Assembly: GCF_031599675.1 (NCBI RefSeq)
Contig: NZ_CP134223.1
Location: 2,170,001-2,234,000, forward strand
Direction of reading: 5' to 3'
Length of the DNA stretch: 64,000 nucleotides
Origin: Paenibacillus pedocola
GTDB taxonomy: Bacteria > Bacillota > Bacilli > Paenibacillales > Paenibacillaceae
Shown here one piece after another: positions 1 to 64,000 of this stretch. The position numbers and the translations under genes were made by a program. Positions within the stretch are counted from its first letter, which is position 1, and the number at the start of each line of letters is the position of its first letter. Below the pieces are notes generated by a model, which had not been told where the DNA came from, made no database searches, and saw only the letters and a program-made list of their open reading frames with translations.

Positions 1-268
1 AAAAACACCAGCATGCCGTCTCCGAGGAGCGATTGGAACTTACTGTGTTTCTATGGTTTGAATAGGCTGGATTAGGTTCAGCTGTAAACAATTATAACCT
101 TAAGCGGCACTCTTTCAAGCTGATGAGATACCATTTTACGGGTCCTCCCATCCCGCAAGCAAATTTCATACTTGTAAGATTAATGTAAGGTAAATCGATA
201 GCTTAGGCCGATCTCTGAGGATAAGATTGGAACAAATAAAAATAGAGAGTTTAAAAAGGAGAATCGGG

Positions 269-1771
269 ATGAGACTGTTTGAACTGTTGCTTTTTTTATC
301 AAACATCGGCTTGTTTGCATTAACAGTCCTATTAACAAAAGGGCGGCGTAGAATTCCAGTATTCGTTGCAAGCGGGATCGCTACACTTTTACTGTTCATT
401 CATTGGACGGTGGAAGGATACAGAGTTCAGCTATTGTTCCCATATTGTATAACGCTCCTTTTTTTAGCGGTTTCAGGTTATAGCTTTTTTAAGAAAAACG
501 GCCCCAGAAAAATTCCGCGATTCATGTTGGGTGCAGCTTATACCGCTATTGCGGTAATGCTGGCCGTAACAGCGGTTCTCATGTATGCTTTTCCTGTATT
601 TAAACTACCTGAACCGACAGGCGAATTTAAGGTAGGAACGCATACTTTTCATTTCGTGGATACCCATAGGAAAGAGACTTTCGGCGAAAACAGTGAGGAT
701 CATAGAGAATTAATGGTTCAGGTATGGTATCCGGCTCAAGCCGGCACCGCCAAGTATGCTCCCTTTATTCCTGAACCCCGGATTTTACGTTATATGGCCG
801 CGGACTATGGACTTCCCGGGTTTACTTTTGGGCACCTGAGGTACGTATCCAGTCATACTTATTCAGAGGCCGAAGCCTCTTCAGCACAGACTTCATACCC
901 GCTGATCCTTGCGAATCCGGGCAATGGCTCCTCCAGGTTCCTCCACACGTCGCAAGCCGAATATCTCGCAAGTCACGGATATATCGTGGCAGTCATCGAC
1001 CACACCTACAATACATTTGCCACCGAGTTTCCGGACGGGCGAATCACGACCAGCACAACCAACGACTTATTCTCCCCCGACGATGATTACCGGACAGGAA
1101 GAGAAATTCGCGACAAGCTGGGAAAAGTCTTAACCGGGGATGTGGCGTTTGCACTGGACCAATTCGGGCTCATCCAATCGGGGCAGATTCCAAGTCATTT
1201 GCAAGGGAAGATTGATCTCGGTCATGTCGGGGTGTTCGGTCATTCCATCGGCGGAGCGACGGCTTATGACGCTGCTTACGATCCGCGGATCGCGGTTGGC
1301 ATAGACCTTGATGGAGGGCTTTACCGGCTGCGTGACAGAGAGGGTCTGCGAAAGCCATTTTTGTTCATTAACTCGGAAAGCTATTCCGAAAAATTAATAA
1401 GGGTGATGGATAACCGGGTCTACACGGATGCAGAGCTTAAGCATATGGGCTCAACTAGAGAGTGGGAGGACCAAGTCACGGAAGATAAAAAGCTGGAGCT
1501 TGAACGGATGCGTGAAACAGTTGACGCAGGGGGGCAAGTCCTATATATCGAAAATACGGAGCATTTAAATTTTACTAACGTACAGTTCATTTCACCGGTT
1601 TTCAAAATGCTGGGCATTACAGGAAAGATTGAGCCCGAAAGAGCGGACTCCGTTATTAATGCCTATATGCTGGATTTCTTCGACATGTATCTGAAAAATC
1701 AAGGCGGAATCTTAATGAAGGGACCGGATAGCCGCTTCCCGGAGGTGAAGTTCGTAAATTCACTATATTAA
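269..1771 (+). CDS. Membrane-anchored alpha/beta hydrolase, PAF-acetylhydrolase-like
   Basis: About 500 residues. The N-terminal 110 residues hold three to four hydrophobic segments; the rest is a serine hydrolase resembling bacterial relatives of platelet-activating factor acetylhydrolase (motif VWYP near residue 154, the G-H-S-I-G-G elbow with nucleophile about S326, and a late histidine about H432 in EHLNF). The likely reaction is hydrolysis of an ester or short acyl group on a lipid-like substrate at the membrane; the substrate cannot be told. The ATG at 269 has AAGGAG at a good distance. An in-frame TTG at 227 lies upstream of that binding site and is less likely. It stands alone, convergent with spoVR. 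Confidence 0.8.
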   Translation: MRLFELLLFLSNIGLFALTVLLTKGRRRIPVFVASGIATLLLFIHWTVEGYRVQLLFPYCITLLFLAVSGYSFFKKNGPRKIPRFMLGAAYTAIAVMLAVTAVLMYAFPVFKLPEPTGEFKVGTHTFHFVDTHRKETFGENSEDHRELMVQVWYPAQAGTAKYAPFIPEPRILRYMAADYGLPGFTFGHLRYVSSHTYSEAEASSAQTSYPLILANPGNGSSRFLHTSQAEYLASHGYIVAVIDHTYNTFATEFPDGRITTSTTNDLFSPDDDYRTGREIRDKLGKVLTGDVAFALDQFGLIQSGQIPSHLQGKIDLGHVGVFGHSIGGATAYDAAYDPRIAVGIDLDGGLYRLRDREGLRKPFLFINSESYSEKLIRVMDNRVYTDAELKHMGSTREWEDQVTEDKKLELERMRETVDAGGQVLYIENTEHLNFTNVQFISPVFKMLGITGKIEPERADSVINAYMLDFFDMYLKNQGGILMKGPDSRFPEVKFVNSLY

Positions 1772-1828
1772 AAAGAAAAGGGCACGGTTCTGCGCATTTT
1801 CCGCTAAGGAAACGTGCTGATCGTGCCC
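1770..1828 (-). terminator. Intrinsic terminator of spoVR
   Basis: GGGCACG (1780-1786) and CGTGCCC (1822-1828) form the stem. On the minus strand it is followed by CTTTTCTTTTT. It lies between two convergent genes and may serve both. Confidence 0.6.
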
Positions 1829-1837
1829 ATAATTCTG

Positions 1838-3235
1838 CTACAAAAACTTCCGCTGCACCTTTTTGCCGTCATAGGTAAAAAGGGCTTTTTTGTCTTCGAC
1901 AACGGTTTGCAGGTGGACGGTGCGGCCCCAGAGGGCATAAATGTGCGGGAGGGTACGCTCCAGGTATTTCAGATCCAGCTCAATGCTCTCGTAGCGGTGG
2001 GCGATCATCAGCTCGCCATTGCGCTCGTAGTCGGCATCCTGGACAACCAGGTAGGGAGAGCCGCCGTTGACCCGGGCCAGCACGAGCTGGTCGCGCACAT
2101 TTTCCCAGGCTTTGTCGGTGATTTTCCATTCCGGGCCTTTTTTCTCGAACACATAGAGGTCAAGGTCGTTAACCAGTTGTTTGGACAGGTAGCTGCGGAT
2201 AAACGAGATGTCGGAGTCGAGCTCGCGGACCTCGAAGATTTTGTCACGGTCCCAGCGGCGTTCGATGTCCTCGAAGATTTTGAGGCCCAGGTAGTAAGGG
2301 TTCAGACTCTGGCGTGAAGGCTGCACCACCGACGAATTTAGCTTCGAGTACTCAATCGTCTCCTCAGGAGTCAGGTCCAGCTCGCGCATGATGCGCTGAT
2401 GCCAGTAGGAGGCCCAGCCTTCGTTCATGATCTTCGTCTCCATCTGCGGCCAGAAATAGAGCATTTCGTCCCGCAGCATGGTCATAATGTCGCGCTGCCA
2501 ATCCTCCAGCGTCGTCGAATACTGCTGGATGAACCAGACAATATCCTTCTCCGGCTCTGGCGGGAAGGTGCGTTTTCCGGCTGCATCGGGCGCTGCAGGT
2601 CCGGCTTGGGCCTGATCCAGCTTCCAGAGCTCGCTGTAGGCATTCTCCTCAGCGGCTCCGCCTGCCGGGGCATCCTTGTGCTCCTTCATTTTGGCTTCCA
2701 GCAGGTGGGTTTTGCCCAGCTTGCGCGGCTGGATCAGGCTGGGGTCGATATGCTCCTGAATTGCCAGCACCGAGTCGATGAAGCTCTCCACGGTATCAAT
2801 CCCGTAGGTCACCGAATATCCGGCTATCCGGTCGGCTGTGGCAGACATGCTCTCAACCATATCACGGTTGGACATGGAGAAGCGCATATTGTTTTTGAAG
2901 AAATCGCAGTGCGCCAGGACGTGGGCGACGATCAGCTTATTCTGGATCAGTGAGTTGCCGTCCAGCAGAAAGGCATAGCAGGGATTGGAGTTAATGACGA
3001 GCTCGTAAATTTTGCTGAGTCCGAAGTCATATTGCGACTTCATCTTATGAAAGGTTTTACCAAAGCTCCAGTGTCCGAACCGGGTCGGCATCCCGTAGGC
3101 ACCGAAGGTATAAATAATATCGGCGGGGCATATTTCATAACGCATCGGGTAGAAATCGAGCCCGAACCCGGTAGCGATCTCCGTGATCTCGGCAATCGCC
3201 CGCTCCAGTGCTTTTATCTCATCTTCTTGAGGCAT
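1838..3235 (-). CDS. spoVR: SpoVR family sporulation protein
   Basis: 465 residues, the usual length of the family. Recognised from the N-terminal region ([26 protein letters not shown]) and the [11 protein letters not shown] segment that define SpoVR. In Bacillus the protein is needed for proper spore cortex formation; its biochemistry is not settled. In many bacteria spoVR homologues sit with yhbH (DUF444) and the prkA kinase. Here yhbH is in the window but 40 kb away, and prkA is absent. The ATG at 3235 is preceded by GGAGGGAGAGAAGG. The frame stays open for another 45 codons upstream, but that part is not family-like and has no binding site. Confidence 0.93.
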
Positions 3236-3413
3236 GCATCCTTCTCTCCCTCCAGCTTGCTGTGTTTGCTGCAACTTATTCTTACTGCGCCGCAGAAGTT
3301 CCGCAGCTGCGTCCGGAACTGTTCTTATACAAGTATATGGGGGGTGGGGGGAGAGTATGATGCCCAGCACCTCATTGCCGATTTTCCCGCTTTAATCTAT
3401 ATCACCTACACTT

Positions 3414-3608
3414 TCTATTGCATTTGCTACAGCAGATTGCACCCGAATTAGCCTGAATATAGATTCTATTGCACTTTGTGCAGGAGATTTCCCGGAGAGA
3501 GGCTTTTGAACCCGGAAATCCAACAATCAATTGTATGAAATACAGCAGAATACGATTTTACCTCAGGCATAGGAGTAATCTATTGCAGAAAGTGCAATCA
3601 CCTGCTGT
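3414..3608. repeat. Intergenic region with three short palindromic TCTATTGCA elements
   Basis: The 459-bp gap between spoVR and the glycosyltransferase has no convincing gene. It carries three copies of a motif starting TCTATTGCA (3414, 3465, 3579). Each can fold back on itself: TGCAC-TTT-GTGCA in the second copy, and ATTGCA with TGCAAT around GAAAG in the third. They look like a small dispersed repeat. No function is evident. Confidence 0.4.
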
Positions 3609-3641
3609 TTATCATTCAATAAACATGGACAGTCAGCAGAA

Positions 3642-3692
3642 ATAAGCTCCCCGGCTAACGATAACCATCGTAGCCTGAGAGCTTATTATTAC
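3642..3692 (-). terminator. Intrinsic terminator of the glycosyltransferase operon
   Basis: AATAAGCTC and GAGCTTATT flank an inner GGCTA-CGAT hairpin. On the minus strand the stem ends in TTATTTC. It lies directly after the stop of the GT2-GtrA gene. Confidence 0.55.
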
Positions 3693-3694
3693 AT

Positions 3695-4717
3695 TCAGTA
3701 CACAAACTTCCGCTGTGCCCAGTAACTGAACAGGAAGATCGAAATTTCGGTAAGGATCTTAGCCGCGACCAGCGGGATGATCAGCTGCTCATTATAGAAG
3801 TAGAGCAGCCCGTAATTGAACAGCAGCACGAGGATTACGAGAGAGAAGTATTTAGGCAAAGATTGGAGCCTTGACTTCTTGCCGCCGGTGAAGACATATT
3901 TACGGTTGACGGAGTAGTTGAAGACCGAGCTGCATAATCTCGCAGCGGCTACGGACAGGAACAGGTTATGGGTGAGACTCTGGAACAGGAACAGCAGCGT
4001 GAAGTCGAGCAGGCCGGACAGCAGCGAAGAGGTGCTGAACATCAGAATCGGCAGATAGATCCGGAAAGAGTCGACAAGCGGCCGGAAATGGGACGATTTA
4101 TTGTGGTCAAGATACACGGTATCAATGAACTCTTCAGTGATTTTATAGCCCTCCTTGTGGGCGGTCAGCAGCATATTCATTTCGTACTCGAACCGGTCCC
4201 CCGGAATCTGGCAGAGCCAACCCAGCATGGAGGGGGAGAAGCCGCGCAGGCCGGTCTGGGTATCATAGATTTTCGTGCCTGTGGTGAGGGAGAAAACCCC
4301 TCTTGTCACCGAGTTTCCAAAGCGGCTGCGCAGCGGAATCTTTCCGCTGAAGCGGCGGCTGCCCAGCACAATCCCGGGGGTGGGCTGGTTCAGCAGGATA
4401 TCAGCAATCCGCTTGATGTCATGGGGCAGATGCTGCCCGTCGCTGTCTGCGCAGACTACATAGCCGGGCAGTCTGGCCTCCTGAATATACTTGAAGCCGG
4501 TCTTTAGAGCCTGTCCTTTTCCGAGATTGACCGAATGAGTCAGGACATCGCAGCCAAAGGCTTCAGCAGTCTGGAAGAGTCCGCGGTAAGCCGGGCCGCT
4601 GCCGTCATCCACAATGACAATGGAGCCGAGCTGATAATCTTGCAGCTTGATAATCAAATCCAGCAGCCGTTCGTCTGGTTCATACGCAGGAATTAGTATA
4701 GTTATCATATTGGTCAC
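3695..4717 (-). CDS. Glycosyltransferase family 2 fused to a GtrA-like membrane domain
   Basis: 340 residues. Residues 1-215 are a GT-A fold of the dolichol-phosphate-mannose-synthase type: ILIPAYEPD at the start, VIVDDGSG, and CADSDGQH with the metal-binding D-x-D. Residues 220-340 contain four hydrophobic segments and the VNRKYVF signature of GtrA proteins. Such enzymes move a sugar from a nucleotide donor to undecaprenyl phosphate, and the GtrA part is thought to help flip the lipid-sugar; here both are one polypeptide. It starts within the last codons of the upstream phosphodiester glycosidase-like gene (4-bp overlap), so the two are translated together. Likely role: decoration of an envelope polymer. 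Confidence 0.88.
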   Translation of the reverse strand: MTNMITILIPAYEPDERLLDLIIKLQDYQLGSIVIVDDGSGPAYRGLFQTAEAFGCDVLTHSVNLGKGQALKTGFKYIQEARLPGYVVCADSDGQHLPHDIKRIADILLNQPTPGIVLGSRRFSGKIPLRSRFGNSVTRGVFSLTTGTKIYDTQTGLRGFSPSMLGWLCQIPGDRFEYEMNMLLTAHKEGYKITEEFIDTVYLDHNKSSHFRPLVDSFRIYLPILMFSTSSLLSGLLDFTLLFLFQSLTHNLFLSVAAARLCSSVFNYSVNRKYVFTGGKKSRLQSLPKYFSLVILVLLFNYGLLYFYNEQLIIPLVAAKILTEISIFLFSYWAQRKFVY

Positions 4718-5712
4718 TCCTTAATATAAAGTATGTCGCTGACACCGCGTTCCTGGTTTTTGCCCTGCGGGTTGTTGACGACCCGTCCCATGAAATACAT
4801 GGTGGATGAACCGCCGCCGTCGAGGTTGTAGGCTTCTGTGGCACCGAGATCCTGCATCAGATCTGCAAGCTCGGTGAGTGTCATTCCGCGGCTGTAGCCT
4901 TCGTTGCGCCCGTCAACCACAACAAATACATAATGGTTCGGGGCGATCATCCCGATCGCCGTCCGCGGATTCGCATTTTGGATCGAGCGGTTGCCGAAGT
5001 TGGTGTCGATTTTGACATTGCTGAAATCACTGGTAATCTGGCCGTCCTGAATCAGAATCGGACCGAACGAGAGTGTATTGGTAACCCCTTGCGCCAGCAG
5101 CTCGGACGAAGAAATCTCTTCCTCGTTATAGGTCTGCATCGTCCCGTCCTCGAACAGCGCCATCGCGTCCCGCACCGGATCATCCCGGTACACCGTGCCG
5201 TTACGGATAATCACGCCGTCTTCACGGAAGCCGTAGTAATCGCCGTTGATCGCGAACAGCGCATCGTTGCTGGCGGCAATCTCCGAGGTCACCTCTGTGA
5301 TGTTCGTGCCAAAGCTGTTGTCGGCAAAAGCGGAACGCAGGCTGCTGGAATTCTTAAGCACGACATCAGCGACAAAGTAAGTGATCTGGTCGGATCCGGA
5401 TCCGGTCTGCACCTCGTCGATCTTGATCTGGATATCGTCGCTACTGTAGCTCCAGTCATCTGAAGTGGCATTAACCTCAGCGGCAGTCGTGGCAGTTGTG
5501 GCAGTCGTGGTAGTAGTGGCATTGGTGCCGGCTGTACCGCTTGTACTGTCTGACGAAGCTGCTTCATCAGCTACAACGACTTCTACATGCTCGATTAAGT
5601 AACGGTCTGCCAGCTTATATACCACTCCGCCAACCACCAGCAGAAATACTAAAATACCAATCCCTATTTTTTGTTTGAAGCTCAGGGTTTTCTTTTTGCC
5701 CATTTGTGTCAT
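4714..5712 (-). CDS. Exported phosphodiester glycosidase (NAGPA/DUF2233) domain protein
   Basis: 332 residues. A short basic N-terminus, one transmembrane segment (about 14-34) and a Thr/Ala-rich linker rich in T repeats (about 50-75) put the rest outside the cell. The C-terminal 230 residues match the NAGPA domain: FAINGDYYGFREDG, NPRTAIGM, the VVDGRN segment and YNLDGGGSSTMYF. Family members include the enzyme uncovering mannose-6-phosphate and bacterial proteins linked to exopolysaccharide or teichoic-type polymers, so hydrolysis of a sugar phosphodiester is plausible. AGAGGTGAT precedes the ATG. It is first in an operon with the GT2-GtrA gene. Confidence 0.85.
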   Translation of the reverse strand: MTQMGKKKTLSFKQKIGIGILVFLLVVGGVVYKLADRYLIEHVEVVVADEAASSDSTSGTAGTNATTTTTATTATTAAEVNATSDDWSYSSDDIQIKIDEVQTGSGSDQITYFVADVVLKNSSSLRSAFADNSFGTNITEVTSEIAASNDALFAINGDYYGFREDGVIIRNGTVYRDDPVRDAMALFEDGTMQTYNEEEISSSELLAQGVTNTLSFGPILIQDGQITSDFSNVKIDTNFGNRSIQNANPRTAIGMIAPNHYVFVVVDGRNEGYSRGMTLTELADLMQDLGATEAYNLDGGGSSTMYFMGRVVNNPQGKNQERGVSDILYIKE

Positions 5713-5926
5713 TACAGGATCACCTCTACATTTAAGTTCTTAAGAAGCATGATACGCGCGATACCTTTAATGAACCTGAAATTACTTAGAGCAGCTATTT
5801 ACGGTGCAGCGTGCCCGCTCCCCAGCATTTATAAGTGTTGATCTATAGTAGAAAGAACCGCGAACGGTTGGTATACTTTAACAACGAACCATTCCTTTCC
5901 AGTATTCTGAAGGAGGACCGGCATCC

Positions 5927-6832
5927 ATGCGCATGTCACGAATCAGCTCAAGGGGACGATTGCCGAAGATCAGGAAGATTTCAGAAATTCGCTTGGCTCT
6001 GTTGACTGTTCTGACCGGGCTGCTGCTGATGCTCGCCTTATCAGGCTGTTCCCTGCTCCATCAGGAAAAGGCGGGTGGTCCTCTCAGCCATGAGATCAAC
6101 GAACAAGAGGATGTTGTCTACTCTCACGGCTATAAGATTAAGAATCTGGACCGGCTGGATGACTTCATGGAGCGGCGAAGCGGAAGCCTGCGGGTGATAC
6201 AGTACACCATGGAGGGTGGCCCGATTTTTCAGGAACTGCGGTATAAGGGCGGCAAGCTGGTTATTGCCTATGACACGACGGAAGACGATTTTGGCCCTAA
6301 AGAGACAGGGACATTTGTTTGTACAGCACTTAACCGCGAGGATGAGAGTACAGTGCTGAAATACACGCTGACGGGCTGCGAGGGGGAATACCCGGAAACG
6401 GCGCTGCTATGGATTGGGTTCGAGCTGTCAGAGATGGATGATTTCGGATTTGTGCTGAAGTACGGGGTGAACCTCAGAAACGAGATCAATACCATTCAGG
6501 AGAAGCTGGTAAAAGATCTCCAGGACGGCACTGTTGCTGAGGCGGATCACTTAAAGCTGTCTCATGAGCAGCTGCAGAAGATTTTCCGGGAGCTTGTGCT
6601 GGCCAATTATATGCAGGACAAAACATTAACCGGATCCTGCAACATCAAGCCGTCTGTGAGCTATGAGCTGCAAATAGACATTAATAATCATGAGCAGCAG
6701 TTTGCGTGGAGCGAATGTGACCAGAGCGCAGACGGTAAGGAAATGACAGCACTGGCGCGGTACATCATCGGCATGGTGCAGGAGGAGAAGCTCTATAAAG
6801 AGCTGCCGGACATCAGAGGCTATTATGAATGA
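5927..6832 (+). CDS. Putative lipoprotein of unknown function
   Basis: 301 residues. A long basic N-terminus is followed by a hydrophobic stretch ending in the lipobox L-S-G-C (Cys about 41), so it is probably lipid-anchored outside the membrane. I do not recognise the remainder, which is soluble and mixed alpha/beta in character. AAGGAGG lies before the ATG at 5927; a second ATG follows two codons later. It sits 51 bp upstream of a response regulator in the same direction, so it may be co-transcribed with, and act as a sensor accessory of, the two-component system. That last point is inference. Confidence 0.7.
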   Translation: MRMSRISSRGRLPKIRKISEIRLALLTVLTGLLLMLALSGCSLLHQEKAGGPLSHEINEQEDVVYSHGYKIKNLDRLDDFMERRSGSLRVIQYTMEGGPIFQELRYKGGKLVIAYDTTEDDFGPKETGTFVCTALNREDESTVLKYTLTGCEGEYPETALLWIGFELSEMDDFGFVLKYGVNLRNEINTIQEKLVKDLQDGTVAEADHLKLSHEQLQKIFRELVLANYMQDKTLTGSCNIKPSVSYELQIDINNHEQQFAWSECDQSADGKEMTALARYIIGMVQEEKLYKELPDIRGYYE

Positions 6833-6883
6833 CCATAATATTGCTATACTTTAACAAAAGATAGAGTTCTGGGAGGTACTGCC

Positions 6884-7612
6884 GTGCAACAGCGTGTGCT
6901 GCTAATCGAAGATGATGAAGATATAAGCAGAATGGTAAGCTCGTATTTGGCAAAAGAAGGCTATGAAGTAGATACGGCATTCGACGGGGAAGCGGCAGAA
7001 CGGAAGATTCTCGGCGGCACAGCCTATGCTCTAGTGCTGCTGGATCTGATGCTGCCGAAGCGCAGCGGTATGGATGTGCTTCAGACGATCCGTGCCGGAA
7101 GTCTGGTGCCGGTGCTGATAATGTCGGCTAAGGACAGTGATGTGGACAAGGCACTCGGACTTGGTTTTGGTGCGGATGATTATATCACCAAGCCGTTCTC
7201 GATGATTGAGCTGGCGGCCCGGGTAAAGGCGGCAATCCGCCGGGCGGGTTATGCAGCAGCCGGTGCCAAAGCAGATGAAGCTGTGACGTCCAATGAACAG
7301 GGAAAGGTCATTCTGCTGCGCGGCCTGACGGTGAACCTGGACACGTTCTCAGCGCTGAAGGATGGGGATGAGGTCAAGCTGACCGCCAAGGAGTTTCATA
7401 TCCTGAAGCTATTCGCCGCGAATCCGGGCAGAGTGTTCACGAAGGCGCAGATTTACAGCCTGGTCTGGGAAGATGATTACTATGGGGATGAGAATGTCAT
7501 TAACGTACATATGCGCAGACTGCGGGAGAAGATCGAGGATGATCCTTCCCATCCGGAGTACATCAAAACGCTATGGGGCATCGGTTATAAGCTGGGGGAT
7601 GTGCTGTTATGA
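6884..7612 (+). CDS. OmpR/PhoB-family response regulator
   Basis: 242 residues. The receiver domain (about 1-115) has the acidic pocket LLIEDDED, the phosphoacceptor D54 in LLDLMLP, and the conserved K in ITKPFS. The C-terminal winged helix (about 140-240) ends with the usual VHMRRLREKIE and TLWGIGYKL. Translation starts at GTG 6884 behind GGGAGGT. The gene overlaps the kinase gene by 4 bp (ATGA), so the two are translationally coupled. It probably binds the direct repeat before the ABC transporter genes. Confidence 0.92.
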   Translation: MQQRVLLIEDDEDISRMVSSYLAKEGYEVDTAFDGEAAERKILGGTAYALVLLDLMLPKRSGMDVLQTIRAGSLVPVLIMSAKDSDVDKALGLGFGADDYITKPFSMIELAARVKAAIRRAGYAAAGAKADEAVTSNEQGKVILLRGLTVNLDTFSALKDGDEVKLTAKEFHILKLFAANPGRVFTKAQIYSLVWEDDYYGDENVINVHMRRLREKIEDDPSHPEYIKTLWGIGYKLGDVLL

Positions 7613-8544
7613 TTATTCTGTTTAGCGGGGGGCTTGTGCTGCTCCTGCTTGTCATCCTGTGGCAATATTTGCGGCTGCGGGAGCACGGACGCCAGCTGGA
7701 GTACATTCATTCCAAGCTGGAGAGTATCATGGACCGGGGCTCGCACGAGAGGCTGCTTCTGTTCAACAGTGATCCTGCGCTGCAAAAGTTGCTTGCGAGT
7801 CTCAACTCGCTGCTGGATGTCAATCACAAGGGTGCGGTGGAGATGGCCAAGCAGGAGCAATCCATGCGCCATATGCTGGCCAACATTTCCCATGATCTCA
7901 AGACCCCGCTGACAGTAGTGCTCGGCTATATTGAGACGCTGCTTCAGGATGATTCCATGCCTGCTGAGGAGCGGGAGAGGATGCTGCGGACGATTCATGC
8001 CAAAGCGGAAGAAGTGATTACGCTGATGAACCGTTTTTTTGATCTGGCTAAGCTGGAGTCAGGTGACAAGGACATTCCGCTGACCAAGGTGGAGATCGGT
8101 GAATTGTGCCGCCGCAATATTCTGTCTTTCTATGAACTTCTCAGCGCTAAAGGCAGCGAAGTGCAAATCGATATTCCGGATGAGCCCCTGTACATCATGG
8201 GTAATGAAGAGGCGCTGGACCGGGTGCTCGGCAATCTGTTGTCCAATGCTATTTCCTACGGCGACGCCGGCGGGGTGCTCGGTCTGCGCCTGTACAGTCA
8301 AGCGGACAAGGTCTGCATAGAAGTATGGGACAAGGGGAAGGGCATTGCGGAAGACCATCAGGATAAAATCTTCGAGCGGCTGTACACCCTGGAGGACTCG
8401 CGTAACCGGACATATCAGGGCAGCGGGCTAGGCCTCACGATCACCAAAAGACTGACCGAGCAGATGAACGGCACCATCAAACTGACCAGCAAACCCTACA
8501 TTAGAACATCTTTTACCCTGTCTTTCCGCCGACTGGATTTTTAA
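7609..8544 (+). CDS. Sensor histidine kinase
   Basis: 311 residues. One N-terminal transmembrane segment (about 2-20) is followed by a short linker without a large extracellular domain. The HisKA box NISHDLKTPLT carries the phosphorylated His at about 95. The ATPase part shows the N box (NLLSNAISYGD), DKGKGI and GSGLGLTI. A kinase with so little outside the membrane probably senses within the membrane or through a partner such as the neighbouring transporter or lipoprotein (inference). It is coupled to the response regulator by a 4-bp overlap. Confidence 0.9.
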   Translation: MIILFSGGLVLLLLVILWQYLRLREHGRQLEYIHSKLESIMDRGSHERLLLFNSDPALQKLLASLNSLLDVNHKGAVEMAKQEQSMRHMLANISHDLKTPLTVVLGYIETLLQDDSMPAEERERMLRTIHAKAEEVITLMNRFFDLAKLESGDKDIPLTKVEIGELCRRNILSFYELLSAKGSEVQIDIPDEPLYIMGNEEALDRVLGNLLSNAISYGDAGGVLGLRLYSQADKVCIEVWDKGKGIAEDHQDKIFERLYTLEDSRNRTYQGSGLGLTITKRLTEQMNGTIKLTSKPYIRTSFTLSFRRLDF

Positions 8545-8558
8545 CTGTTCACCACAGC

Positions 8559-8577
8559 TTAAGAATTTCGTAAGAAT
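8559..8577 (+). promoter_or_regulatory. Candidate response-regulator direct repeat before the ABC transporter
   Basis: TTAAGAAT at 8559 and GTAAGAAT at 8570 are nearly identical and start exactly 11 bp apart, the helical spacing preferred by OmpR/PhoB-type dimers. The site lies between the kinase gene and the transporter genes; a TGTAATAT-type -10 follows near 8605. Binding by the adjacent regulator is inference. Confidence 0.45.
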
Positions 8578-8652
8578 CAGGTAATAAAAAAGAAAATTCC
8601 GCCCTGTAATATAAGAAACAAGGAAAACAATGAAGCAAAGGGGATAACGGAA

Positions 8653-9570
8653 ATGACAACCATACTACGGACATGGGACTTAACCAAGGTTTACGAGGGC
8701 AAGGAAGCCGTGAATAACGTGAATATGAACATTAAGCAGGGTGAGATTTACGGCTTTTTGGGACCGAACGGGGCCGGCAAAACAACCGTGATGAAAATGA
8801 TGACCAATCTGGTCAAACCGACTGCGGGCGAGATTGAATTTTTCGGCGAAAAGATGACTGAGCGTTCTTACGAGATGCTCAAGCGTATGGGCTGTATTAT
8901 AGAATATCCGGTGTTCTATGATAAGCTGACGGCCAAAGAAAACCTGGAGCTGCACGGAGAGTATATGGGCTACTATGACCCCAAAGCGATGAAGGAAGCG
9001 TTGGAGCTGGTGAAGCTTACAGGCATCGACAAAAAGCCAGTCAAGCAGTTCTCTCTGGGAATGAAGCAGCGTCTGGGCATTGCTAGAGCCGTGATGACGA
9101 AGCCGGAGCTGCTGATCCTGGATGAGCCGATCAACGGGCTGGACCCGCTGGGGATTAAGGAGCTGCGCGAGGTATTCCGCATGCTGAGCCGTGAATACGG
9201 GATGACACTGCTGATCTCCAGCCACATCCTGGGTGAAATTGAACAGATCGCCGATACGATCGGCCTCATCCGCGATGGGGTGTTACTGGAAGAAGTCGCA
9301 ATGGATACGATCCGCAGCCGGGATACCGACTATATTGAGCTGGTTACAGATGAGAGCACGAAGGCGGTATATGTGCTGACACACACGCTGGGCCTGGGCA
9401 ACATCAAAGTGATAGGTCCCCGCACGGTCCGGATCTACGACCCGATCCCGCAGCTTGAGCTGAGCAAGGCACTCACAGCGGCTAATGTGGAGCTGGAAAG
9501 TCTGAACAAGAAACATCATTCGCTGGAAGATTATTTTGTAGAACTGATGGGGGGTGAAGTCGTTGCTTAA
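8653..9570 (+). CDS. ABC transporter ATP-binding protein (BcrA-like)
   Basis: 305 residues. Walker A GPNGAGKTT (about 38-46), signature FSLGMKQRLGIA, Walker B LLILDEPINGLD and the switch His in SSHIL are all present. Length and the C-terminal extension (about 215-305) fit the bacitracin/lantibiotic-immunity type of exporter ATPase. It is the first gene of a two-gene exporter and overlaps the permease gene by 17 bp. Together with the upstream two-component system this forms a typical sense-and-export module against envelope-active peptides; the actual substrate is unknown. Confidence 0.9.
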   Translation: MTTILRTWDLTKVYEGKEAVNNVNMNIKQGEIYGFLGPNGAGKTTVMKMMTNLVKPTAGEIEFFGEKMTERSYEMLKRMGCIIEYPVFYDKLTAKENLELHGEYMGYYDPKAMKEALELVKLTGIDKKPVKQFSLGMKQRLGIARAVMTKPELLILDEPINGLDPLGIKELREVFRMLSREYGMTLLISSHILGEIEQIADTIGLIRDGVLLEEVAMDTIRSRDTDYIELVTDESTKAVYVLTHTLGLGNIKVIGPRTVRIYDPIPQLELSKALTAANVELESLNKKHHSLEDYFVELMGGEVVA

Positions 9571-10252
9571 ACTAATCCGGCTTGAAATGCGCAAAAATAA
9601 AATCAACCTGCTCCGGGCTGTGCTGATCACCGATCTGGTGATTCTGTTCTTTATGATTCTTATTGCATTCACAGGAATAGACGATACCGGCGAATTCATT
9701 ACCTATGCCGATGTATTTGATGGTGTGCATATATTTGTAAAAATTACGTTTCTGATTTTCGGTTCTGTTCTGATCAGCAAGCTGGTCATTGATGAGTATA
9801 AAAATAACACGGTGACTTTACTCTTTATGTACCCTATCCCTCGCAAAAAGCTGATGGCAGCCAAACTAATTATCGTGTCGTTATTCATCCTGATTACCGT
9901 CTTCGTCTCCAATGTGCTGATAAGTGCTGCTCTCGTCGGCTTCAATCACTACATCAAGGATGCTATCACGGGAGAAGTGACACTGAAGCTGATTACGTCG
10001 CAGATTACTATGGCTGCTTCGGATGCGGTATATTCAGCAGGGATAGGGCTGATTCCGTTGTTCTTCGGACTACGCAAAAAGTCAGTACCGGCCACTATCG
10101 TGTCCGCCATCCTGATCGCAAGCGCCTTATCCTCCGACTTCGGTCAGTTCCGGCTGGGCAACCAGGTAGGCGTCTCCTTATTTCTCGGACTGGTTGGTGT
10201 GGCTGTTGCTTATCTGTCCATCCGCAAAATTGAGCATCAGGACATTGCATGA
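9554..10252 (+). CDS. ABC transporter permease
   Basis: 232 residues with about six hydrophobic segments, fitting the ABC-2 type permease partner of BcrA-like ATPases. It starts at GTG 9554 inside the 3' end of the ATPase gene, with a G-rich binding site (GATGGGGG) just upstream, so translation is coupled. The short loops suggest export or removal of a hydrophobic peptide or lipid-bound compound rather than uptake. A strong terminator follows. Confidence 0.85.
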   Translation: MKSLLKLIRLEMRKNKINLLRAVLITDLVILFFMILIAFTGIDDTGEFITYADVFDGVHIFVKITFLIFGSVLISKLVIDEYKNNTVTLLFMYPIPRKKLMAAKLIIVSLFILITVFVSNVLISAALVGFNHYIKDAITGEVTLKLITSQITMAASDAVYSAGIGLIPLFFGLRKKSVPATIVSAILIASALSSDFGQFRLGNQVGVSLFLGLVGVAVAYLSIRKIEHQDIA

Positions 10253-10279
10253 TCTGAAGGGATAGTCCGAAATACCCGT

Positions 10280-10329
10280 AAAAACCGCTTGGCGCCTGTG
10301 TTTTCTTGGCGACCACAAGCGGTTTTTTT
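10280..10329 (+). terminator. Intrinsic terminator of the two-component/ABC module
   Basis: AAAACCGCTTG and CAAGCGGTTTT pair around an inner GGCGCC/TTGGCG part, followed by a run of seven T. Confidence 0.85.
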
Positions 10330-10428
10330 GCTATAATAGATTTTAATTCAGGAATTTCTACAATTACAGAGAATTTCCGCATTTACGGAATAACAATAGC
10401 AGGTTCAGAGCAGTGAAGGAGTTGGGCT

Positions 10429-12066
10429 ATGCAAAAAGACTGGGCTGCCATTTTGGGCAGGGTGCTTTCTGAGGAAAGCGCTTATAAAGCGTTATACGAT
10501 CATCATCCTGATTTGATTATTGTGCTAGACAGGCAGGGAAACTACGTTGACAGTAACCGTACTTTGAGCGCTGTAGGCGCTGGCGGACTGGGGCGAATTC
10601 GTGCATACGGAGAAGAGTTCCCCCAGATACTCCCCGGTGAAACGCATTTTGCAGCAGCCCTCGAAGGGATGACCTCCAGCTTTGAACTTGGGGACGAAGA
10701 TATCCAAGGTGAATCCGTTCCCTGCACTATCTCCTACGTTCCATTGAAATCTGCGGAAGGCATCCCTGGTGTATTCGCAATTATTCATCATGACCGTTCC
10801 GATCTGCTCCCCGGAGTGCTGCTGGACTGGCTCAGTGAGTTGGCGGCAGCCGGATGTGAAACCGGGAGGGAAGAGCAGACCGGGCTTGAATCAGGAGATC
10901 CTAAACTGCCGGAGCTAATGCTTGAAATGGCAGAAGATAAGCGGCTGAGTCTGATTCTGAATTCCGTATCAGCTGGGATATTCGGCCTCGATACAGAGGG
11001 GCGTACCATTTTTATTAACCGTGAAGGTGCGGATATGCTGGGCTATGACTCCTCGGAGCTGGCCGGAGTTCATCTAATGGATCAGATTCAGCATATCCGC
11101 AGCAGCGTTTCCCCCTACTCCCTGATAGAAAGTCCGCTCCGGAAAACGCTGGAAGACGGGATTACCCGCGTGAAGAACGATGGGATTTTCTGGCGTAAGG
11201 ACGGCACGAGTTTTTTCGTTAATTACCGGATTGCACCGCTGTTGGACAACGGTAACATCTGCGGGGTAGTGGTTTCCTTCAGTGATATTACGAACGAGCG
11301 GGAGATTCTTCAGGCGAAGGAATCGGCAGAGCAGGCAGCACAGGCCAAATCAGATTTCCTGGCGATGATGAGCCATGAAATCCGGACCCCGATGAACGGA
11401 ATGATCGGAATGGCTGATCTACTGCTGGAGACAGAGCTTGAGGAGGAGCAGCGCAGCTATGCGGAAATTCTGCGGAGCAGCAGCTACAGTCTGCTGCAAA
11501 TCCTGAACGATATTCTCGATTTCAGCAAGATGGAAGCAGGGAAGATGCCGCTGCAGTCTGAGACCTTCGAGCTGCGCGAAATGCTGGAGAATGTTATTGA
11601 CCTGTTCACGCCCAAGGCAGAGGAGAAGAAGCTGGCCCTGCGCTGGTGGGCGGATACCAGTGTCCCTGAAGCAGTGACCACCGATCCCAGCCGGCTGCGG
11701 CAGATCATTGTAAACCTGGTCGGGAATGCCCTGAAATTCACCGAGCGGGGGAGTGTAACCTTGTCGGTGAAGAATATTCCGCTGCCGGGTTCTCAGGAAT
11801 ATCTGCTGGAGTTTTCGGTTCGTGATACGGGTGTAGGCATTGCAGACAGCAAGCTGAACCTGCTGTTTCAGTCCTTTTCGCAGCTGCATCCGTTTATTAA
11901 CCGCAAATATGGGGGGACGGGTCTGGGCCTCGCCATCTGCAAGCAGCTTGTAGAGCTGATGGGCGGAACCATCTTTGTGGAGAGTGAAGAGGGTCGTGGC
12001 TCCATTTTCCGCTTTATGCTGCCCTTCGTGAAGGAAGAGATGGAAGCGGAGACAACGTCATATTGA
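10429..12066 (+). CDS. Orphan cytoplasmic PAS-PAS histidine kinase
   Basis: 545 residues without transmembrane segments. A PAS-like domain at about 17-105 ([19 protein letters not shown]) is followed by a second at about 178-298 ([21 protein letters not shown], ending in [10 protein letters not shown]). The HisKA box [11 protein letters not shown] has its His at about 316. The ATPase domain carries [15 protein letters not shown] and GGTGLGLAI. Unlike many kinases of this HEIRTPMNG type, it has no receiver domain attached, and no response regulator lies next to it. AAGGAG precedes the ATG. It stands alone between two terminators, so its partner must be encoded elsewhere. Confidence 0.88.
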
Positions 12067-12072
12067 GCGCCG

Positions 12073-12109
12073 AAAGGCTGTCCAGGCTGCCGCCGGGACA
12101 GCCTTTTTC
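12073..12109 (+). terminator. Intrinsic terminator of the PAS kinase
   Basis: AAAGGCTGTCC pairs with GGGACAGCCTTT, followed by TTTTTC. Confidence 0.8.
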
Positions 12110-12135
12110 GGTGTGCGGAGGTTACCGGGTGCAGA

Positions 12136-12178
12136 TAAAAACGAGCAGGCTGCGGAAGATCCCGCAGCCTGCTCGTTT
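12136..12178 (-). terminator. Intrinsic terminator of the DegV gene
   Basis: A 17-bp perfect stem (AAACGAGCAGGCTGCGG with its complement) around a 6-nt loop. On the minus strand it runs into TTTTTAT. Confidence 0.85.
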
Positions 12179-12205
12179 GGGCAGACCTAAGTAAGTAACA
12201 ATACA

Positions 12206-13051
12206 CTAATGCATGTACATGAGTCCTACAGTAGCCGGGCCACAATGGCTGCCGATAACACATCCGGCATGGATGACTGCAATTTCTTCTACGTCAGTCT
12301 GCTCCCGCAGCGCCTTCTCTAGAAATTTGGCATCCTCTTCGGCAAGAGTATGGGCCACAATCAGCAGCTCTTTATCCATCGATTTAGCATTCGAAAGCGC
12401 ATGCTGCAGCATTTGTTCCACGGCCTTTTCCTTCTTGCCGCGGACTCTGCTTACCGGCACGATGGCACCGTCAATCAGCCGTAATACGGGCCGGATCTTC
12501 AGCAGGCTGCCGATAAAATTCTGCATCCCCGAGCAGCGGCCGCCCATATATAAGTAGTCCAGTGTATCCACGACGAATTCCGTCTCTACCCGGCTGCGGC
12601 ACTGTTCCAGCATGGCGGCGATTTCGGCGCTGCTGTGGCCTTTAGCGGCTGCCCGGGCAGCCTTCATGACGAGCAGCGCGATGCCCCCGCATAACGTTTC
12701 GGAGTCTACGACCCGGACGCGTCCTTCCGGAAATTCGCCTGCAGCCAGCAGGGCATTCTGATATGTAGAGGATAAAGCAGAGGAGAGGCCGACGTATACA
12801 GCATCTCCGCCGCTGGCAATGACCGGCTCGAAAGCCGCAATAAAATCAGCCGGTGACGGTGCAGCAGTCTTCGGCAAAGCTCCGCCCGCAGCAACCCTTT
12901 GATAGACTTCCTCTGGTGTAATGTCCACACCATCCTTGAAGGTGCCGTCTTGAAACACTACATACAGCGGAATGATGCCGATATCATACGTTTCCTTCCA
13001 GCCTTGCGGCAAATCGGAAGTGCTGTCTGAAAAGATTTTTACGATAGACAT
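12206..13051 (-). CDS. DegV family fatty-acid-binding protein
   Basis: 281 residues. The N-terminus IVKIFSDSTSDLP and the later TLDYLYMGGRCSG segment are typical of DegV (FakB-like) proteins, which bind a single fatty acid in the cytoplasm. In Gram-positives such proteins present exogenous fatty acids to the FakA kinase for phospholipid synthesis. No fakA is in the window. The ATG at 13051 follows AAGGAG; a GTG five codons upstream overlaps that binding site and is not the start. It is monocistronic. Confidence 0.88.
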   Translation of the reverse strand: MSIVKIFSDSTSDLPQGWKETYDIGIIPLYVVFQDGTFKDGVDITPEEVYQRVAAGGALPKTAAPSPADFIAAFEPVIASGGDAVYVGLSSALSSTYQNALLAAGEFPEGRVRVVDSETLCGGIALLVMKAARAAAKGHSSAEIAAMLEQCRSRVETEFVVDTLDYLYMGGRCSGMQNFIGSLLKIRPVLRLIDGAIVPVSRVRGKKEKAVEQMLQHALSNAKSMDKELLIVAHTLAEEDAKFLEKALREQTDVEEIAVIHAGCVIGSHCGPATVGLMYMH

Positions 13052-13163
13052 GAGTTTCTCCTTCACCGAATCTCAGATGACAATATGCATTTATAAGCCA
13101 TATAATCTGTTTATTATACCAAGCCTATGGCGAATCTCAAAATAAAAAATAATGATCTGATAG

Positions 13164-13193
13164 AAAAAAGACTACCCGGAGCGGATAGTCTTT
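13164..13193 (-). terminator. Intrinsic terminator of the AraC/GyrI-like regulator
   Basis: AAAGACTA-CCG and CGG-TAGTCTTT form the stem; on the minus strand it is followed by TTTTTTC. Confidence 0.75.
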
Positions 13194-13227
13194 GACCGTA
13201 TACTGCATTGCCGTTAAGGCATGCTGC

Positions 13228-14088
13228 TTATTTCTTAACGACAGGAATCCACACTTCGCATACATAATCATCAGCCTGCGGATCACCGGGAGGATAAAGC
13301 TCGAGCTCCGGCCCGCCAGCATGCTCATAACCAGTGCCCGGGAACCATTCCTGAAAAATCCGCTCCCAGACGTTCTGGATGGCATGCGGCATCGGGCCTG
13401 TTGAAGTGAATACCGCCCAGTTAGCCGCTGGAACAACGGCAGTTTCAAAGCCCTGCGGGTCAGTGGCAGCATCTGCTTCCACTCCGATCCAGTAGGACAG
13501 CAGTTCCTTCTCCATGTCCATGCTCATACAGATGCCGAGCCAATTTTTGTCCGCTGCGAGCTGAATCAGCTGGTCCGAAGTACCGTCTGTGTTGCATTCC
13601 GTCCAGAACTGCGGGATTCTGCGGAGGTTCTCCCCGTCCCGGGTGGTAACCTCCATTGATTTGCCGATAACGGTAAAAGCCGGTTTCTCCACGATCTTGT
13701 AGTCCATTTCCTGATCTCCCTTCAATGATAGATGGAAAGAGAGGCGGGGGAACGCCTTTAGCTGCACCCCGGGTTCGCGTGCGGCGGAAGGTGACAATCC
13801 GTGTGCCTTGCGGAACGCCTTGGCGAACGACTCCGGAGAATCATATCCGTATTTCAGCGCCACATCCAGCACTCTGATCTTTGAGCTGGCCAGCTCCTGG
13901 GCGGCCAGGGTCAATCTGCGCCTGCGGATATAGTCTGCCACCGTAAAGCCGGTCAGCATGCTGAACATGCGCTGGAAATGGAAAGGAGACACAAGAGCAA
14001 TCTTTGCTATGTCCTCGATGCGCAGCGTCTCTGTCATTTTCCTCTCCATATAATCCAGGGCTTCCTTCATTCGGATCAGCCATTCCAA
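13228..14088 (-). CDS. AraC-family regulator with GyrI-like effector-binding domain
   Basis: About 286 residues. The N-terminal 100 residues hold two helix-turn-helix units (LRIEDIAKIALVSPFHFQRMF and VLDVALKYGYDSPESFAKAFRKAHG). The C-terminal 155 residues, from MDYKIVEKPAFTVIGKSMEV, match the effector-binding domain of GyrI/BmrR/Rob-type proteins, which bind small hydrophobic or cationic compounds. AAAGGGAG directly abuts the ATG at 14097, leaving no spacing, so the TTG at 14088 (giving M-E-W-L) nine bases after it is the better start. No obvious target gene is adjacent. Confidence 0.85.
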   Translation of the reverse strand: MEWLIRMKEALDYMERKMTETLRIEDIAKIALVSPFHFQRMFSMLTGFTVADYIRRRRLTLAAQELASSKIRVLDVALKYGYDSPESFAKAFRKAHGLSPSAAREPGVQLKAFPRLSFHLSLKGDQEMDYKIVEKPAFTVIGKSMEVTTRDGENLRRIPQFWTECNTDGTSDQLIQLAADKNWLGICMSMDMEKELLSYWIGVEADAATDPQGFETAVVPAANWAVFTSTGPMPHAIQNVWERIFQEWFPGTGYEHAGGPELELYPPGDPQADDYVCEVWIPVVKK

Positions 14089-14203
14089 GTGTGCCATCTC
14101 CCTTTGACTTCATCCTATCATGCCATGAGTGACCAGTCCTGTTATTCTGTGCTCATTAATGACAGGTTCGTTTCCAAAGTATAACCGATTAGAGGACAGG
14201 CTG

Positions 14204-15889
14204 TCAGTTCCCTAAACGGTAGACTCTGGCTTCATAAGGACGCAGCGTACCCCGTTCTCCGGCTGCCGGTTCGTCAGGATAATTGCCGATAATGGTTTCC
14301 TTTACGGCGGCCAGCTCTGGAAGCTCTACCGTCTGTGGAGTCTCGCTGAAATTCAGCAATACCAGCCATTGTTCATCCTCCAGTGTACGGGTGTAGGCAT
14401 AGATATCCTCATGGTCAGGCAGCAGCAGCCGGTAATCGCCGTAAGCCATAACGAGATGCTTTTTGCGCAGGGCGATCAGCTTCTGATAGTAATAAAAGAC
14501 TGAATCCGAATCGGCCAGCGCCTGTTCAACATTGATCTCTGTGTAGCGCGGATTAACCTTCAGCCAAGGGGTCCCTTCGGTGAAGCCGGCATTCTCCGTA
14601 GCATCCCACTGCATCGGTGTACGCGCATTGTCACGGCCTTTGATATGGATCGCCTGCAGAATCGAATCATGATCAGCGCCGCCTTCGGTGACCTTTTCCC
14701 GGTACATGTTCAGAATTTCGATATCTTTGTAATCTTCCAGCAGCGGGAATTTGACGTTCGTCATCCCGATTTCTTCACCCTGGTAAATGTACGGTGTACC
14801 CTTCAGCGTGTGCAGCAGGGTAGCGAGCATTTTAGCAGAGACGACCCGGTATTCCCCGTCATTCCCGAACCGGGAGACCATCCGGGGTTGGTCATGGTTG
14901 TTCAGGTAGAGGCTGTTCCAGCCGCGGTCAGCGAGTCCGACCTGCCATTTGTGCAGAATCTCGCGCAGGCCCTTCAGCGTCCAAGGGATCACATTCCATT
15001 TGCCGCCCGGGCCGGAATCGACGTCCATATGCTCGAACTGGAACACCATCTGCAGCTCGTGGCGCTCTTCGTCCGTATATAGAATAGCGTCTTCCACACT
15101 GGCTCCGGGGGTTTCCCCAACCGTCATGACATCGTATTTAGACAGCACTTCACGGTTCATTTCCTGTAAAAACTCATGGACCCGCGGGCCGTTCATGTAA
15201 TATTCGCCGCCGCCGGCCAGCTCGCCGGGAGCCAGCCCTTCGTGATGAGCCGAAGGCAGGCCTTCTACTTTGGAGATCATATTGATAACGTCCATGCGCA
15301 GCCCGTCTACTCCTTTGTCGAGCCAGAAAGCGATCATCTTATGCAGCGCCCCGCGCAGCTGCGGATTCTCCCAGTTGAGGTCAGGCTGCTTGCGGGAGAA
15401 CAGATGGAGATAGTATTCACCGGTAGCCTCATCCAGCTCCCAGGCCGGTCCGCTGAAGATCGAGCTCCAGTTGTTCGGCAGCTCGCCATTTGGACCGCCT
15501 GGACGCCAAATATAGTAATCACGGTAAGGGTTGTCCTTGGAGGAACGGGATTCCGCGAACCAGGCATGCTCATCGGAGGAGTGGTTGATGACAAGATCCA
15601 TCATGAGCTTGATACCGCGTTCATGCAAACCGGCCAGCAGCTCCTCCCAGTCGCGCAAGGTGCCGAATTCATCCATAATATCCTCGTAATCACTGATGTC
15701 GTACCCGTTATCGTCATTCGGCGATTTGTAGACCGGGGACAGCCAGACTACATCCACGCCTAGCTTCTGCAGGTAATCCAGCCGGAAGATAATGCCCTGC
15801 AGATCTCCAATTCCGTCTCCGTTGCTGTCCTGGAAGCTCCGGGGATAGATCTGGTAGACAACGGCTTCTTTCCAAAAGGCTCTGTTCAT
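14204..15889 (-). CDS. malL: GH13_31 alpha-glucosidase, probable oligo-1,6-glucosidase
   Basis: 561 residues, standard length, no signal peptide. The GH13 catalytic set is complete: nucleophile D200 (GLRMDVIN), acid/base E259 (VGETPG), and D333 (NNHDQPR). The residue after the nucleophile is Val; in characterised oligo-1,6-glucosidases and isomaltase this Val goes with cleavage of alpha-1,6 bonds, whereas Thr or Ala goes with alpha-1,4 preference. The predicted job is removal of glucose from isomaltose-type ends and panose in the cytoplasm. AAAGGAG precedes the ATG. It lies downstream of the maltose phosphorylase gene on the same strand but is separated from it by a terminator and a 500-bp repeat-bearing gap. 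Confidence 0.92.
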   Translation of the reverse strand: MNRAFWKEAVVYQIYPRSFQDSNGDGIGDLQGIIFRLDYLQKLGVDVVWLSPVYKSPNDDNGYDISDYEDIMDEFGTLRDWEELLAGLHERGIKLMMDLVINHSSDEHAWFAESRSSKDNPYRDYYIWRPGGPNGELPNNWSSIFSGPAWELDEATGEYYLHLFSRKQPDLNWENPQLRGALHKMIAFWLDKGVDGLRMDVINMISKVEGLPSAHHEGLAPGELAGGGEYYMNGPRVHEFLQEMNREVLSKYDVMTVGETPGASVEDAILYTDEERHELQMVFQFEHMDVDSGPGGKWNVIPWTLKGLREILHKWQVGLADRGWNSLYLNNHDQPRMVSRFGNDGEYRVVSAKMLATLLHTLKGTPYIYQGEEIGMTNVKFPLLEDYKDIEILNMYREKVTEGGADHDSILQAIHIKGRDNARTPMQWDATENAGFTEGTPWLKVNPRYTEINVEQALADSDSVFYYYQKLIALRKKHLVMAYGDYRLLLPDHEDIYAYTRTLEDEQWLVLLNFSETPQTVELPELAAVKETIIGNYPDEPAAGERGTLRPYEARVYRLGN

Positions 15890-15984
15890 TTCAACGACTC
15901 CTTTGAGTTTGGTTGGTTATACCCACACAAATAATCTAAGCTGAACTTTTTTAGATATTTCATAAGGGGCAGCAGTGACGGAGG

Positions 15985-16315
15985 GGAAGCTTGGAACTGT
16001 AGGAGCGATAGCGTTAGTCTTTTGTCACCGGATTTCTAGCACCTATATAGAATGATCTTAAAAATACATATTGAAGGAAAGTGGCGGAAGGGAATTTTGG
16101 AACTGTAGGAGCGTTAGCGTCCGCCTTTGTCTGCGGATTTCCACCGCGAACAGCGGTACAAATCAAGAAATCTGCAGACAACAGCGGCCGGAAGTCCAAA
16201 CATTCTCTGGAGTCACGTCAACCCTAAAATATAAAATCACAAGATCAATCTATATAGTGTTTCTATCAAGAAATCTGGAGACAACAGCGGCCGGAACTCC
16301 AAGCATTCCCCGCAG
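15985..16315. repeat. Cluster of four inverted/direct repeat arms (TTTGTC/GACAA family)
   Basis: The 507-bp gap has no convincing gene. Two direct copies begin GGAACTGTAGGAGCG (15992 and 16099) and end near CGGATTTC. Two inverted copies begin CAAGAAATCTG (16164, 16267) and run through GACAACAGCGGCCGGAA. The order is two forward arms then two reverse arms, so a large imperfect stem-loop can form. A diverged pair of the same family lies at 18790-18906, on the other side of the maltose phosphorylase gene. Confidence 0.6.
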
Positions 16316-16355
16316 TCAAGGCATAAGCCCATGCTCTAAATCGTTCAGCTTACAT

Positions 16356-16388
16356 AAAAAGCCCCGAAAGCGCAGAAGCCTCCGGGGC
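16356..16388 (-). terminator. Intrinsic terminator of maltose phosphorylase
   Basis: GCCCCG and CGGGGC form the stem; the minus strand continues into TTTTTAT. Confidence 0.7.
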
Positions 16389-16396
16389 ATTATGAA

Positions 16397-18715
16397 TTAT
16401 GCCGTTACCGGGGTGCCCTCAGCAGTAACGCTGCTTAGCCCGTTCACAGTATACTCCTTGCCGTGAATCGTAAGTGCCGCCGGAACATCGGTTTCATTGA
16501 CAACCGTAACCTGTAGATCAGTAACGATAACCTTCAGCCGTGAGCCGCGGAACATGATTTTGAACGAATACGAAGTCCAGTGTCCCGGATTGGAAGGTTT
16601 TAGGATCAGCCGGTCTGCTTGAACACGCAGTCCGCCGAAGCCGTGTACAATCGACATCCACGTTCCTGCCATGCTAGTGGTGTGGCAGCCGTCTTCCGTA
16701 TCATTATTGTAGTTGTCGAGATCCAGTCTCGAAGTACGCAGGTACATTTCATAAGCCTTTTCCTTGTAGCCCAGCTCACAAGCCAGAATGGCGTGGATGC
16801 AAGGGGAGAGGGAGGACTCATGAACGGTAATCGGCTCGTAGAAGTCGAAATTCCGTTTTTTGGTGTCCAGATCATAGCGGTCGCCAAGGAAATACAATCC
16901 CTGAAGCACATCGGCCTGTTTAATGAAGCAGGAACGCAGGATGCGGTCCCAGGACCATTTTTGGTTAAGCGGCAGGTTCTCCGGCAAAACATCCTTTACC
17001 TGAATGATTTCCTTGTCGAGGAAACCGTCCTGCTGCAGGAAGATACCCAGCTCTTCATCGGACGGATAATACATTTTGCTGATAATTTCATTCCACTGGG
17101 CAGTTTCGCTATCGGCCAGCTCCAGTTTGTCGGCCAGCTCGGCATAACGGGTGCTTTCATTTTCCTGCAGGTACGCCAGCGCTTCCAGTGTATATTCCAT
17201 GGTCCACGCAGCGATCCGGTTCGTGTACCAGTTGTTATTGACGTTGTTCTCGTATTCGTTCGGGCCGGTTACGCCGAGCATTACATACTGATCCTTGCGC
17301 GGCACATAATGTACACGTTCTTCCCAGAAGCGGGAGATCTCCACCAGTACCTCAAGGCCGTATTGGCCCAGGTAAGCCTTGTCGCCGGTGTAGTTCACAT
17401 AGTTGTAGATAGCATAGGCAATGGCACCGTTACGGTGAATTTCCTCGAAGGTAATCTCCCACTCGTTGTGGCATTCCTCGCCGTTCATTGTCACCATCGG
17501 ATAAAGCGCACCTTTTTTGAAGCCGAGCTTGCGGGCATTTTCTTTGGCTTTTTCCAGATGCTTGTAGCGGTAGATGAGCAGATTGCGGGCAATGGTGGAA
17601 TCCGCAGTACTTAAATAGAATGGCACACAATACGCTTCGGTATCCCAATAAGTGCTGCCGCCGTATTTTTCACCCGTGAAGCCCTTAGGCCCGATATTCA
17701 ACCGGTCATCTTCGCCGGTGTAGGTCTGATTAAGCTGGAAAATATTAAAGCGGATCGCCTGCTGTGCTGACACATCCCCTTCAATAATAATGTCGCTTTC
17801 CTTCCATTTGTCGCCCCATGCTGCAGCCTGTTCAGTCAAAAGCGTCACAAATCCGGCTTCCCGGGCGCTATTCAGCGCGGTATGGGCCGCATCTACAAGC
17901 TGGCCGAGGCCGTAATTACGGGAGGTCACATTGGCAGCATATTTATAGATAACCACCTGATCGCCTGCCTGTACCGCGAGGCTGACTTTACTTGCCACAT
18001 ATTTCTCCTGTTCAATTGCTTCAGGTGTTGTTGTAAGCTTTTCACCATTGACCAGAATGTCGAACGCAAACGCCGAAGTCACGTGGAAATCGAGTTTTTT
18101 CGTTTTGAGGGTCAGGTATCCGCCTTCCGCTTCGCTTTTCTTCTCCACTTCGTTCCAGAACTTCTCATCATAGTTGGAGTCCTTGTTCTTGATGTCGCCG
18201 TCGAGGTAAGGAGTGACCGTAAGCTGTCCGGCAAAATTCACCGGAATGATGGAATAGCGGATGGCGCCGATCTCGTGGCGGGCCATGCTGACGATGCGGA
18301 TGCTCTCCACCTGAACCTCTTTGCCGTCTTCAAGGGTGGCAGTGAAGCTGCGGGACAGCGTGCCTTCCTTCATATTAAGCACACGGCGGAACTGGCTTAC
18401 AGTGCAGGTCGCCAGATCGAGCGGAGTACCGTCCAGGTCAATATTGATGCCGATCCAGTTGGTGCTGTTCAGCACTTTGGCAAAATACTCCGGATAGCCG
18501 TTTTTCCACCAGCCGACCCGTGTTTTGTCCGGATAGTACACACCCGCCATATAACTGCCCTGCAGGCTGTGGCCGCTGTACTGTTCTTCAAAGTTCGCTC
18601 TGCCGCCCATATAGCCGTTCCCGATGCTGAATACGCTCTCGGAAATTTCCTGGGTCTGCGGATCGAAGGATTCTTCAATAATGGACCATTCATCAATTTT
18701 CAAATATTGTTTCAT
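16397..18715 (-). CDS. malP: Maltose phosphorylase (GH65)
   Basis: 772 residues, a full-length GH65 enzyme. It shows the family N-terminal beta-sandwich (ESVFSIGNGYMGGRANFEE) and an (alpha/alpha)6 barrel. The GPNEYENN motif places a glutamate at position 487, matching my recollection of the catalytic acid E487 of the Lactobacillus brevis enzyme. HNEWEITFEEIHRNG and the phosphate-site HESSLSPCIHAI are also conserved. The reaction is maltose plus phosphate to beta-D-glucose 1-phosphate and glucose. The beta-phosphoglucomutase gene next door, which uses exactly that product, supports maltose (or a related alpha-glucobiose) as substrate. No signal peptide; cytoplasmic. AAAAGGAG precedes the ATG. 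Confidence 0.93.
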   Translation of the reverse strand: MKQYLKIDEWSIIEESFDPQTQEISESVFSIGNGYMGGRANFEEQYSGHSLQGSYMAGVYYPDKTRVGWWKNGYPEYFAKVLNSTNWIGINIDLDGTPLDLATCTVSQFRRVLNMKEGTLSRSFTATLEDGKEVQVESIRIVSMARHEIGAIRYSIIPVNFAGQLTVTPYLDGDIKNKDSNYDEKFWNEVEKKSEAEGGYLTLKTKKLDFHVTSAFAFDILVNGEKLTTTPEAIEQEKYVASKVSLAVQAGDQVVIYKYAANVTSRNYGLGQLVDAAHTALNSAREAGFVTLLTEQAAAWGDKWKESDIIIEGDVSAQQAIRFNIFQLNQTYTGEDDRLNIGPKGFTGEKYGGSTYWDTEAYCVPFYLSTADSTIARNLLIYRYKHLEKAKENARKLGFKKGALYPMVTMNGEECHNEWEITFEEIHRNGAIAYAIYNYVNYTGDKAYLGQYGLEVLVEISRFWEERVHYVPRKDQYVMLGVTGPNEYENNVNNNWYTNRIAAWTMEYTLEALAYLQENESTRYAELADKLELADSETAQWNEIISKMYYPSDEELGIFLQQDGFLDKEIIQVKDVLPENLPLNQKWSWDRILRSCFIKQADVLQGLYFLGDRYDLDTKKRNFDFYEPITVHESSLSPCIHAILACELGYKEKAYEMYLRTSRLDLDNYNNDTEDGCHTTSMAGTWMSIVHGFGGLRVQADRLILKPSNPGHWTSYSFKIMFRGSRLKVIVTDLQVTVVNETDVPAALTIHGKEYTVNGLSSVTAEGTPVTA

Positions 18716-18789
18716 TGTTTTTTGGCTCCTTTTAAATGAGGGATGATATAAATGGAACTATGGGTTCGACGGTACGGTCTACGTGGGGC

Positions 18790-18906
18790 CGCTGCGAATG
18801 CAAAAGGATGTTACGATCGCTGTTGTCCCCGGATGCTCAGATGAAAGCTATAAGGTAAGCATCCGGGGACAAAGGCGAACGCTGGCGCTTCTGCACATTC
18901 CTTTTG
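18790..18906. repeat. Stem-loop repeat upstream of maltose phosphorylase
   Basis: Arms GTTGTCCCCGGATGCT and AGCATCCGGGGACAA pair around a loop of about 20 nt. Flanks CGATCGCT and GGCGAACGCT extend the similarity to the arms at 15985-16315. It lies in the spacer between pgmB and malP and has no coding content. Confidence 0.6.
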
Positions 18907-19007
18907 CCTTCTCCGCTGATCACGTATCTCCGGTTCTCTCACAGATAGTTCTTTTATAAAGAGAGTAGTGCATGAACAAATAACTTACAGTTAGCTGTTA
19001 CTATTCA

Positions 19008-19670
19008 TCAAACTGCTGCGAATAATTCCTGCAGCTTGGCGACGCTGATCTGGGCGAGGGAAGGCACGACGAAGTTCGCTTCAGACAGCGTTTCGGGTGA
19101 ACCGATGCCGATGCTGCTCATGCCGGCACGGGTTGCAGCAAGGATTCCTGCCTCTGCATCCTCGAAGACGACACATTGCTCCGCCGGAACGGACACCGCC
19201 TGGGCACCCAGCAGGAACACCTCGGGATCAGGTTTGGCTGCGCTGGTATGTGTACCATCGATAATCGCATCGAAGTAGGGAGTCAGGCCGGTGTTGTTCA
19301 GGATGGTCATCGCATTTTTGCTGGCTGACCCGAGGGCAACCTTGATGCCGGCTTCACGGCATTCCTGGAGGAAGGATAACGCGCCCGGCAGAATTTCGGA
19401 GCTGTCCATTTTGGCGATGTATTCCACATAGCGGTTGTTTTTCTGCTCGGCAAGCCGTGCTTTTTCCGCTTCGTCTAACTCAAGTCCGCCGATTTCCAGC
19501 AGGATGTTCAGGGAAGCGGCCCGGCTGACGCCCTTAAGGCGCTCATTGTCCTGCTCAGTGAACACAAAACCGAGTTCTTCGGCAAGCTCTCTCCAGGCGA
19601 TAAAATGATATTTGGCGGTGTCGACGAGTACGCCGTCCAAATCGAACAAACAAGCTTTAATTGCTGACAT
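19008..19670 (-). CDS. pgmB: Beta-phosphoglucomutase
   Basis: 220 residues, typical length. HAD-superfamily signature FDLDGVLVDT with nucleophile D10 and general acid/base D12, the substrate-specificity segment RLKGVSRAASLNILLE, GSASKNA, and the KPDPEVFLLGA and VFEDAEAGI motifs. It converts beta-glucose 1-phosphate to glucose 6-phosphate in the cytoplasm, directly using the maltose phosphorylase product. AGGAGG stands before the ATG. Its 5' leader carries four tandem copies of an unusual 63-bp element that ends right at the ribosome binding site. Confidence 0.95.
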   Translation of the reverse strand: MSAIKACLFDLDGVLVDTAKYHFIAWRELAEELGFVFTEQDNERLKGVSRAASLNILLEIGGLELDEAEKARLAEQKNNRYVEYIAKMDSSEILPGALSFLQECREAGIKVALGSASKNAMTILNNTGLTPYFDAIIDGTHTSAAKPDPEVFLLGAQAVSVPAEQCVVFEDAEAGILAATRAGMSSIGIGSPETLSEANFVVPSLAQISVAKLQELFAAV

Positions 19671-19684
19671 GTTGAACCTCCTAA

Positions 19685-19927
19685 AAGTTTTGTGAGCTTA
19701 ACTTCCCGAATGGCTACGTACAAAACTCGCTCCGGAAGCATAAGCCTAAGTTTTGTGAGCTTAACTTCCCGAATGGCTACGTACAAAACTCGCTCCGGAA
19801 GCATAAGCCTAAGTTTTGTGAGCTTAACTTCCCGAATGGCTACGTACAAAACTCGCTCCGGAAGCATAAGCCTAAGTTTTGTGAGCATAGCTTCCTGAAT
19901 GACTTCGTACAAAACTCGTTCCGGAAG
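19685..19927 (-). repeat. Four tandem 63-bp leader elements before pgmB
   Basis: Units start at 19685, 19748, 19811 and 19874, giving an exact 63-bp period. Read on the minus strand each unit has CTTCC, then AGTTTTGT, then GGAAG, then ACAAAACT. CTTCC can pair with GGAAG and AGTTTTGT with ACAAAACT, but the pairs are interleaved, as in an H-type pseudoknot. In the unit next to pgmB the last arm runs straight into TTTAGGAGG, the ribosome binding site; in the other units it is followed by TAGGCTTATG. The same architecture occurs before the neopullulanase gene. The 379-bp gap also holds an operator and the lacI terminator, and nothing else that I can identify. Confidence 0.8.
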
Positions 19928-19977
19928 CGTGCAGCTAAGTACTTATGAATGAAGGCTGTTTTAACGCTGCAGGTTTA

Positions 19978-19993
19978 GCGCAAACGTTTGTAC
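19978..19993. promoter_or_regulatory. LacI/CcpA-type operator between the regulator and pgmB
   Basis: GCGCAAACGTTTGTAC contains the palindrome CAAACGTTTG. It is nearly identical to the site before the large amylase gene. Its position suits control of pgmB (inference). Confidence 0.55.
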
Positions 19994-20001
19994 AACATTC
20001 G

Positions 20002-20037
20002 AAAAAATAAATGAAGCAAGGGACTGCTTCATTTATT
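20002..20037 (-). terminator. Intrinsic terminator of the LacI-family regulator
   Basis: AATAAATGAAGCA and TGCTTCATTTATT form a 13-bp stem; on the minus strand six T follow. Confidence 0.85.
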
Positions 20038-20049
20038 CTTGAATCTTGG

Positions 20050-21087
20050 TCATTTCTTCCCTGGAGCATACATAGATGATTCTCTTACGATCAAACGGTG
20101 GGGAATGACGAAACGGTTTGTATATCCTGCATCATTATCCGGCTTCTGGATGCTTTGGATCAGCACCTGGGAGGCCGTATAACCAAGATGATAAATACCG
20201 ATGTCAATACTGCTGATCGGCGGGCTGGACAATTCCGAGAGCGGGATATTGTTAAAGCTGACAATCGCCAGATCCTCGGGTACCTTGTATTTCAGTTCGT
20301 TCAGACCGCGCAGTACTCCGAAAGAGACCATATCATCGACGGCAACGAGTGCTGTCGGGCGGTTCGGGAGATTCATAAAAAATGACATGGCCCGGTAGCC
20401 GCTATCCTGCAGAAATTCGCCCTCCACAATCCATTCCGTCCGCATCTCCAGACCGCTGTTCAGCATAGCTTTGCGGTATCCTTCAAGACGGTCGCGTGAA
20501 ACGATGAGATTAGGCGGCCCGCTGACAAAGCCGATGCGCTCATGTCCCATAGAAATCAGATGGTTCGTAGCGTCAAAGGCTGCCATGACATTATCGTTAT
20601 CCACGGATAATATATCCTCATAGCGGTCGCTTCGTCCAACAAGGACAAAGGGATAACCGCCGGATTCGAGAAAATCAATAACCGCATCATCTTTACGTGA
20701 GTACAGCAGAATAACGCCGTCTACCCGGCGCCCTTTGAGCAGGCGGGAGACCGCCTCCAGCTCTTCCTTCTCGTTTGCTCCGGAACTAATCAGCACATCA
20801 TAGCCGGATCGGCTGGACTGGGTAACAATCCCGCGGATCAATTCCATGAAGAACAGATTGGAGAAAAGCTCTTCAGCAGGCTTCGGCAAGATAATACAAA
20901 TGCTGTTGGTTGTTTTCGAAACCAGGCTCTTAGCCATCATATTCGGAGTGTAGCCCATTTCCTCCATGATTACTTTAACTTTACGGGAAGTTTCTAGGCT
21001 GATTCTGGGATGGCCTGACAACACCCGGGATACAGTGGAGGGAGAAACTCCCGCTTTCTTAGCCACATCCTTAATGGTAACTGTCAT
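20050..21087 (-). CDS. LacI-family transcriptional regulator, MalR-like
   Basis: 345 residues. The N-terminal helix-turn-helix TIKDVAKKAGVSPSTVSRVL and hinge are classical. The remainder is a periplasmic-binding-protein fold (ICIILP, DGVILL, GHERIGFVSG, VAVDDMVSFG) with sugar-binding character. Placed between pgmB and the divergent surface amylase gene, it is very likely the repressor of the alpha-glucan genes. CAAACGTTTG-type palindromes occur beside it, before the amylase and before malE. GAAGGAGG precedes the ATG at 21087; five extra upstream codons in frame overlap that site. The ligand (maltose, maltodextrin or other) cannot be read from the sequence. Confidence 0.9.
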   Translation of the reverse strand: MTVTIKDVAKKAGVSPSTVSRVLSGHPRISLETSRKVKVIMEEMGYTPNMMAKSLVSKTTNSICIILPKPAEELFSNLFFMELIRGIVTQSSRSGYDVLISSGANEKEELEAVSRLLKGRRVDGVILLYSRKDDAVIDFLESGGYPFVLVGRSDRYEDILSVDNDNVMAAFDATNHLISMGHERIGFVSGPPNLIVSRDRLEGYRKAMLNSGLEMRTEWIVEGEFLQDSGYRAMSFFMNLPNRPTALVAVDDMVSFGVLRGLNELKYKVPEDLAIVSFNNIPLSELSSPPISSIDIGIYHLGYTASQVLIQSIQKPDNDAGYTNRFVIPHRLIVRESSMYAPGKK

Positions 21088-21321
21088 AGAAACCTCCTTC
21101 ATGGAACCGTTTGCTTTACAAAGTAATATTAATCGAAGTGCTGTTAATTGTAAATAGAGAAAGTCCCGCTTCAGGCTGTTTACAGGCGATTTTGGAGGAA
21201 TTGCAAGGAAAAGCGGCCTATTATTGCATGTTTCTACAGAGAATTCGGCGGAACCGGAGAAAAGCGGTCAAATAGGGGCAAAACCATGGCCAGAGAAGGA
21301 AAATCAGCCGAAAAGAAGTGT

Positions 21322-21335
21322 GCAAACGGTTTTTG
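21322..21335. promoter_or_regulatory. Operator-like half palindrome near the LacI gene promoter
   Basis: GCAAACGGTTTTTG resembles the CAAACGTTTG operators with one arm diverged. It lies 235 bp upstream of the regulator start and could mediate autoregulation. Confidence 0.35.
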
Positions 21336-21457
21336 TTGAAAAATCATTTCAATAACTGGTGTATGGGCCTTATGCTCTGTGCAATTATGTGCAACGTAAT
21401 GAAATTATTTTCAACCATAACTATGCCTTTTTGCCATACAATTAATAAAAATGCCTG

Positions 21458-21487
21458 TTGACAACGCTTTAATTTCCGGAATAATAT
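21458..21487 (+). promoter_or_regulatory. SigA-type promoter of the amylase-pullulanase gene
   Basis: TTGACA at 21458 and TAATAT at 21482 are separated by 18 bp. They lie in the 672-bp gap before the gene, giving a leader of about 270 nt. The rest of this gap holds operators and AT-rich DNA; I see no gene in it. Confidence 0.55.
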
Positions 21488-21500
21488 GGTTAACAGAACT

Positions 21501-21514
21501 TAGAAGCGCTTACA
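21501..21514. promoter_or_regulatory. CcpA cre-like site
   Basis: TAGAAGCGCTTACA fits the catabolite-response consensus closely and lies just downstream of the promoter, a usual position for repression in the presence of glucose. Confidence 0.5.
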
Positions 21515-21585
21515 TGTGTTTATTTCGGGCAATTTTTGCTGTGCGCACAAAGGTTTGTCTGCTTTAGGCCATTGACCCTTTTTTT

Positions 21586-21597
21586 GCAAACGTTTGC
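21586..21597. promoter_or_regulatory. LacI-type operator before the amylase-pullulanase gene
   Basis: GCAAACGTTTGC is a perfect 12-bp palindrome. It lies about 100 bp downstream of the promoter and recurs in similar form at 19978 and 31934. Confidence 0.6.
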
Positions 21598-21759
21598 GCT
21601 AATGTTCACTGGTTTCAATGAGCCATTCAGCGATTTTGAGAAGGAGGGTGTGGGCTTGTTCAGGCTTAAGCAGCCGGACGACCGGAAGAGACGGTCAATT
21701 TAACATGAACGCAGTACCCGCGCAACTGAAGGAAAACATCATTAGGGGGGCTTAAAGGA

Positions 21760-24700
21760 ATGAAATTAGCTTTATGGAGCAAAAAGGCTTTTGCCGTCAG
21801 TATGATTGTTGTTCTAGTGTGCTCCTATTTTTCTTTTCCGGCATCACAGGTACAGGCTGCTGCAACCAAGGCATTTCTGGTCGGCACACTTCAGTCGGAA
21901 TTGTCTACAGAGGCGAATCCTACGAATGACTGGAATCCAGCAGCCACAGTAACGGAAATGACGTATACAGACAACGGCACTTATAAGTTTACTGGCTTAT
22001 TGCCTGCCGGAACCTATGAGTACAAGGTTGCGCTTAACGGCACATGGGATGAGAGCTATGGCTTCAGCAGCTATACCAATCCCGGCGGGAAAGATAATGG
22101 CGGCAATATTGTGCTTACACTTGCTGCCGAGACAACCGTAACCTTTTATTACAACGACATCACTAAGAAAATCGCAGATTCCACGTATTACACACCGCTT
22201 GCGCAGGATAAGCTGCCAAGGCTGGTTGGCTCTCTGCAGACAGAGCTGGGGGATGCCAATGATAATTCTGCGGCTGATGCCGGGACCCTGTTGACAGATA
22301 CCAACTATGATGACAGATACGAGAATTCAGTGAATCTGCCGAAGGGCGATTATTCATTCAGAGTGCTGGTTCCGGGAACTGCTCCAGCCGAAGATCGGTT
22401 CTACCCTGATGGGGATGTACCTTTGAGCCTGCCCGTGGATTTGACGGTAAAGTTTATGTACAATGAGCCGGATCACGGGGTCAGTACAGCATTGTTGGCT
22501 CCGGTAGATCCGGGGACAGCGGAGACGCCTGTGCCGGAAGGCAGTATCCGGATTCACTACAACCGTACCGCAGGTGATTACACCGACCAGGGCCTGTGGC
22601 TGTGGGATGATGTAGCTGCTGGTTCTGCGGGCTGGCCATCCGGTGCGACTGCATTTCCCGAAGGACAGACCGATTCCTATGGTGCCTATGTGGATATCCC
22701 GCTCAAAACCGGTGCCAAAAAAATCTCCTTCCTCGTCGTTAACCGCTCGAATGAAGCTAAAGACGGAGGAGATAAAACTTTTCTGATCAATACCCCGCAA
22801 ACCAATGAAATCTGGATCAAACAAGGTTCGGATACGGTAACGCCTTATGAGCCGGTATCCCTGCCTGCGAATACTGTCCGGATTCACTATATCAGAGCAG
22901 ATAATAAGCAGAGCGACTACGGCTTATGGCTGTGGGATGATGTAGCATCGGCGCCAAGCACCTGGCCGTCTGACGCAGTTCCTTTTCTGGCGGAGCATGC
23001 GGATCACTTTGGTGCATATGCCGATATCACGCTGAAAGACAATGCGAAGAAGCTTGGTTTCCTCGTGGTGAAGCCTTCAAACGGAGATAAAGACGGCGGC
23101 GACAAAGCTTTTAGCCTGCTGGACCGCTACAATCAGCTGTGGATCAAAGAAGGCGATAATAATGTTTATGTCTCTCCGTTCGGCGAACAGCCGGTGGGAC
23201 TGGTATCGGCAGAAGTGCTGTCTGCCAGTAAAATCCTGCTCGGGTTTACTTTAACCGACGGTCTGGATGCTGCGGCACTCAAGAGTGCAATCACGGTGAA
23301 GGACAAAGAGGGTGCAACTGTCCCTGTGTCTGCCGTGAAGATTACAAGTACTACATCCATTGAACTCGATACCGCAGTCTTTAATCTGGATAAAACACCG
23401 CTTAGCATTACTTATTCCGGCAAAACCGTATCCGCTTCCAGCGGCTGGAGAATGCTGGATGAGATGTACAATTACACAGGTGATGACCTTGGAGCGACCT
23501 ATCATGCGGCTGACAAATCGGCCACGCTGAAGCTATGGGCACCTATGGCCAGCACGGTTGTTGCGAATGTGTACAATAAGTCCAACGCAGCCGAAGTTGT
23601 CGGCCGGGTAAGCCTGACCAAGGGTGAGCAAGGAGTCTGGTCGGCAGAGCTGACGCCATCCGACATCACAGGAGTAAGTGGTGAACAGGATGTCCGCGGC
23701 TACTACTACCAGTATGAGGTAACGAATAACGGGGTCATGAAGCAGGTGCTAGATCCTTATGCCAAATCAATGGCCGTATTCACCGTTGATACTACAGGCG
23801 CAGCAGGTGCGGACGGAGATACAGTCGGCAAAGCGGCGATCGTTGATCTGAGCCGGACCAATCCGGCGACTTCCCATGCAGCGGATATTGAGGGCTATGA
23901 GAACCGGGAAGATGCCGTTATCTACGAAGTCCATCTCCGGGACTTTACCTCGGATGTCTCCATTGAGAGCAGTCTGGACGGCGAACGCTGGGGATCCTAT
24001 GCCGCTTTTGCCAAGAAACTTGATTATATCAAATCTCTGGGTGTTACCCACATTCAGCTGCTCCCGGTAATGGCTTGGTATTACGGGGATGAGACGGCAA
24101 TGAATGAAAGAGAAACGGCCTATTCGGCCCAAAACAATGAGTACAACTGGGGATATGATCCGCAGAGCTATTTCTCCCCGGATGGTGCCTATTCACAGAA
24201 TCCTGCAGATCCCGAAGAGCGGATCAAGGAGCTGAAAGGTCTCATTGATGCTGTACACGAAGCCGGAATGGGTGTCATTCTGGACGTTGTGTATACCCAT
24301 ATGGCCAAAAAGGAATTCCTGAACGATATCGTGCCGAATTATTATGCGTTCCAGGATGCAAACGGCAACTTTATCGGCGGGTTCGGCAATAACCTGGCTA
24401 CCAATCATAAAATGGCGGAAAAGCTGATGGTCGATTCCGTCAAATACTGGTTCAGTGAATACAAGATAGACGGTATGCGCTGGGATATGATGGGTGATGC
24501 GTCACAGGATGCGGTGCAGGCGGCTTATGATGCTGCTGCGGCGATCAATCCTAAGGCACTCTTTATCGGAGAAGGCTGGGTAACCTTTGGTGGTGCGGCT
24601 TCCGATCCGTCGCTTGCAGGCAAGGGTGCCGATCAGCAGTGGATGGACCAAACGGATAGCGTCGGCGTGTTCTCCGATGAATTCCGCAATGAATTGAAAT

Positions 24701-27700
24701 CTGGCTTTGGTTCGGAAGGGGAGCCGAGATTCATCACAGGCGGTGCGCGTTCCATTACCACCATCCTGAATAATATCAAGGCACAGCCGTCCAACATCCC
24801 TGCCGATGATCCGGGTGATGTAGTGCCCTATATCGAAGCCCATGATAATCTGACGCTGCATGATGTTATTGCGCAGTCGATTAAGAAGGACCCGGCGATT
24901 CCCGCGAATGAGCTGGAAATCCAGCAGCGGATCAGGCTCGGCAACACGCTGGAGCTGACGTCGCAGGGAACGGCTTTCCTGCAGGCGGGGCAAGAATATG
25001 GCCGTACTAAGCAATGGCTGGGTACTGGCGTACCTGAGCAGAAATATACCGAGATGAAGGATGCAGCCGGCAAGTCTTTTGGCTATTTTATCCACGATTC
25101 TTATGATTCCTCAGATGCTATCAACAAGTTTGACTGGGCGAAAGTAACGGATGAAGTGAACTTCCCGGTACAAAACACGACCAAAGATTATACTGCTGGG
25201 CTTATCAAGCTCAGAAAGTCTACGGATGCTTTCCGTCTGGGCGACAAGAGCATGGTGAATTCCAATGTCACCCTGATCCAGGCGCCGGAAATGAAGGCAA
25301 ACGATCTGGTGATCGGTTACAAGAACAAAGCGACAGATGGAACAGGCATTTATTACGTCTTTGTTAACGGAGACGATGAAGCAAGAACCCTTTCGCTGTC
25401 TGAGGATTTGACCGGGGGTACAGTGCTTGCCGATAACGATGAAGCGGGAATTACTGCTATCCCGGCCGCGGATCAGAGCGGGTTTACGCTGACCTCTACT
25501 TCTATTCAGCTGCAGCCCTTGACGGCCGTAATTATCCGGATAGATGCAGCGGCAGCAGCCTTTACTTCTGTGGAAGCAGACAGCACGGATTACATGCTTC
25601 AGCTCGGTACCACGCACCAGTCGGCTGTCTATGCCAAATATGATGACGGCAGCAAACGTAATATTACAAACACCGCAGTCTATACATCCGATAAACCGGA
25701 TGTGGCTGCCGTAAGCAGCAAAGGTGTAGTAACAGGATTAAAAGCCGGAACGGCAACGATCACGATTTCTTACGGCGGGCTTTCCACTGCTGTAACAGTT
25801 AAAGTTGTCAAAGAAGCTGTAGACAACAAGCGTTATATTGAATTCACTTATGTCCGTGACGACAAGGATTATAAGGACTGGAACATCTGGGTCTGGAACA
25901 CAGGTGCCAAGAACGACCAGATTGATTTCACCACCTTCAAGGACGGCAAGGCCAGTGTACTGATTGAAGTTGCACAGAACGCTACAAGTGTAGGTTTCGT
26001 GCTCCGCAAAGGCACAGACTGGAATACAGGGAAACAGGATTACCCGGATGACCGCGTCATTCCGCTTACTGCTGGCGAGCCATTCACCAAGGTTATTGTA
26101 ACTAGCCAGGTGAAGGAGCTGGATATCAAGCCATTTATCAGCGGTCCTGTGATGAAGGACGGAACGATTACCTTCAAGTACCGTGATGATGCGCTGTTCC
26201 GCAGCGGAAGCCAGGAGGGTATTGAGAAAGCCGCCGTCAAGGTAAACGGCACCGAATATCCGATGCTTTATGATGCTCAAAACGAATGGTTTACTTATGT
26301 AATGACAGGTGTGGAAGAAGGGACCTACAAGTATACCTTCCTGATTACCAAGGAGGGGGTTACCGAAGAGCTGACGGATCCGAAAAATACGGTGAACGGC
26401 GAATCAGCTGTGGTCTACCATAACCCTGATGTCACCATAACAGCAACCGTACAGCCGCAAGCAGTGACCTCCAATGAAAATGCTGTAGTGACGGTCAAGG
26501 CGGCTTCTGCGGAAGAAGTGGCATATCAGGCAGGCTACATGGATTTGACCGCCCTGGGAGGACCGGCGAAGGTTCAGCTTGATATGGGGCTGATGAAGCA
26601 CACCATTGCCGTAAAAGATACGGTAGCGGCAGGAACCAAAACGGTTCCAATTACACTTATTGATGAGTACGGCAACAGCCATACCGGTGCAGTAACGGTT
26701 GAAGTTAAGGCCAGAACGTATACCGGTGCTAAGCTCGACTTCGACTGGGATGAGGCGCGGATTTATTTTGCGCTGACGGACCGGTTTGCAGACGGCGATA
26801 CGGCCAACAACGAGAATGTAGACAAAACCCATCTGGAAGCCTATCACGGCGGAGATTTCCAGGGGATGATCGACCATTTGGATTATCTTCAGGAGCTTGG
26901 TATCAATACGCTCTGGATTACGCCGGTTGTCGACAACATAGACTTCAACAAAGGCATTGATTTCGGCGGAACACAGTACGCTTACCATGGCTACTGGGCC
27001 AAGGATTTCACCCAGCTGGATGAGCATCTTGGCGATATGGCAACCTTCAAGGAACTGATTGAGAAGGCGCATGACAAGGGGATCAAAATTATGGTTGACG
27101 TTGTGCTGAATCATGCAGGCTACGGCCTTGAAGCAGGCGACAGCTATGAAGGTGTTACTGCAGAGGATAAAGCACGCTTTGACGGAATGCTCCGCACAGA
27201 CAACGTTTCGGCGGATACCGATCCGGTCAAGGGCGAACTGGCGGGCTTGCCGGATTTCAAGACAGAAGATCCTGCGGTGCGCCAGAAGATTATCGACTGG
27301 CAGACAGGCTGGCTGGACAATGCGCGGACTGACCGCGGAGATACGATTGACTATTTCCGGGTAGACACCGTTAAGCATGTGGAGAGCACGACCTGGAAAG
27401 CTTTCAAAAATGCACTGACTGCTATTGACCCAAGCTTCAAGCTTGTCGGTGAATACTATGGCGGTACGATTGACGGTGACGGTGGCAATCTGCAGTCCGG
27501 CCAAATGGACGGCTTGCTTGATTTTGGATTCAAGAATGCGGCCAAAAATTTCACGGACGGCAAAATCACAGATGTAGATGCATACCTGCAAGACCGTGAA
27601 TCTAAGCTGGACAATACTAAGACTATGGCTCAATTCCTGAGCAGCCATGATGAGAACGGCTTCCTCTCTGATTACGTCGACGGAGATCAAGGCAAGCTGA

Positions 27701-29445
27701 TGATTGCGGCAGCACTGCAGATTACAGCTAAAGGCCAGCCGGTCATTTATTACGGGGAAGAGCTGGGCCGTTCCGGCAGCAATGCCGGGGATATGTCCAA
27801 GGGAGAGTTCAGCGAGAACCGCGGAGATATGCCATGGGAACAGTTTACAGCGGAGCAGGGGCTTCATGACCATTATCAGAAGCTGCTGAACATCCGGGCG
27901 CAGTATTCCAAAGTGTTCTCCAAAGGCACACGCACGAAGCTGGCCGGTTCGGATGACCTGGGATACCTTGCCTTCAACAAGCAGTACGGAACCGAAAATG
28001 TGGTTACGGTCATTAATACGAAGACAGAGGCTGTTACTGCCAGTATCCCTGTACCATTTACAGCAGCTACAGTTGTAAAAGATGAATACAGCGGCAAAAC
28101 GTATACGGTATCTGGTGATCAGAAGGTGACTATCGAGCTTCCGGGCAGAGATGAAGGCGGAACGGTTATTCTGGCTGTAGTGCCTAATGTGCATCCGACG
28201 CCAACACCGACGCCAACACCGACACCGACAGCAACAGCAACAGCAACACCAACTGCAACGCCAACGCCAACACCGACGCCAGCACCAGTAACGCTTCCGG
28301 GATCTATCCCCGGTTCTGTACCTGCGGCAACACCTGCTGCCGGCACGCAAACTATTAGTGCAGACAGTCTAAAAGGCGGTAAGGACGGCAAGGTTACCAT
28401 TGATGTTGCTGCATCCGCATCGTCGGTATTGCTGCCGATTCAGGCTGCAGCAGCACTCGGTACGAATGATCTCGTTCTGCACCAGGGTGAGCTCTCCGTG
28501 ACCCTGCCTAAAGAAGTGTTGCACGGGCTTCAGTCATCACTGACCGGATCGGATGCGGAAGGTGCGCAGATTCTATTCGGCATAGCCCCTCTTCAGGACG
28601 TAGCAGTGAATAGCCTGCTGAGCGGGCTGAACGGGAACAATACCCGTGTAACAGCGGCCTCAAAAGTTTATGAGTTTTCACTGTTCGTCGTTAAAAAGGA
28701 CGGCACACGTATTCCGGTTACTACATTTACAGCTCCGGTAGAGCTTACTCTTAAGTTCAGCGGCAATATAAACAAAGAGCTGCTTGGAGTCTACTTTGTA
28801 GGCGAAAACAACAGCCTGCAGTATGTAGGCGGAACTGTGAACGGGGATCAAATTACAGCTGAGGTAACGCATTTCAGCAAATACGCGGCACTTGAGCTGA
28901 ATAAATCCTTTAAGGACGTTCCTGCTCTGCATTGGGCAGCTCAAGCGGTTAAATCGCTCAGTGCGAAACAGATTGTAACAGGTGTGACAGCATCGGAATT
29001 CAAACCGGATGCAAGTGTCACCCGTGCGGAATTTACCGCCCTGCTGATTCGTGCACTGGGAATCAAAGCAGAAGGGCAAGCTTCATTCAGCGATGTCAGT
29101 GGAGATGCCTGGTATGCTTCTTATGTGGCGGCAGCTGTCAGCCAAGGCATTGTTTCCGGACGCAGTGCTGATATCTTTGCTCCGAATGCTGCGATCAGCC
29201 GCGAGGAGATGGCGGTTATGCTGATCCGTGCGCTGGAAGTGAAGCAGGGTAAGAAAACAAGCCCGGGCTCCTCATCTGCAGCGTTCACGGATGCCGGCAC
29301 CATCAGTTCATGGGCAGCAGACTATGTAAACACTGCGGCTGAGCTTGGGCTGGTACAGGGCAGAGAGAACAAGCAATTTGCGCCTAAGGCAATGATGACC
29401 CGCGCGGAAAGCGCACAGGTTATTTACAAATTGCTGGCTGAATAA
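21760..29445 (+). CDS. Giant cell-surface pullulanase/alpha-amylase with SLH anchor
   Basis: 2561 residues. Order: signal peptide (1-35); two X25-type starch modules (about 36-245); two CBM41 domains (about 260-470); Ig-like domain (about 478-565); CBM48 (about 571-680); type I pullulanase GH13 with YNWGYDP at 795, nucleophile D909, acid/base E938 and D1029; Big_2 domain (about 1268-1349); third CBM41 (about 1358-1457); two beta-sandwich domains; a second GH13 of alpha-amylase type with D1869, E1898 and D1964; a Pro-Thr linker (about 2145-2178); a beta-rich domain; three SLH repeats (about 2383 to end). It should cut alpha-1,6 and alpha-1,4 bonds of starch or pullulan while bound to the cell-wall polymer through SLH. 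Both active sites look intact. Likely controlled by LacI and CcpA sites upstream. Confidence 0.95.
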   Translation: MKLALWSKKAFAVSMIVVLVCSYFSFPASQVQAAATKAFLVGTLQSELSTEANPTNDWNPAATVTEMTYTDNGTYKFTGLLPAGTYEYKVALNGTWDESYGFSSYTNPGGKDNGGNIVLTLAAETTVTFYYNDITKKIADSTYYTPLAQDKLPRLVGSLQTELGDANDNSAADAGTLLTDTNYDDRYENSVNLPKGDYSFRVLVPGTAPAEDRFYPDGDVPLSLPVDLTVKFMYNEPDHGVSTALLAPVDPGTAETPVPEGSIRIHYNRTAGDYTDQGLWLWDDVAAGSAGWPSGATAFPEGQTDSYGAYVDIPLKTGAKKISFLVVNRSNEAKDGGDKTFLINTPQTNEIWIKQGSDTVTPYEPVSLPANTVRIHYIRADNKQSDYGLWLWDDVASAPSTWPSDAVPFLAEHADHFGAYADITLKDNAKKLGFLVVKPSNGDKDGGDKAFSLLDRYNQLWIKEGDNNVYVSPFGEQPVGLVSAEVLSASKILLGFTLTDGLDAAALKSAITVKDKEGATVPVSAVKITSTTSIELDTAVFNLDKTPLSITYSGKTVSASSGWRMLDEMYNYTGDDLGATYHAADKSATLKLWAPMASTVVANVYNKSNAAEVVGRVSLTKGEQGVWSAELTPSDITGVSGEQDVRGYYYQYEVTNNGVMKQVLDPYAKSMAVFTVDTTGAAGADGDTVGKAAIVDLSRTNPATSHAADIEGYENREDAVIYEVHLRDFTSDVSIESSLDGERWGSYAAFAKKLDYIKSLGVTHIQLLPVMAWYYGDETAMNERETAYSAQNNEYNWGYDPQSYFSPDGAYSQNPADPEERIKELKGLIDAVHEAGMGVILDVVYTHMAKKEFLNDIVPNYYAFQDANGNFIGGFGNNLATNHKMAEKLMVDSVKYWFSEYKIDGMRWDMMGDASQDAVQAAYDAAAAINPKALFIGEGWVTFGGAASDPSLAGKGADQQWMDQTDSVGVFSDEFRNELKSGFGSEGEPRFITGGARSITTILNNIKAQPSNIPADDPGDVVPYIEAHDNLTLHDVIAQSIKKDPAIPANELEIQQRIRLGNTLELTSQGTAFLQAGQEYGRTKQWLGTGVPEQKYTEMKDAAGKSFGYFIHDSYDSSDAINKFDWAKVTDEVNFPVQNTTKDYTAGLIKLRKSTDAFRLGDKSMVNSNVTLIQAPEMKANDLVIGYKNKATDGTGIYYVFVNGDDEARTLSLSEDLTGGTVLADNDEAGITAIPAADQSGFTLTSTSIQLQPLTAVIIRIDAAAAAFTSVEADSTDYMLQLGTTHQSAVYAKYDDGSKRNITNTAVYTSDKPDVAAVSSKGVVTGLKAGTATITISYGGLSTAVTVKVVKEAVDNKRYIEFTYVRDDKDYKDWNIWVWNTGAKNDQIDFTTFKDGKASVLIEVAQNATSVGFVLRKGTDWNTGKQDYPDDRVIPLTAGEPFTKVIVTSQVKELDIKPFISGPVMKDGTITFKYRDDALFRSGSQEGIEKAAVKVNGTEYPMLYDAQNEWFTYVMTGVEEGTYKYTFLITKEGVTEELTDPKNTVNGESAVVYHNPDVTITATVQPQAVTSNENAVVTVKAASAEEVAYQAGYMDLTALGGPAKVQLDMGLMKHTIAVKDTVAAGTKTVPITLIDEYGNSHTGAVTVEVKARTYTGAKLDFDWDEARIYFALTDRFADGDTANNENVDKTHLEAYHGGDFQGMIDHLDYLQELGINTLWITPVVDNIDFNKGIDFGGTQYAYHGYWAKDFTQLDEHLGDMATFKELIEKAHDKGIKIMVDVVLNHAGYGLEAGDSYEGVTAEDKARFDGMLRTDNVSADTDPVKGELAGLPDFKTEDPAVRQKIIDWQTGWLDNARTDRGDTIDYFRVDTVKHVESTTWKAFKNALTAIDPSFKLVGEYYGGTIDGDGGNLQSGQMDGLLDFGFKNAAKNFTDGKITDVDAYLQDRESKLDNTKTMAQFLSSHDENGFLSDYVDGDQGKLMIAAALQITAKGQPVIYYGEELGRSGSNAGDMSKGEFSENRGDMPWEQFTAEQGLHDHYQKLLNIRAQYSKVFSKGTRTKLAGSDDLGYLAFNKQYGTENVVTVINTKTEAVTASIPVPFTAATVVKDEYSGKTYTVSGDQKVTIELPGRDEGGTVILAVVPNVHPTPTPTPTPTPTATATATPTATPTPTPTPAPVTLPGSIPGSVPAATPAAGTQTISADSLKGGKDGKVTIDVAASASSVLLPIQAAAALGTNDLVLHQGELSVTLPKEVLHGLQSSLTGSDAEGAQILFGIAPLQDVAVNSLLSGLNGNNTRVTAASKVYEFSLFVVKKDGTRIPVTTFTAPVELTLKFSGNINKELLGVYFVGENNSLQYVGGTVNGDQITAEVTHFSKYAALELNKSFKDVPALHWAAQAVKSLSAKQIVTGVTASEFKPDASVTRAEFTALLIRALGIKAEGQASFSDVSGDAWYASYVAAAVSQGIVSGRSADIFAPNAAISREEMAVMLIRALEVKQGKKTSPGSSSAAFTDAGTISSWAADYVNTAAELGLVQGRENKQFAPKAMMTRAESAQVIYKLLAE
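28192..28290 (+). repeat. Hexanucleotide repeat encoding the Pro-Thr linker
   Basis: Repeats of CC(A/G)AC(A/G)-type hexamers encode alternating Pro-Thr and Ala-Thr. Such simple repeats can change length by slippage without breaking the frame. The linker separates the catalytic half from the anchor half. Confidence 0.75.
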
Positions 29446-29460
29446 GTTCCCGGTTAACGT

Positions 29461-29500
29461 CAAACGGCACTCTTCATATGGATGAAGAGTGCCGTTTTTG
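29461..29500 (+). terminator. Intrinsic terminator of the amylase-pullulanase gene
   Basis: AAACGGCACTCTTCAT and ATGAAGAGTGCCGTTT pair almost perfectly, followed by TTTTTG. It lies between two convergent genes. Confidence 0.9.
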
Positions 29501-29522
29501 TGTTTGTATTTGCGAAGAAAGA

Positions 29523-31268
29523 TTACAGAACTGCTTTAACGGCAGTATAACCATACGCCGGAAGCTTGAGGGTGAGTTTGCCCCGCTCAGCCCGCAAGGA
29601 ATCGCCAGTGAACAGATCCGTCCAATTCCGCTCTTCTACATCGAGCCGGAAGGTCTGGGCGGCTTCTTCTGTATTCATAAGAACGATAATTACTTCATCG
29701 CCAAGGCTGCGTTCAAAGGCGAGCTTGCTGCCATCCCGGCCGGCTTCAAGGAATGTGAAGGAGCCGCTGCGCAGCGCTGGATGTTTGCCGCGGATTTCGA
29801 TCAGCTTGCGGTAGAAGCTGAACAGGTCGTGGTCCTGCTTCTCGGGATCCCATTCCATACATTTGCGGCAGCCCGGATCATTCTCCCCGTCCATACCGAT
29901 TTCGTCTCCGTAGTAGATGCAAGGCGTGCCCATAAAGGTGAACTGGAACAGTACAGCCAGCTTGAATTTCTTTTTGTCGCCGCCGGCAAGGGTTAAGAGG
30001 CGTGCCGTATCGTGGCTGTCCAGCAGGTTGAAGGCCACCTCGCTGGCTTGCAGCGGATAGCGTGACAGCTGTTTACCAATTGCATTGGCGAAGCCTTCCG
30101 CATCAAGCGAGCTGTTGATGAAGAAATCCAGGACGGCATCCGTGAACGGGTAGTTCATCACGGCGTCGAATTTGTCGCCTTCCAGCCAAGGAGCAGATTC
30201 ATGCCAGATTTCGCCGAGAATATAGGCTTCCGGATTGGCATTCTTCACGACCTTGCGGAATTCGCGCCAGAAGCCGTGATCTACTTCGTTGGCTACATCC
30301 AGGCGCCAGCCGTCGATACCGACCTCTTTGATCCAATATTCTGCCACCTTCAGGAGGTATTCTTTTACTTCAGGGTTCTCTGTGTTGAGTTTCGGCATAT
30401 GCGGCTCGAACGAAAAAGCATCATAATTCGGGATGTTGTCCACTACCTGAAGCGGGAACTCGCGGACATGGAACCAGTCTTTGTAACGGGAGTTCTCCCC
30501 ATGTTCCAGCACATCCAGGAACGGGGCGAAGGTTCTGCCGGAATGGTTGAATACGGCGTCCAGCAGCACGCGGATACCGCGTTCATGGCAGGCGTCGACG
30601 AGTTTTTTGAGGGTCTCCACATCACCGAAATGAGGGTCAACCTTCATATAGTCCTCGGTATCGTATTTATGATTAGTGGTGCCGGCAAAAATAGGCGTGA
30701 AATAGATTCCGGTAATCCCGAGCTCTGTCAGATGGTCCAAGTGATCCATAACACCCTGCAGGTCTCCGCCGAAGAAATTCTCAGGTGTGGGGGTTCCTCC
30801 CCACGGCTGTACATTGTCCGGGTTCAGGCTGGCGTCCCCGTTGGCAAACCGCTCGGGAAAGATTTGATAAAAGACTGCATCCTTGACCCAAGCCGGAGGG
30901 GTGAAGACATCCCCGCGGTTGATGTAAGGGAATTCGAAGAGGCGGTTTGGATTTATTGGGCGTTCAGTTTGGAAGTCGCTTTCGGTCATCCAGATCCGCT
31001 CGTGGCCCTTTTGCAGCAGGAAGCCGTATTTAAGCCGGCGGTAGAGGGGAACGGATTCACACTCCCAGTAATCGAACATCGCATCGCTGGTAAATAGCTT
31101 CATCGGGATCAGTTCTTTAGTAGTGTCCCATGCATATTTGTCCCCGGCCCAGGCAAATACTTCTGTTAAATCACCCTTTTTGGCGCGCAGACGAAGATGG
31201 ATGGTTTCGTGATCGTAGGCATAAGACCAATTTAAGCGCGGGCGGTGATATACTGCTTCTAGTAACAT
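29523..31268 (-). CDS. Neopullulanase/cyclomaltodextrinase (GH13_20)
   Basis: 581 residues, the usual size, without signal peptide, so cytoplasmic. The N-terminal 120 residues are the starch-binding CBM34-like domain of this subfamily. The barrel shows the GH13_20 mark MPKLN, the nucleophile in GWRLDVANEVD, the acid/base in LGEIWH and LDSHDTAR. Such enzymes open cyclodextrins and shorten maltodextrins or pullulan fragments, feeding maltose to the phosphorylase. The ATG at 31268 (M-L-L-E) has AGGAGG at the right distance; ten in-frame codons before it are leader. The leader carries two diverged copies of the interleaved-arm element also found before pgmB. Confidence 0.92.
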   Translation of the reverse strand: MLLEAVYHRPRLNWSYAYDHETIHLRLRAKKGDLTEVFAWAGDKYAWDTTKELIPMKLFTSDAMFDYWECESVPLYRRLKYGFLLQKGHERIWMTESDFQTERPINPNRLFEFPYINRGDVFTPPAWVKDAVFYQIFPERFANGDASLNPDNVQPWGGTPTPENFFGGDLQGVMDHLDHLTELGITGIYFTPIFAGTTNHKYDTEDYMKVDPHFGDVETLKKLVDACHERGIRVLLDAVFNHSGRTFAPFLDVLEHGENSRYKDWFHVREFPLQVVDNIPNYDAFSFEPHMPKLNTENPEVKEYLLKVAEYWIKEVGIDGWRLDVANEVDHGFWREFRKVVKNANPEAYILGEIWHESAPWLEGDKFDAVMNYPFTDAVLDFFINSSLDAEGFANAIGKQLSRYPLQASEVAFNLLDSHDTARLLTLAGGDKKKFKLAVLFQFTFMGTPCIYYGDEIGMDGENDPGCRKCMEWDPEKQDHDLFSFYRKLIEIRGKHPALRSGSFTFLEAGRDGSKLAFERSLGDEVIIVLMNTEEAAQTFRLDVEERNWTDLFTGDSLRAERGKLTLKLPAYGYTAVKAVL

Positions 31269-31283
31269 GATAATTCCTCCTAA

Positions 31284-31425
31284 AAGTTTTGTTAGCACAT
31301 GCTTCCTCGACTAGTCATCAGGCAAAACTCGCATCGGAAGCAAGGGCTAAAAGTTTTGTTAGCGTTTACTTCCTTGCCGGACATCGGACAAAACTGCTAC
31401 GGAAGCATACACTTAAGTTTTGTGA
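31284..31425 (-). repeat. Two diverged leader elements plus a fragment before the neopullulanase gene
   Basis: Copies lie at 31284-31340 and 31351-31405, with a partial end at 31415-31425. On the minus strand each shows CTTCC, AGTTTTG, GGAAG, CAAAACT in that order, as in the pgmB leader, but the sequences between the arms differ almost completely. The copy next to the gene again ends ACAAAACTTTTAGGAGG, so the last arm abuts the ribosome binding site. Confidence 0.75.
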
Positions 31426-31542
31426 GCATTTTCATCAAATAGAGATATAAGGATGAAATGGCGCTGAAATGGATGCCTTGCCAGACAAGGCACTGGCTTT
31501 GTGCCACATTTGCACACATTGAACCTGGAATCCGCCCATAGC

Positions 31543-31585
31543 AAAAAGGCACAACCCTAGCGAAAAGCGTGTCCGAGGTTGTCCC
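31543..31585 (-). terminator. Orphan minus-strand terminator upstream of the neopullulanase leader
   Basis: On the minus strand GGGACAACC and GGTTGTGCC form an 8-of-9 stem followed by TTTTT. No minus-strand gene lies upstream of it, so it may end a non-coding RNA or act as an attenuator in a long leader. The rest of the 866-bp gap up to malE holds the leader elements, the malE promoter region and AT-rich DNA; no gene is evident. Confidence 0.5.
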
Positions 31586-31933
31586 TGATCAGTAACATTG
31601 CCTTTTAATTGTAGAAGAACAAGGGGCTATGCTTGGATTGTTTGCTGCCGGCAGGACTTGCTGCTCATAATGGTTTGGATTATAGCACGGAATATTAGGT
31701 CATTCAATACTATTGTACAAACCATTGCACAAATCTTCACAAGCGATAAGTTCGTTTGAAAAAAGGGAAACCGGTACCTTTACCCTCAGTTTTAAGGAAA
31801 AGAACAAGGTTAGGGGCAAATGAGTGTTCATTTTTACACGGATTTCTGAGTAAATAAGAGTAATTATGTGAAAAATGAAGTGATGCATTGATTATATTCA
31901 TATTTTAGCGGAATATAGTCAAATACACTATGT

Positions 31934-31970
31934 GCAAACGTTTTAACAATTAACCTGACTGTTGTATTAT
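31934..31970 (+). promoter_or_regulatory. malE promoter with overlapping LacI-type operator
   Basis: GCAAACGTTTTAAC (31934-31947) resembles the palindromes at 19978 and 21586. It overlaps a -35-like TTAACA (31943-31948); a -10-like TATTAT stands at 31965 after 16 bp. Repressor binding here would block polymerase. Confidence 0.5.
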
Positions 31971-31981
31971 GAATTTAGGAA

Positions 31982-31995
31982 TGAAGCGCTTTCTA
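31982..31995. promoter_or_regulatory. CcpA cre-like site before malE
   Basis: TGAAGCGCTTTCTA fits the catabolite-response consensus and lies just downstream of the putative start of transcription. Confidence 0.5.
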
Positions 31996-32134
31996 GAACT
32001 TGTTGAAGCGTATTCAGAAGGATGGTTAGTAGATGGGCACATTTTTTTTGGATCCTCTGAAATCGTTTGCGCATGTTCTGCAGCATCATCTTAAGCACAA
32101 TAGTGATATACAAAATCGGGAGGGGTTATCTGTA

Positions 32135-33469
32135 ATGAAAATGAGAAAATGGATGATGGTCACGGCTGTTGCCGCAATGGCTACATCGCTGGCAGCATGC
32201 GGGGGTAACAACAACAACACAAATGGCGGTAACGCTGCAGCGACGAATGCTCCGTCAGAAAGCACAGCACCGGCTGAAAACAACGGTGGAGAAAACACTG
32301 GCGCTGATACCGCACAAATCACCCCAGAGGATGGCGCATCTCTGGTTGTTTGGGAGAGTAAAGAAGAAAGAGCTTTTGCTGATGCAATCGCGAAAGAGTT
32401 CACTGAAAAATACAATGTACCGGTAAAAATTGAAGAGCTGTCTCCGACCGATCAGGTTACAAAGCTCTCCCAGGACGGTCCTTCCGGTTTGGCTGCCGAC
32501 GTTATTCTGATTCCTCATGATAACCTGGGCAGAGCCGCAAGTGCACAACTCTTGCTTCCAAACGACGTGTTTGAACAAGAAACCGTAAAGAACAATACGG
32601 AAGCTTCGATTACAGGTGCTAGTTATGACGGTATGTTGTATGGCTACCCGCGTGCAGCAGAAACTTATGCTCTGTATTACAATAAATCAATTGTTACTGA
32701 TGTGCCAAAAACCTTTGACGATGTTCTGGCCTTCAGCAAAACTTTCACCGACAAATCAAAAAATAGATACGGAATCATGTGGGAAGTCGGCAACATGTAT
32801 TTCAACTATCCTTTCATCGCTTCAAACGGCGGATATATCTTCGGGGATAACGGTACAAATAAAGATGATATCGGGATCAACTCCGATGGTGCAATTCAAG
32901 GCTTGAAAGAGTATGTTAAGCTGAAAGAAATTCTGCCAATCAACAGCGGCGATATTAACGCCGACATTAAGCGCAGCCTGTTCAACTCCGGCGATGTGGC
33001 TATGGATATCAACGGACCTTGGGAACTGGCTGGTTACAAAACAGCACTGGGTGACAACCTGGGACTGGCGCCACTGCCGACTATCGGCGGAAAGACTGCA
33101 ATCTCCTTTGCAGGCTTCAAGATCTTCGGGGTTAATGCATATACACAATATCCAAATGCCGCTAAGCTGTATGCTGAGTTTGCATCCGGCAAGGATGCCC
33201 AGCTTAAGCTGAACGAACTGGTAGGATCGATTCCAACCAACCTGGAAGCTCTGGAAGATCCACAAATCAAGGATGATGCTTATATCTCCGCATTTGCTGA
33301 ACAGGCTAAGAACTCCCAGCCAATGCCATCGATTCCTGAAATGGGCAACGTGTGGTCTCCTGTCAACGCAGCCCTGCCGGAAATCTGGGATAAAGGCGCA
33401 GACCCTAAGACAGCAATGGACAAAGCAGCCCAACAGATCAAAGATCTGAATAACGGCGCTTCGCAATAA
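32135..33469 (+). CDS. malE: Maltodextrin ABC transporter substrate-binding lipoprotein
   Basis: 444 residues. Lipoprotein signal with lipobox L-A-A-C (Cys about 22), then an Asn/Ala/Thr-rich linker, then a family-1 binding protein (LVVWESKEERAFADAI, DVILIPHDNLGR, YGYPRAAETYALYYNK, DVAMDINGPWEL) closely resembling MalE. It captures maltose or maltodextrins outside the membrane and delivers them to MalFG. The ATG at 32135 follows GGGAGGGG; 34 in-frame codons further upstream lack signal character. First gene of malEFG; a strong hairpin separates it from malF. Confidence 0.93.
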   Translation: MKMRKWMMVTAVAAMATSLAACGGNNNNTNGGNAAATNAPSESTAPAENNGGENTGADTAQITPEDGASLVVWESKEERAFADAIAKEFTEKYNVPVKIEELSPTDQVTKLSQDGPSGLAADVILIPHDNLGRAASAQLLLPNDVFEQETVKNNTEASITGASYDGMLYGYPRAAETYALYYNKSIVTDVPKTFDDVLAFSKTFTDKSKNRYGIMWEVGNMYFNYPFIASNGGYIFGDNGTNKDDIGINSDGAIQGLKEYVKLKEILPINSGDINADIKRSLFNSGDVAMDINGPWELAGYKTALGDNLGLAPLPTIGGKTAISFAGFKIFGVNAYTQYPNAAKLYAEFASGKDAQLKLNELVGSIPTNLEALEDPQIKDDAYISAFAEQAKNSQPMPSIPEMGNVWSPVNAALPEIWDKGADPKTAMDKAAQQIKDLNNGASQ

Positions 33470-33509
33470 GCATCTGTAGGTCTGATCCAACAGTATATTT
33501 ATGAAATCA

Positions 33510-33541
33510 AATCGCCCGCCGCCTGGTAGCGGCGGGCGATT
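33510..33541 (+). other. Perfect 13-bp hairpin between malE and malF
   Basis: AATCGCCCGCCGC and GCGGCGGGCGATT flank a 6-nt loop. No T-run follows, so it is more likely a 3' mRNA stabiliser that raises malE over malFG levels than a full terminator. Confidence 0.7.
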
Positions 33542-33575
33542 CTCTGATTTCCCAGGAGAGGAGAACGGAAGGGAA

Positions 33576-34892
33576 ATGCAGCGACACCATACTAGAGCAG
33601 CAACGATACTGTCTACATTGTTTATGGGATTGGGACAAATATATAACCGCCAATTTATCAAGGGTTTTATTTTTTTGATTGTAGAGGCATTAAGCTTAAC
33701 TTATTTTATTGAGAAGCTGGGACGGGCGTTCTGGGGTATCGTTACCTTGGGTACAACCTCCCAACATTTTGAGAAGGTTAAAGGAATTGCCAAGCTGGTC
33801 AAAGGTGATCATTCTATATTTATTCTAATTCAGAGTTTGATTACAATCATATTCTTCGTTCTTTTTCTGATTGCATGGTATATGAACATTAGAGATGCTT
33901 ACAAGAATGGGGCTGCCAGAGATGCAGGCCAAACCCCAGGCACTTTTAAACAGAGCATCCGTTATATTCTCGATTATAAGTTTGCGCAGACCTTTCTTAT
34001 CCTGCCGTCTGTAGGCATTCTGTTATTTACAGTGATGCCGATCATCTTCATGGTCATGCTGGCGTTTACGAACTATTCTGCGCCTAACCATATGCCTCCG
34101 GCCAAGCTGGTTGACTGGGTTGGCTTTGAAACATTCCATAATCTGGTAGCTCTTAAATCCTGGAGTCATACCTTCTACGGGGTGCTTACTTGGACTATTA
34201 TTTGGGCAATCCTGTCGACGGTTACCACCTATTTCGGCGGCATGCTGGTCGCGATGCTGATCAGCCAGCAAGGTGTTCGTTTCAAGGGCATCTGGAGAGC
34301 TATTCTGATTGTTCCCTATGCTATTCCGCAAATGATCTCACTTCTGCTCATGCGCAACTTGTTCAACGGCCAGTTTGGTCCGATTAACCAATATCTAAAG
34401 TTTTTCGGGCTTGGCGGCCTTCCTTGGCTAACGGATCCATTCTGGGCCAAAGTAACGGTTATCGTGGTTAACATGTGGGTCGGTATTCCTGTATCTATGC
34501 TGCTGATTATGGGGGTTCTGACAACCATTCCGCGCGATATGTATGAAGCGGCCGAAGTGGATGGGGCGACCAACTACCAGAAATTCCGCATCATAACATT
34601 GCCTATGGTGCTGTTCTCGACGGCACCTACACTGATTGCCCAGTTTGCAGGCAACATCAATAACTTTAATGCGATCTTCTTGTTAACAGGCGGTAGTCCT
34701 GTCAACGGGGATTATCAGTATGCCGGTTCCACCGACTTGCTTGTGACGTGGCTTTACAAGCTCACGCTTGACCAAAATAAATATAACATGGCATCTGCGA
34801 TCGGTATCATTATCTTCTTAATTGTGGCTACATTCTCAATTTACAATTACCGGCGTACGAAATCATTCCAGGAGGAGGATATGATCCAATGA
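33576..34892 (+). CDS. malF: Maltodextrin ABC transporter permease MalF
   Basis: 438 residues with about eight hydrophobic segments. The N-terminal part (LSTLFMGLGQIYNRQFIKG) is the additional region of Gram-positive MalF. The EAA loop EAAEVDGATNYQKFRIITLP contacts the ATPase. The ATG at 33576 lies after a purine-rich stretch. An in-frame ATG at 33501 would start just before the intergenic hairpin and encode a Pro/Gly-rich non-membrane stretch, so it is rejected. It overlaps malG by 4 bp. Confidence 0.92.
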   Translation: MQRHHTRAATILSTLFMGLGQIYNRQFIKGFIFLIVEALSLTYFIEKLGRAFWGIVTLGTTSQHFEKVKGIAKLVKGDHSIFILIQSLITIIFFVLFLIAWYMNIRDAYKNGAARDAGQTPGTFKQSIRYILDYKFAQTFLILPSVGILLFTVMPIIFMVMLAFTNYSAPNHMPPAKLVDWVGFETFHNLVALKSWSHTFYGVLTWTIIWAILSTVTTYFGGMLVAMLISQQGVRFKGIWRAILIVPYAIPQMISLLLMRNLFNGQFGPINQYLKFFGLGGLPWLTDPFWAKVTVIVVNMWVGIPVSMLLIMGVLTTIPRDMYEAAEVDGATNYQKFRIITLPMVLFSTAPTLIAQFAGNINNFNAIFLLTGGSPVNGDYQYAGSTDLLVTWLYKLTLDQNKYNMASAIGIIIFLIVATFSIYNYRRTKSFQEEDMIQ

Positions 34893-35734
34893 GCGGAGTT
34901 AAATTTAAAACAAGAATACGGCTTACTTTCAGCTATTTGATGCTGGTAATTCTGTCTGTTGCAGCATTGTATCCGGCCATATGGATTCTGTTTTCATCGC
35001 TGCGGCCGGGCAAATCCCTATATAGTAAAACATTTATTCCCGAAACGTTTACAATGGAACATTACCGGGCACTTTTCTATGATAACACCCTGCTGTTCCC
35101 TACCTGGTGGCTTAATACGTTCAAGATTGCCTTATTCTCAATGATCCTGGGCGTTTTCCTGACATTGCTTACAAGCTATGCAGTTTCCCGGTTCAGATTC
35201 AAGGCGCGCAAGACCACCATGTCCGGACTGCTGGTCCTTGGAATGTTTCCAGGCTTCATGAGTATGATTGCCATTTATTTGCTGCTCAAAGAGTTTGATT
35301 TGCTGGATACACATATGGCACTGATTATGGTTTATGCAGCCGGAGCTCCGCTAGGTGGAACACTGATCGCGAAAGGGTTCCTCGATACGATACCGCGCTC
35401 GCTGGACGAAGCTGCCCGCATTGACGGAGCCAGCAATTTCGGAATCTTTTGGAGAATCATCCTGCCTTTGTCGAGACCGATGATTACCTACATGGCACTA
35501 ACACAATTTGTCGGACCATGGGTTGACTTTATCTTTGCCAGACTCATTCTCCGAACCAAGGAGAAATGGACCGTTGCAGTGGGTATGTGGGACATGGTGA
35601 ATTCGAATCAGAACACCAATTTCACGACTTTTGCTGCAGGCGCTGTACTGATCTCTATTCCGATCATGATTCTCTTCTTCTTCCTGCAAAAGTTGCTGGT
35701 CGAAGGCTTGACCGCAGGCGCTAGCAAAGGCTAA
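34889..35734 (+). CDS. malG: Maltodextrin ABC transporter permease MalG
   Basis: 281 residues with six hydrophobic segments and the EAA loop DEAARIDGASNFGIFWRIIL. It pairs with MalF to form the channel. It is coupled to malF through ATGA. No ATPase gene follows; in Bacillus the shared MsmX ATPase energises such systems, and a similar arrangement is expected here. Confidence 0.93.
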   Translation: MSGVKFKTRIRLTFSYLMLVILSVAALYPAIWILFSSLRPGKSLYSKTFIPETFTMEHYRALFYDNTLLFPTWWLNTFKIALFSMILGVFLTLLTSYAVSRFRFKARKTTMSGLLVLGMFPGFMSMIAIYLLLKEFDLLDTHMALIMVYAAGAPLGGTLIAKGFLDTIPRSLDEAARIDGASNFGIFWRIILPLSRPMITYMALTQFVGPWVDFIFARLILRTKEKWTVAVGMWDMVNSNQNTNFTTFAAGAVLISIPIMILFFFLQKLLVEGLTAGASKG

Positions 35735-35775
35735 AGCAGCTTATCTCATATTGCATATTTATGGTTTAAGAAAAA

Positions 35776-35826
35776 CAAGGTACAGCCTTTATGTCGACTA
35801 CGATAGGCTGTACCTTGTGTATTTTC
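35776..35826 (+). terminator. Intrinsic terminator of malEFG
   Basis: CAAGGTACAGCCT and AGGCTGTACCTTG pair in a 13-bp stem, followed by TGTATTTTC. Confidence 0.8.
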
Positions 35827-35865
35827 AGATACTCATGCTAAGGTGCCTGTTTAGGCTTTAAGGAT

Positions 35866-35899
35866 ATAACCCACCATATGTGGGGTTATTTTATTTTGT
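35866..35899 (+). terminator. Terminator-like hairpin in the leader of the chemoreceptor gene
   Basis: ATAACCCAC and GTGGGGTTAT pair with one bulge and are followed by TTTTATTTTG, ending 14 bp before the chemoreceptor start codon. It could be a second malG terminator or an attenuator. Confidence 0.45.
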
Positions 35900-35912
35900 G
35901 GGGAGAGAAATT

Positions 35913-37967
35913 ATGAAACGGCAGCGAAGCTTGCACTTGCAATCGGTTGGCGTCAAATTGTTCATTATCCTGTTCAGCACCATTCTGTTGTTGTCGTCCG
36001 TGCTTGGATTGACCTCCTATTACGCTGCAAAAGGCATCATCACTGATGAGGTTGCGGCCGCCTCATCCCAAGCGATCGTCCAGGCTGCCGATAAGTTAGA
36101 CTTCCTCTTCGATGAATATGAGGCGCTCTCAAGACAATTCGCCGTAGATGCTGTATTGAAGGCCGACCTGGAGGCTGTAAATAATCCCGCTACCGGAACA
36201 GTGGCCAAGGTTGGGGCAGAAGACCGGATCCGCCGCAAGCTTGATGGAGTCAAAGGCTCCGATGAGCGACTGATGGCCATCCGGCTCGTATCCCGCAGTC
36301 TTGTTGATGTCGAATCTTACAAATCATCGGGCATTTCGGCGATCCGCAGCGATGAGGGGGTAGTTGCAAGACTCAAGGAGCTGGACGATGCCAAAGGAAA
36401 TCCCGTATGGTTCCCGGTTCGGGCCAAAGGGTTCTTCGATTCTTACAGCGAGTCTTCGATGACGATGGGCCGGCTGCTGCGCAATATCCAGAACCCTGAT
36501 GCAGAATATTATATGCTGATTGAGATTAAGGGCAGCGCCTTAACAGATGTTTTGTCCAACCTGCATATCGGGGAGAAGGGAGAAATCCGTATTCTTGACC
36601 CGGCGGGGAACATTGTCTACGGTACGGATAATGAATTGCTTGGGAAATCATCATACATAAAAGTCGGTGCCGGACAGGCAGCGGGTGAGGAGCATTCCTT
36701 CACAGCAGGTAATGAGCAGGGCGCATCCCAACTGGTTGTATACCAGCCGCTGGCAACGGCGGACTGGACGATTCTTGGTTATGCGCCGGTCAGTGATTTC
36801 ACCAAATCAGCAGACAGGCTGCTCTACATTACATTATCCGTTGTGCTGGCGGCAGCCTTAATTGCACTGCTGATTGGTTATATACTGGTTCGCCTGATCG
36901 GCCGTCCGCTTGGCAAACTTGCCAGTCTGATGGAAGAAGGCGAACGGGGCAATCTGCAGGTGCGGACGAATTTTAAAGGCCAGGATGAAATCGGCCGGGT
37001 CGGGCACAGCTTCAATAGAATGATGGAGCAGATTTCTCTGCTCGCTGGTCAAAGCGGATTGTCGGCGACGGAAGTGCTGGCAACTTCGGAGCAGCTGGTC
37101 AAAGCTTCCGGTGCTACCTCAACCCATGCCAGAGAGGTGGCCGCAGCAACGGGTGAGATTGCTGATGGGGCAGCGAGTCTGGCGGCTGAAGCGGAGAGCA
37201 GCAACCGCAATGTGGAGCTGATGGGCGGCAAAATGAACGAGGTGGCTAAGATTAACTCGATCATGGATAACTCGGCGGAGCGGGTGATAGCGGTAAGTGA
37301 CCAGGGTACGGAACTGATGAAAAAACTTGTCACGCAAAGTGAATCTACAATGCGGATGATGGAGCTGATTCAGGAGAACTCTGCGATGCTCCAGGAGAGC
37401 ACGCATTTGATCCGCAGCATTCTCAGCCCGATGATAGCAGTCAACAAGCAGACCAATATTCTTGCGCTGAATGCTTCTATTGAAGCCGTCCGTGCCGGGG
37501 CGGCCGGGAGAGGGTTCATCGTTATTGCCGATGAGATCAGGGGACTGGCTAACCAGTCCAACGAGTCTATTCAATCCGTTTCCAGGATTACAGAAGAAAT
37601 CAGCCGCCATATCGATAATACAGTCAAGGTTGTGAGTGAGGCAGGCCCGCTGTTCCGCGAGCAGATTACGTCCGTACGGGAATCTTCAGTAATTTTTGAA
37701 AGTGTACGTGGTGAGATGGAAGAGTTCCTTGGGCTGATCAGCCAATCCTCCGTTTCTGTCTCTGAGCTGAACGAGTTCCAGCGCCAGCTTGGTGAATCCA
37801 TGGCCAGTGTGATTTCGGTGGTGCAGCAGACAAGCGCGTCCACACAGGAGGTGGCTTCGATGTCTTCGCAGCAGTTCATTGTCAGCGAGGAGCTCGTGGC
37901 CCTCTCGGCAAAGCTGGAAGAGCTGTCTGAGAATTTGCAGCAATCGCTTGTTTCTTTTCAGGGATAA
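35913..37967 (+). CDS. Methyl-accepting chemotaxis protein with extracellular Cache domain
   Basis: 684 residues. Transmembrane segment at about 14-36, an extracellular region of about 270 residues of Cache type (PVWFPV, YYMLIEIKGSAL, GEIRILDPAGNIVYG), a second transmembrane segment at about 312-335, HAMP, and the signalling domain with the hairpin tip NKQTNILALNASIEAVRAGAAGRGF. It should report an extracellular ligand to CheA and so steer swimming. Its place right after malEFG suggests sensing of maltodextrins, directly or through MalE (inference). The ATG at 35913 follows GGGGAGAG. Confidence 0.9.
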   Translation: MKRQRSLHLQSVGVKLFIILFSTILLLSSVLGLTSYYAAKGIITDEVAAASSQAIVQAADKLDFLFDEYEALSRQFAVDAVLKADLEAVNNPATGTVAKVGAEDRIRRKLDGVKGSDERLMAIRLVSRSLVDVESYKSSGISAIRSDEGVVARLKELDDAKGNPVWFPVRAKGFFDSYSESSMTMGRLLRNIQNPDAEYYMLIEIKGSALTDVLSNLHIGEKGEIRILDPAGNIVYGTDNELLGKSSYIKVGAGQAAGEEHSFTAGNEQGASQLVVYQPLATADWTILGYAPVSDFTKSADRLLYITLSVVLAAALIALLIGYILVRLIGRPLGKLASLMEEGERGNLQVRTNFKGQDEIGRVGHSFNRMMEQISLLAGQSGLSATEVLATSEQLVKASGATSTHAREVAAATGEIADGAASLAAEAESSNRNVELMGGKMNEVAKINSIMDNSAERVIAVSDQGTELMKKLVTQSESTMRMMELIQENSAMLQESTHLIRSILSPMIAVNKQTNILALNASIEAVRAGAAGRGFIVIADEIRGLANQSNESIQSVSRITEEISRHIDNTVKVVSEAGPLFREQITSVRESSVIFESVRGEMEEFLGLISQSSVSVSELNEFQRQLGESMASVISVVQQTSASTQEVASMSSQQFIVSEELVALSAKLEELSENLQQSLVSFQG

Positions 37968-38021
37968 ACTGCTAGCGTAGTGATGGCGGTATCCGCTCAT
38001 TACAAATGACAGTTAATTAAG

Positions 38022-38068
38022 CCTCTGCGTACCGTAATTCATTTTACGGAAGCGCAGAGGTTTTGTTT
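38022..38068 (+). terminator. Intrinsic terminator of the chemoreceptor gene
   Basis: CCTCTGCG and CGCAGAGG enclose an inner ACCGTAA/TTACGG stem, followed by TTTTGTTTG. It shows that the reading frame opening at 38067 is not translated from there. Confidence 0.85.
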
Positions 38069-38165
38069 GTCTGCCGGAACGCTTCTTGTCGGGAAACACA
38101 TCACAGGATACACTAGTCCTATTCAAGCTGGAACGGTGTATTACCAAGTGAAGGGAGTGAAGGGA

Positions 38166-39092
38166 GTGCCGGAGCTTAATGGAAGCCTCTTTCAGCAGCA
38201 ACTGCTGGAGGGAGAGTACAGTCCGCATTTTTTTGCCTACTATTATAAACAATGGAATCACTACACCATGCCGTATCATCAGCATAACTCAACGGAAATC
38301 ATGTATGTCATCTCAGGAAGCTGTTCGGTGGATGTGCGCAGCTGCTCCGGAAGTGAGGAGCGGTTCATCCTGAAACGCAGTGAGCTGATTATGCTCGATG
38401 CCAATGTTCCGCATAGGCTGATTGTTGATGAGGACAATGCCTGCCGGATGCTGAATGTGGAATTCGGCTTCGCGGACTATGCAGGTGTGGCACCCTCGCT
38501 AAGCAGGCTCGCCAAGGAGGAAGAGTCTCTTGCAGAACTGCTCCGGAACCCCTTCACAAGCCTTGTTCTGGCTGATCCGGAGGAAGTCTTTCATGTGCTC
38601 AAAGCACTGGTGCTGGAGTTGGATCAGCACGGCAAGGACGGGGGCAGTATGGTCCGGCTGTTGTTTGCTGAGCTGTTGCTGCGCCTCTCCAGGCTGCGCC
38701 GGGAACGGCTGCTTGCCAGCCAGCAGCCTTCACAGCTCTATGTGCGGAGAGCCATTGAATTCCTGCATCAGAACTATGACCGCAGCATCCAGGTCAAGGA
38801 GGTCGCGGCAGCCGTAAATGTGCATCCCGGATATCTGCACCGGATTTTCAAGAAACAGACAGGCCGTACCCTGACCGATTACTTGAATTTGCTGAGGATG
38901 GAGAAGGCCAAGATGCTGCTAGCACAAAGTGAAATACCGGTTGCGGAAATTGCCGATTATGTCGGCATTAGCAGCAGGCAGTATTTTCATCTTCTGTTCA
39001 AAAAGTACAGCAGCATGACTCCAGTCGAATACCGTAATTCCATCGAGCGCTACTCCTGGAGCGACATCACCCGCTTTTCAGATGAAAAGTGA
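38166..39092 (+). CDS. AraC-family transcriptional regulator with cupin sensor
   Basis: About 308 residues. The N-terminal half has a cupin-like ligand pocket (MPYHQHNSTEIMYVISG, MLDANVPHRL). The C-terminal 100 residues hold two helix-turn-helix units (IQVKEVAAAVNVHPGYLHRIFKK and VAEIADYVGISSRQYFHLLFKK). The start is uncertain: GTG codons occur at 38148, 38157 and 38166 within a GTGAAGGGA repeat; 38166 has AAGGGAG eight bases upstream. Its position 110 bp before the GH4 gene, same strand, suggests that it regulates that gene. Confidence 0.85.
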   Translation: MPELNGSLFQQQLLEGEYSPHFFAYYYKQWNHYTMPYHQHNSTEIMYVISGSCSVDVRSCSGSEERFILKRSELIMLDANVPHRLIVDEDNACRMLNVEFGFADYAGVAPSLSRLAKEEESLAELLRNPFTSLVLADPEEVFHVLKALVLELDQHGKDGGSMVRLLFAELLLRLSRLRRERLLASQQPSQLYVRRAIEFLHQNYDRSIQVKEVAAAVNVHPGYLHRIFKKQTGRTLTDYLNLLRMEKAKMLLAQSEIPVAEIADYVGISSRQYFHLLFKKYSSMTPVEYRNSIERYSWSDITRFSDEK

Positions 39093-39098
39093 GGATTG

Positions 39099-39128
39099 TT
39101 GACAGCCAGTCCGGAAATTGGTCATGAT
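39099..39128 (+). promoter_or_regulatory. Promoter of the GH4 gene
   Basis: TTGACA at 39099 and CATGAT at 39123 are 18 bp apart. The -10 is weak, which suits activation by the adjacent AraC-type protein. Confidence 0.45.
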
Positions 39129-39202
39129 ATTGGTTACGCTTCCCTCCGCCTCCTTGCTACAATGGACAGGAATAACCAATCCACTTACGGAGGCTGATAG
39201 CC

Positions 39203-40708
39203 ATGTCTTTTAAAGTCACATTCATCGGGGCGGGGAGCATCGGGTTTACCCGCGGACTCCTGCGCGACCTGCTGACAGTACCGGAATTCCGCGATATTGA
39301 AGTATCCTTCATGGATATTAACAGCCATAATCTGCAGATGGTCACCGAGCTGTGCCAGCGGGATATCAGAGAGAATGGACTGTCTATACAGATCAAAACA
39401 ACCACGGACCGCAAAGAAGCGCTGAGGGATGCCAAGTACGTATTTTGCACAATCCGTATGGGCGGGCTGGAGGCTTTTGCAACGGATGTGGATATTCCGC
39501 TGAAGTATGGGGTGGATCAATGCGTAGGGGATACGCTGTGTGCGGGCGGCATTATGTACGGGCAGCGGGGGATCGCCGAGATGCTGGGAATTTGCCGGGA
39601 TATCCGGGAGGTCGCTCTTCCAGATGTCCTCCTGCTGAATTACTCGAACCCGATGGCGATGCTGACCTGGGCCTGCAATAAATACGGCGGGGTCCGGACG
39701 ATCGGCTTATGCCATGGTGTGCAGCACGGTCATCATCAGATTGCTGAAGTCTACGGGCTGGAGAAGTCTGAGGTGGATATTATCTGCGCCGGGATCAATC
39801 ACCAGACCTGGTACATCTCTGCGAAGCATCAGGGTAAGGACCTGACGGCAGGTCTGCTTGCGGCATTTGAGCAGCATCCGGAATTCAGCCGTACCGAAAA
39901 AGTGCGGATTGATATGCTGCGCCGGTTCGGGTACTACAGTACGGAATCGAACGGACATTTAAGCGAATATGTACCCTGGTACCGCAAGCGCAGTGCTGAA
40001 ATTATGGATTGGATTGACCTGGGAAGCTGGATTAACGGAGAAACAGGCGGCTACCTGCGGGTGTGTACGGAAGGGCGGAACTGGTTCGAGACTGATTTTC
40101 CAAACTGGATGAAAGAGCCGGCACTGGAGTACACAGCAGAGAACCGCGGGGAAGAGCATGGCTCATATATTATTGAAGGACTTGAGACAGGCCGCGTCTA
40201 CCGGGGGCATTTCAACGTCGTGAATCATGGCGTGATTTCCAATCTGCCGGAGGATGCGGTGATCGAAGCACCGGGCTATGTGGACCATAACGGCATCTCC
40301 ATGCCGCTGGTCGGTGAACTTCCGCTCGGACCGGCTGCAGTATGCAATGTCAGCATATCTGTACAGCGGCTCGCAGTCGAAGCCGCCGTGCATGGTGATG
40401 ATCAGCTGCTGCGGCAGGCATTCATGATGGATCCGCTGGTCGGCGCGGTCTGTAGTCCGCCGGAAATCTGGCAGATGGTGGATGAGATGCTTGTCGCTGG
40501 AGAGCAGTGGCTGCCGCAGTATACAGATGCTATTACCGAAGCCAAAGAGCGGCTGGCATCAGGCAACCTGATTCCTACCCGGACAGATAACGAAGGGGCG
40601 GCCAGGCTAAAGGTGAAGTCCGTGGAAGAAATGCAGCTCGACCGCGATGCCGCGAATAAAAACGCGAGTGAATCCGATAAGGGCAAGGACCGGGAAAAGG
40701 TACATTAG
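39203..40708 (+). CDS. GH4 family NAD-dependent glycosidase (MelA/AglA-like)
   Basis: 501 residues. The dinucleotide-binding start KVTFIGAGSIGFTRGLLRDLL, LNYSNPMAM, the metal-binding Cys-His in GLCHGVQHGHH, and GINHQTW define family GH4, whose members use NAD and a divalent metal and cleave by a redox-elimination route. Similarity is to the MelA/AglA group acting on unphosphorylated alpha-glycosides. The active-site motif here is C-H-G-V; as I recall, alpha-galactosidases of the group have C-H-S-V while C-H-G-x marks alpha-glucuronidases, so the substrate stays open. The C-terminal 20 residues are a charged, low-complexity tail. GGAGG precedes the ATG. Cytoplasmic. Confidence 0.85.
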   Translation: MSFKVTFIGAGSIGFTRGLLRDLLTVPEFRDIEVSFMDINSHNLQMVTELCQRDIRENGLSIQIKTTTDRKEALRDAKYVFCTIRMGGLEAFATDVDIPLKYGVDQCVGDTLCAGGIMYGQRGIAEMLGICRDIREVALPDVLLLNYSNPMAMLTWACNKYGGVRTIGLCHGVQHGHHQIAEVYGLEKSEVDIICAGINHQTWYISAKHQGKDLTAGLLAAFEQHPEFSRTEKVRIDMLRRFGYYSTESNGHLSEYVPWYRKRSAEIMDWIDLGSWINGETGGYLRVCTEGRNWFETDFPNWMKEPALEYTAENRGEEHGSYIIEGLETGRVYRGHFNVVNHGVISNLPEDAVIEAPGYVDHNGISMPLVGELPLGPAAVCNVSISVQRLAVEAAVHGDDQLLRQAFMMDPLVGAVCSPPEIWQMVDEMLVAGEQWLPQYTDAITEAKERLASGNLIPTRTDNEGAARLKVKSVEEMQLDRDAANKNASESDKGKDREKVH

Positions 40709-40773
40709 TATATAGAATGGGACAGGACGGAGAATCTGCTTCCGGCCTGCCAGGCAACAATGTATGAGCGGCG

Positions 40774-40803
40774 GCTAATCCGGAAGCTTACTCCCGGATT
40801 AGC
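40774..40803. terminator. Possible bidirectional terminator after GH4 and DUF2812 genes
   Basis: GCTAATCCGG and CCGGATTAGC form a 10-bp stem overlapping the stop of the minus-strand gene. No clear T-run follows on either strand. Confidence 0.35.
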
Positions 40804-41354
40804 TTGTCGCTCTGCAATTTGTTGATTTTTTGGCGCACTGGCAGACTGCAGAGAAGGAAGACCGCACCCAGAACGATAAGCAGAAGACCCGTGACAAGAT
40901 TAATATTGGAGATAATGCTAATGTTGTTCAGAGCCACCAGCCCTACATTCATGAAGCCGAGGATAAATTCCATCAAAGCGAGGGAGATCCACAGGCGGTG
41001 GATACGTCTATAATGCTTTATTTTGGATTCAGTATCCGAATAAATTATAAAGGGACCTTCGGATGCTCTTCTTCTAAAAATGACCCACTTGTTGTAAGAA
41101 ACTTGTCCTTTGTTCATTGGCACGCGCTCTACTCCGGCTTCCTCCATAAACTGTAGGTATTCTACAGATTTAGCCCCTTTTATCCCATCCTCAAGCAGCT
41201 CGATCCGATAAATATATTCACCTTTGCCGCTTTCTTCGAATACATAACGGGCCCATGAATATTCGGTAAGCGCGAGTCCTTTAGCCGCCATGTCATTCAG
41301 CCATTGTTCTTCCTTCTCAAAGTTAAAGAATAATTTGCGCACCGTATGACTCAT
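40788..41354 (-). CDS. DUF2812 domain membrane protein
   Basis: 188 residues. The N-terminal 110 residues match DUF2812 (RKLFFNFEKEEQWLNDMAAKGLAL, YIYRIELLE), followed by two transmembrane segments (about 124-145 and 152-175). The function of the family is unknown. It overlaps the upstream PadR gene by 4 bp; PadR-DUF2812 pairs are common in Firmicutes, and the PadR protein presumably controls it in response to a membrane-related signal. Confidence 0.85.
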   Translation of the reverse strand: MSHTVRKLFFNFEKEEQWLNDMAAKGLALTEYSWARYVFEESGKGEYIYRIELLEDGIKGAKSVEYLQFMEEAGVERVPMNKGQVSYNKWVIFRRRASEGPFIIYSDTESKIKHYRRIHRLWISLALMEFILGFMNVGLVALNNISIISNINLVTGLLLIVLGAVFLLCSLPVRQKINKLQSDKLIRE

Positions 41355-41680
41355 TCCGATTCGCCTCCCAGTAGCTTTCTTCCGTTGGACAGCAGTTCAT
41401 CCAGCCTCGTTATTTCACTCTGCACGGCGAGGATGCCTTCAGGCGTAATTTTGTATTCTTTCTTGCGGGAATCCTGAATGCCCTGAAGAGGCTCAATCCA
41501 GCCACGCTCTACCAGTGTGCCTAGTGCACCGTAAAGTGTTCCTGCCCCAAGATCAACGCGCTGATTGCTCAGAAGCTTGACGTTCTGCATAATTCCATAA
41601 CCGTGCATCGGGGTGAACAGGGACAACAGAATGTAGTAGACCCCTTCGGTCAATGCTCCGTAATCTTTGTTTTCCGGCAA
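41351..41680 (-). CDS. PadR-family transcriptional repressor
   Basis: 109 residues, short PadR type: LTEGVYYILLSLFTPMHGYGIMQNV, the wing GTLYGALGTLVERGWIE, KKEYKITPEG and a short C-terminal helix for dimerisation. It should repress its own operon through the twin operators 37-79 bp upstream. First gene of the operon with DUF2812. Confidence 0.9.
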   Translation of the reverse strand: MPENKDYGALTEGVYYILLSLFTPMHGYGIMQNVKLLSNQRVDLGAGTLYGALGTLVERGWIEPLQGIQDSRKKEYKITPEGILAVQSEITRLDELLSNGRKLLGGESE

Positions 41681-41716
41681 CCTGTTTCACCACTTTCTAT
41701 TTGTATCGATTGGCGG

Positions 41717-41768
41717 TATATCGTCTGTCGATATAAATACTATATCGTTAACCGATATAAATTGTCAA
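41717..41768 (-). promoter_or_regulatory. PadR promoter with twin TATATCG-N5-CGATATA operators
   Basis: Two identical-arm palindromes lie at 41717-41735 and 41741-41759, centres 24 bp apart. On the minus strand TTGACA (41763-41768) and TATAGT (41739-41744) with an 18-bp spacer form a promoter. One palindrome fills the spacer; the other covers the start region. This is a clear autorepression layout. Confidence 0.8.
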
Positions 41769-41862
41769 TGGGCTCACGTAACAAAGACAGACTAAGGAAA
41801 TGTATGGAACTTGTCGAAATATAGATTAAGGAAAAATCATTATTTACTGGGGGGAATAATTT

Positions 41863-43011
41863 TTGAGTATCAGAGTTAATGTGAAAAGTATTACAATCCT
41901 TCTGCTAGTCAGCTTAATCGCAATCATGGCCTGGAATCCGGCAGGTGTATCAGCGAAGGCTGCTGCCGCGAAGACGATCCGTGTATACGTGCAGGACAAG
42001 GAAATCCACCCGCGGACAGCTCCTGTAATTCAGGGAGGCAAGCTGTATGTTGAGTTCCGGAGCGTCGTGCAGGCCCTGGGCTTCAGCTTTAAATATGACG
42101 CTGTCAAAAAGGTCATAACAGCAGGCTCGGAGGATGCTTCGTTCAGAATTGATCTGAAAGCTAAAAAGGCCTATGTAAATGAATTTCCTTACAGCGAGAC
42201 AGGGACCCCGGTGTTCATCGGCTCCGGTGCGGACATCATGGTCCTTGCATCAATATTTCAAAGTACCTGGTATATCATTACCGACTATGACCAGAAACAA
42301 AAAACGTTGCGGATTTATGAAGATTTGCAGGGAAAGCCCAAAAAATCGGACCTGAAAACAATCCGGGCGCTGCTGGAAGCCCATTATCAAACCTCCGGCG
42401 GTCTGGCGACAATCCAAAGTCTCAACCTGGAAGCCTGGGGTACGTATACAACATTCTCTGCAGATATTTTGGTCCGGAAAAGCGGTGGACAGCTGTTGGA
42501 CCGGATCGAGCATGCAAGCATCAAGATGGAGCATCAAGCGGATAAAAGCTGGACTATTCACAATATAACTTCGGATACGGAATATCTGGATTATACTTCG
42601 CTGGCTCAAAAAGAAATCAGTGTGCCTGATGCCGACAAAACGGCGATCAATTCCCTGCTTGCTGCTGATTTTAAAGCGAGAAATGAAGAGAACATAGATG
42701 CCCTGCTGGCGCTACAAAACCCTGCCGGGCAGATGTTCACCGACTATCCCGATTTGGAATTGGTGCGGGAGTATCTGAAATTCGAGTATAAGAAGCAGCA
42801 AATGGAGTATACGAAAGAAACAGCGGTCATTGTCGCTTATAACCAAAATAGAGCCACGGTCTATTCTGTCTACAACTTAAGTGATAAAGCCCAGCCAGAA
42901 CTGCCTAAACTCAGACTCTACGTTCTTGTATCCGTGGTGAAATCTGCGGACGGTGTCTGGTATATGAATCCTGATGAGGATATCACTCTGGATTCCGAAA
43001 TTGTAAAGTAA
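41863..43011 (+). CDS. Exported stalk-domain (copper amine oxidase N-terminal-like) protein
   Basis: 382 residues. Signal peptide (about 1-33, ending A-K-A-A-A). Residues about 38-150 are a copper-amine-oxidase N-terminal-like 'stalk' domain (VQDKEIHPRTAPVIQGGKLYVEFRSVVQALGF, VITAGSEDASFRIDL). The remainder resembles two copies of an NTF2/SnoaL-like fold (about 155-245 and 260-380), a type often found in exported Paenibacillus proteins; this is tentative. The function is unknown; stalk domains usually act as structural or carbohydrate-associated modules outside the cell. Translation starts at TTG 41863 behind GGGGGGA. Confidence 0.75.
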   Translation: MSIRVNVKSITILLLVSLIAIMAWNPAGVSAKAAAAKTIRVYVQDKEIHPRTAPVIQGGKLYVEFRSVVQALGFSFKYDAVKKVITAGSEDASFRIDLKAKKAYVNEFPYSETGTPVFIGSGADIMVLASIFQSTWYIITDYDQKQKTLRIYEDLQGKPKKSDLKTIRALLEAHYQTSGGLATIQSLNLEAWGTYTTFSADILVRKSGGQLLDRIEHASIKMEHQADKSWTIHNITSDTEYLDYTSLAQKEISVPDADKTAINSLLAADFKARNEENIDALLALQNPAGQMFTDYPDLELVREYLKFEYKKQQMEYTKETAVIVAYNQNRATVYSVYNLSDKAQPELPKLRLYVLVSVVKSADGVWYMNPDEDITLDSEIVK

Positions 43012-43035
43012 AAGGGCAGAATTTACGCTGAATTC

Positions 43036-43076
43036 AAAGATCCCCCTTATCCGTTTTACCGGAAAGGGGGATCTTT
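43036..43076. terminator. Shared terminator of convergent genes
   Basis: CAAAGATCCCCCTT and AAGGGGGATCTTTG form a 14-bp stem between the stalk-domain gene and yhbH. The T-runs are short on both strands. Confidence 0.65.
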
Positions 43077-43101
43077 GGTATGCATGAAATCTATCAGATT
43101 C

Positions 43102-44271
43102 TTACTTCACTGCTTCTCTTTTACCGAAAAAGCTCTTGAGCGCCTGGTAGACTTCTTTTTTGTCCTTGATGACGTAATGCATGAACTGCTCCTGCTTCAG
43201 ATGGCGGTAGGCGGACATCAGTGTACTGCTGCGGTTGTACTGGTTTACTTCACCGTAGCCGAACATGTTACTCCGCTTCAGCAGCTCTCCGATCAGCTTG
43301 ACGCAGCGTTCATTATCCGAGGTGAGGTTATCGCCATCAGAGAAATGGAACGGATAGATGTTGTATTTGGCCGGCGGGTAACGGCTGTCGATAATCTCAA
43401 GCGCCTTCTGATAGGCTGATGAGCAGATGGTGCCGCCGCTTTCGCCGCGGGTGAAGAAATCATGCTCGCTGACTTCCTTGGCTTCCGTATGATGGGCCAG
43501 AAAGACAATTTCAACCTTCTCGTACTGGCGGCGCAGGAAACGTGTCATCCAGAAGAAGAAGCTGCGGGCGCAGTATTTTTCAAAAGTCCCCATACTGCCT
43601 GACGTATCCATCATTGCAATAATAACTGCATTAGAATGTGGGACCGTAATATCATCCCACGTTTTGTAGCGCAAATCGTCGGGGCTGATGCTGTGAATGC
43701 CGGGCTTACCGTTACTGGCATTGCGCCGCAGATTCTCCAGCAGAGTGCGTTTCTTGTCGATGTTCGACATCATGCCCTTCTTGCGGATATCGTTGAAGAC
43801 GATCGATTTGACCTCAATCTCTTCCTTATCCTTCGGTGCCAGATGCGGCAGCTCCAGGTCCTGAAACAGAATGTCCTCGAGATCTTCCAGATTGACTTCC
43901 GCTTCGATAGTATCCTGTCCGGGCTGATCACCGGCTTTATCCCCTTTGCCCGGCTGGGCGGACTGCGAATCGCGGCCGAGCACATCACCGACCTGGCTGT
44001 CTCCGTCCCCTTGCCCCACATGCTTCTGCTTGCGGAAATTATAGATGATCCGGTATTCGTCCAGGCTGCGGATGGGCACCTTTACGATTTGTTTGCCGTC
44101 CGACATAATTATGTTCTCTTCGGTCACAAGGTCAGGCAGATTATCCTTAATGGCTTCCCTGACCTTCTGCTGATGACGCTCCTGATCCTGATGGCCTTTG
44201 CGGTGAAGGGACCAGTCTTCTTTTGACACGACAAATGCATATGGACCGGGTGACTCTGGCAGGATGACCAC
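43102..44271 (-). CDS. yhbH: YhbH (DUF444) sporulation protein
   Basis: About 389 residues. Strong match to DUF444: [17 protein letters not shown] at the N-terminus, an acidic Gly/Gln-rich middle (about 85-130), and a von Willebrand A-like C-terminal half with the metal-site motif DTSGSMG (about 230). Family members work with the PrkA kinase and SpoVR in sporulating or starving cells. The start is unusual: GTG 44271 overlaps the binding site GGGAGGTG, and no ATG, GTG or TTG is well placed after it; CTG at 44262 has the best spacing (eight bases). No clear terminator separates it from the DUF11 genes upstream. Confidence 0.92.
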
Positions 44272-44373
44272 CTCCCATGGAATATAAATCGGTAGGGCAT
44301 TGGCTTGAAGCTAAAGGATGTGCTGTAACTAAAGTATATTCATGGGGATGGGGGATATGTGAACGTACTGTCT

Positions 44374-46059
44374 TTATTCACTGATCTCTTCAATAATCAG
44401 GCGATAGCTGTTGGACCTTGCTTCTCCTGAATATCTGCGGCCCTCAATAGTATAAACATATAGTGCTGCCGAATTGCCGGCGAGCACATTGCCCATGTAA
44501 TCGATATTGATTTTGACTCTATAGATCAGATGGACCGTCTGTCCCGGCTCCAGAACACCCAGTGGAACGGTTCCACTAAATGGGGTGTCAGGCATAGGAA
44601 TCGCGCTGATTGTTACGATATCGGGATCTATTATGGTGCCTAACGGCACGATCCGGATAACGGTTACGTCTGCCGGATAATTGCCGCTGTTGGTAACATG
44701 TATTTTGAACTCGGCAATACTGCCGGGTTCCACAATCGGCGGCTCGCCTGTCATGTGGATGGAGATGATAGGCGCGAAGAGCAGGGTAGTGACGGTATTC
44801 GATCGGGCATTCTGCCGGACGTTCCGCCCGTCAGGCAGGGTAAACGTGTACTGCACGCTCCCCTGATTCTGTACTGCGGGCAGCTGGCGGATGTCGGTGG
44901 CTGCAGGGACGGACACGAGAAACTCCACCACGATTGTAACCCCGGCCCGTAAGGTGCCCAGCGGAATGCCTTCACCCGGCCGGACACCCTTCTGAAGCAC
45001 TCCGTCCAGCTGTATGGTATCCCAGATATACAGTGTACCGGCCGGAAGCGCATCTGCAAGCACAGCATCAACCGCCAGATTTCCGCTGTTATGGATAGTG
45101 TATTTATACCGGAGAATGTCACCCGGAGTAGCGCTGTTCAAATCGACCTTTAGACTGGCAGTGATGCCCGCCTGCACGATAGTGACGGATACAGCGTTGC
45201 TCTCCGTATTCTCGGAATGGTCATTGACAGTGTAGGAGACAAGAGCGCGGGTAATTAGCGCTGAACCCGGAGATACGCTGGTGATCCGCACCCGGAAAGA
45301 GATTTCTGCAGCAGCCCCAGCCCGTAAACTGCCCGGCCGGATTCCGGCAGCAGGATCTGCTTCGGGAGAGTATACACCGCCTGCGATGATACTTCCGGGA
45401 ATAAATGCTGTCCCTTCCGGAACAGGAATGACTGCAGAAATGCCTCCCAGTGCCTGTGTCCCCCCGTTCCTCAGCAGCAGAGTATAGGTAACGGCATCCC
45501 CGATGAAGGAAGTCGGAGTGCTTGCTGTCAGCAGTGTAGAGAGCTGGAAGGATAGCAGGGAAACCCTCACTGTGTTGGAGCGGATTTCACCCTGTACGGA
45601 CCGGCCGCGCGGTGTGGAGAATGAATATCTTCCCGTCGCGGCATTCCGGAGCTCCATAGCTTCAGGCAGCGAAACAACGATGACCTGAAAGGCGACCGTG
45701 ACCTGGCTTTGAGGTGAAACTGTGCCAAACGGAATCCCGTCAGCAGGTGTTACACCAGGTAAGGGTACTCCGTCTCTTAATACACTGTTGGCAATAAACG
45801 ACACACCTTCGGGAAGGGCGTCCACAGCCGTAAGCAGTGCCGGGATATTGCCGTTGTTTCTGGCCGCGATCGTATAAACCAGTGTTTCACCGAGTGAGAC
45901 ACTGGTTTTATCTGCGATTTTGGACAGGGAGAGAATAGGACCTACAACCTGGGTATTAACGGTATTGGAGAACGTAATTCCGTCAACGCCCGCCGCTGAA
46001 CTGAACAGCACCATCGATTGATTCGTCACGACAGGTTGCAGATTCGGGCCGGGTGTCAT
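44374..46059 (-). CDS. DUF11-repeat protein, downstream part of a split gene
   Basis: 561 residues. The first 36 residues (ending ITFSNTVNTQV) are the tail of a DUF11 unit whose body is encoded at the end of the other frame. Four further DUF11 units follow (starting near ILSLSKIAD, FQLSTLLTA, ITASLKVDL and IISIHMTGE), and the protein ends without wall anchor. There is no signal peptide, and the ATG overlaps the upstream stop (ATGA) without a good ribosome binding site. It is best read as the C-terminal fifth of one protein of about 2800 residues, separated by a frame change. Coupled reinitiation as a separate protein cannot be excluded. Confidence 0.75.
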   Translation of the reverse strand: MTPGPNLQPVVTNQSMVLFSSAAGVDGITFSNTVNTQVVGPILSLSKIADKTSVSLGETLVYTIAARNNGNIPALLTAVDALPEGVSFIANSVLRDGVPLPGVTPADGIPFGTVSPQSQVTVAFQVIVVSLPEAMELRNAATGRYSFSTPRGRSVQGEIRSNTVRVSLLSFQLSTLLTASTPTSFIGDAVTYTLLLRNGGTQALGGISAVIPVPEGTAFIPGSIIAGGVYSPEADPAAGIRPGSLRAGAAAEISFRVRITSVSPGSALITRALVSYTVNDHSENTESNAVSVTIVQAGITASLKVDLNSATPGDILRYKYTIHNSGNLAVDAVLADALPAGTLYIWDTIQLDGVLQKGVRPGEGIPLGTLRAGVTIVVEFLVSVPAATDIRQLPAVQNQGSVQYTFTLPDGRNVRQNARSNTVTTLLFAPIISIHMTGEPPIVEPGSIAEFKIHVTNSGNYPADVTVIRIVPLGTIIDPDIVTISAIPMPDTPFSGTVPLGVLEPGQTVHLIYRVKINIDYMGNVLAGNSAALYVYTIEGRRYSGEARSNSYRLIIEEISE

Positions 46060-49000
46060 ATGGCAGTTACCTGTACCTGGAAGGTTACAGTTGTGGATGC
46101 ACCGGCAGCAATTGTGCCGATCACGATGCCTGATCCAGGGTTAGCAGCAGGACGGGTAACACCGTCGACGGTTACACTGCCGGTAACGAACTGGCTGCCA
46201 GCAGGAATCGGGTCAACCAGAACAACATTATTAACAGCAACAATTCCGTTATTGGTTACCACTATTGTATAAGTAATTATATCGCCGACTACGGCATCAA
46301 TGGCCGGTGTGCTCTTAACCGCTGTAACATCCGGCGAAGATACCGGGATAATCAGCACATTCGAGCGCGAGGAACCGGTGAGCAGGCGTCCGTCCGGCGG
46401 ACTGAAGGTGAAGCTGGCCTCTGCCTGGTTAACAAGCTGCTGCGGCGAAGGCAGGGAAGCTACAGTTACTTGCAGTGTAACGGTTACCGTGACGGTTGCT
46501 CCTGCTGCAACGGTTCCTGCGTTGATTCCGGCTGTCGGATCGGCACCCGGCTGAGGTACACCATTTACAAGTACACTGTTCGGAATAAATACGGCACCCG
46601 GCGGAATAGCATCAGTTAGTATTACGTCCGCCGGTAAATTGCCCGTATTGGTCACGTTCAAGAAATAGGTAACGGTATCGCCAACGGTTGCATTGGCTGT
46701 ATCAGCACTCTTTACCACACTGATAATCGGCTGATAGACAGGTATGATCAGATTGTTGGAATAGGAAGCGCCGGTGAATGCACCGGAGGTGAAGCCGACC
46801 GAAGCCTGATTATTGAGGTTTGCCGGACTAGGCAGTGCATTGACTACCGTGTTAAAGGTGACCGTAACCGAAGCTCCAGGTGCAATTGTACCAAGGGAGA
46901 TACCATTAGCCGGATTCGCCCCTGGTACCGGAGTGCCGTCAACGACTACGCTTCCTGGGACGAAGGAAGAGCCGGCAGGAATCGGATCACTGAGCACAAC
47001 ATTATTAACTGGTGCAATCCCGCTGTTGGCAACGACAATAGTGTAGCCGACGGTGTCGCCGACAACGGCATCGGTTACAGCAGAGCTCTTGACAATCAGT
47101 ACGTTAGGTGATGACACAGAGATCTGGTTAATATTCGACACGGCTGACTGGTTGAACGTCCGGCCATCAGGCAGAATATAGGCCAGGGAGACCGTTGCCT
47201 GATTGCTTAACTGCTGGCTTAACGGCAGCGTAGCAATCAGGACGGAGAATGTGACCTGCAGGGTTGAACCAGCAGCAATCGTTCCAAGCGGAACGCCGGT
47301 AGACGGGTCGCTTCCCGGAACCGGCAGGCCACCCACGAGCACACTGTTGGCTATAAGTGAAGTGCCGGCAGGAATCGTATCGGTTAAGGTACCTGTTGCC
47401 GGGTAATTGCCCGTGTTGCTGACAGTTACTGTATAGGTAATCGTATCTCCGACCGTCGCATTTGTGGAGCTGGAGGTTTTGACTGCTGCAACAATGGGCT
47501 GATAGACAGGGGTGGAGACTATATTGGAGAAGGCTACATTCGAAACGGACCCGGATGTAAAGCTGACTGAGGACTGGTTGTTCAGAAGTCCGGAGGCCGG
47601 CAGTGACGTTACAGTGACTGTAAATGAGACTGTGACAGACGCTCCAGGAGCGATGCTGCCAATGTTTACACCCGTGGCAGGTGAAGTACCCGTACGCGGT
47701 ACACCATCGACCAGCACACTGCCGGCAACAAATGTGGTTCCTGCTGGCAGCGCATCGGTGAAGACGACATTTCCCACGGCGGCGATCCCGTTATTTGTCA
47801 GAACTACCGTATAGGTGATGGAGTCCCCGACAGTTGTAGCTGTGGTAGTTGTGCTTTTCACAACTCCAAGATTCGGGTTGGAAACCGGAATAGTGTACGT
47901 GTTCGACAGCACAGAACCGCTTAGAGTCCGTCCGTCCGGCAGGGTGAAGGAGGAGGTCACAGTTCCTTGATTGACCAGGAGCTGCGGCGAAGGCAGTGAA
48001 GTAATGTCTACCGAAAACTGCACCAGTACGGTGCCGCCGGCAGGAATGGAGCCTGCGGCGATACCGGTGGACGGGTCAGCCTGCGGCAGAGGCAGACCGC
48101 CTACCAGTACGCTGTTCGGCACAAAGGTAGTGCCTGCCGGAATATTATCCGTAACTGTCAGATTAGCCGCATAATTGCCTGTGTTGGTAACATTGAGGGA
48201 GTAGGTAACCGTATCGCCGACTGTTGCATTGGAAGTGTTAGCACTCTTGCCCACAGCAATGCTCGGCTGGAAGACCGGGACGGATACAGGATTGGAGAAG
48301 GTGGATCCCGAAAAAACACCAGATGTATACGTAACAGTCGCCTGATTATTAATCAAGGCATTGGCTGGAACCGCAGTAACCGAAACGCTGTAAGTAACCA
48401 AGGATGAAGCACCGGGGGCCAGAGTCCCGACGGAAACCCCCGAGGCCGGATTAGCATTCGGAAAAGACACGCCATTAACAGACACACTGCCCGGGACAAA
48501 TACCGTTCCGGCAGGTATAGGGTCGGTAAGCTGCACATTATTAACCGGATCGATCCCGTTGTTGGTGATGCTGACAGAATAGGAAATCGTGTCTCCTAGT
48601 GCGACGGAAGTAGAAGCAGTACTTTTCACTACCTCAAGATTAGGGGCTGAAACTGCAATCGTAACCGTATTGGAAGCTGCGGTGCCGGTGAGCAGGCGGC
48701 CGTCTGGCGGTGTAAAGGTGTAGGTGGAATTCGCCTGGTTGACAAGCTGCTGCGGAGACGGCAGGGAGACGATAAACAGGGTAAAGCTGACGGAAACGCT
48801 CACGCCGGGAGCAACGGTGCCTACAGCAATTCCGGTATCCGGGGCTGATCCCGGCTGCGGGAAGCCGCCGACGATAACGCTGTTGGGGTCAAAGGTAGTC
48901 CCTGCCGGAATGTTGTCGGTTAAGGTTACATTTGCTGCCAGATTGCCGGTATTGCTGACAACGATCGTGTAAATGATCGTATCCCCGACCGTAGCGTTAA

Positions 49001-52000
49001 GGTCGTTGGCGCTTTTCACCAATGAAATCTGCGGCTCGATTACCGGTGTTGTGGTGACATTGGAAGTCGATGAACCGGAAAATACACCGGAGGTAAAGCT
49101 TACGGTTGACTGGTTATTAATTTGAGAAGGAATCGGCATTGTTACCCTCACCTCGAATGTTACGGCAACTGTTGCCCCTGGGGCCAGACTGCCGATTGGA
49201 ATGCCGGCGGACGGAACTGATAGCGGCTGGGAGACACCGCCCACAATTACGGTTCCGGGAATGAAAGCCACATTCTCAGGCAGAGGATCGCTGAGAATGA
49301 TGTTGCGGACCACAGCAATACTGTTGTTCGTCAGCAGTGAGGTGAACGTTAGAATGTCGCCGGTTACGGCATCGCTGGCGTTCACACTCTTCACGACAGT
49401 GACATTCGGTGCAGACACGGGAACAGATAATGTATTCGATACAGCGTTTCCTCCGAGCTGCCGCCCGTCCGGCAAGGTGAAGCTGTAGGAGGCTGCCGCG
49501 GAATTCAGCAGCAGCTGGTTCGGGGGCAGTGCAGTAACAGTGACCAGAAAGCTTACCGTGACGCTGTCGCCCGGGGCAAGCGGGCCTACAGGCACTCCTG
49601 TTACAAGGTCGTAACCCGGCAGGGGAGTTCCTCCGATAATTACACTGTTCGTTTCAAATGTTGCCTGCGGCGGCAGGCTGTCGGTCAGATTCAGTGTGGC
49701 GGCAATATTGCCGGTATTTCTGGCCAGAATCGAAAAAGACAGAGAGCTGCCTGCTGAGACCTGTGCGGCATTTGCACTTTTGACTAGGCTGATCACCGGG
49801 GTAAAGACCGGTGTGTTTATGGTGTTGGACAGTGCTGTACCACTGAACGCGCCGGCGGTAAAAGAGGCGTTTGCCCGATTACTCAGACGTGCAGAATTCG
49901 GCACTGAAATAGCATTGACCTGGAACCTCACGACAACAGTTGCGCCGGCTGCAATAGTGCCCAGGGCAATACCGGCGCCAGGATTAGCTGAAGGAACAGC
50001 AGTGCCGTTAACTGTAACGGTGCCGGCTACGAACGCGCCTCCTTCCGGAATCGGATCGGATACAACCACATTATTAACTGGCACGCCGCTGGGGTTAGAG
50101 ACGGATACGGTGTAGGTAATGTATTCTCCGACAGCGATGGCTGCAAGGTTTGCACTTTTCAGCAGAGTAATGTTAGGTGCGGATACTGGAAGGCTGACGG
50201 TGTTGGATACACTGGATCCAGCCAGTGAGCGTCCGCTTGGAAGCTGATAAGTATAACTGCTGCTGCCCTGATCGGTTAATACCGCAGGTGAAGGCAGGGA
50301 CTCTACAGACGTCAAGAATGTCACTGTAAAGGTTGTGCCTGGAGCTATCGATCCCAGCGCGATGCCGCTAAGCGGCGATTCCCCCGGCCGGACGACTCCG
50401 TTCACTGTTACACTGCCGGAGATAAACGCTGAGCCGGACGGAATATTATCGCTCAAAGTGACGACAGCTGCTATATTGCCGGAATTCTGTACCTGCAGCG
50501 TGTACAGCACATTGCCGCTGACGGTGGCGCTGGCAGGACTTGCGCTTTTGAGTATTCCGATCACGGGCTGAAACACAGGGGTTGCTACAATATTAGACTG
50601 TGTTATGGCCGTGAAAGCCCCTGAACTGTAGGATGCCGACGACCGGTTGGAGAGCTGGGAACCCGCCGGTACCGAGCTAACGGTCACCTGAAATGTGACG
50701 GTTACACTGGCTCCTGCAGCAATCGTTCCAATAGAAATTCCGGTCGCCGGATCAGCGGTTGGCCGGGATGTACCCGCTACGATGACACTCCCGGCTACAA
50801 AAGTGCTGCCGGAGGGAATGGGATCGGACAAGATAACATTTGTGACTGCAGCTACACCGTTGTTGCTGATGACGGAGGTGTACAGCAGTGTATCGCCTAC
50901 AGCAACGTCTGGGAAGCTGGCGGTTTTGAGTACAGTTACGTTAGGAAGTGTAACGGGAATGGTCAGCGTATTCGAAGCCGCTGAACCGGAGACGGTACGG
51001 CCGTCAGGAACCAGAAAGGTATATGCGGCGGTTGCCTGATCTACGAGCTGCGGCGGAGACGGCAAACTGTTGACCACCACCCGGAATTGCACTGTGGAGC
51101 TTCCTCCGGCGGGTATCATGCCAATCGCGATTCCGGTGGCGGGGTTGCCGGCAACAGGTGTACCATTTACGGTAAAGCTGCCCGGGACATAAGAGCTGCC
51201 TGCCGGGATGTTGTCCGTCAGCGTAGTTGCTGCTCCGATATTGCCGGTGTTGGCAATCTGCAGCGTATAAGTTATTTGATCGCCGACGGTAGCATTGCTG
51301 GTATTGGCGCTTTTAACAATGCCCAGGACCGGGGAGTATACCGGCAATGAATTCGTATTGGAAGGGATAACCCCGGAGACAATGGGCCCGCCGGCCACGC
51401 TTTGAAACGTAAAAGCGGCATTGGCTGTATTGGGAATAAACTGCGGGTTAGGCAGTGAAGTGACCCTTGCTTGGTATGTAACGGTCACAGAGGTACCAAA
51501 AGCCAAAGAGCCTAGAGGGATGCCTGCTGAAATATCGTAAGTAGGTCTGGATACTCCGGCGACGAAGACCCTTCCGGCCACAAAGGTTAAGCCTGCCGGA
51601 AGGGTGTCCGACAAAACGACACTCGCGGCGCTGGCAGTACCTGTATTGCTTACAGTTACAGTGTAAGTTACCGTATCGCCGATGATGGTGCCTGACAAAT
51701 TAGAACTTTTGGTGAGATTGATTTTAGGTGCATTGATATCAATCTGCAGTGCATTCCCGTTAACTACATAGGCATCTCCTGACGTAGTTAAGGTGAGCAG
51801 AGCTGAAGACTGATTGTTAACCAGTCTGGCCGAAACGTCGATATTCGTAATGTCCCAGCCCTGACGTCCGCCGCTAATGTTGCTGCCCGGGCTGCCGTTG
51901 GTCTGATTGCGGGTGCCGAACGTTCCGGTAGTATTCAGCGAACCGGTATCATTATTGATCTGTGAAGCAAAAAAATTGTTGGCAAAGTTGTTTGGCCCGG

Positions 52001-52775
52001 ACAGAGCTGCCTGCGTGGCCGAGGTAGGACCAAACAGCGCCTGGTCGCCTGAACGGTTGGCATCTCCTTCCTGTGCGCTGAACAAAATCCGGCCGCCGAG
52101 CGCCCCGGTGACAGGTGTGGCAAACCCTGTAATGGTGGTGACGACAGGCGCAGACGATGACTGTACGAGCACCGCCCCTGCACGCAGTGACATATTGCGG
52201 AAGGGCAGCGAGGGATTCTGATAAATGACGCCAAGCGTCCAACCGGCATGGTTGGCTGTCGAATCATTATTAATAACAATAGTGCCGACTACACCGCCGG
52301 TGATGTAAGTCCCGGCTCCGCCGGTCTGGATGATGCTGGTTACATTGGCTGAACGGACATAAGCAGAGGCACCGTTTCCGAGATCAACCGTGTTGCTGGT
52401 GGCTGCATCCGGCGAGATACTGACAGTTGCTCCTGCCGGTGTAGTCAGCGAAACCGGATTGTTGATGAAACCGGTTAAATTAACATTGCCGTTGATATAG
52501 GAACCGCCCCAGATCAATTCTGCATAAAGCACAGTGCTTCCGGCAGGAATCGTTAGGATGGCAGCTGAGCTGTTACTTTGGTAGAGATTTGTGGTGCCTG
52601 CGGGATAAGAACCGAAAGTAGAGGCTGTATTCACAGTACTGAAGGCTCCTATACTGTCCTGTGTGCCGGGGACCCCCGCTGAATCGGAACGGCTTAGGCC
52701 AAGCGTATTGCCTGTAAAAGTAATAGCACCTGTTGCATTAATCGTAGCCCGGACGACTAGAGGAATAATTTTCAC
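46056..52775 (-). CDS. Giant DUF11-repeat protein, upstream part of a split gene
   Basis: About 2239 residues. Residues 1-350 are a unique domain (NATGAITFTGNTLGLSRSD, LYAELIWGGSY, GWTLGVIYQNP) without signal peptide. Fourteen complete DUF11 (conserved repeat, Ig-like) units and the body of a fifteenth follow. From unit 2 they alternate strictly: type A ends in a VPDGR-type hairpin, type B in a FTSGxFSG-type hairpin, giving a period of about 240-250 residues. The stop falls inside a type B unit. Such chains form long rods on surfaces; lack of a signal and the nearby sporulation gene yhbH would suit a spore-surface protein made in the mother cell (inference). GTG 52775 overlaps the binding site AAAGGAGGTG; ATT at 52766 is better spaced. 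Confidence 0.85.
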   Translation of the reverse strand: MKIIPLVVRATINATGAITFTGNTLGLSRSDSAGVPGTQDSIGAFSTVNTASTFGSYPAGTTNLYQSNSSAAILTIPAGSTVLYAELIWGGSYINGNVNLTGFINNPVSLTTPAGATVSISPDAATSNTVDLGNGASAYVRSANVTSIIQTGGAGTYITGGVVGTIVINNDSTANHAGWTLGVIYQNPSLPFRNMSLRAGAVLVQSSSAPVVTTITGFATPVTGALGGRILFSAQEGDANRSGDQALFGPTSATQAALSGPNNFANNFFASQINNDTGSLNTTGTFGTRNQTNGSPGSNISGGRQGWDITNIDVSARLVNNQSSALLTLTTSGDAYVVNGNALQIDINAPKINLTKSSNLSGTIIGDTVTYTVTVSNTGTASAASVVLSDTLPAGLTFVAGRVFVAGVSRPTYDISAGIPLGSLAFGTSVTVTYQARVTSLPNPQFIPNTANAAFTFQSVAGGPIVSGVIPSNTNSLPVYSPVLGIVKSANTSNATVGDQITYTLQIANTGNIGAATTLTDNIPAGSSYVPGSFTVNGTPVAGNPATGIAIGMIPAGGSSTVQFRVVVNSLPSPPQLVDQATAAYTFLVPDGRTVSGSAASNTLTIPVTLPNVTVLKTASFPDVAVGDTLLYTSVISNNGVAAVTNVILSDPIPSGSTFVAGSVIVAGTSRPTADPATGISIGTIAAGASVTVTFQVTVSSVPAGSQLSNRSSASYSSGAFTAITQSNIVATPVFQPVIGILKSASPASATVSGNVLYTLQVQNSGNIAAVVTLSDNIPSGSAFISGSVTVNGVVRPGESPLSGIALGSIAPGTTFTVTFLTSVESLPSPAVLTDQGSSSYTYQLPSGRSLAGSSVSNTVSLPVSAPNITLLKSANLAAIAVGEYITYTVSVSNPSGVPVNNVVVSDPIPEGGAFVAGTVTVNGTAVPSANPGAGIALGTIAAGATVVVRFQVNAISVPNSARLSNRANASFTAGAFSGTALSNTINTPVFTPVISLVKSANAAQVSAGSSLSFSILARNTGNIAATLNLTDSLPPQATFETNSVIIGGTPLPGYDLVTGVPVGPLAPGDSVTVSFLVTVTALPPNQLLLNSAAASYSFTLPDGRQLGGNAVSNTLSVPVSAPNVTVVKSVNASDAVTGDILTFTSLLTNNSIAVVRNIILSDPLPENVAFIPGTVIVGGVSQPLSVPSAGIPIGSLAPGATVAVTFEVRVTMPIPSQINNQSTVSFTSGVFSGSSTSNVTTTPVIEPQISLVKSANDLNATVGDTIIYTIVVSNTGNLAANVTLTDNIPAGTTFDPNSVIVGGFPQPGSAPDTGIAVGTVAPGVSVSVSFTLFIVSLPSPQQLVNQANSTYTFTPPDGRLLTGTAASNTVTIAVSAPNLEVVKSTASTSVALGDTISYSVSITNNGIDPVNNVQLTDPIPAGTVFVPGSVSVNGVSFPNANPASGVSVGTLAPGASSLVTYSVSVTAVPANALINNQATVTYTSGVFSGSTFSNPVSVPVFQPSIAVGKSANTSNATVGDTVTYSLNVTNTGNYAANLTVTDNIPAGTTFVPNSVLVGGLPLPQADPSTGIAAGSIPAGGTVLVQFSVDITSLPSPQLLVNQGTVTSSFTLPDGRTLSGSVLSNTYTIPVSNPNLGVVKSTTTTATTVGDSITYTVVLTNNGIAAVGNVVFTDALPAGTTFVAGSVLVDGVPRTGTSPATGVNIGSIAPGASVTVSFTVTVTSLPASGLLNNQSSVSFTSGSVSNVAFSNIVSTPVYQPIVAAVKTSSSTNATVGDTITYTVTVSNTGNYPATGTLTDTIPAGTSLIANSVLVGGLPVPGSDPSTGVPLGTIAAGSTLQVTFSVLIATLPLSQQLSNQATVSLAYILPDGRTFNQSAVSNINQISVSSPNVLIVKSSAVTDAVVGDTVGYTIVVANSGIAPVNNVVLSDPIPAGSSFVPGSVVVDGTPVPGANPANGISLGTIAPGASVTVTFNTVVNALPSPANLNNQASVGFTSGAFTGASYSNNLIIPVYQPIISVVKSADTANATVGDTVTYFLNVTNTGNLPADVILTDAIPPGAVFIPNSVLVNGVPQPGADPTAGINAGTVAAGATVTVTVTLQVTVASLPSPQQLVNQAEASFTFSPPDGRLLTGSSRSNVLIIPVSSPDVTAVKSTPAIDAVVGDIITYTIVVTNNGIVAVNNVVLVDPIPAGSQFVTGSVTVDGVTRPAANPGSGIVIGTIAAGASTTVTFQVQVTAI

Positions 52776-52948
52776 CTCCTTTTTTTCAATACTGTTTATA
52801 ACGAAAAAAGCAGACCGTCACCTGCTGGGACGATGTGCCATCATTCATGTGATATATTAGCCTATGAAGGGCTGCGGCCTAATTTGTTTGTCCAGTTGCA
52901 GATTTTAATAAATAATAGCAAGTTTTTCCGGTAAAGGGGCGCTTACCT

Positions 52949-53593
52949 CTAGTAATAATCCTGCCTGAACTTGGCGAGTCGTCTGCGTTCCAGCAGCTGG
53001 TGCGGCTCAGGATATTGAATCCTGCTCATCGCTTCCAGCTCTGCCTGGGAAATATCTTTCTTAATTACAGTGAAATGATACATAATTTCATGCACTACAT
53101 TCGCTTGAAGGGTCTTAAGCACGTCGAGCTCTTCTGTTTCGTATAGTGACTGGTCAAACGGATACTGATAGAATAGCTCCATCCGGAGCAGTCTGTAATC
53201 AAACGGCGGGGGCGGCACCGGATAGTCGGGAACCACCGGAGAGAGCGGGCTGCACGAAGGCTGAAAAAAGCTCGCAGTAAGATAGCGGGGCGTATATTCG
53301 TCGAACTTCTGCTTAAAAAAAGGATTAGAGCTATGGGAATAACTGTGCGCATAAGGAGCGAGGATACAGACTACAGCTTTATGAGTGCTGATCCGGTAAA
53401 TTTCCGCCATTACTGCTATTAAATCATTCACATACGGCAGCACACGGCTGGCCATGACGAATTCGGCGGTGTTGTCCGGCAGCGGTATTTCTTCATTAAT
53501 ATCACAGACAATATCCACTCCGGGGTAAGCAACCCGGTCGATTCCCAGGTAACCTGATTCTTTGCTGGAACCGCAGCCGATATCGATTCTCAA
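52949..53593 (-). CDS. SAM-dependent methyltransferase-like protein
   Basis: About 214 residues. Class I methyltransferase features: IDIGCGSSKESGYLGID (glycine-rich SAM loop), DIVCDINEEIPLPDNTAEFVMAS, and the VCILAPY strand. The C-terminal third is unusual, with a Pro-rich segment (VPDYPVPPPPF) and a basic end. The substrate is unknown. The likely start is TTG 53593, eight bases after GAAGGAG; a longer frame to 53635 would place that binding site inside the gene. It lies upstream of the DUF11 gene in the same direction with a 173-bp gap. Confidence 0.7.
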   Translation of the reverse strand: MRIDIGCGSSKESGYLGIDRVAYPGVDIVCDINEEIPLPDNTAEFVMASRVLPYVNDLIAVMAEIYRISTHKAVVCILAPYAHSYSHSSNPFFKQKFDEYTPRYLTASFFQPSCSPLSPVVPDYPVPPPPFDYRLLRMELFYQYPFDQSLYETEELDVLKTLQANVVHEIMYHFTVIKKDISQAELEAMSRIQYPEPHQLLERRRLAKFRQDYY

Positions 53594-53765
53594 GGAAACC
53601 ACTCCTTCGGAGGATAAAATAAGGCTTATCACCATTGTATTAGTTTAGCGGGTACCTGCTTCCGGTAGATGCCTATATAGATTGAACTTGTGAGTTTTCT
53701 ATTTTAGCTGTGCAGCATTCATATCAACCATTAAGGACACTTCAATATAAAGGAGCAGAGTACTT

Positions 53766-55358
53766 ATGACGTTAACCTTGTTCAAAAATGGAAATCTGTC
53801 AGCCATCGGACGCCCGGAAGAGGATGCTGTACTTGTGGAGAATGGCATTATTACAGCGATAGGAAAAAGCAAGGAGCTGTCCTTGCAGCTGTCCGGGCGT
53901 GAATATGCGGTCACCGATTGGGACGGGGGGCATGTTCTGCCTGGTCTGGTTGATGCCCATGTGCATTTGGGGATGCACGGCATGAAGCTGGACATGCTGG
54001 ACTTTACCGGCATGACCTCCAAAGAAGAGATGCTGCAGGCCATCGCGAAGCGGGCGAAGCTTACGCCTCCAGGCGAGTGGATTCTCGGCCTGAACTGGAA
54101 CGAGAATGAGTTCCAGCCTGCTGCTGCACCGCATATGTCCGAACTCGACGCGGTAACAGAGCAGCATCCAGTGTTCCTGACCCGGACCTGCTTCCACGCC
54201 TTTCTCGGCAATAGTGAGGCTTTCCGGCGGGCCGGAGTTACCGCCTCAACTCCGGACTTTGCCTCCGGAGCTTATGGCCGTGACAGTGAAGGGAAGCTGA
54301 CCGGCTGGATATACGAGGATGCCGTTCAGCCGTTTAATGCCGTGCAGCCCGCTCCGGATTATGCCGCCTTGAAAAAGGCAGTCCGCAGTGGAATTAATGA
54401 TGCGCTCTCTCTGGGTCTGACCGCTGTGCATACCGAGGATTTACGGCTGCTGGGCAGCGTGGAAACAATGCTGCGGATCCACCGCGAGCTGAGGGAAGAA
54501 GGGCTGTTCTTCCGCACGCATCAGCTGCTGTACTACCCCTTCCTGCAGGAGGTAGAGAAGCTGGGGCTTGCTGCCGGCAGCGGAGACAAATGGCTGCGGC
54601 TCGGAGCAGTTAAGCTGTTCGCCGACGGAGCCATCGGAGGGCGGACTGCCCTGCTGGAGCAGCCTTACAGCGATGCACCTGAGACCTCCGGCATCGCAAT
54701 CCATACTCAGGAGGGTCTGAATGAAATCGTCAGAGCAGCCCGCAGGCTTTCCTATCCTGTAGCTGTTCATGCCATCGGGGACGCCGCGGCCCGGATGACA
54801 CTTGAGGCGATGGAGCATGTCCGTCTGCCGCTGGATGCGGCCCTTCCGGACCGGTTCATTCACGCGCAGGTGTTGAATCACAGTCTGGTGGAGCAGATGC
54901 GCAGCCTGCGGCTGATCGCCGATATCCAGCCGCGTTTTGTGGCTAGCGACTTCCCCTGGGTGCTGGACCGGGTAGGCCCGGCCAGAACAGAATATCTCTA
55001 TGCCTGGGCGAAGCTATTGCAGGCCGGAATTACCTGCGCCGGGGGAAGTGATGCGCCGATCGAGCCGCTGAGCCCGTTTTTGGGCATGCATGCCGCAGTC
55101 ACGCGCAGTAAGCCGGGAGAGCGGCATGCGGGCTATCTGCCGGAGGAAAAGCTGAGTCTTGGGCAGGCGCTCCGACTGTTCACGGAAGGCAGTGCTGCTG
55201 CTGCCGGAGAAGAACGGGAACGGGGCCGGATAACAACCGGCTATCATGCGGATTTTACGGTACTAGACCGGGGGATCATGACGGATGCCGATGAGCTGCT
55301 GCGTGCGAAGGTGCGGATGACGGTTGTCAACGGTATAGCAGCTTACAGTGCGGATTAA
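53766..55358 (+). CDS. Amidohydrolase, YtcJ-like
   Basis: 530 residues. Metal-dependent hydrolase of the amidohydrolase superfamily, subfamily of YtcJ and N-substituted formamide deformylases: GLVDAHVHLG (first metal-binding HxH), WILGLNWNE, VKLFADGAIGGRTALLEQPY, VHAIGDAA, FIHAQVL and a late GGSDAPIEP aspartate. No signal peptide; cytoplasmic. It should hydrolyse an amide or related C-N bond, but the substrate cannot be predicted. AAGGAG lies 10 bases before the ATG. Monocistronic. Confidence 0.88.
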   Translation: MTLTLFKNGNLSAIGRPEEDAVLVENGIITAIGKSKELSLQLSGREYAVTDWDGGHVLPGLVDAHVHLGMHGMKLDMLDFTGMTSKEEMLQAIAKRAKLTPPGEWILGLNWNENEFQPAAAPHMSELDAVTEQHPVFLTRTCFHAFLGNSEAFRRAGVTASTPDFASGAYGRDSEGKLTGWIYEDAVQPFNAVQPAPDYAALKKAVRSGINDALSLGLTAVHTEDLRLLGSVETMLRIHRELREEGLFFRTHQLLYYPFLQEVEKLGLAAGSGDKWLRLGAVKLFADGAIGGRTALLEQPYSDAPETSGIAIHTQEGLNEIVRAARRLSYPVAVHAIGDAAARMTLEAMEHVRLPLDAALPDRFIHAQVLNHSLVEQMRSLRLIADIQPRFVASDFPWVLDRVGPARTEYLYAWAKLLQAGITCAGGSDAPIEPLSPFLGMHAAVTRSKPGERHAGYLPEEKLSLGQALRLFTEGSAAAAGEERERGRITTGYHADFTVLDRGIMTDADELLRAKVRMTVVNGIAAYSAD

Positions 55359-55485
55359 CAGCGGTAACCAGGTTCTGCGGACGTGTTAGGTGAAGAGGGC
55401 CCAAGTTTATGCAACCCTGACAACGGGTTAAACGTTAATAAGGGTAGAGATTACGATATCCTGCAAATCTGAGGAGGCCGTCAAC

Positions 55486-56379
55486 ATGAGATCACAACGT
55501 TCCTTACCGGCAGTCGCGGCAGTGGCTGTACTAATGCTGGCGATAACGGCATGCGGAGGCAAAAGTCCTGTTGAAGCACCCGGAGAACCCACGGCTACCG
55601 CTTCTCCGCCTGTGGCGGAGAGTACCACTGCACCGTCAACCAGCCCGGCCGCTACTGCAGAAGCACAGACGGTTCAGAGCACGGGCACTTATGTCGGTCA
55701 GATTGACAATCATTCTGTAGAAATAGAGACCGAAGAAGGCCCTACTGCTTTTGAGCTGGGGGTAGGCACCGAGAATGCGCCTAAGAAGCTTGAGATGAAT
55801 GATCCTGTCATTATCGAATATGTGGAAAAAGCAGTGGAAGGTGACCCTTCTGTTGTACAGCGGGTACTTTCCAAGCTGGATAAGGCGCCTGACTCCGAAG
55901 AAGAAGCCCTATCTGGATCCTTGCCCGAAACCAAAGTGATCAAGCTTACGCTTGAAGGGATGGAGGAAGAGAAAACGGCCCGCCTTGCCGAAGGTGAAGG
56001 GTATTCACTATATATATTTGATATATTCACCTTCGACAAATCCAGTAATAAGCTGGCGATGAAAGTAGACCCCGGCTACTATGCTGAAATTACCAGGCTG
56101 CCTGCCGATTTTAATCTGGATGCTTTGGCTGAGGAAGGCCGTGAAGAGCTTTCGGCTACCGGAGAAGTCACCGCACTCAGCCAAGATGAGCGGGATCAGC
56201 GGATGTCCGGGCTAAGACTATACCTGACTGCAATGGGCTCCGGTCTCACCCGCCAATATATTGTGAAGGAGATTGACGGGCAGGGCTACATCATCAAGCT
56301 GAATATTCCCCAGCGGGAAGCCTCTGAAGGCTTCGGTCCGCATGTCTATGCATCGCTGGAATCGATCGTCAACCGCTAA
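55486..56379 (+). CDS. Putative lipoprotein of unknown function
   Basis: 297 residues. Signal with lipobox I-T-A-C (Cys about 23), a Pro/Thr/Ser/Ala-rich spacer (about 28-65), then a domain of about 230 residues with several short charged beta-strand stretches (GTYVGQIDNHSVEIETEEGP, YSLYIFDIFTFD). I recognise no family with confidence. GAGGAGG precedes the ATG. Not obviously linked to the amidohydrolase upstream (127-bp gap). Confidence 0.7.
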   Translation: MRSQRSLPAVAAVAVLMLAITACGGKSPVEAPGEPTATASPPVAESTTAPSTSPAATAEAQTVQSTGTYVGQIDNHSVEIETEEGPTAFELGVGTENAPKKLEMNDPVIIEYVEKAVEGDPSVVQRVLSKLDKAPDSEEEALSGSLPETKVIKLTLEGMEEEKTARLAEGEGYSLYIFDIFTFDKSSNKLAMKVDPGYYAEITRLPADFNLDALAEEGREELSATGEVTALSQDERDQRMSGLRLYLTAMGSGLTRQYIVKEIDGQGYIIKLNIPQREASEGFGPHVYASLESIVNR

Positions 56380-56388
56380 TGTAGCAGC

Positions 56389-56426
56389 AAAAAGGCCGTT
56401 CCCAACAATCCGGGAACGGCCCTTTT
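56389..56426. terminator. Bidirectional intrinsic terminator
   Basis: AAAAAGGCCGTTCCC and GGGAACGGCCCTTTT pair; T-runs follow on both strands. It serves the convergent lipoprotein and small membrane protein genes. Confidence 0.85.
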
Positions 56427-56460
56427 ACTGTAAGTCCAAATGCTGATGACATCAGAAATA

Positions 56461-56922
56461 TTATGCGCCGGCATTTACCAGTATGGTAGCGATCAGTAGC
56501 ATGAACAGCAGGAGGATCGCTCCATTAATGATCGTACCGATAATAGCAAATACCTTCCGGCGCCGGCGGAGCGTCAGCCCGATAATGCCGATGACAGCAC
56601 CGATTACATTCACGGCCGCGAGAATCAGTACGGTTAGCCCCAGGAACATAATGGTTTCGGAAGAATCAGCGATCACATCGTTGCTGTTGCTAAGGATGTC
56701 AGAGGCTTGCATGCCTACGAATACGAAGGAAACCGCATAGCCGACCAATGTAACCAAGGCGATGACAAAAGAGGCGATACCTGGTCCCGAATGCCTGAAA
56801 TCACGTTTGTTTTCCTGAAATACATATTCTGGTTCAATATTCGCCGGCGCTCTATGTCCGGATAAAGATGGGTCCGCCGGATCTTCCGGCAGCTCTGATC
56901 TTGGTGGTGGATTATAATCCAT
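56461..56922 (-). CDS. Small membrane protein, DUF4190-like
   Basis: 153 residues. A hydrophilic Pro-rich N-terminus (about 1-45), then three hydrophobic segments (about 50-72, 92-115, 125-150) with a Gly-rich IGAVIGIIGLTLRRRRK stretch typical of small DUF4190-type membrane proteins. No function known. GAGGAG stands before the ATG at 56922; a longer in-frame extension upstream has no binding site. Confidence 0.7.
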   Translation of the reverse strand: MDYNPPPRSELPEDPADPSLSGHRAPANIEPEYVFQENKRDFRHSGPGIASFVIALVTLVGYAVSFVFVGMQASDILSNSNDVIADSSETIMFLGLTVLILAAVNVIGAVIGIIGLTLRRRRKVFAIIGTIINGAILLLFMLLIATILVNAGA

Positions 56923-57091
56923 GCATTGCACTCCTCGTGAATGGGGTTGAATGATTACTCCTTCCACTTTTTCACAAGACAGCAGTAAATGCAAGAGTAA
57001 TGATGAAAATTATGAAAGGGTCTGAGCTGGAATTCAACGCTGCTGATAAGTTAAGATAAGGAGAGCTTAAGGATAAGGAGTTGTAACTGCG

Positions 57092-57469
57092 ATGCAACGA
57101 AGATTTATGGCTTGGGGGGCATTGCTGGCGATGCTGTCAGTGATGATCGGCGCCTTCGGGGCGCATATGCTGAAGTCAGTGATCAGTGAGGACCATTTGC
57201 AGGTGTATGAGACCGGAGTTCATTATCACATGGTGCATGCGCTTGGCCTGATTCTGATCGCTCTGGTTGCAGGACAATGGGGTGAAAGTGCCCGTCTGCG
57301 CTGGGCAGGCCGGCTGCTGATTGCAGGAATAGTGTTGTTCTCTGGCAGCCTGTATGTATTAAGTATTACTGGCATCAGTATCCTGGGAGCCATTACCCCT
57401 TTGGGTGGTGTATGCTTTATTGCCGGCTGGATTTGTTTGGCCTGGGAAGCTTTTTCCCGCAAAAGCTGA
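57092..57469 (+). CDS. DUF423 family membrane protein
   Basis: 125 residues with four transmembrane segments. Matches DUF423 (YgdD/YwdK type): LAMLSVMIGAFGAHMLK at the start, YETGVHYHMVHALGLIL, and LFSGSLYVLSITG. The role is unknown; the family is widespread. GGAG lies 11 bases before the ATG. Confidence 0.88.
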   Translation: MQRRFMAWGALLAMLSVMIGAFGAHMLKSVISEDHLQVYETGVHYHMVHALGLILIALVAGQWGESARLRWAGRLLIAGIVLFSGSLYVLSITGISILGAITPLGGVCFIAGWICLAWEAFSRKS

Positions 57470-57484
57470 TTCTGGTATCATAAT

Positions 57485-57534
57485 TAAAAAACAAGCACCT
57501 GCCCGCTGTATGATTCCCGGGAGGTGCTTGTTTG
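57485..57534 (-). terminator. Intrinsic terminator between convergent genes
   Basis: AAACAAGCACCT and AGGTGCTTGTTT form the stem. On the minus strand GTTTTTTAA follows; on the plus strand the T-run is short. Confidence 0.7.
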
Positions 57535-57554
57535 CATTACTGAGAAGAAGGCCC

Positions 57555-58061
57555 TTACACAAATTCATCAATTTCATTAAGGTTGAAGGTATAGACTTGC
57601 TTCTCATCCACATGATAGACACTTATTGTGTAGGCGGCATCATCAAAATTCAGAATCCGGCAGGGCATAGACATCTGCTTGCCTGGACTGTTCGTCCGGA
57701 GGCGGACTAATTGGTTGTTCTTAATATATTGCCGGATTTTTGCAAAGGCATCGGCTGGAATTTCAGGTGCCGACTTGGAGGCGCTGCGCTTATCTGTTTG
57801 CTCGTTCGCCGGCTTTACTGGCAATTTAATGGGGATTGGCTGTGCAGACTCTTGTTTAAGGGCCATTTTTGCCGAACGGAGAAGTGTATCTATCGTTCTC
57901 CCCAGTTCAAGACCCGAGTTAATGTTGAAATCTGTAACTTTGTCGCTATTATTCAACACTTCCAGTAAAAATTGCAGTGCAAGCGGGTTGGTACGGGCAT
58001 TAATCAAGATGTCGACGTTAAACAAATAATTACCGTCCGTGTTTTGTAGTTTCTTGTCCAT
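57555..58061 (-). CDS. Conserved protein of unknown function
   Basis: 168 residues, no signal peptide or membrane segment. Two parts: an N-terminal helical region (about 10-75, LALQFLLEVLNNSDKVTDFNI) and a C-terminal beta-rich region (about 105-168, RLRTNSPGKQMSMPCRILNF, VYHVDEKQVYTFNLNEIDEF), joined by a Lys/Pro/Ser-rich linker. The C-terminal part faintly recalls small beta-barrel (WYL-like) domains; I do not assign a family. GGGGGAT precedes the ATG. A gene is supported by good codon structure and a terminator directly after it. Confidence 0.6.
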   Translation of the reverse strand: MDKKLQNTDGNYLFNVDILINARTNPLALQFLLEVLNNSDKVTDFNINSGLELGRTIDTLLRSAKMALKQESAQPIPIKLPVKPANEQTDKRSASKSAPEIPADAFAKIRQYIKNNQLVRLRTNSPGKQMSMPCRILNFDDAAYTISVYHVDEKQVYTFNLNEIDEFV

Positions 58062-58263
58062 ATATCCCCCAGCTTTGTCGTTAAATCGATTGATAAATCA
58101 AATAAACTATACCACTAAACAGGCAATAATCATATACCCGATTGCCGGAAATAAGGACTAACGGCTCCGGTATTTGTAAGCGGATAGGCTCATTCGTCCA
58201 CACGCGTATCAGGTTAGACGCATACACATACAACGTGCATATGAAAAAAGGAGGAGCTGCAAA

Positions 58264-58566
58264 TTGGTTACGATAGAGCCTGTTCAGGTAGGCGGTCATA
58301 CTCTGGTGGGTGTCGAGGTAAAACTGCCTAAAACAACTCTGCTTACTGTCAGCACAAGCCGGGGATATATCATGTGCGGAGCACTCGACGTGGGCCTGCT
58401 TAATGAAACACTAAGCGACCGGAAGATCATTGCAGCAAGGGCAGTAGGCGTGCGTACCTTAGCGCAATTGCTTGCCGCTCCGCTGGAATCTGTTACTATA
58501 GAAGCGGAGAATCTGGGTATTGTGCCAGGGATGACTGGTGCGGAAGCACTGCTTCTCATGCTCTGA
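58264..58566 (+). CDS. yunC: YunC-like DUF1805 protein
   Basis: 100 residues, full length for DUF1805. Recognised from the YIMCGALDVGLLNE core and the RAVGVRTLAQLLAAPLE stretch. The function is not established. TTG start at 58264 with AAAGGAGGAG at good distance. Confidence 0.85.
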   Translation: MVTIEPVQVGGHTLVGVEVKLPKTTLLTVSTSRGYIMCGALDVGLLNETLSDRKIIAARAVGVRTLAQLLAAPLESVTIEAENLGIVPGMTGAEALLLML

Positions 58567-58591
58567 GTAACACTCAAAGAGCTGTAACAGT

Positions 58592-58618
58592 CATGAGGGG
58601 CCGCCATGGCCCCTCATG
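58592..58618. terminator. Hairpin after yunC
   Basis: CATGAGGGGCC and GGCCCCTCATG form an 11-bp perfect stem with a 5-nt loop. No T-run follows, so termination is uncertain. Confidence 0.45.
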
Positions 58619-58639
58619 TTCAACAGGCTACAAAAAAAG

Positions 58640-58790
58640 AGCATAAGGCCGCGATACATGGTCATCCTACGAGTAGGTGAAGCCTGCAGTTGTGCCGCAG
58701 CCTGCTGAGGAAGGACAGCTTATCTTTGTTTCGTCCTTCATCCGGAAGGGTAAAATGAATATAGACAACTGCAGCCGGAAGATGGACATG
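58640..58790 (+). other. Structured region upstream of dps
   Basis: Several short inverted repeats: CCTAC-GAG-GTAGG-type (about 58665), CTGC...GCAG (58687-58703) and GAAGGAC...GTCCTTC (58711-58739). ACAACTGCAG at 58766 can also pair with CTGCAGTTGT at 58685. I match it to no known riboswitch. Confidence 0.3.
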
Positions 58791-58828
58791 CTTGCCGGCA
58801 AAAATTATGGATAAGGATGGGATCACTA

Positions 58829-59290
58829 ATGGCTAAAGCATCTAACAAGGTCAATACCGCTTCACTGGAACAAGTACTTAACCGACAAGTAGCGAACTTG
58901 AACATACTGTACGTCAAAATTCATAATTATCACTGGTATGTAAAAGGAGAGCAATTTTTCTCCCTGCACGTGAAGTTTGAAGAGCTGTATGATGATGTTA
59001 CCCTCAAAATGGACGAGGTGGCTGAACGCCTGCTTAGCATCAAGGGCAGTCCGGCAGCGACGATGAAAGAATATCTGGAAATCGCTACAATTCAGGAGGC
59101 AACCGGTAAGGAAGATACCCGGGGCATGGTACAGACCCTGATTGAGGATTTTGCGACGGTAGCTGAGGAATTGACGGAGGGCATTGAGCTTGCCGAACAG
59201 GTCAGCGATCAGCCGACCGCCGATTTATTCATCAAGATCCGCACCGATCTCGAAAAAAATCAATGGATGCTGCGTTCTTTCCTGGGCTGA
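58829..59290 (+). CDS. dps: Dps-family ferritin-like DNA-binding protein
   Basis: 153 residues, normal length. The four-helix-bundle signature NILYVKIHNYHWYVKGEQFF with H-x-x-H-W, followed by HVKFEELYDD and MDEVAERLLSIKG, contains the inter-subunit ferroxidase ligands. It forms a dodecamer that oxidises and stores iron with peroxide and shields DNA. A basic N-terminal stretch (MAKASNK) is present. ATG at 58829 is preferred; another in-frame ATG lies four codons upstream inside the AAGGATGGG stretch. Monocistronic. Confidence 0.93.
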   Translation: MAKASNKVNTASLEQVLNRQVANLNILYVKIHNYHWYVKGEQFFSLHVKFEELYDDVTLKMDEVAERLLSIKGSPAATMKEYLEIATIQEATGKEDTRGMVQTLIEDFATVAEELTEGIELAEQVSDQPTADLFIKIRTDLEKNQWMLRSFLG

Positions 59291-59325
59291 GAAGCGTAAA
59301 GTACTTTTAAGGACAAATGGAATAG

Positions 59326-59355
59326 AGCCTCCCGTGTGGAGGCTTTATTTTTTTG
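59326..59355 (+). terminator. Intrinsic terminator of dps
   Basis: AGCCTCC and GGAGGCT around a 5-nt loop, followed by TTATTTTTTT. Confidence 0.88.
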
Positions 59356-59491
59356 CAGCTACGGGGCACAATTGAATAAATGTTTCGTGTACATATGTGA
59401 CTCATGCAATTTGTAGACAGCTGCAGCAAGTTATATAATTCTTAATAAACTTCCTGTTTGTCATCCCGAGGATTGAAAGGAGAGGTCGCCG

Positions 59492-60064
59492 TTGAATATT
59501 AACCCGGTAGCTCTGAAGGAGTGGGCTTCTGCCGTACAAGCTTTAACCGAAGGACAGCAAATCATGCTGCTGCGCAAGGGGGGCATTGAAGAAGAAACGA
59601 GGCGTTTTGAGCTGAAAAGCCCTTCGTTCTACCTTTATCCCACCTATGAGCATCAGCGTACCGAAATGCTCAAGGAGCAGTTTCGCCATCTGGTTGGCCA
59701 GACTTTGGCCGATGAAGCGGCAAGCACCGAGACCGTTCCATTACGCGCATATGCTGAAGCTGCAGCGGATTTGGAAGTCCATGATCTGGAACAGCTGAAG
59801 CGGCTGTATCCTTTCCATATCTGGAGTGAAGATCTGGCCGCTGAAAGACTGCGCTGGAAAGCCAAGGAGCCGCTGCATGTCCTGCTGCTTCGCGTGTACG
59901 TCCCGGATACACCGGTTACGATTCAAGTGCTCCCGGAATATTCAGGCTGCCGGTCCTGGATTGAGCTTACGAATGCTTCAGGTTCGCGGCAATGGCGGCC
60001 AGTCCTAAGTGATGATGCATTTGACAGCAGGAGAGCTGAGATCGTATCCGCTTTGAAGGAATAA
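59492..60064 (+). CDS. DUF1802 family protein
   Basis: 190 residues. Matches DUF1802: LKEWASAVQALTEGQQIMLLRKGGI at the start, FELKSPSFYLYPTYEHQ, and FHIWSEDLAAERLRWK. Soluble and cytoplasmic; function unknown. TTG start at 59492 behind AAAGGAGAGG. It lies immediately before the suf operon but has a separate promoter region after it. Confidence 0.85.
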   Translation: MNINPVALKEWASAVQALTEGQQIMLLRKGGIEEETRRFELKSPSFYLYPTYEHQRTEMLKEQFRHLVGQTLADEAASTETVPLRAYAEAAADLEVHDLEQLKRLYPFHIWSEDLAAERLRWKAKEPLHVLLLRVYVPDTPVTIQVLPEYSGCRSWIELTNASGSRQWRPVLSDDAFDSRRAEIVSALKE

Positions 60065-60154
60065 CTTCCTTATAATAAGTGTTAAAAGATGGATGAAGGG
60101 TTTGAAAATTGAAAAGCAACAATTGTAAAAACAAATGCTTTGTAATAAAATTAG

Positions 60155-60200
60155 TGAGAATCATTGATAATCACTCGGATTCTGTTTATAATTATTACAA
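60155..60200 (+). promoter_or_regulatory. suf promoter with Fur-like and PerR-like boxes
   Basis: TTGATA (60164-60169) and TATAAT (60187-60192) with a 17-bp spacer form a near-ideal promoter. TGAGAATCATTGATAATCA (60155-60173) covers the -35 and contains two TGA(G/T)AATCA half-sites, like Fur targets. TTATAATTATTACAA (60186-60200) covers the -10 and differs from the PerR box TTATAATNATTATAA at one position. Iron and peroxide control of Fe-S synthesis is inferred. Confidence 0.6.
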
Positions 60201-60296
60201 TGTGATATAAAATCTAATTGTGCTGGCAATCAGGGACATCCTGTGACAATACAACTTTCTGATTTCGCAAATTGATGAGTGGAGGGAATATTAATT

Positions 60297-61079
60297 ATGG
60301 CAGCAGATTTTGTCATTGAGGGACTGAAAGCGACGATTGAAGGAAAAGAGATTCTGAAAGGGATCAATCTTCAGATGAAGGGTGGAGAAATCCATGCCAT
60401 CATGGGACCGAACGGTACCGGTAAAAGTACACTGGCTTCGGCATTGATGGGTCATCCGAAGTATGAGGTTACAGCTGGTACGGCTGTCCTTGAAGGAGAA
60501 GACCTGCTGGAGATGGCGGTGGATGAACGTGCGCGTGCCGGTCTGTTCCTGGCGATGCAGTATCCAAGCGAAATCTCCGGGGTAACTAACTCTGACTTCC
60601 TGCGCAGTGCAATTAATTCCCGCCGCGAAGAGGGCAGTGAAATTTCCCTGATCCGCTTCATCCGTCAGATGGAAGCAAAAATGAAAGAACTGGAAATGAA
60701 TCCTGAATTCCTGCACCGCTATCTGAATGAAGGTTTCTCCGGCGGTGAGAAGAAACGTAATGAAATTCTCCAAATGATGATGCTGGACCCTAAAATCGTC
60801 ATCCTTGACGAAATTGACTCCGGCCTTGATATCGATGCGCTCAAAATCGTTGCCGAAGGCGTGAACTCCATGAGAAGCCCGGAACGCGGCTTCCTGGTTA
60901 TTACCCACTATCAGCGTCTGCTGAACTATATCAAACCCGATTTCGTACATGTCATGATGCAGGGACGTATTGTGAAATCCGGCGGACCGGAACTGGCTGA
61001 ACGACTGGAAGCCGAAGGTTACGAGTGGGTTAAGGAAGAGCTTGGCATTGAAGATGAAACTGTAGGACAGGAAGCATAA
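60297..61079 (+). CDS. sufC: Fe-S cluster assembly ATPase SufC
   Basis: 260 residues. ABC-type ATPase: Walker A GPNGTGKST, signature FSGGEKKRNEIL and Walker B IVILDEIDSGLD, with the SufC-specific Q-loop MQYPSEISGV. It energises the SufBCD scaffold in the cytoplasm. The ATG at 60297 follows GGAGGG; six upstream in-frame codons overlap that site. First gene of the suf operon, 30 bp before sufD. Confidence 0.96.
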   Translation: MAADFVIEGLKATIEGKEILKGINLQMKGGEIHAIMGPNGTGKSTLASALMGHPKYEVTAGTAVLEGEDLLEMAVDERARAGLFLAMQYPSEISGVTNSDFLRSAINSRREEGSEISLIRFIRQMEAKMKELEMNPEFLHRYLNEGFSGGEKKRNEILQMMMLDPKIVILDEIDSGLDIDALKIVAEGVNSMRSPERGFLVITHYQRLLNYIKPDFVHVMMQGRIVKSGGPELAERLEAEGYEWVKEELGIEDETVGQEA

Positions 61080-61108
61080 ATAAGACGCCAGGAAGGAGGA
61101 AACCACTT

Positions 61109-64000
<2,892 letters not shown>

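Follow-up and report, generated by a model that had tools for sequence, protein, structure and literature searches.

A hairpin-forming leader repeat beside Shine-Dalgarno sequences in Paenibacillus pedocola and its relatives

Dozens of unrelated genes in Paenibacillus pedocola and related bacteria have a hairpin unit, single or in tandem, roughly three bases ahead of their ribosome-binding site, which points to a shared mode by which protein synthesis is tuned, or parasitised, at its start. Judging from sequence, we consider it somewhat more probable than otherwise (roughly 0.53) that the unit is a small cis-acting mRNA element that would sit beside the Shine-Dalgarno (SD) sequence and tune the translation or stability of single cistrons. 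The analysis started from a 64,000-nucleotide stretch of the genome (contig NZ_CP134223.1, positions 2,170,001 to 2,234,000), hereafter referred to as the window.

In the window, the element forms a tandem array in the leader of pgmB, which encodes a beta-phosphoglucomutase of 220 aa (19008..19670, minus strand; TIGR01990, 228.8 bits, cut-off 189.4). TRF delimits the array at 19685-19928 with a period of 63, 3.9 copies and 96% matches. The preliminary description saw four 63-bp units in exact tandem; this is true of three identical units, but the distal fourth has diverged. All four are long-form units on the minus strand and match the covariance model R1 (see below): the unit proximal to pgmB at 19686..19749 (67.5 bits; G000:C1:2189686-2189749), its identical copies at 19749..19812 (67.5 bits, offset by the TRF period of 63) and 19812..19875 (67.5 bits), and the distal unit at 19875..19938 (54.7 bits). 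The sequence bears out the arm order given previously, namely CTTCC, AGTTTTGT, GGAAG and ACAAAACT on the minus strand. The last arm of the proximal unit (19686..19693, minus strand) is the 3' arm of a stem, P2, assigned from the sequence and from stem covariation in 238 SD-anchored units, and pairs with AGTTTTGT of the same unit. As was also described, this arm abuts and runs into TTTAGGAGG, with the pgmB ATG six bases further. The SD sequence itself, AGGAGG (19677..19682, minus strand), lies 3 nt (TTT) past the proximal unit. A PLSDB search returned a single record, with 22% query coverage and located inside pgmB. Upstream of the array, at 19960-20050 (minus strand), there are a terminator-like hairpin AATAAATGAAGCA...TGCTTCATTTATT and a palindromic TTGTACAAACGTTTGCGCTA, both conserved among relatives; we take this region to resemble a sugar-repressor operator.

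The same element had been noted before a neopullulanase gene, and two units are indeed present there (31285-31416, minus strand). The proximal long-form unit (31285..31351, minus strand; R1, 59 bits) and the distal one (31352..31416, minus strand; 59.4 bits) are preceded by an extra truncated unit end and followed by AGGAGG (31276..31281, minus strand). The gene is an ORF for a neopullulanase/cyclomaltodextrinase-like glycosidase of 581 aa (29523..31268, minus strand), whose best NCBIfam matches (423 aa scanned) are maltodextrin glucosidase and cyclomaltodextrinase, at about 232 bits and both below the cut-off. The 3'-arm pattern occurs nine times in the window against 1.34 expected, a number reached in none of 100 shuffles. 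The recurrence of the element before pgmB and the neopullulanase-like gene is not due to chance. The window also contains an imperfect hexanucleotide CCAACA repeat of 14.5 copies (28201-28287) within a large ORF (21760-29445).

On the scale of the 6.47-Mb genome, a simple arm pattern gave 86 matches compared to six for the reversed control. Model R1, built from 47 units (alignment A1) that are mostly SD-proximal copies, gave 106 matches (E<=1e-3) in 67 arrays. Single units make up 34 of these, pairs 28, triplets four and a quadruplet one, so that 33 of the 67 have at least two units. Directly behind 63 of the 67 arrays stand an SD-like sequence, agreeing with AGGAGG at five or more of six positions, and a start codon that opens a frame of 30 codons or longer (the shortest has 32). 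The unit and the SD-like sequence are separated by 3 nt in 53 of the 63 arrays and by 1, 2 or 4 nt in the rest. The distance from the unit end to the start codon ranges from 9 to 20 nt with a mode of 16, and is 15-17 nt in 46 of the 63. Three of the four remaining arrays precede AGGCG(G/A) within a different repeat, and the fourth is a truncated unit that nevertheless precedes AGGAGG and a start codon. By a rough rule, a same-strand ORF ends no more than 200 nt upstream of 34 of the 67 arrays, which means that many arrays may sit inside operons.

Since R1 was built mostly from SD-proximal copies, we added a pattern scan of genome contigs that is blind to the SD sequence; it found at least 120 stretches. 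Among the matches listed, 75 of the 80 titled rows were Paenibacillus, and 86 of the 91 terminal units with an intact 3' arm were adjacent to an SD sequence, 65 of them at a distance of 3 nt (the count excludes 48 cores with a further unit behind them; another 25, in which no AAAACT end could be recognised, were set aside). The five exceptions among the matches listed were L240, which has an SD-like TTTAAGAGG; L253, followed by one more unit; and L222, L224 and L289, which are without an SD sequence. Two of the cores set aside, from Elusimicrobia and Ferruginibacter MAGs, look like chance matches. The short-form module (see below) does not adjoin an SD sequence in L150 and L164 (both genome G220), L224 and L289. 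The preliminary description had proposed asking whether covariance-model matches lie upstream of start codons on the coding strand. They do in 63 of the 67 arrays, and the SD-blind figures among the matches listed agree; copies scattered without preference for strand or for distance to the ribosome-binding site (RBS) are not what the genome contains.

To characterize the genes behind the arrays, we scanned 30 of the 63 targets in the own genome. They include sdhA and sdhB (succinate dehydrogenase subunits), icd (isocitrate dehydrogenase), topA (topoisomerase I), trpD, nifB, ribE (riboflavin synthase), hom (homoserine dehydrogenase), apt (adenine phosphoribosyltransferase), cdd (cytidine deaminase), rhaA (rhamnose isomerase) and citramalate synthase, while GroEL and RecQ were identified via near-identical proteins of loci L325 and L284. 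Two dihydrolipoyl acyltransferase-like proteins and one microcompartment shell-like protein scored below the cut-off; a YlbF/YmcA protein, a hydroxyethylthiazole kinase, a small spore protein and others were identified by Pfam, and two scanned targets had no match at all. A shared metabolic theme, as would be expected of a riboswitch, was not found among the 30 scanned targets. The 134 downstream genes from other loci appear equally mixed by eye; 44 of them are ortholog-like to targets in the own genome, mostly with >80% identity, and 90 are not.

Comparison of units revealed a shared core, consisting of (A)TGCTTNCGAAGC, one free base, the stem P2, a short spacer and the SD sequence. The conserved segment (A)UGCUUNCGAAGC can fold into a hairpin of 4 bp whose loop is NCG. 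P2 spans about 7-10 bp, usually AGUUUUG...CAAAACU, and is followed by a short U-rich spacer and the SD sequence of one cistron. The two forms of the unit differ in what P2 encloses, a loop of 3-5 nt in the short form and an interior of about 30 nt in the long form. The short form (about 39-45 nt), found in other genera, keeps the mini-hairpin and the AGUUUUG/CAAAACU stem and is devoid of the inner GGAAG arm. Its longest array has eleven 42-bp units in tandem directly before an SD sequence (L181, G167:C1:1734400-1737300), and it also occurs in the own genome, at 6219448-6219488 and within 6026172-6026682. Across the 47 long units of A1, GCUU and CG are invariant. Variation in the mini-hairpin is limited to its 3' side and mostly leads to G-U; hence its invariance may have another cause. 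A leader peptide was considered and rejected: the frame ATG CTT ACG AAG... is open in the 42-bp form but is lost in long units (by eye).

Covariation was assessed in the stem P2. Among 238 SD-anchored units, selected without any pairing requirement, 212 have seven of seven Watson-Crick pairs. In 50 units the 5' arm has changed from AGTTTTG, and 37 of them still pair perfectly; when 3' arms were instead drawn from other units, 1000 draws gave 4.8 on average and never more than 12 (register shifts were allowed equally for real and drawn arms). The excess is smaller at six or more of seven pairs (43 changed-arm units; drawn mean 30, maximum 37). With the register fixed, which undercounts pairing, none of 2000 shuffles reached the observed value in either size class. 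The 50 changed-arm units are not independent: the 37 perfect ones represent 15 distinct arm pairs, some differing only in the number of T, and one pair is seen eight times, mostly in orthologous groEL leaders. The loci were moreover fetched by a model or pattern favouring the consensus. Bystander changed-arm units in loci fetched without the 3' arm in the pattern nevertheless pair perfectly in 11 of 14 cases (draws: mean 2.0, maximum 5). Examples of compensated arm pairs are AGCTTTCC/GGAAAGCT, AGCTTAAC/GTTAAGCT and AATTTTGC/GCAAAATT. RNAalifold applied to A1 predicts P2 together with the GCUU-NCG-AAGC hairpin; in six of the 47 units both partners of one pair have changed. P2 is thus supported by covariation, and mutation of the arms without compensation, the outcome that would have counted against the preliminary description, was not borne out for this stem. 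A structured RNA on the coding strand, as initially suggested, fits both the compensating arm changes and the genome-wide lock to the RBS.

It might be argued that inverted arms, tandem copies and closeness to genes could equally mark a DNA-level element, such as a promoter, operator or recombination site, that merely resembles RNA. We regard this as highly improbable given the exact phase to the SD sequence and start codon, the sense strand, the often intercistronic position and the covariation of paired arms. A promoter in particular was rejected because -35/-10 spacing, judged by eye, is inconsistent over the long and short forms. Position, strand and covariation all favour an RNA that would act on the adjacent cistron; protection from decay and contact with the ribosome or with a protein are candidate modes of action.

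Control of access to the RBS, the function originally proposed, gains no support from predicted folding. Six single leaders are not unusually stable (z between -1.40 and 0.45), with folds that differ from one another and often favour other pairings. Over 62 loci the predicted accessibility of the SD sequence was 0.371 for native leaders, 0.360 for shuffled and 0.412 for element-less ones, with no difference (p=0.23 and 0.15). Since neither shuffling nor removal of the array changes predicted accessibility, simple sequestration or insulation of the SD sequence is unsupported and was rejected.

The inner arms raise a related question. Pairing of CTTCC with GGAAG, which would cross P2, is present only in long units. 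For 94 non-redundant units the mean duplex energy of the crossing segments is -10.93, compared to -10.23 (sd 0.19) when interiors are swapped between loci, a value not attained in any of 300 swaps. In addition, G precedes GAAG in 21 of the 45 units that have C as the N of CTTNC, and in 5 of the 38 others (Fisher p=0.0017), with 83 of the 94 units scorable and shared ancestry not removed; such ancestry could be part of the cause of both signals. The effect is small, and the crossing arm may be considered modestly supported, in the long form only. The preliminary description interpreted the interleaved arms as an H-type pseudoknot. The crossing pair retains this modest support, but an interleaved pseudoknot is not the core of the element because the form of about 39-45 nt has no GGAAG arm, so two crossing helices are not found in all members. 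An anti-SD role of CUUCC was likewise rejected, as the motif is not conserved: its fourth base N can be C, T or A in the long form and is mostly A in the short one.

These signals bear on a different reading, in which the leader is a regulated switch read by a protein or ligand: CUUCC of the long form would alternate between the in-unit GGAAG and GGAGG of the SD sequence, or a crossing-helix pseudoknot would gate the SD sequence. Locus-specific complementarity of the crossing segments fits this reading, as does the preference for G before GAAG when N is C, which a longer CTTCC/GGAAG helix would want. So do the invariance of GCUU and CG and some minimum-energy folds that pair UGCUUCC with GGAGG (L067 and L009). 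We nonetheless find a switch quite unlikely. Neither pairing can be general, as the short form is without the inner arm and mostly has CUUAC; N takes three forms (C, T, A) although the G of GAAG, with which it would pair directly, is nearly constant; the targets are without a functional theme; and predicted SD accessibility is unaffected. On geometric grounds, too, the 1-2 nt between the two 3' strands would be too few for both full-length helices in a standard H-type knot.

To assess how widely the element occurs, we searched other genomes with R1, using stricter filters and limited candidates per genome; the E-values of the model are rough. Matches are present in 99 of 100 genus genomes, the own one included (G024 is without a match), in 201 of 296 order genomes representing 27 of 48 genera, and in 23 of 299 class genomes. 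Many genus-g2 genomes have one or two matches near E 1e-4 to 1e-3, and weak matches, chiefly single ones in this range, may be due to chance. Three of the class genomes with matches (G365, G581 and G392) lie outside the order and have one copy each (L351, L352 and L353). Each of these copies is a long-form unit of full length that precedes TTTTAGGAGG and a start codon, and two of them, located before the same gene, share the compensated stem AGTTTTC/GAAAACT. They are likely the result of horizontal transfer; their position and compensated stems favour a cis-acting element, while their isolated occurrence also suits a selfish module.

Such a selfish insertion module targeting AGGNGG is the main alternative to a cis-acting leader element. 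If the SD sequence were simply the target, the RBS position would follow, and effects on the host would be incidental and tolerated. Presence and absence at orthologous loci lend some weight to this alternative. For groEL, 100 genomes had a match and 30 loci were read: the element is present in 14 (in some of them as two units) and missing from 12, three have remnants and one is unclear, and an SD-like sequence is kept in all 30. For pgmB, 30 loci read of 100 comprise 13 with one to four units, one degenerate and 16 without, 10 of which still read TTTTAGGAGG; one relative has a unit with an internal deletion. The absence of the element from orthologous genes of many relatives that keep the SD sequence indicates that it is dispensable. 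The own genome has 53 sites of CTTTTAGGAGG, where the reversed pattern yields 10. Array ends account for 39 of the 53, short units for another one and visible remnants for two. The sequence either belongs to the element, marks a site where units prefer to land, or is a scar.

The module has another setting in a second dispersed repeat, whose pattern matched 81 times and the control twice. This repeat has a large hairpin TTGTCTGCAGATTTC/GAAATCCGCAGACAA that, together with its variants, covaries by eye and is immediately followed by AGGCGGACGCTANCGCTCC; a search of four of its loci gave no Rfam match. In 22 of 73 distinct copies (duplicates L177 and L178 removed by hand, L431 counted as a module carrier) the short-form module lies exactly between the hairpin and AGGCGG or a near variant, and, unlike in the RBS setting, no start codon follows. 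The order of hairpin core, T-rich spacer and AGGNGG is thus the same as in RBS leaders, and a module 5' of AGGNGG in two unrelated settings is what insertion at an AGGNGG target would predict. A single insertion copied along with the second repeat would also fit. A purely translational function does not explain the module before AGGCGG in a repeat that is not an RBS. The window itself has a copy of the second repeat, and perhaps a second partial one, at about 15980-16210 (minus strand; core 16108-16127), where the hairpin is followed by AGGCGGACGCTANCGCTCC. In genome G220 (L150 and L164) the module is inside a MITE-like inverted repeat with ends like GAGTGTGTTTAATAAGTGG, another point in favour of a selfish module. 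L204 and L275 have a module-like core with the stem ATGTTTCC/GGAAACAT followed by CAGGTGCTCA rather than an SD sequence, perhaps another carrier repeat.

Other observations make a selfish module unlikely. Tandem copies within a locus are often nearly identical, whereas units from different loci of the own genome have diverged (best alignment score 51/66, median 28), which argues that local duplication dominates; neither near-identical copies at different loci nor, consequently, recent jumps were seen in this genome. The arms remain paired despite this divergence, also in old copies. Y1 transposase (PF01797) was not found in G000 (the own genome), G006, G063, G059 and G220, although nine other genomes of the 14 tested match, which leaves RAYT/REP-type mobilisation unsupported here. 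The signs of a MITE are mixed: by eye, neither terminal inverted repeats nor target duplication were noticed at RBS-linked arrays and empty sites, yet ACAAAC flanks the groEL unit on both sides in G000, and the G220 copies do lie in an inverted repeat. The second-repeat insert could, as noted, be one event. The suggestion of a mobile leader cassette made in the preliminary description is supported by presence or absence at orthologous loci, the module in another repeat and single copies outside the order.

No Rfam family matches the window or 17 element-carrying loci at the gathering cut-off; the best weak match is ROSE_3 (13.1 bits against a cut-off of 43, E 3.3). Riboswitches, T-boxes and RNA thermometers also place structured RNA just before the SD sequence, as here. 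The element differs from them in having no Rfam match at gathering score and no common pathway among the identified targets. It resembles REP palindromes in being a short hairpin repeat of high copy number; those are GTAG- or CGTC-tagged and mostly located 3' of genes, in contrast to the element. The accessible text of PMC3733652 (REP/RAYT) has no term matches for Paenibacillus or ribosome, and that of PMC11109978 and PMC8632094 does not mention Paenibacillus (term search). The transcriptome study of Paenibacillus riograndensis SBR5 reports, in its accessible part, an aGGaGg consensus and an Rfam-based leader screen (PMC5670726), which would be blind to the element because the family is absent from Rfam. 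In the open-access literature, as far as its texts were available, we found no description of the leader element, in keeping with the earlier statement that it matches no described family.

A close parallel is provided by the TAACTGA direct repeats of marine Beggiatoaceae, which precede start codons (MacGregor 2015, PMC4679880). Both are tandem, forward-oriented repeats before starts without a functional pattern downstream, and the direct, forward arrangement at a near-fixed distance to the start region places the element among dispersed tandem leader repeats. According to the accessible text, a post-transcriptional role was proposed and horizontal spread suspected for TAACTGA (PMC4679880), likewise here. 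However, its units are of 7 bp, and the largest class ends 1 nt ahead of the start and has for the most part no RBS; that text reports no covarying stem, and the phyla are different (PMC4679880). Pneumococcal BOX elements (PMC3049150) share modularity, a variable copy number of one module, an RNA fold, a location in UTRs and the ability to affect neighbouring genes. They differ in their boxA-boxB-boxC structure, are MITE-like and regarded as parasitic, and have no SD locking reported in the accessible part of the source (PMC3049150). The bcr repeats of the Bacillus cereus group (PMC3446304) are similarly interspersed, in UTRs and inside operons; bcr10 and bcr18 form conserved RNA structures in 5' UTRs, and bcr3 correlates with mRNA decay rate. 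They are nevertheless different repeats, for which the accessible text reports no fixed SD distance (PMC3446304). Going by these sources, the combination of a covarying stem, a near-fixed SD distance and arrays of up to 11 units is matched exactly by none of TAACTGA, BOX and bcr.

Returning to the cis-acting leader element, its placement suggests how it could work. P2 mostly ends 3 nt before the SD sequence, and 46 of 63 arrays leave 15-17 nt between its end and the start codon. Given the footprint of the 30S subunit on mRNA, we infer that the stem would be positioned at the exit edge of the bound subunit, where the mRNA leaves. There it might set initiation, shield the 5' side of the cistron from decay after operon processing, or both, and the copy number of units could act as a dial. 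Local tandem duplication would account for most of the spread, and insertion directly 5' of AGGNGG would be a rare event.

The element makes it possible to test directly if initiation or mRNA decay is tuned for each cistron separately by a hairpin at the 30S exit edge, and orthologous genes offer a natural copy-number series of units for this. The units could also supply translation parts for Paenibacillus. A more far-reaching idea, which we hold tentatively and consider doubtful, is that a mobile RNA-coding module homes to AGGNGG, for that reason comes to rest precisely before SD sequences, and gives many unrelated Paenibacillales genes a common ribosome-docking hairpin tunable by copy number, a genome-wide layer of translation tuning. 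If this were true, the Shine-Dalgarno sequence would itself be the target of a mobile element.
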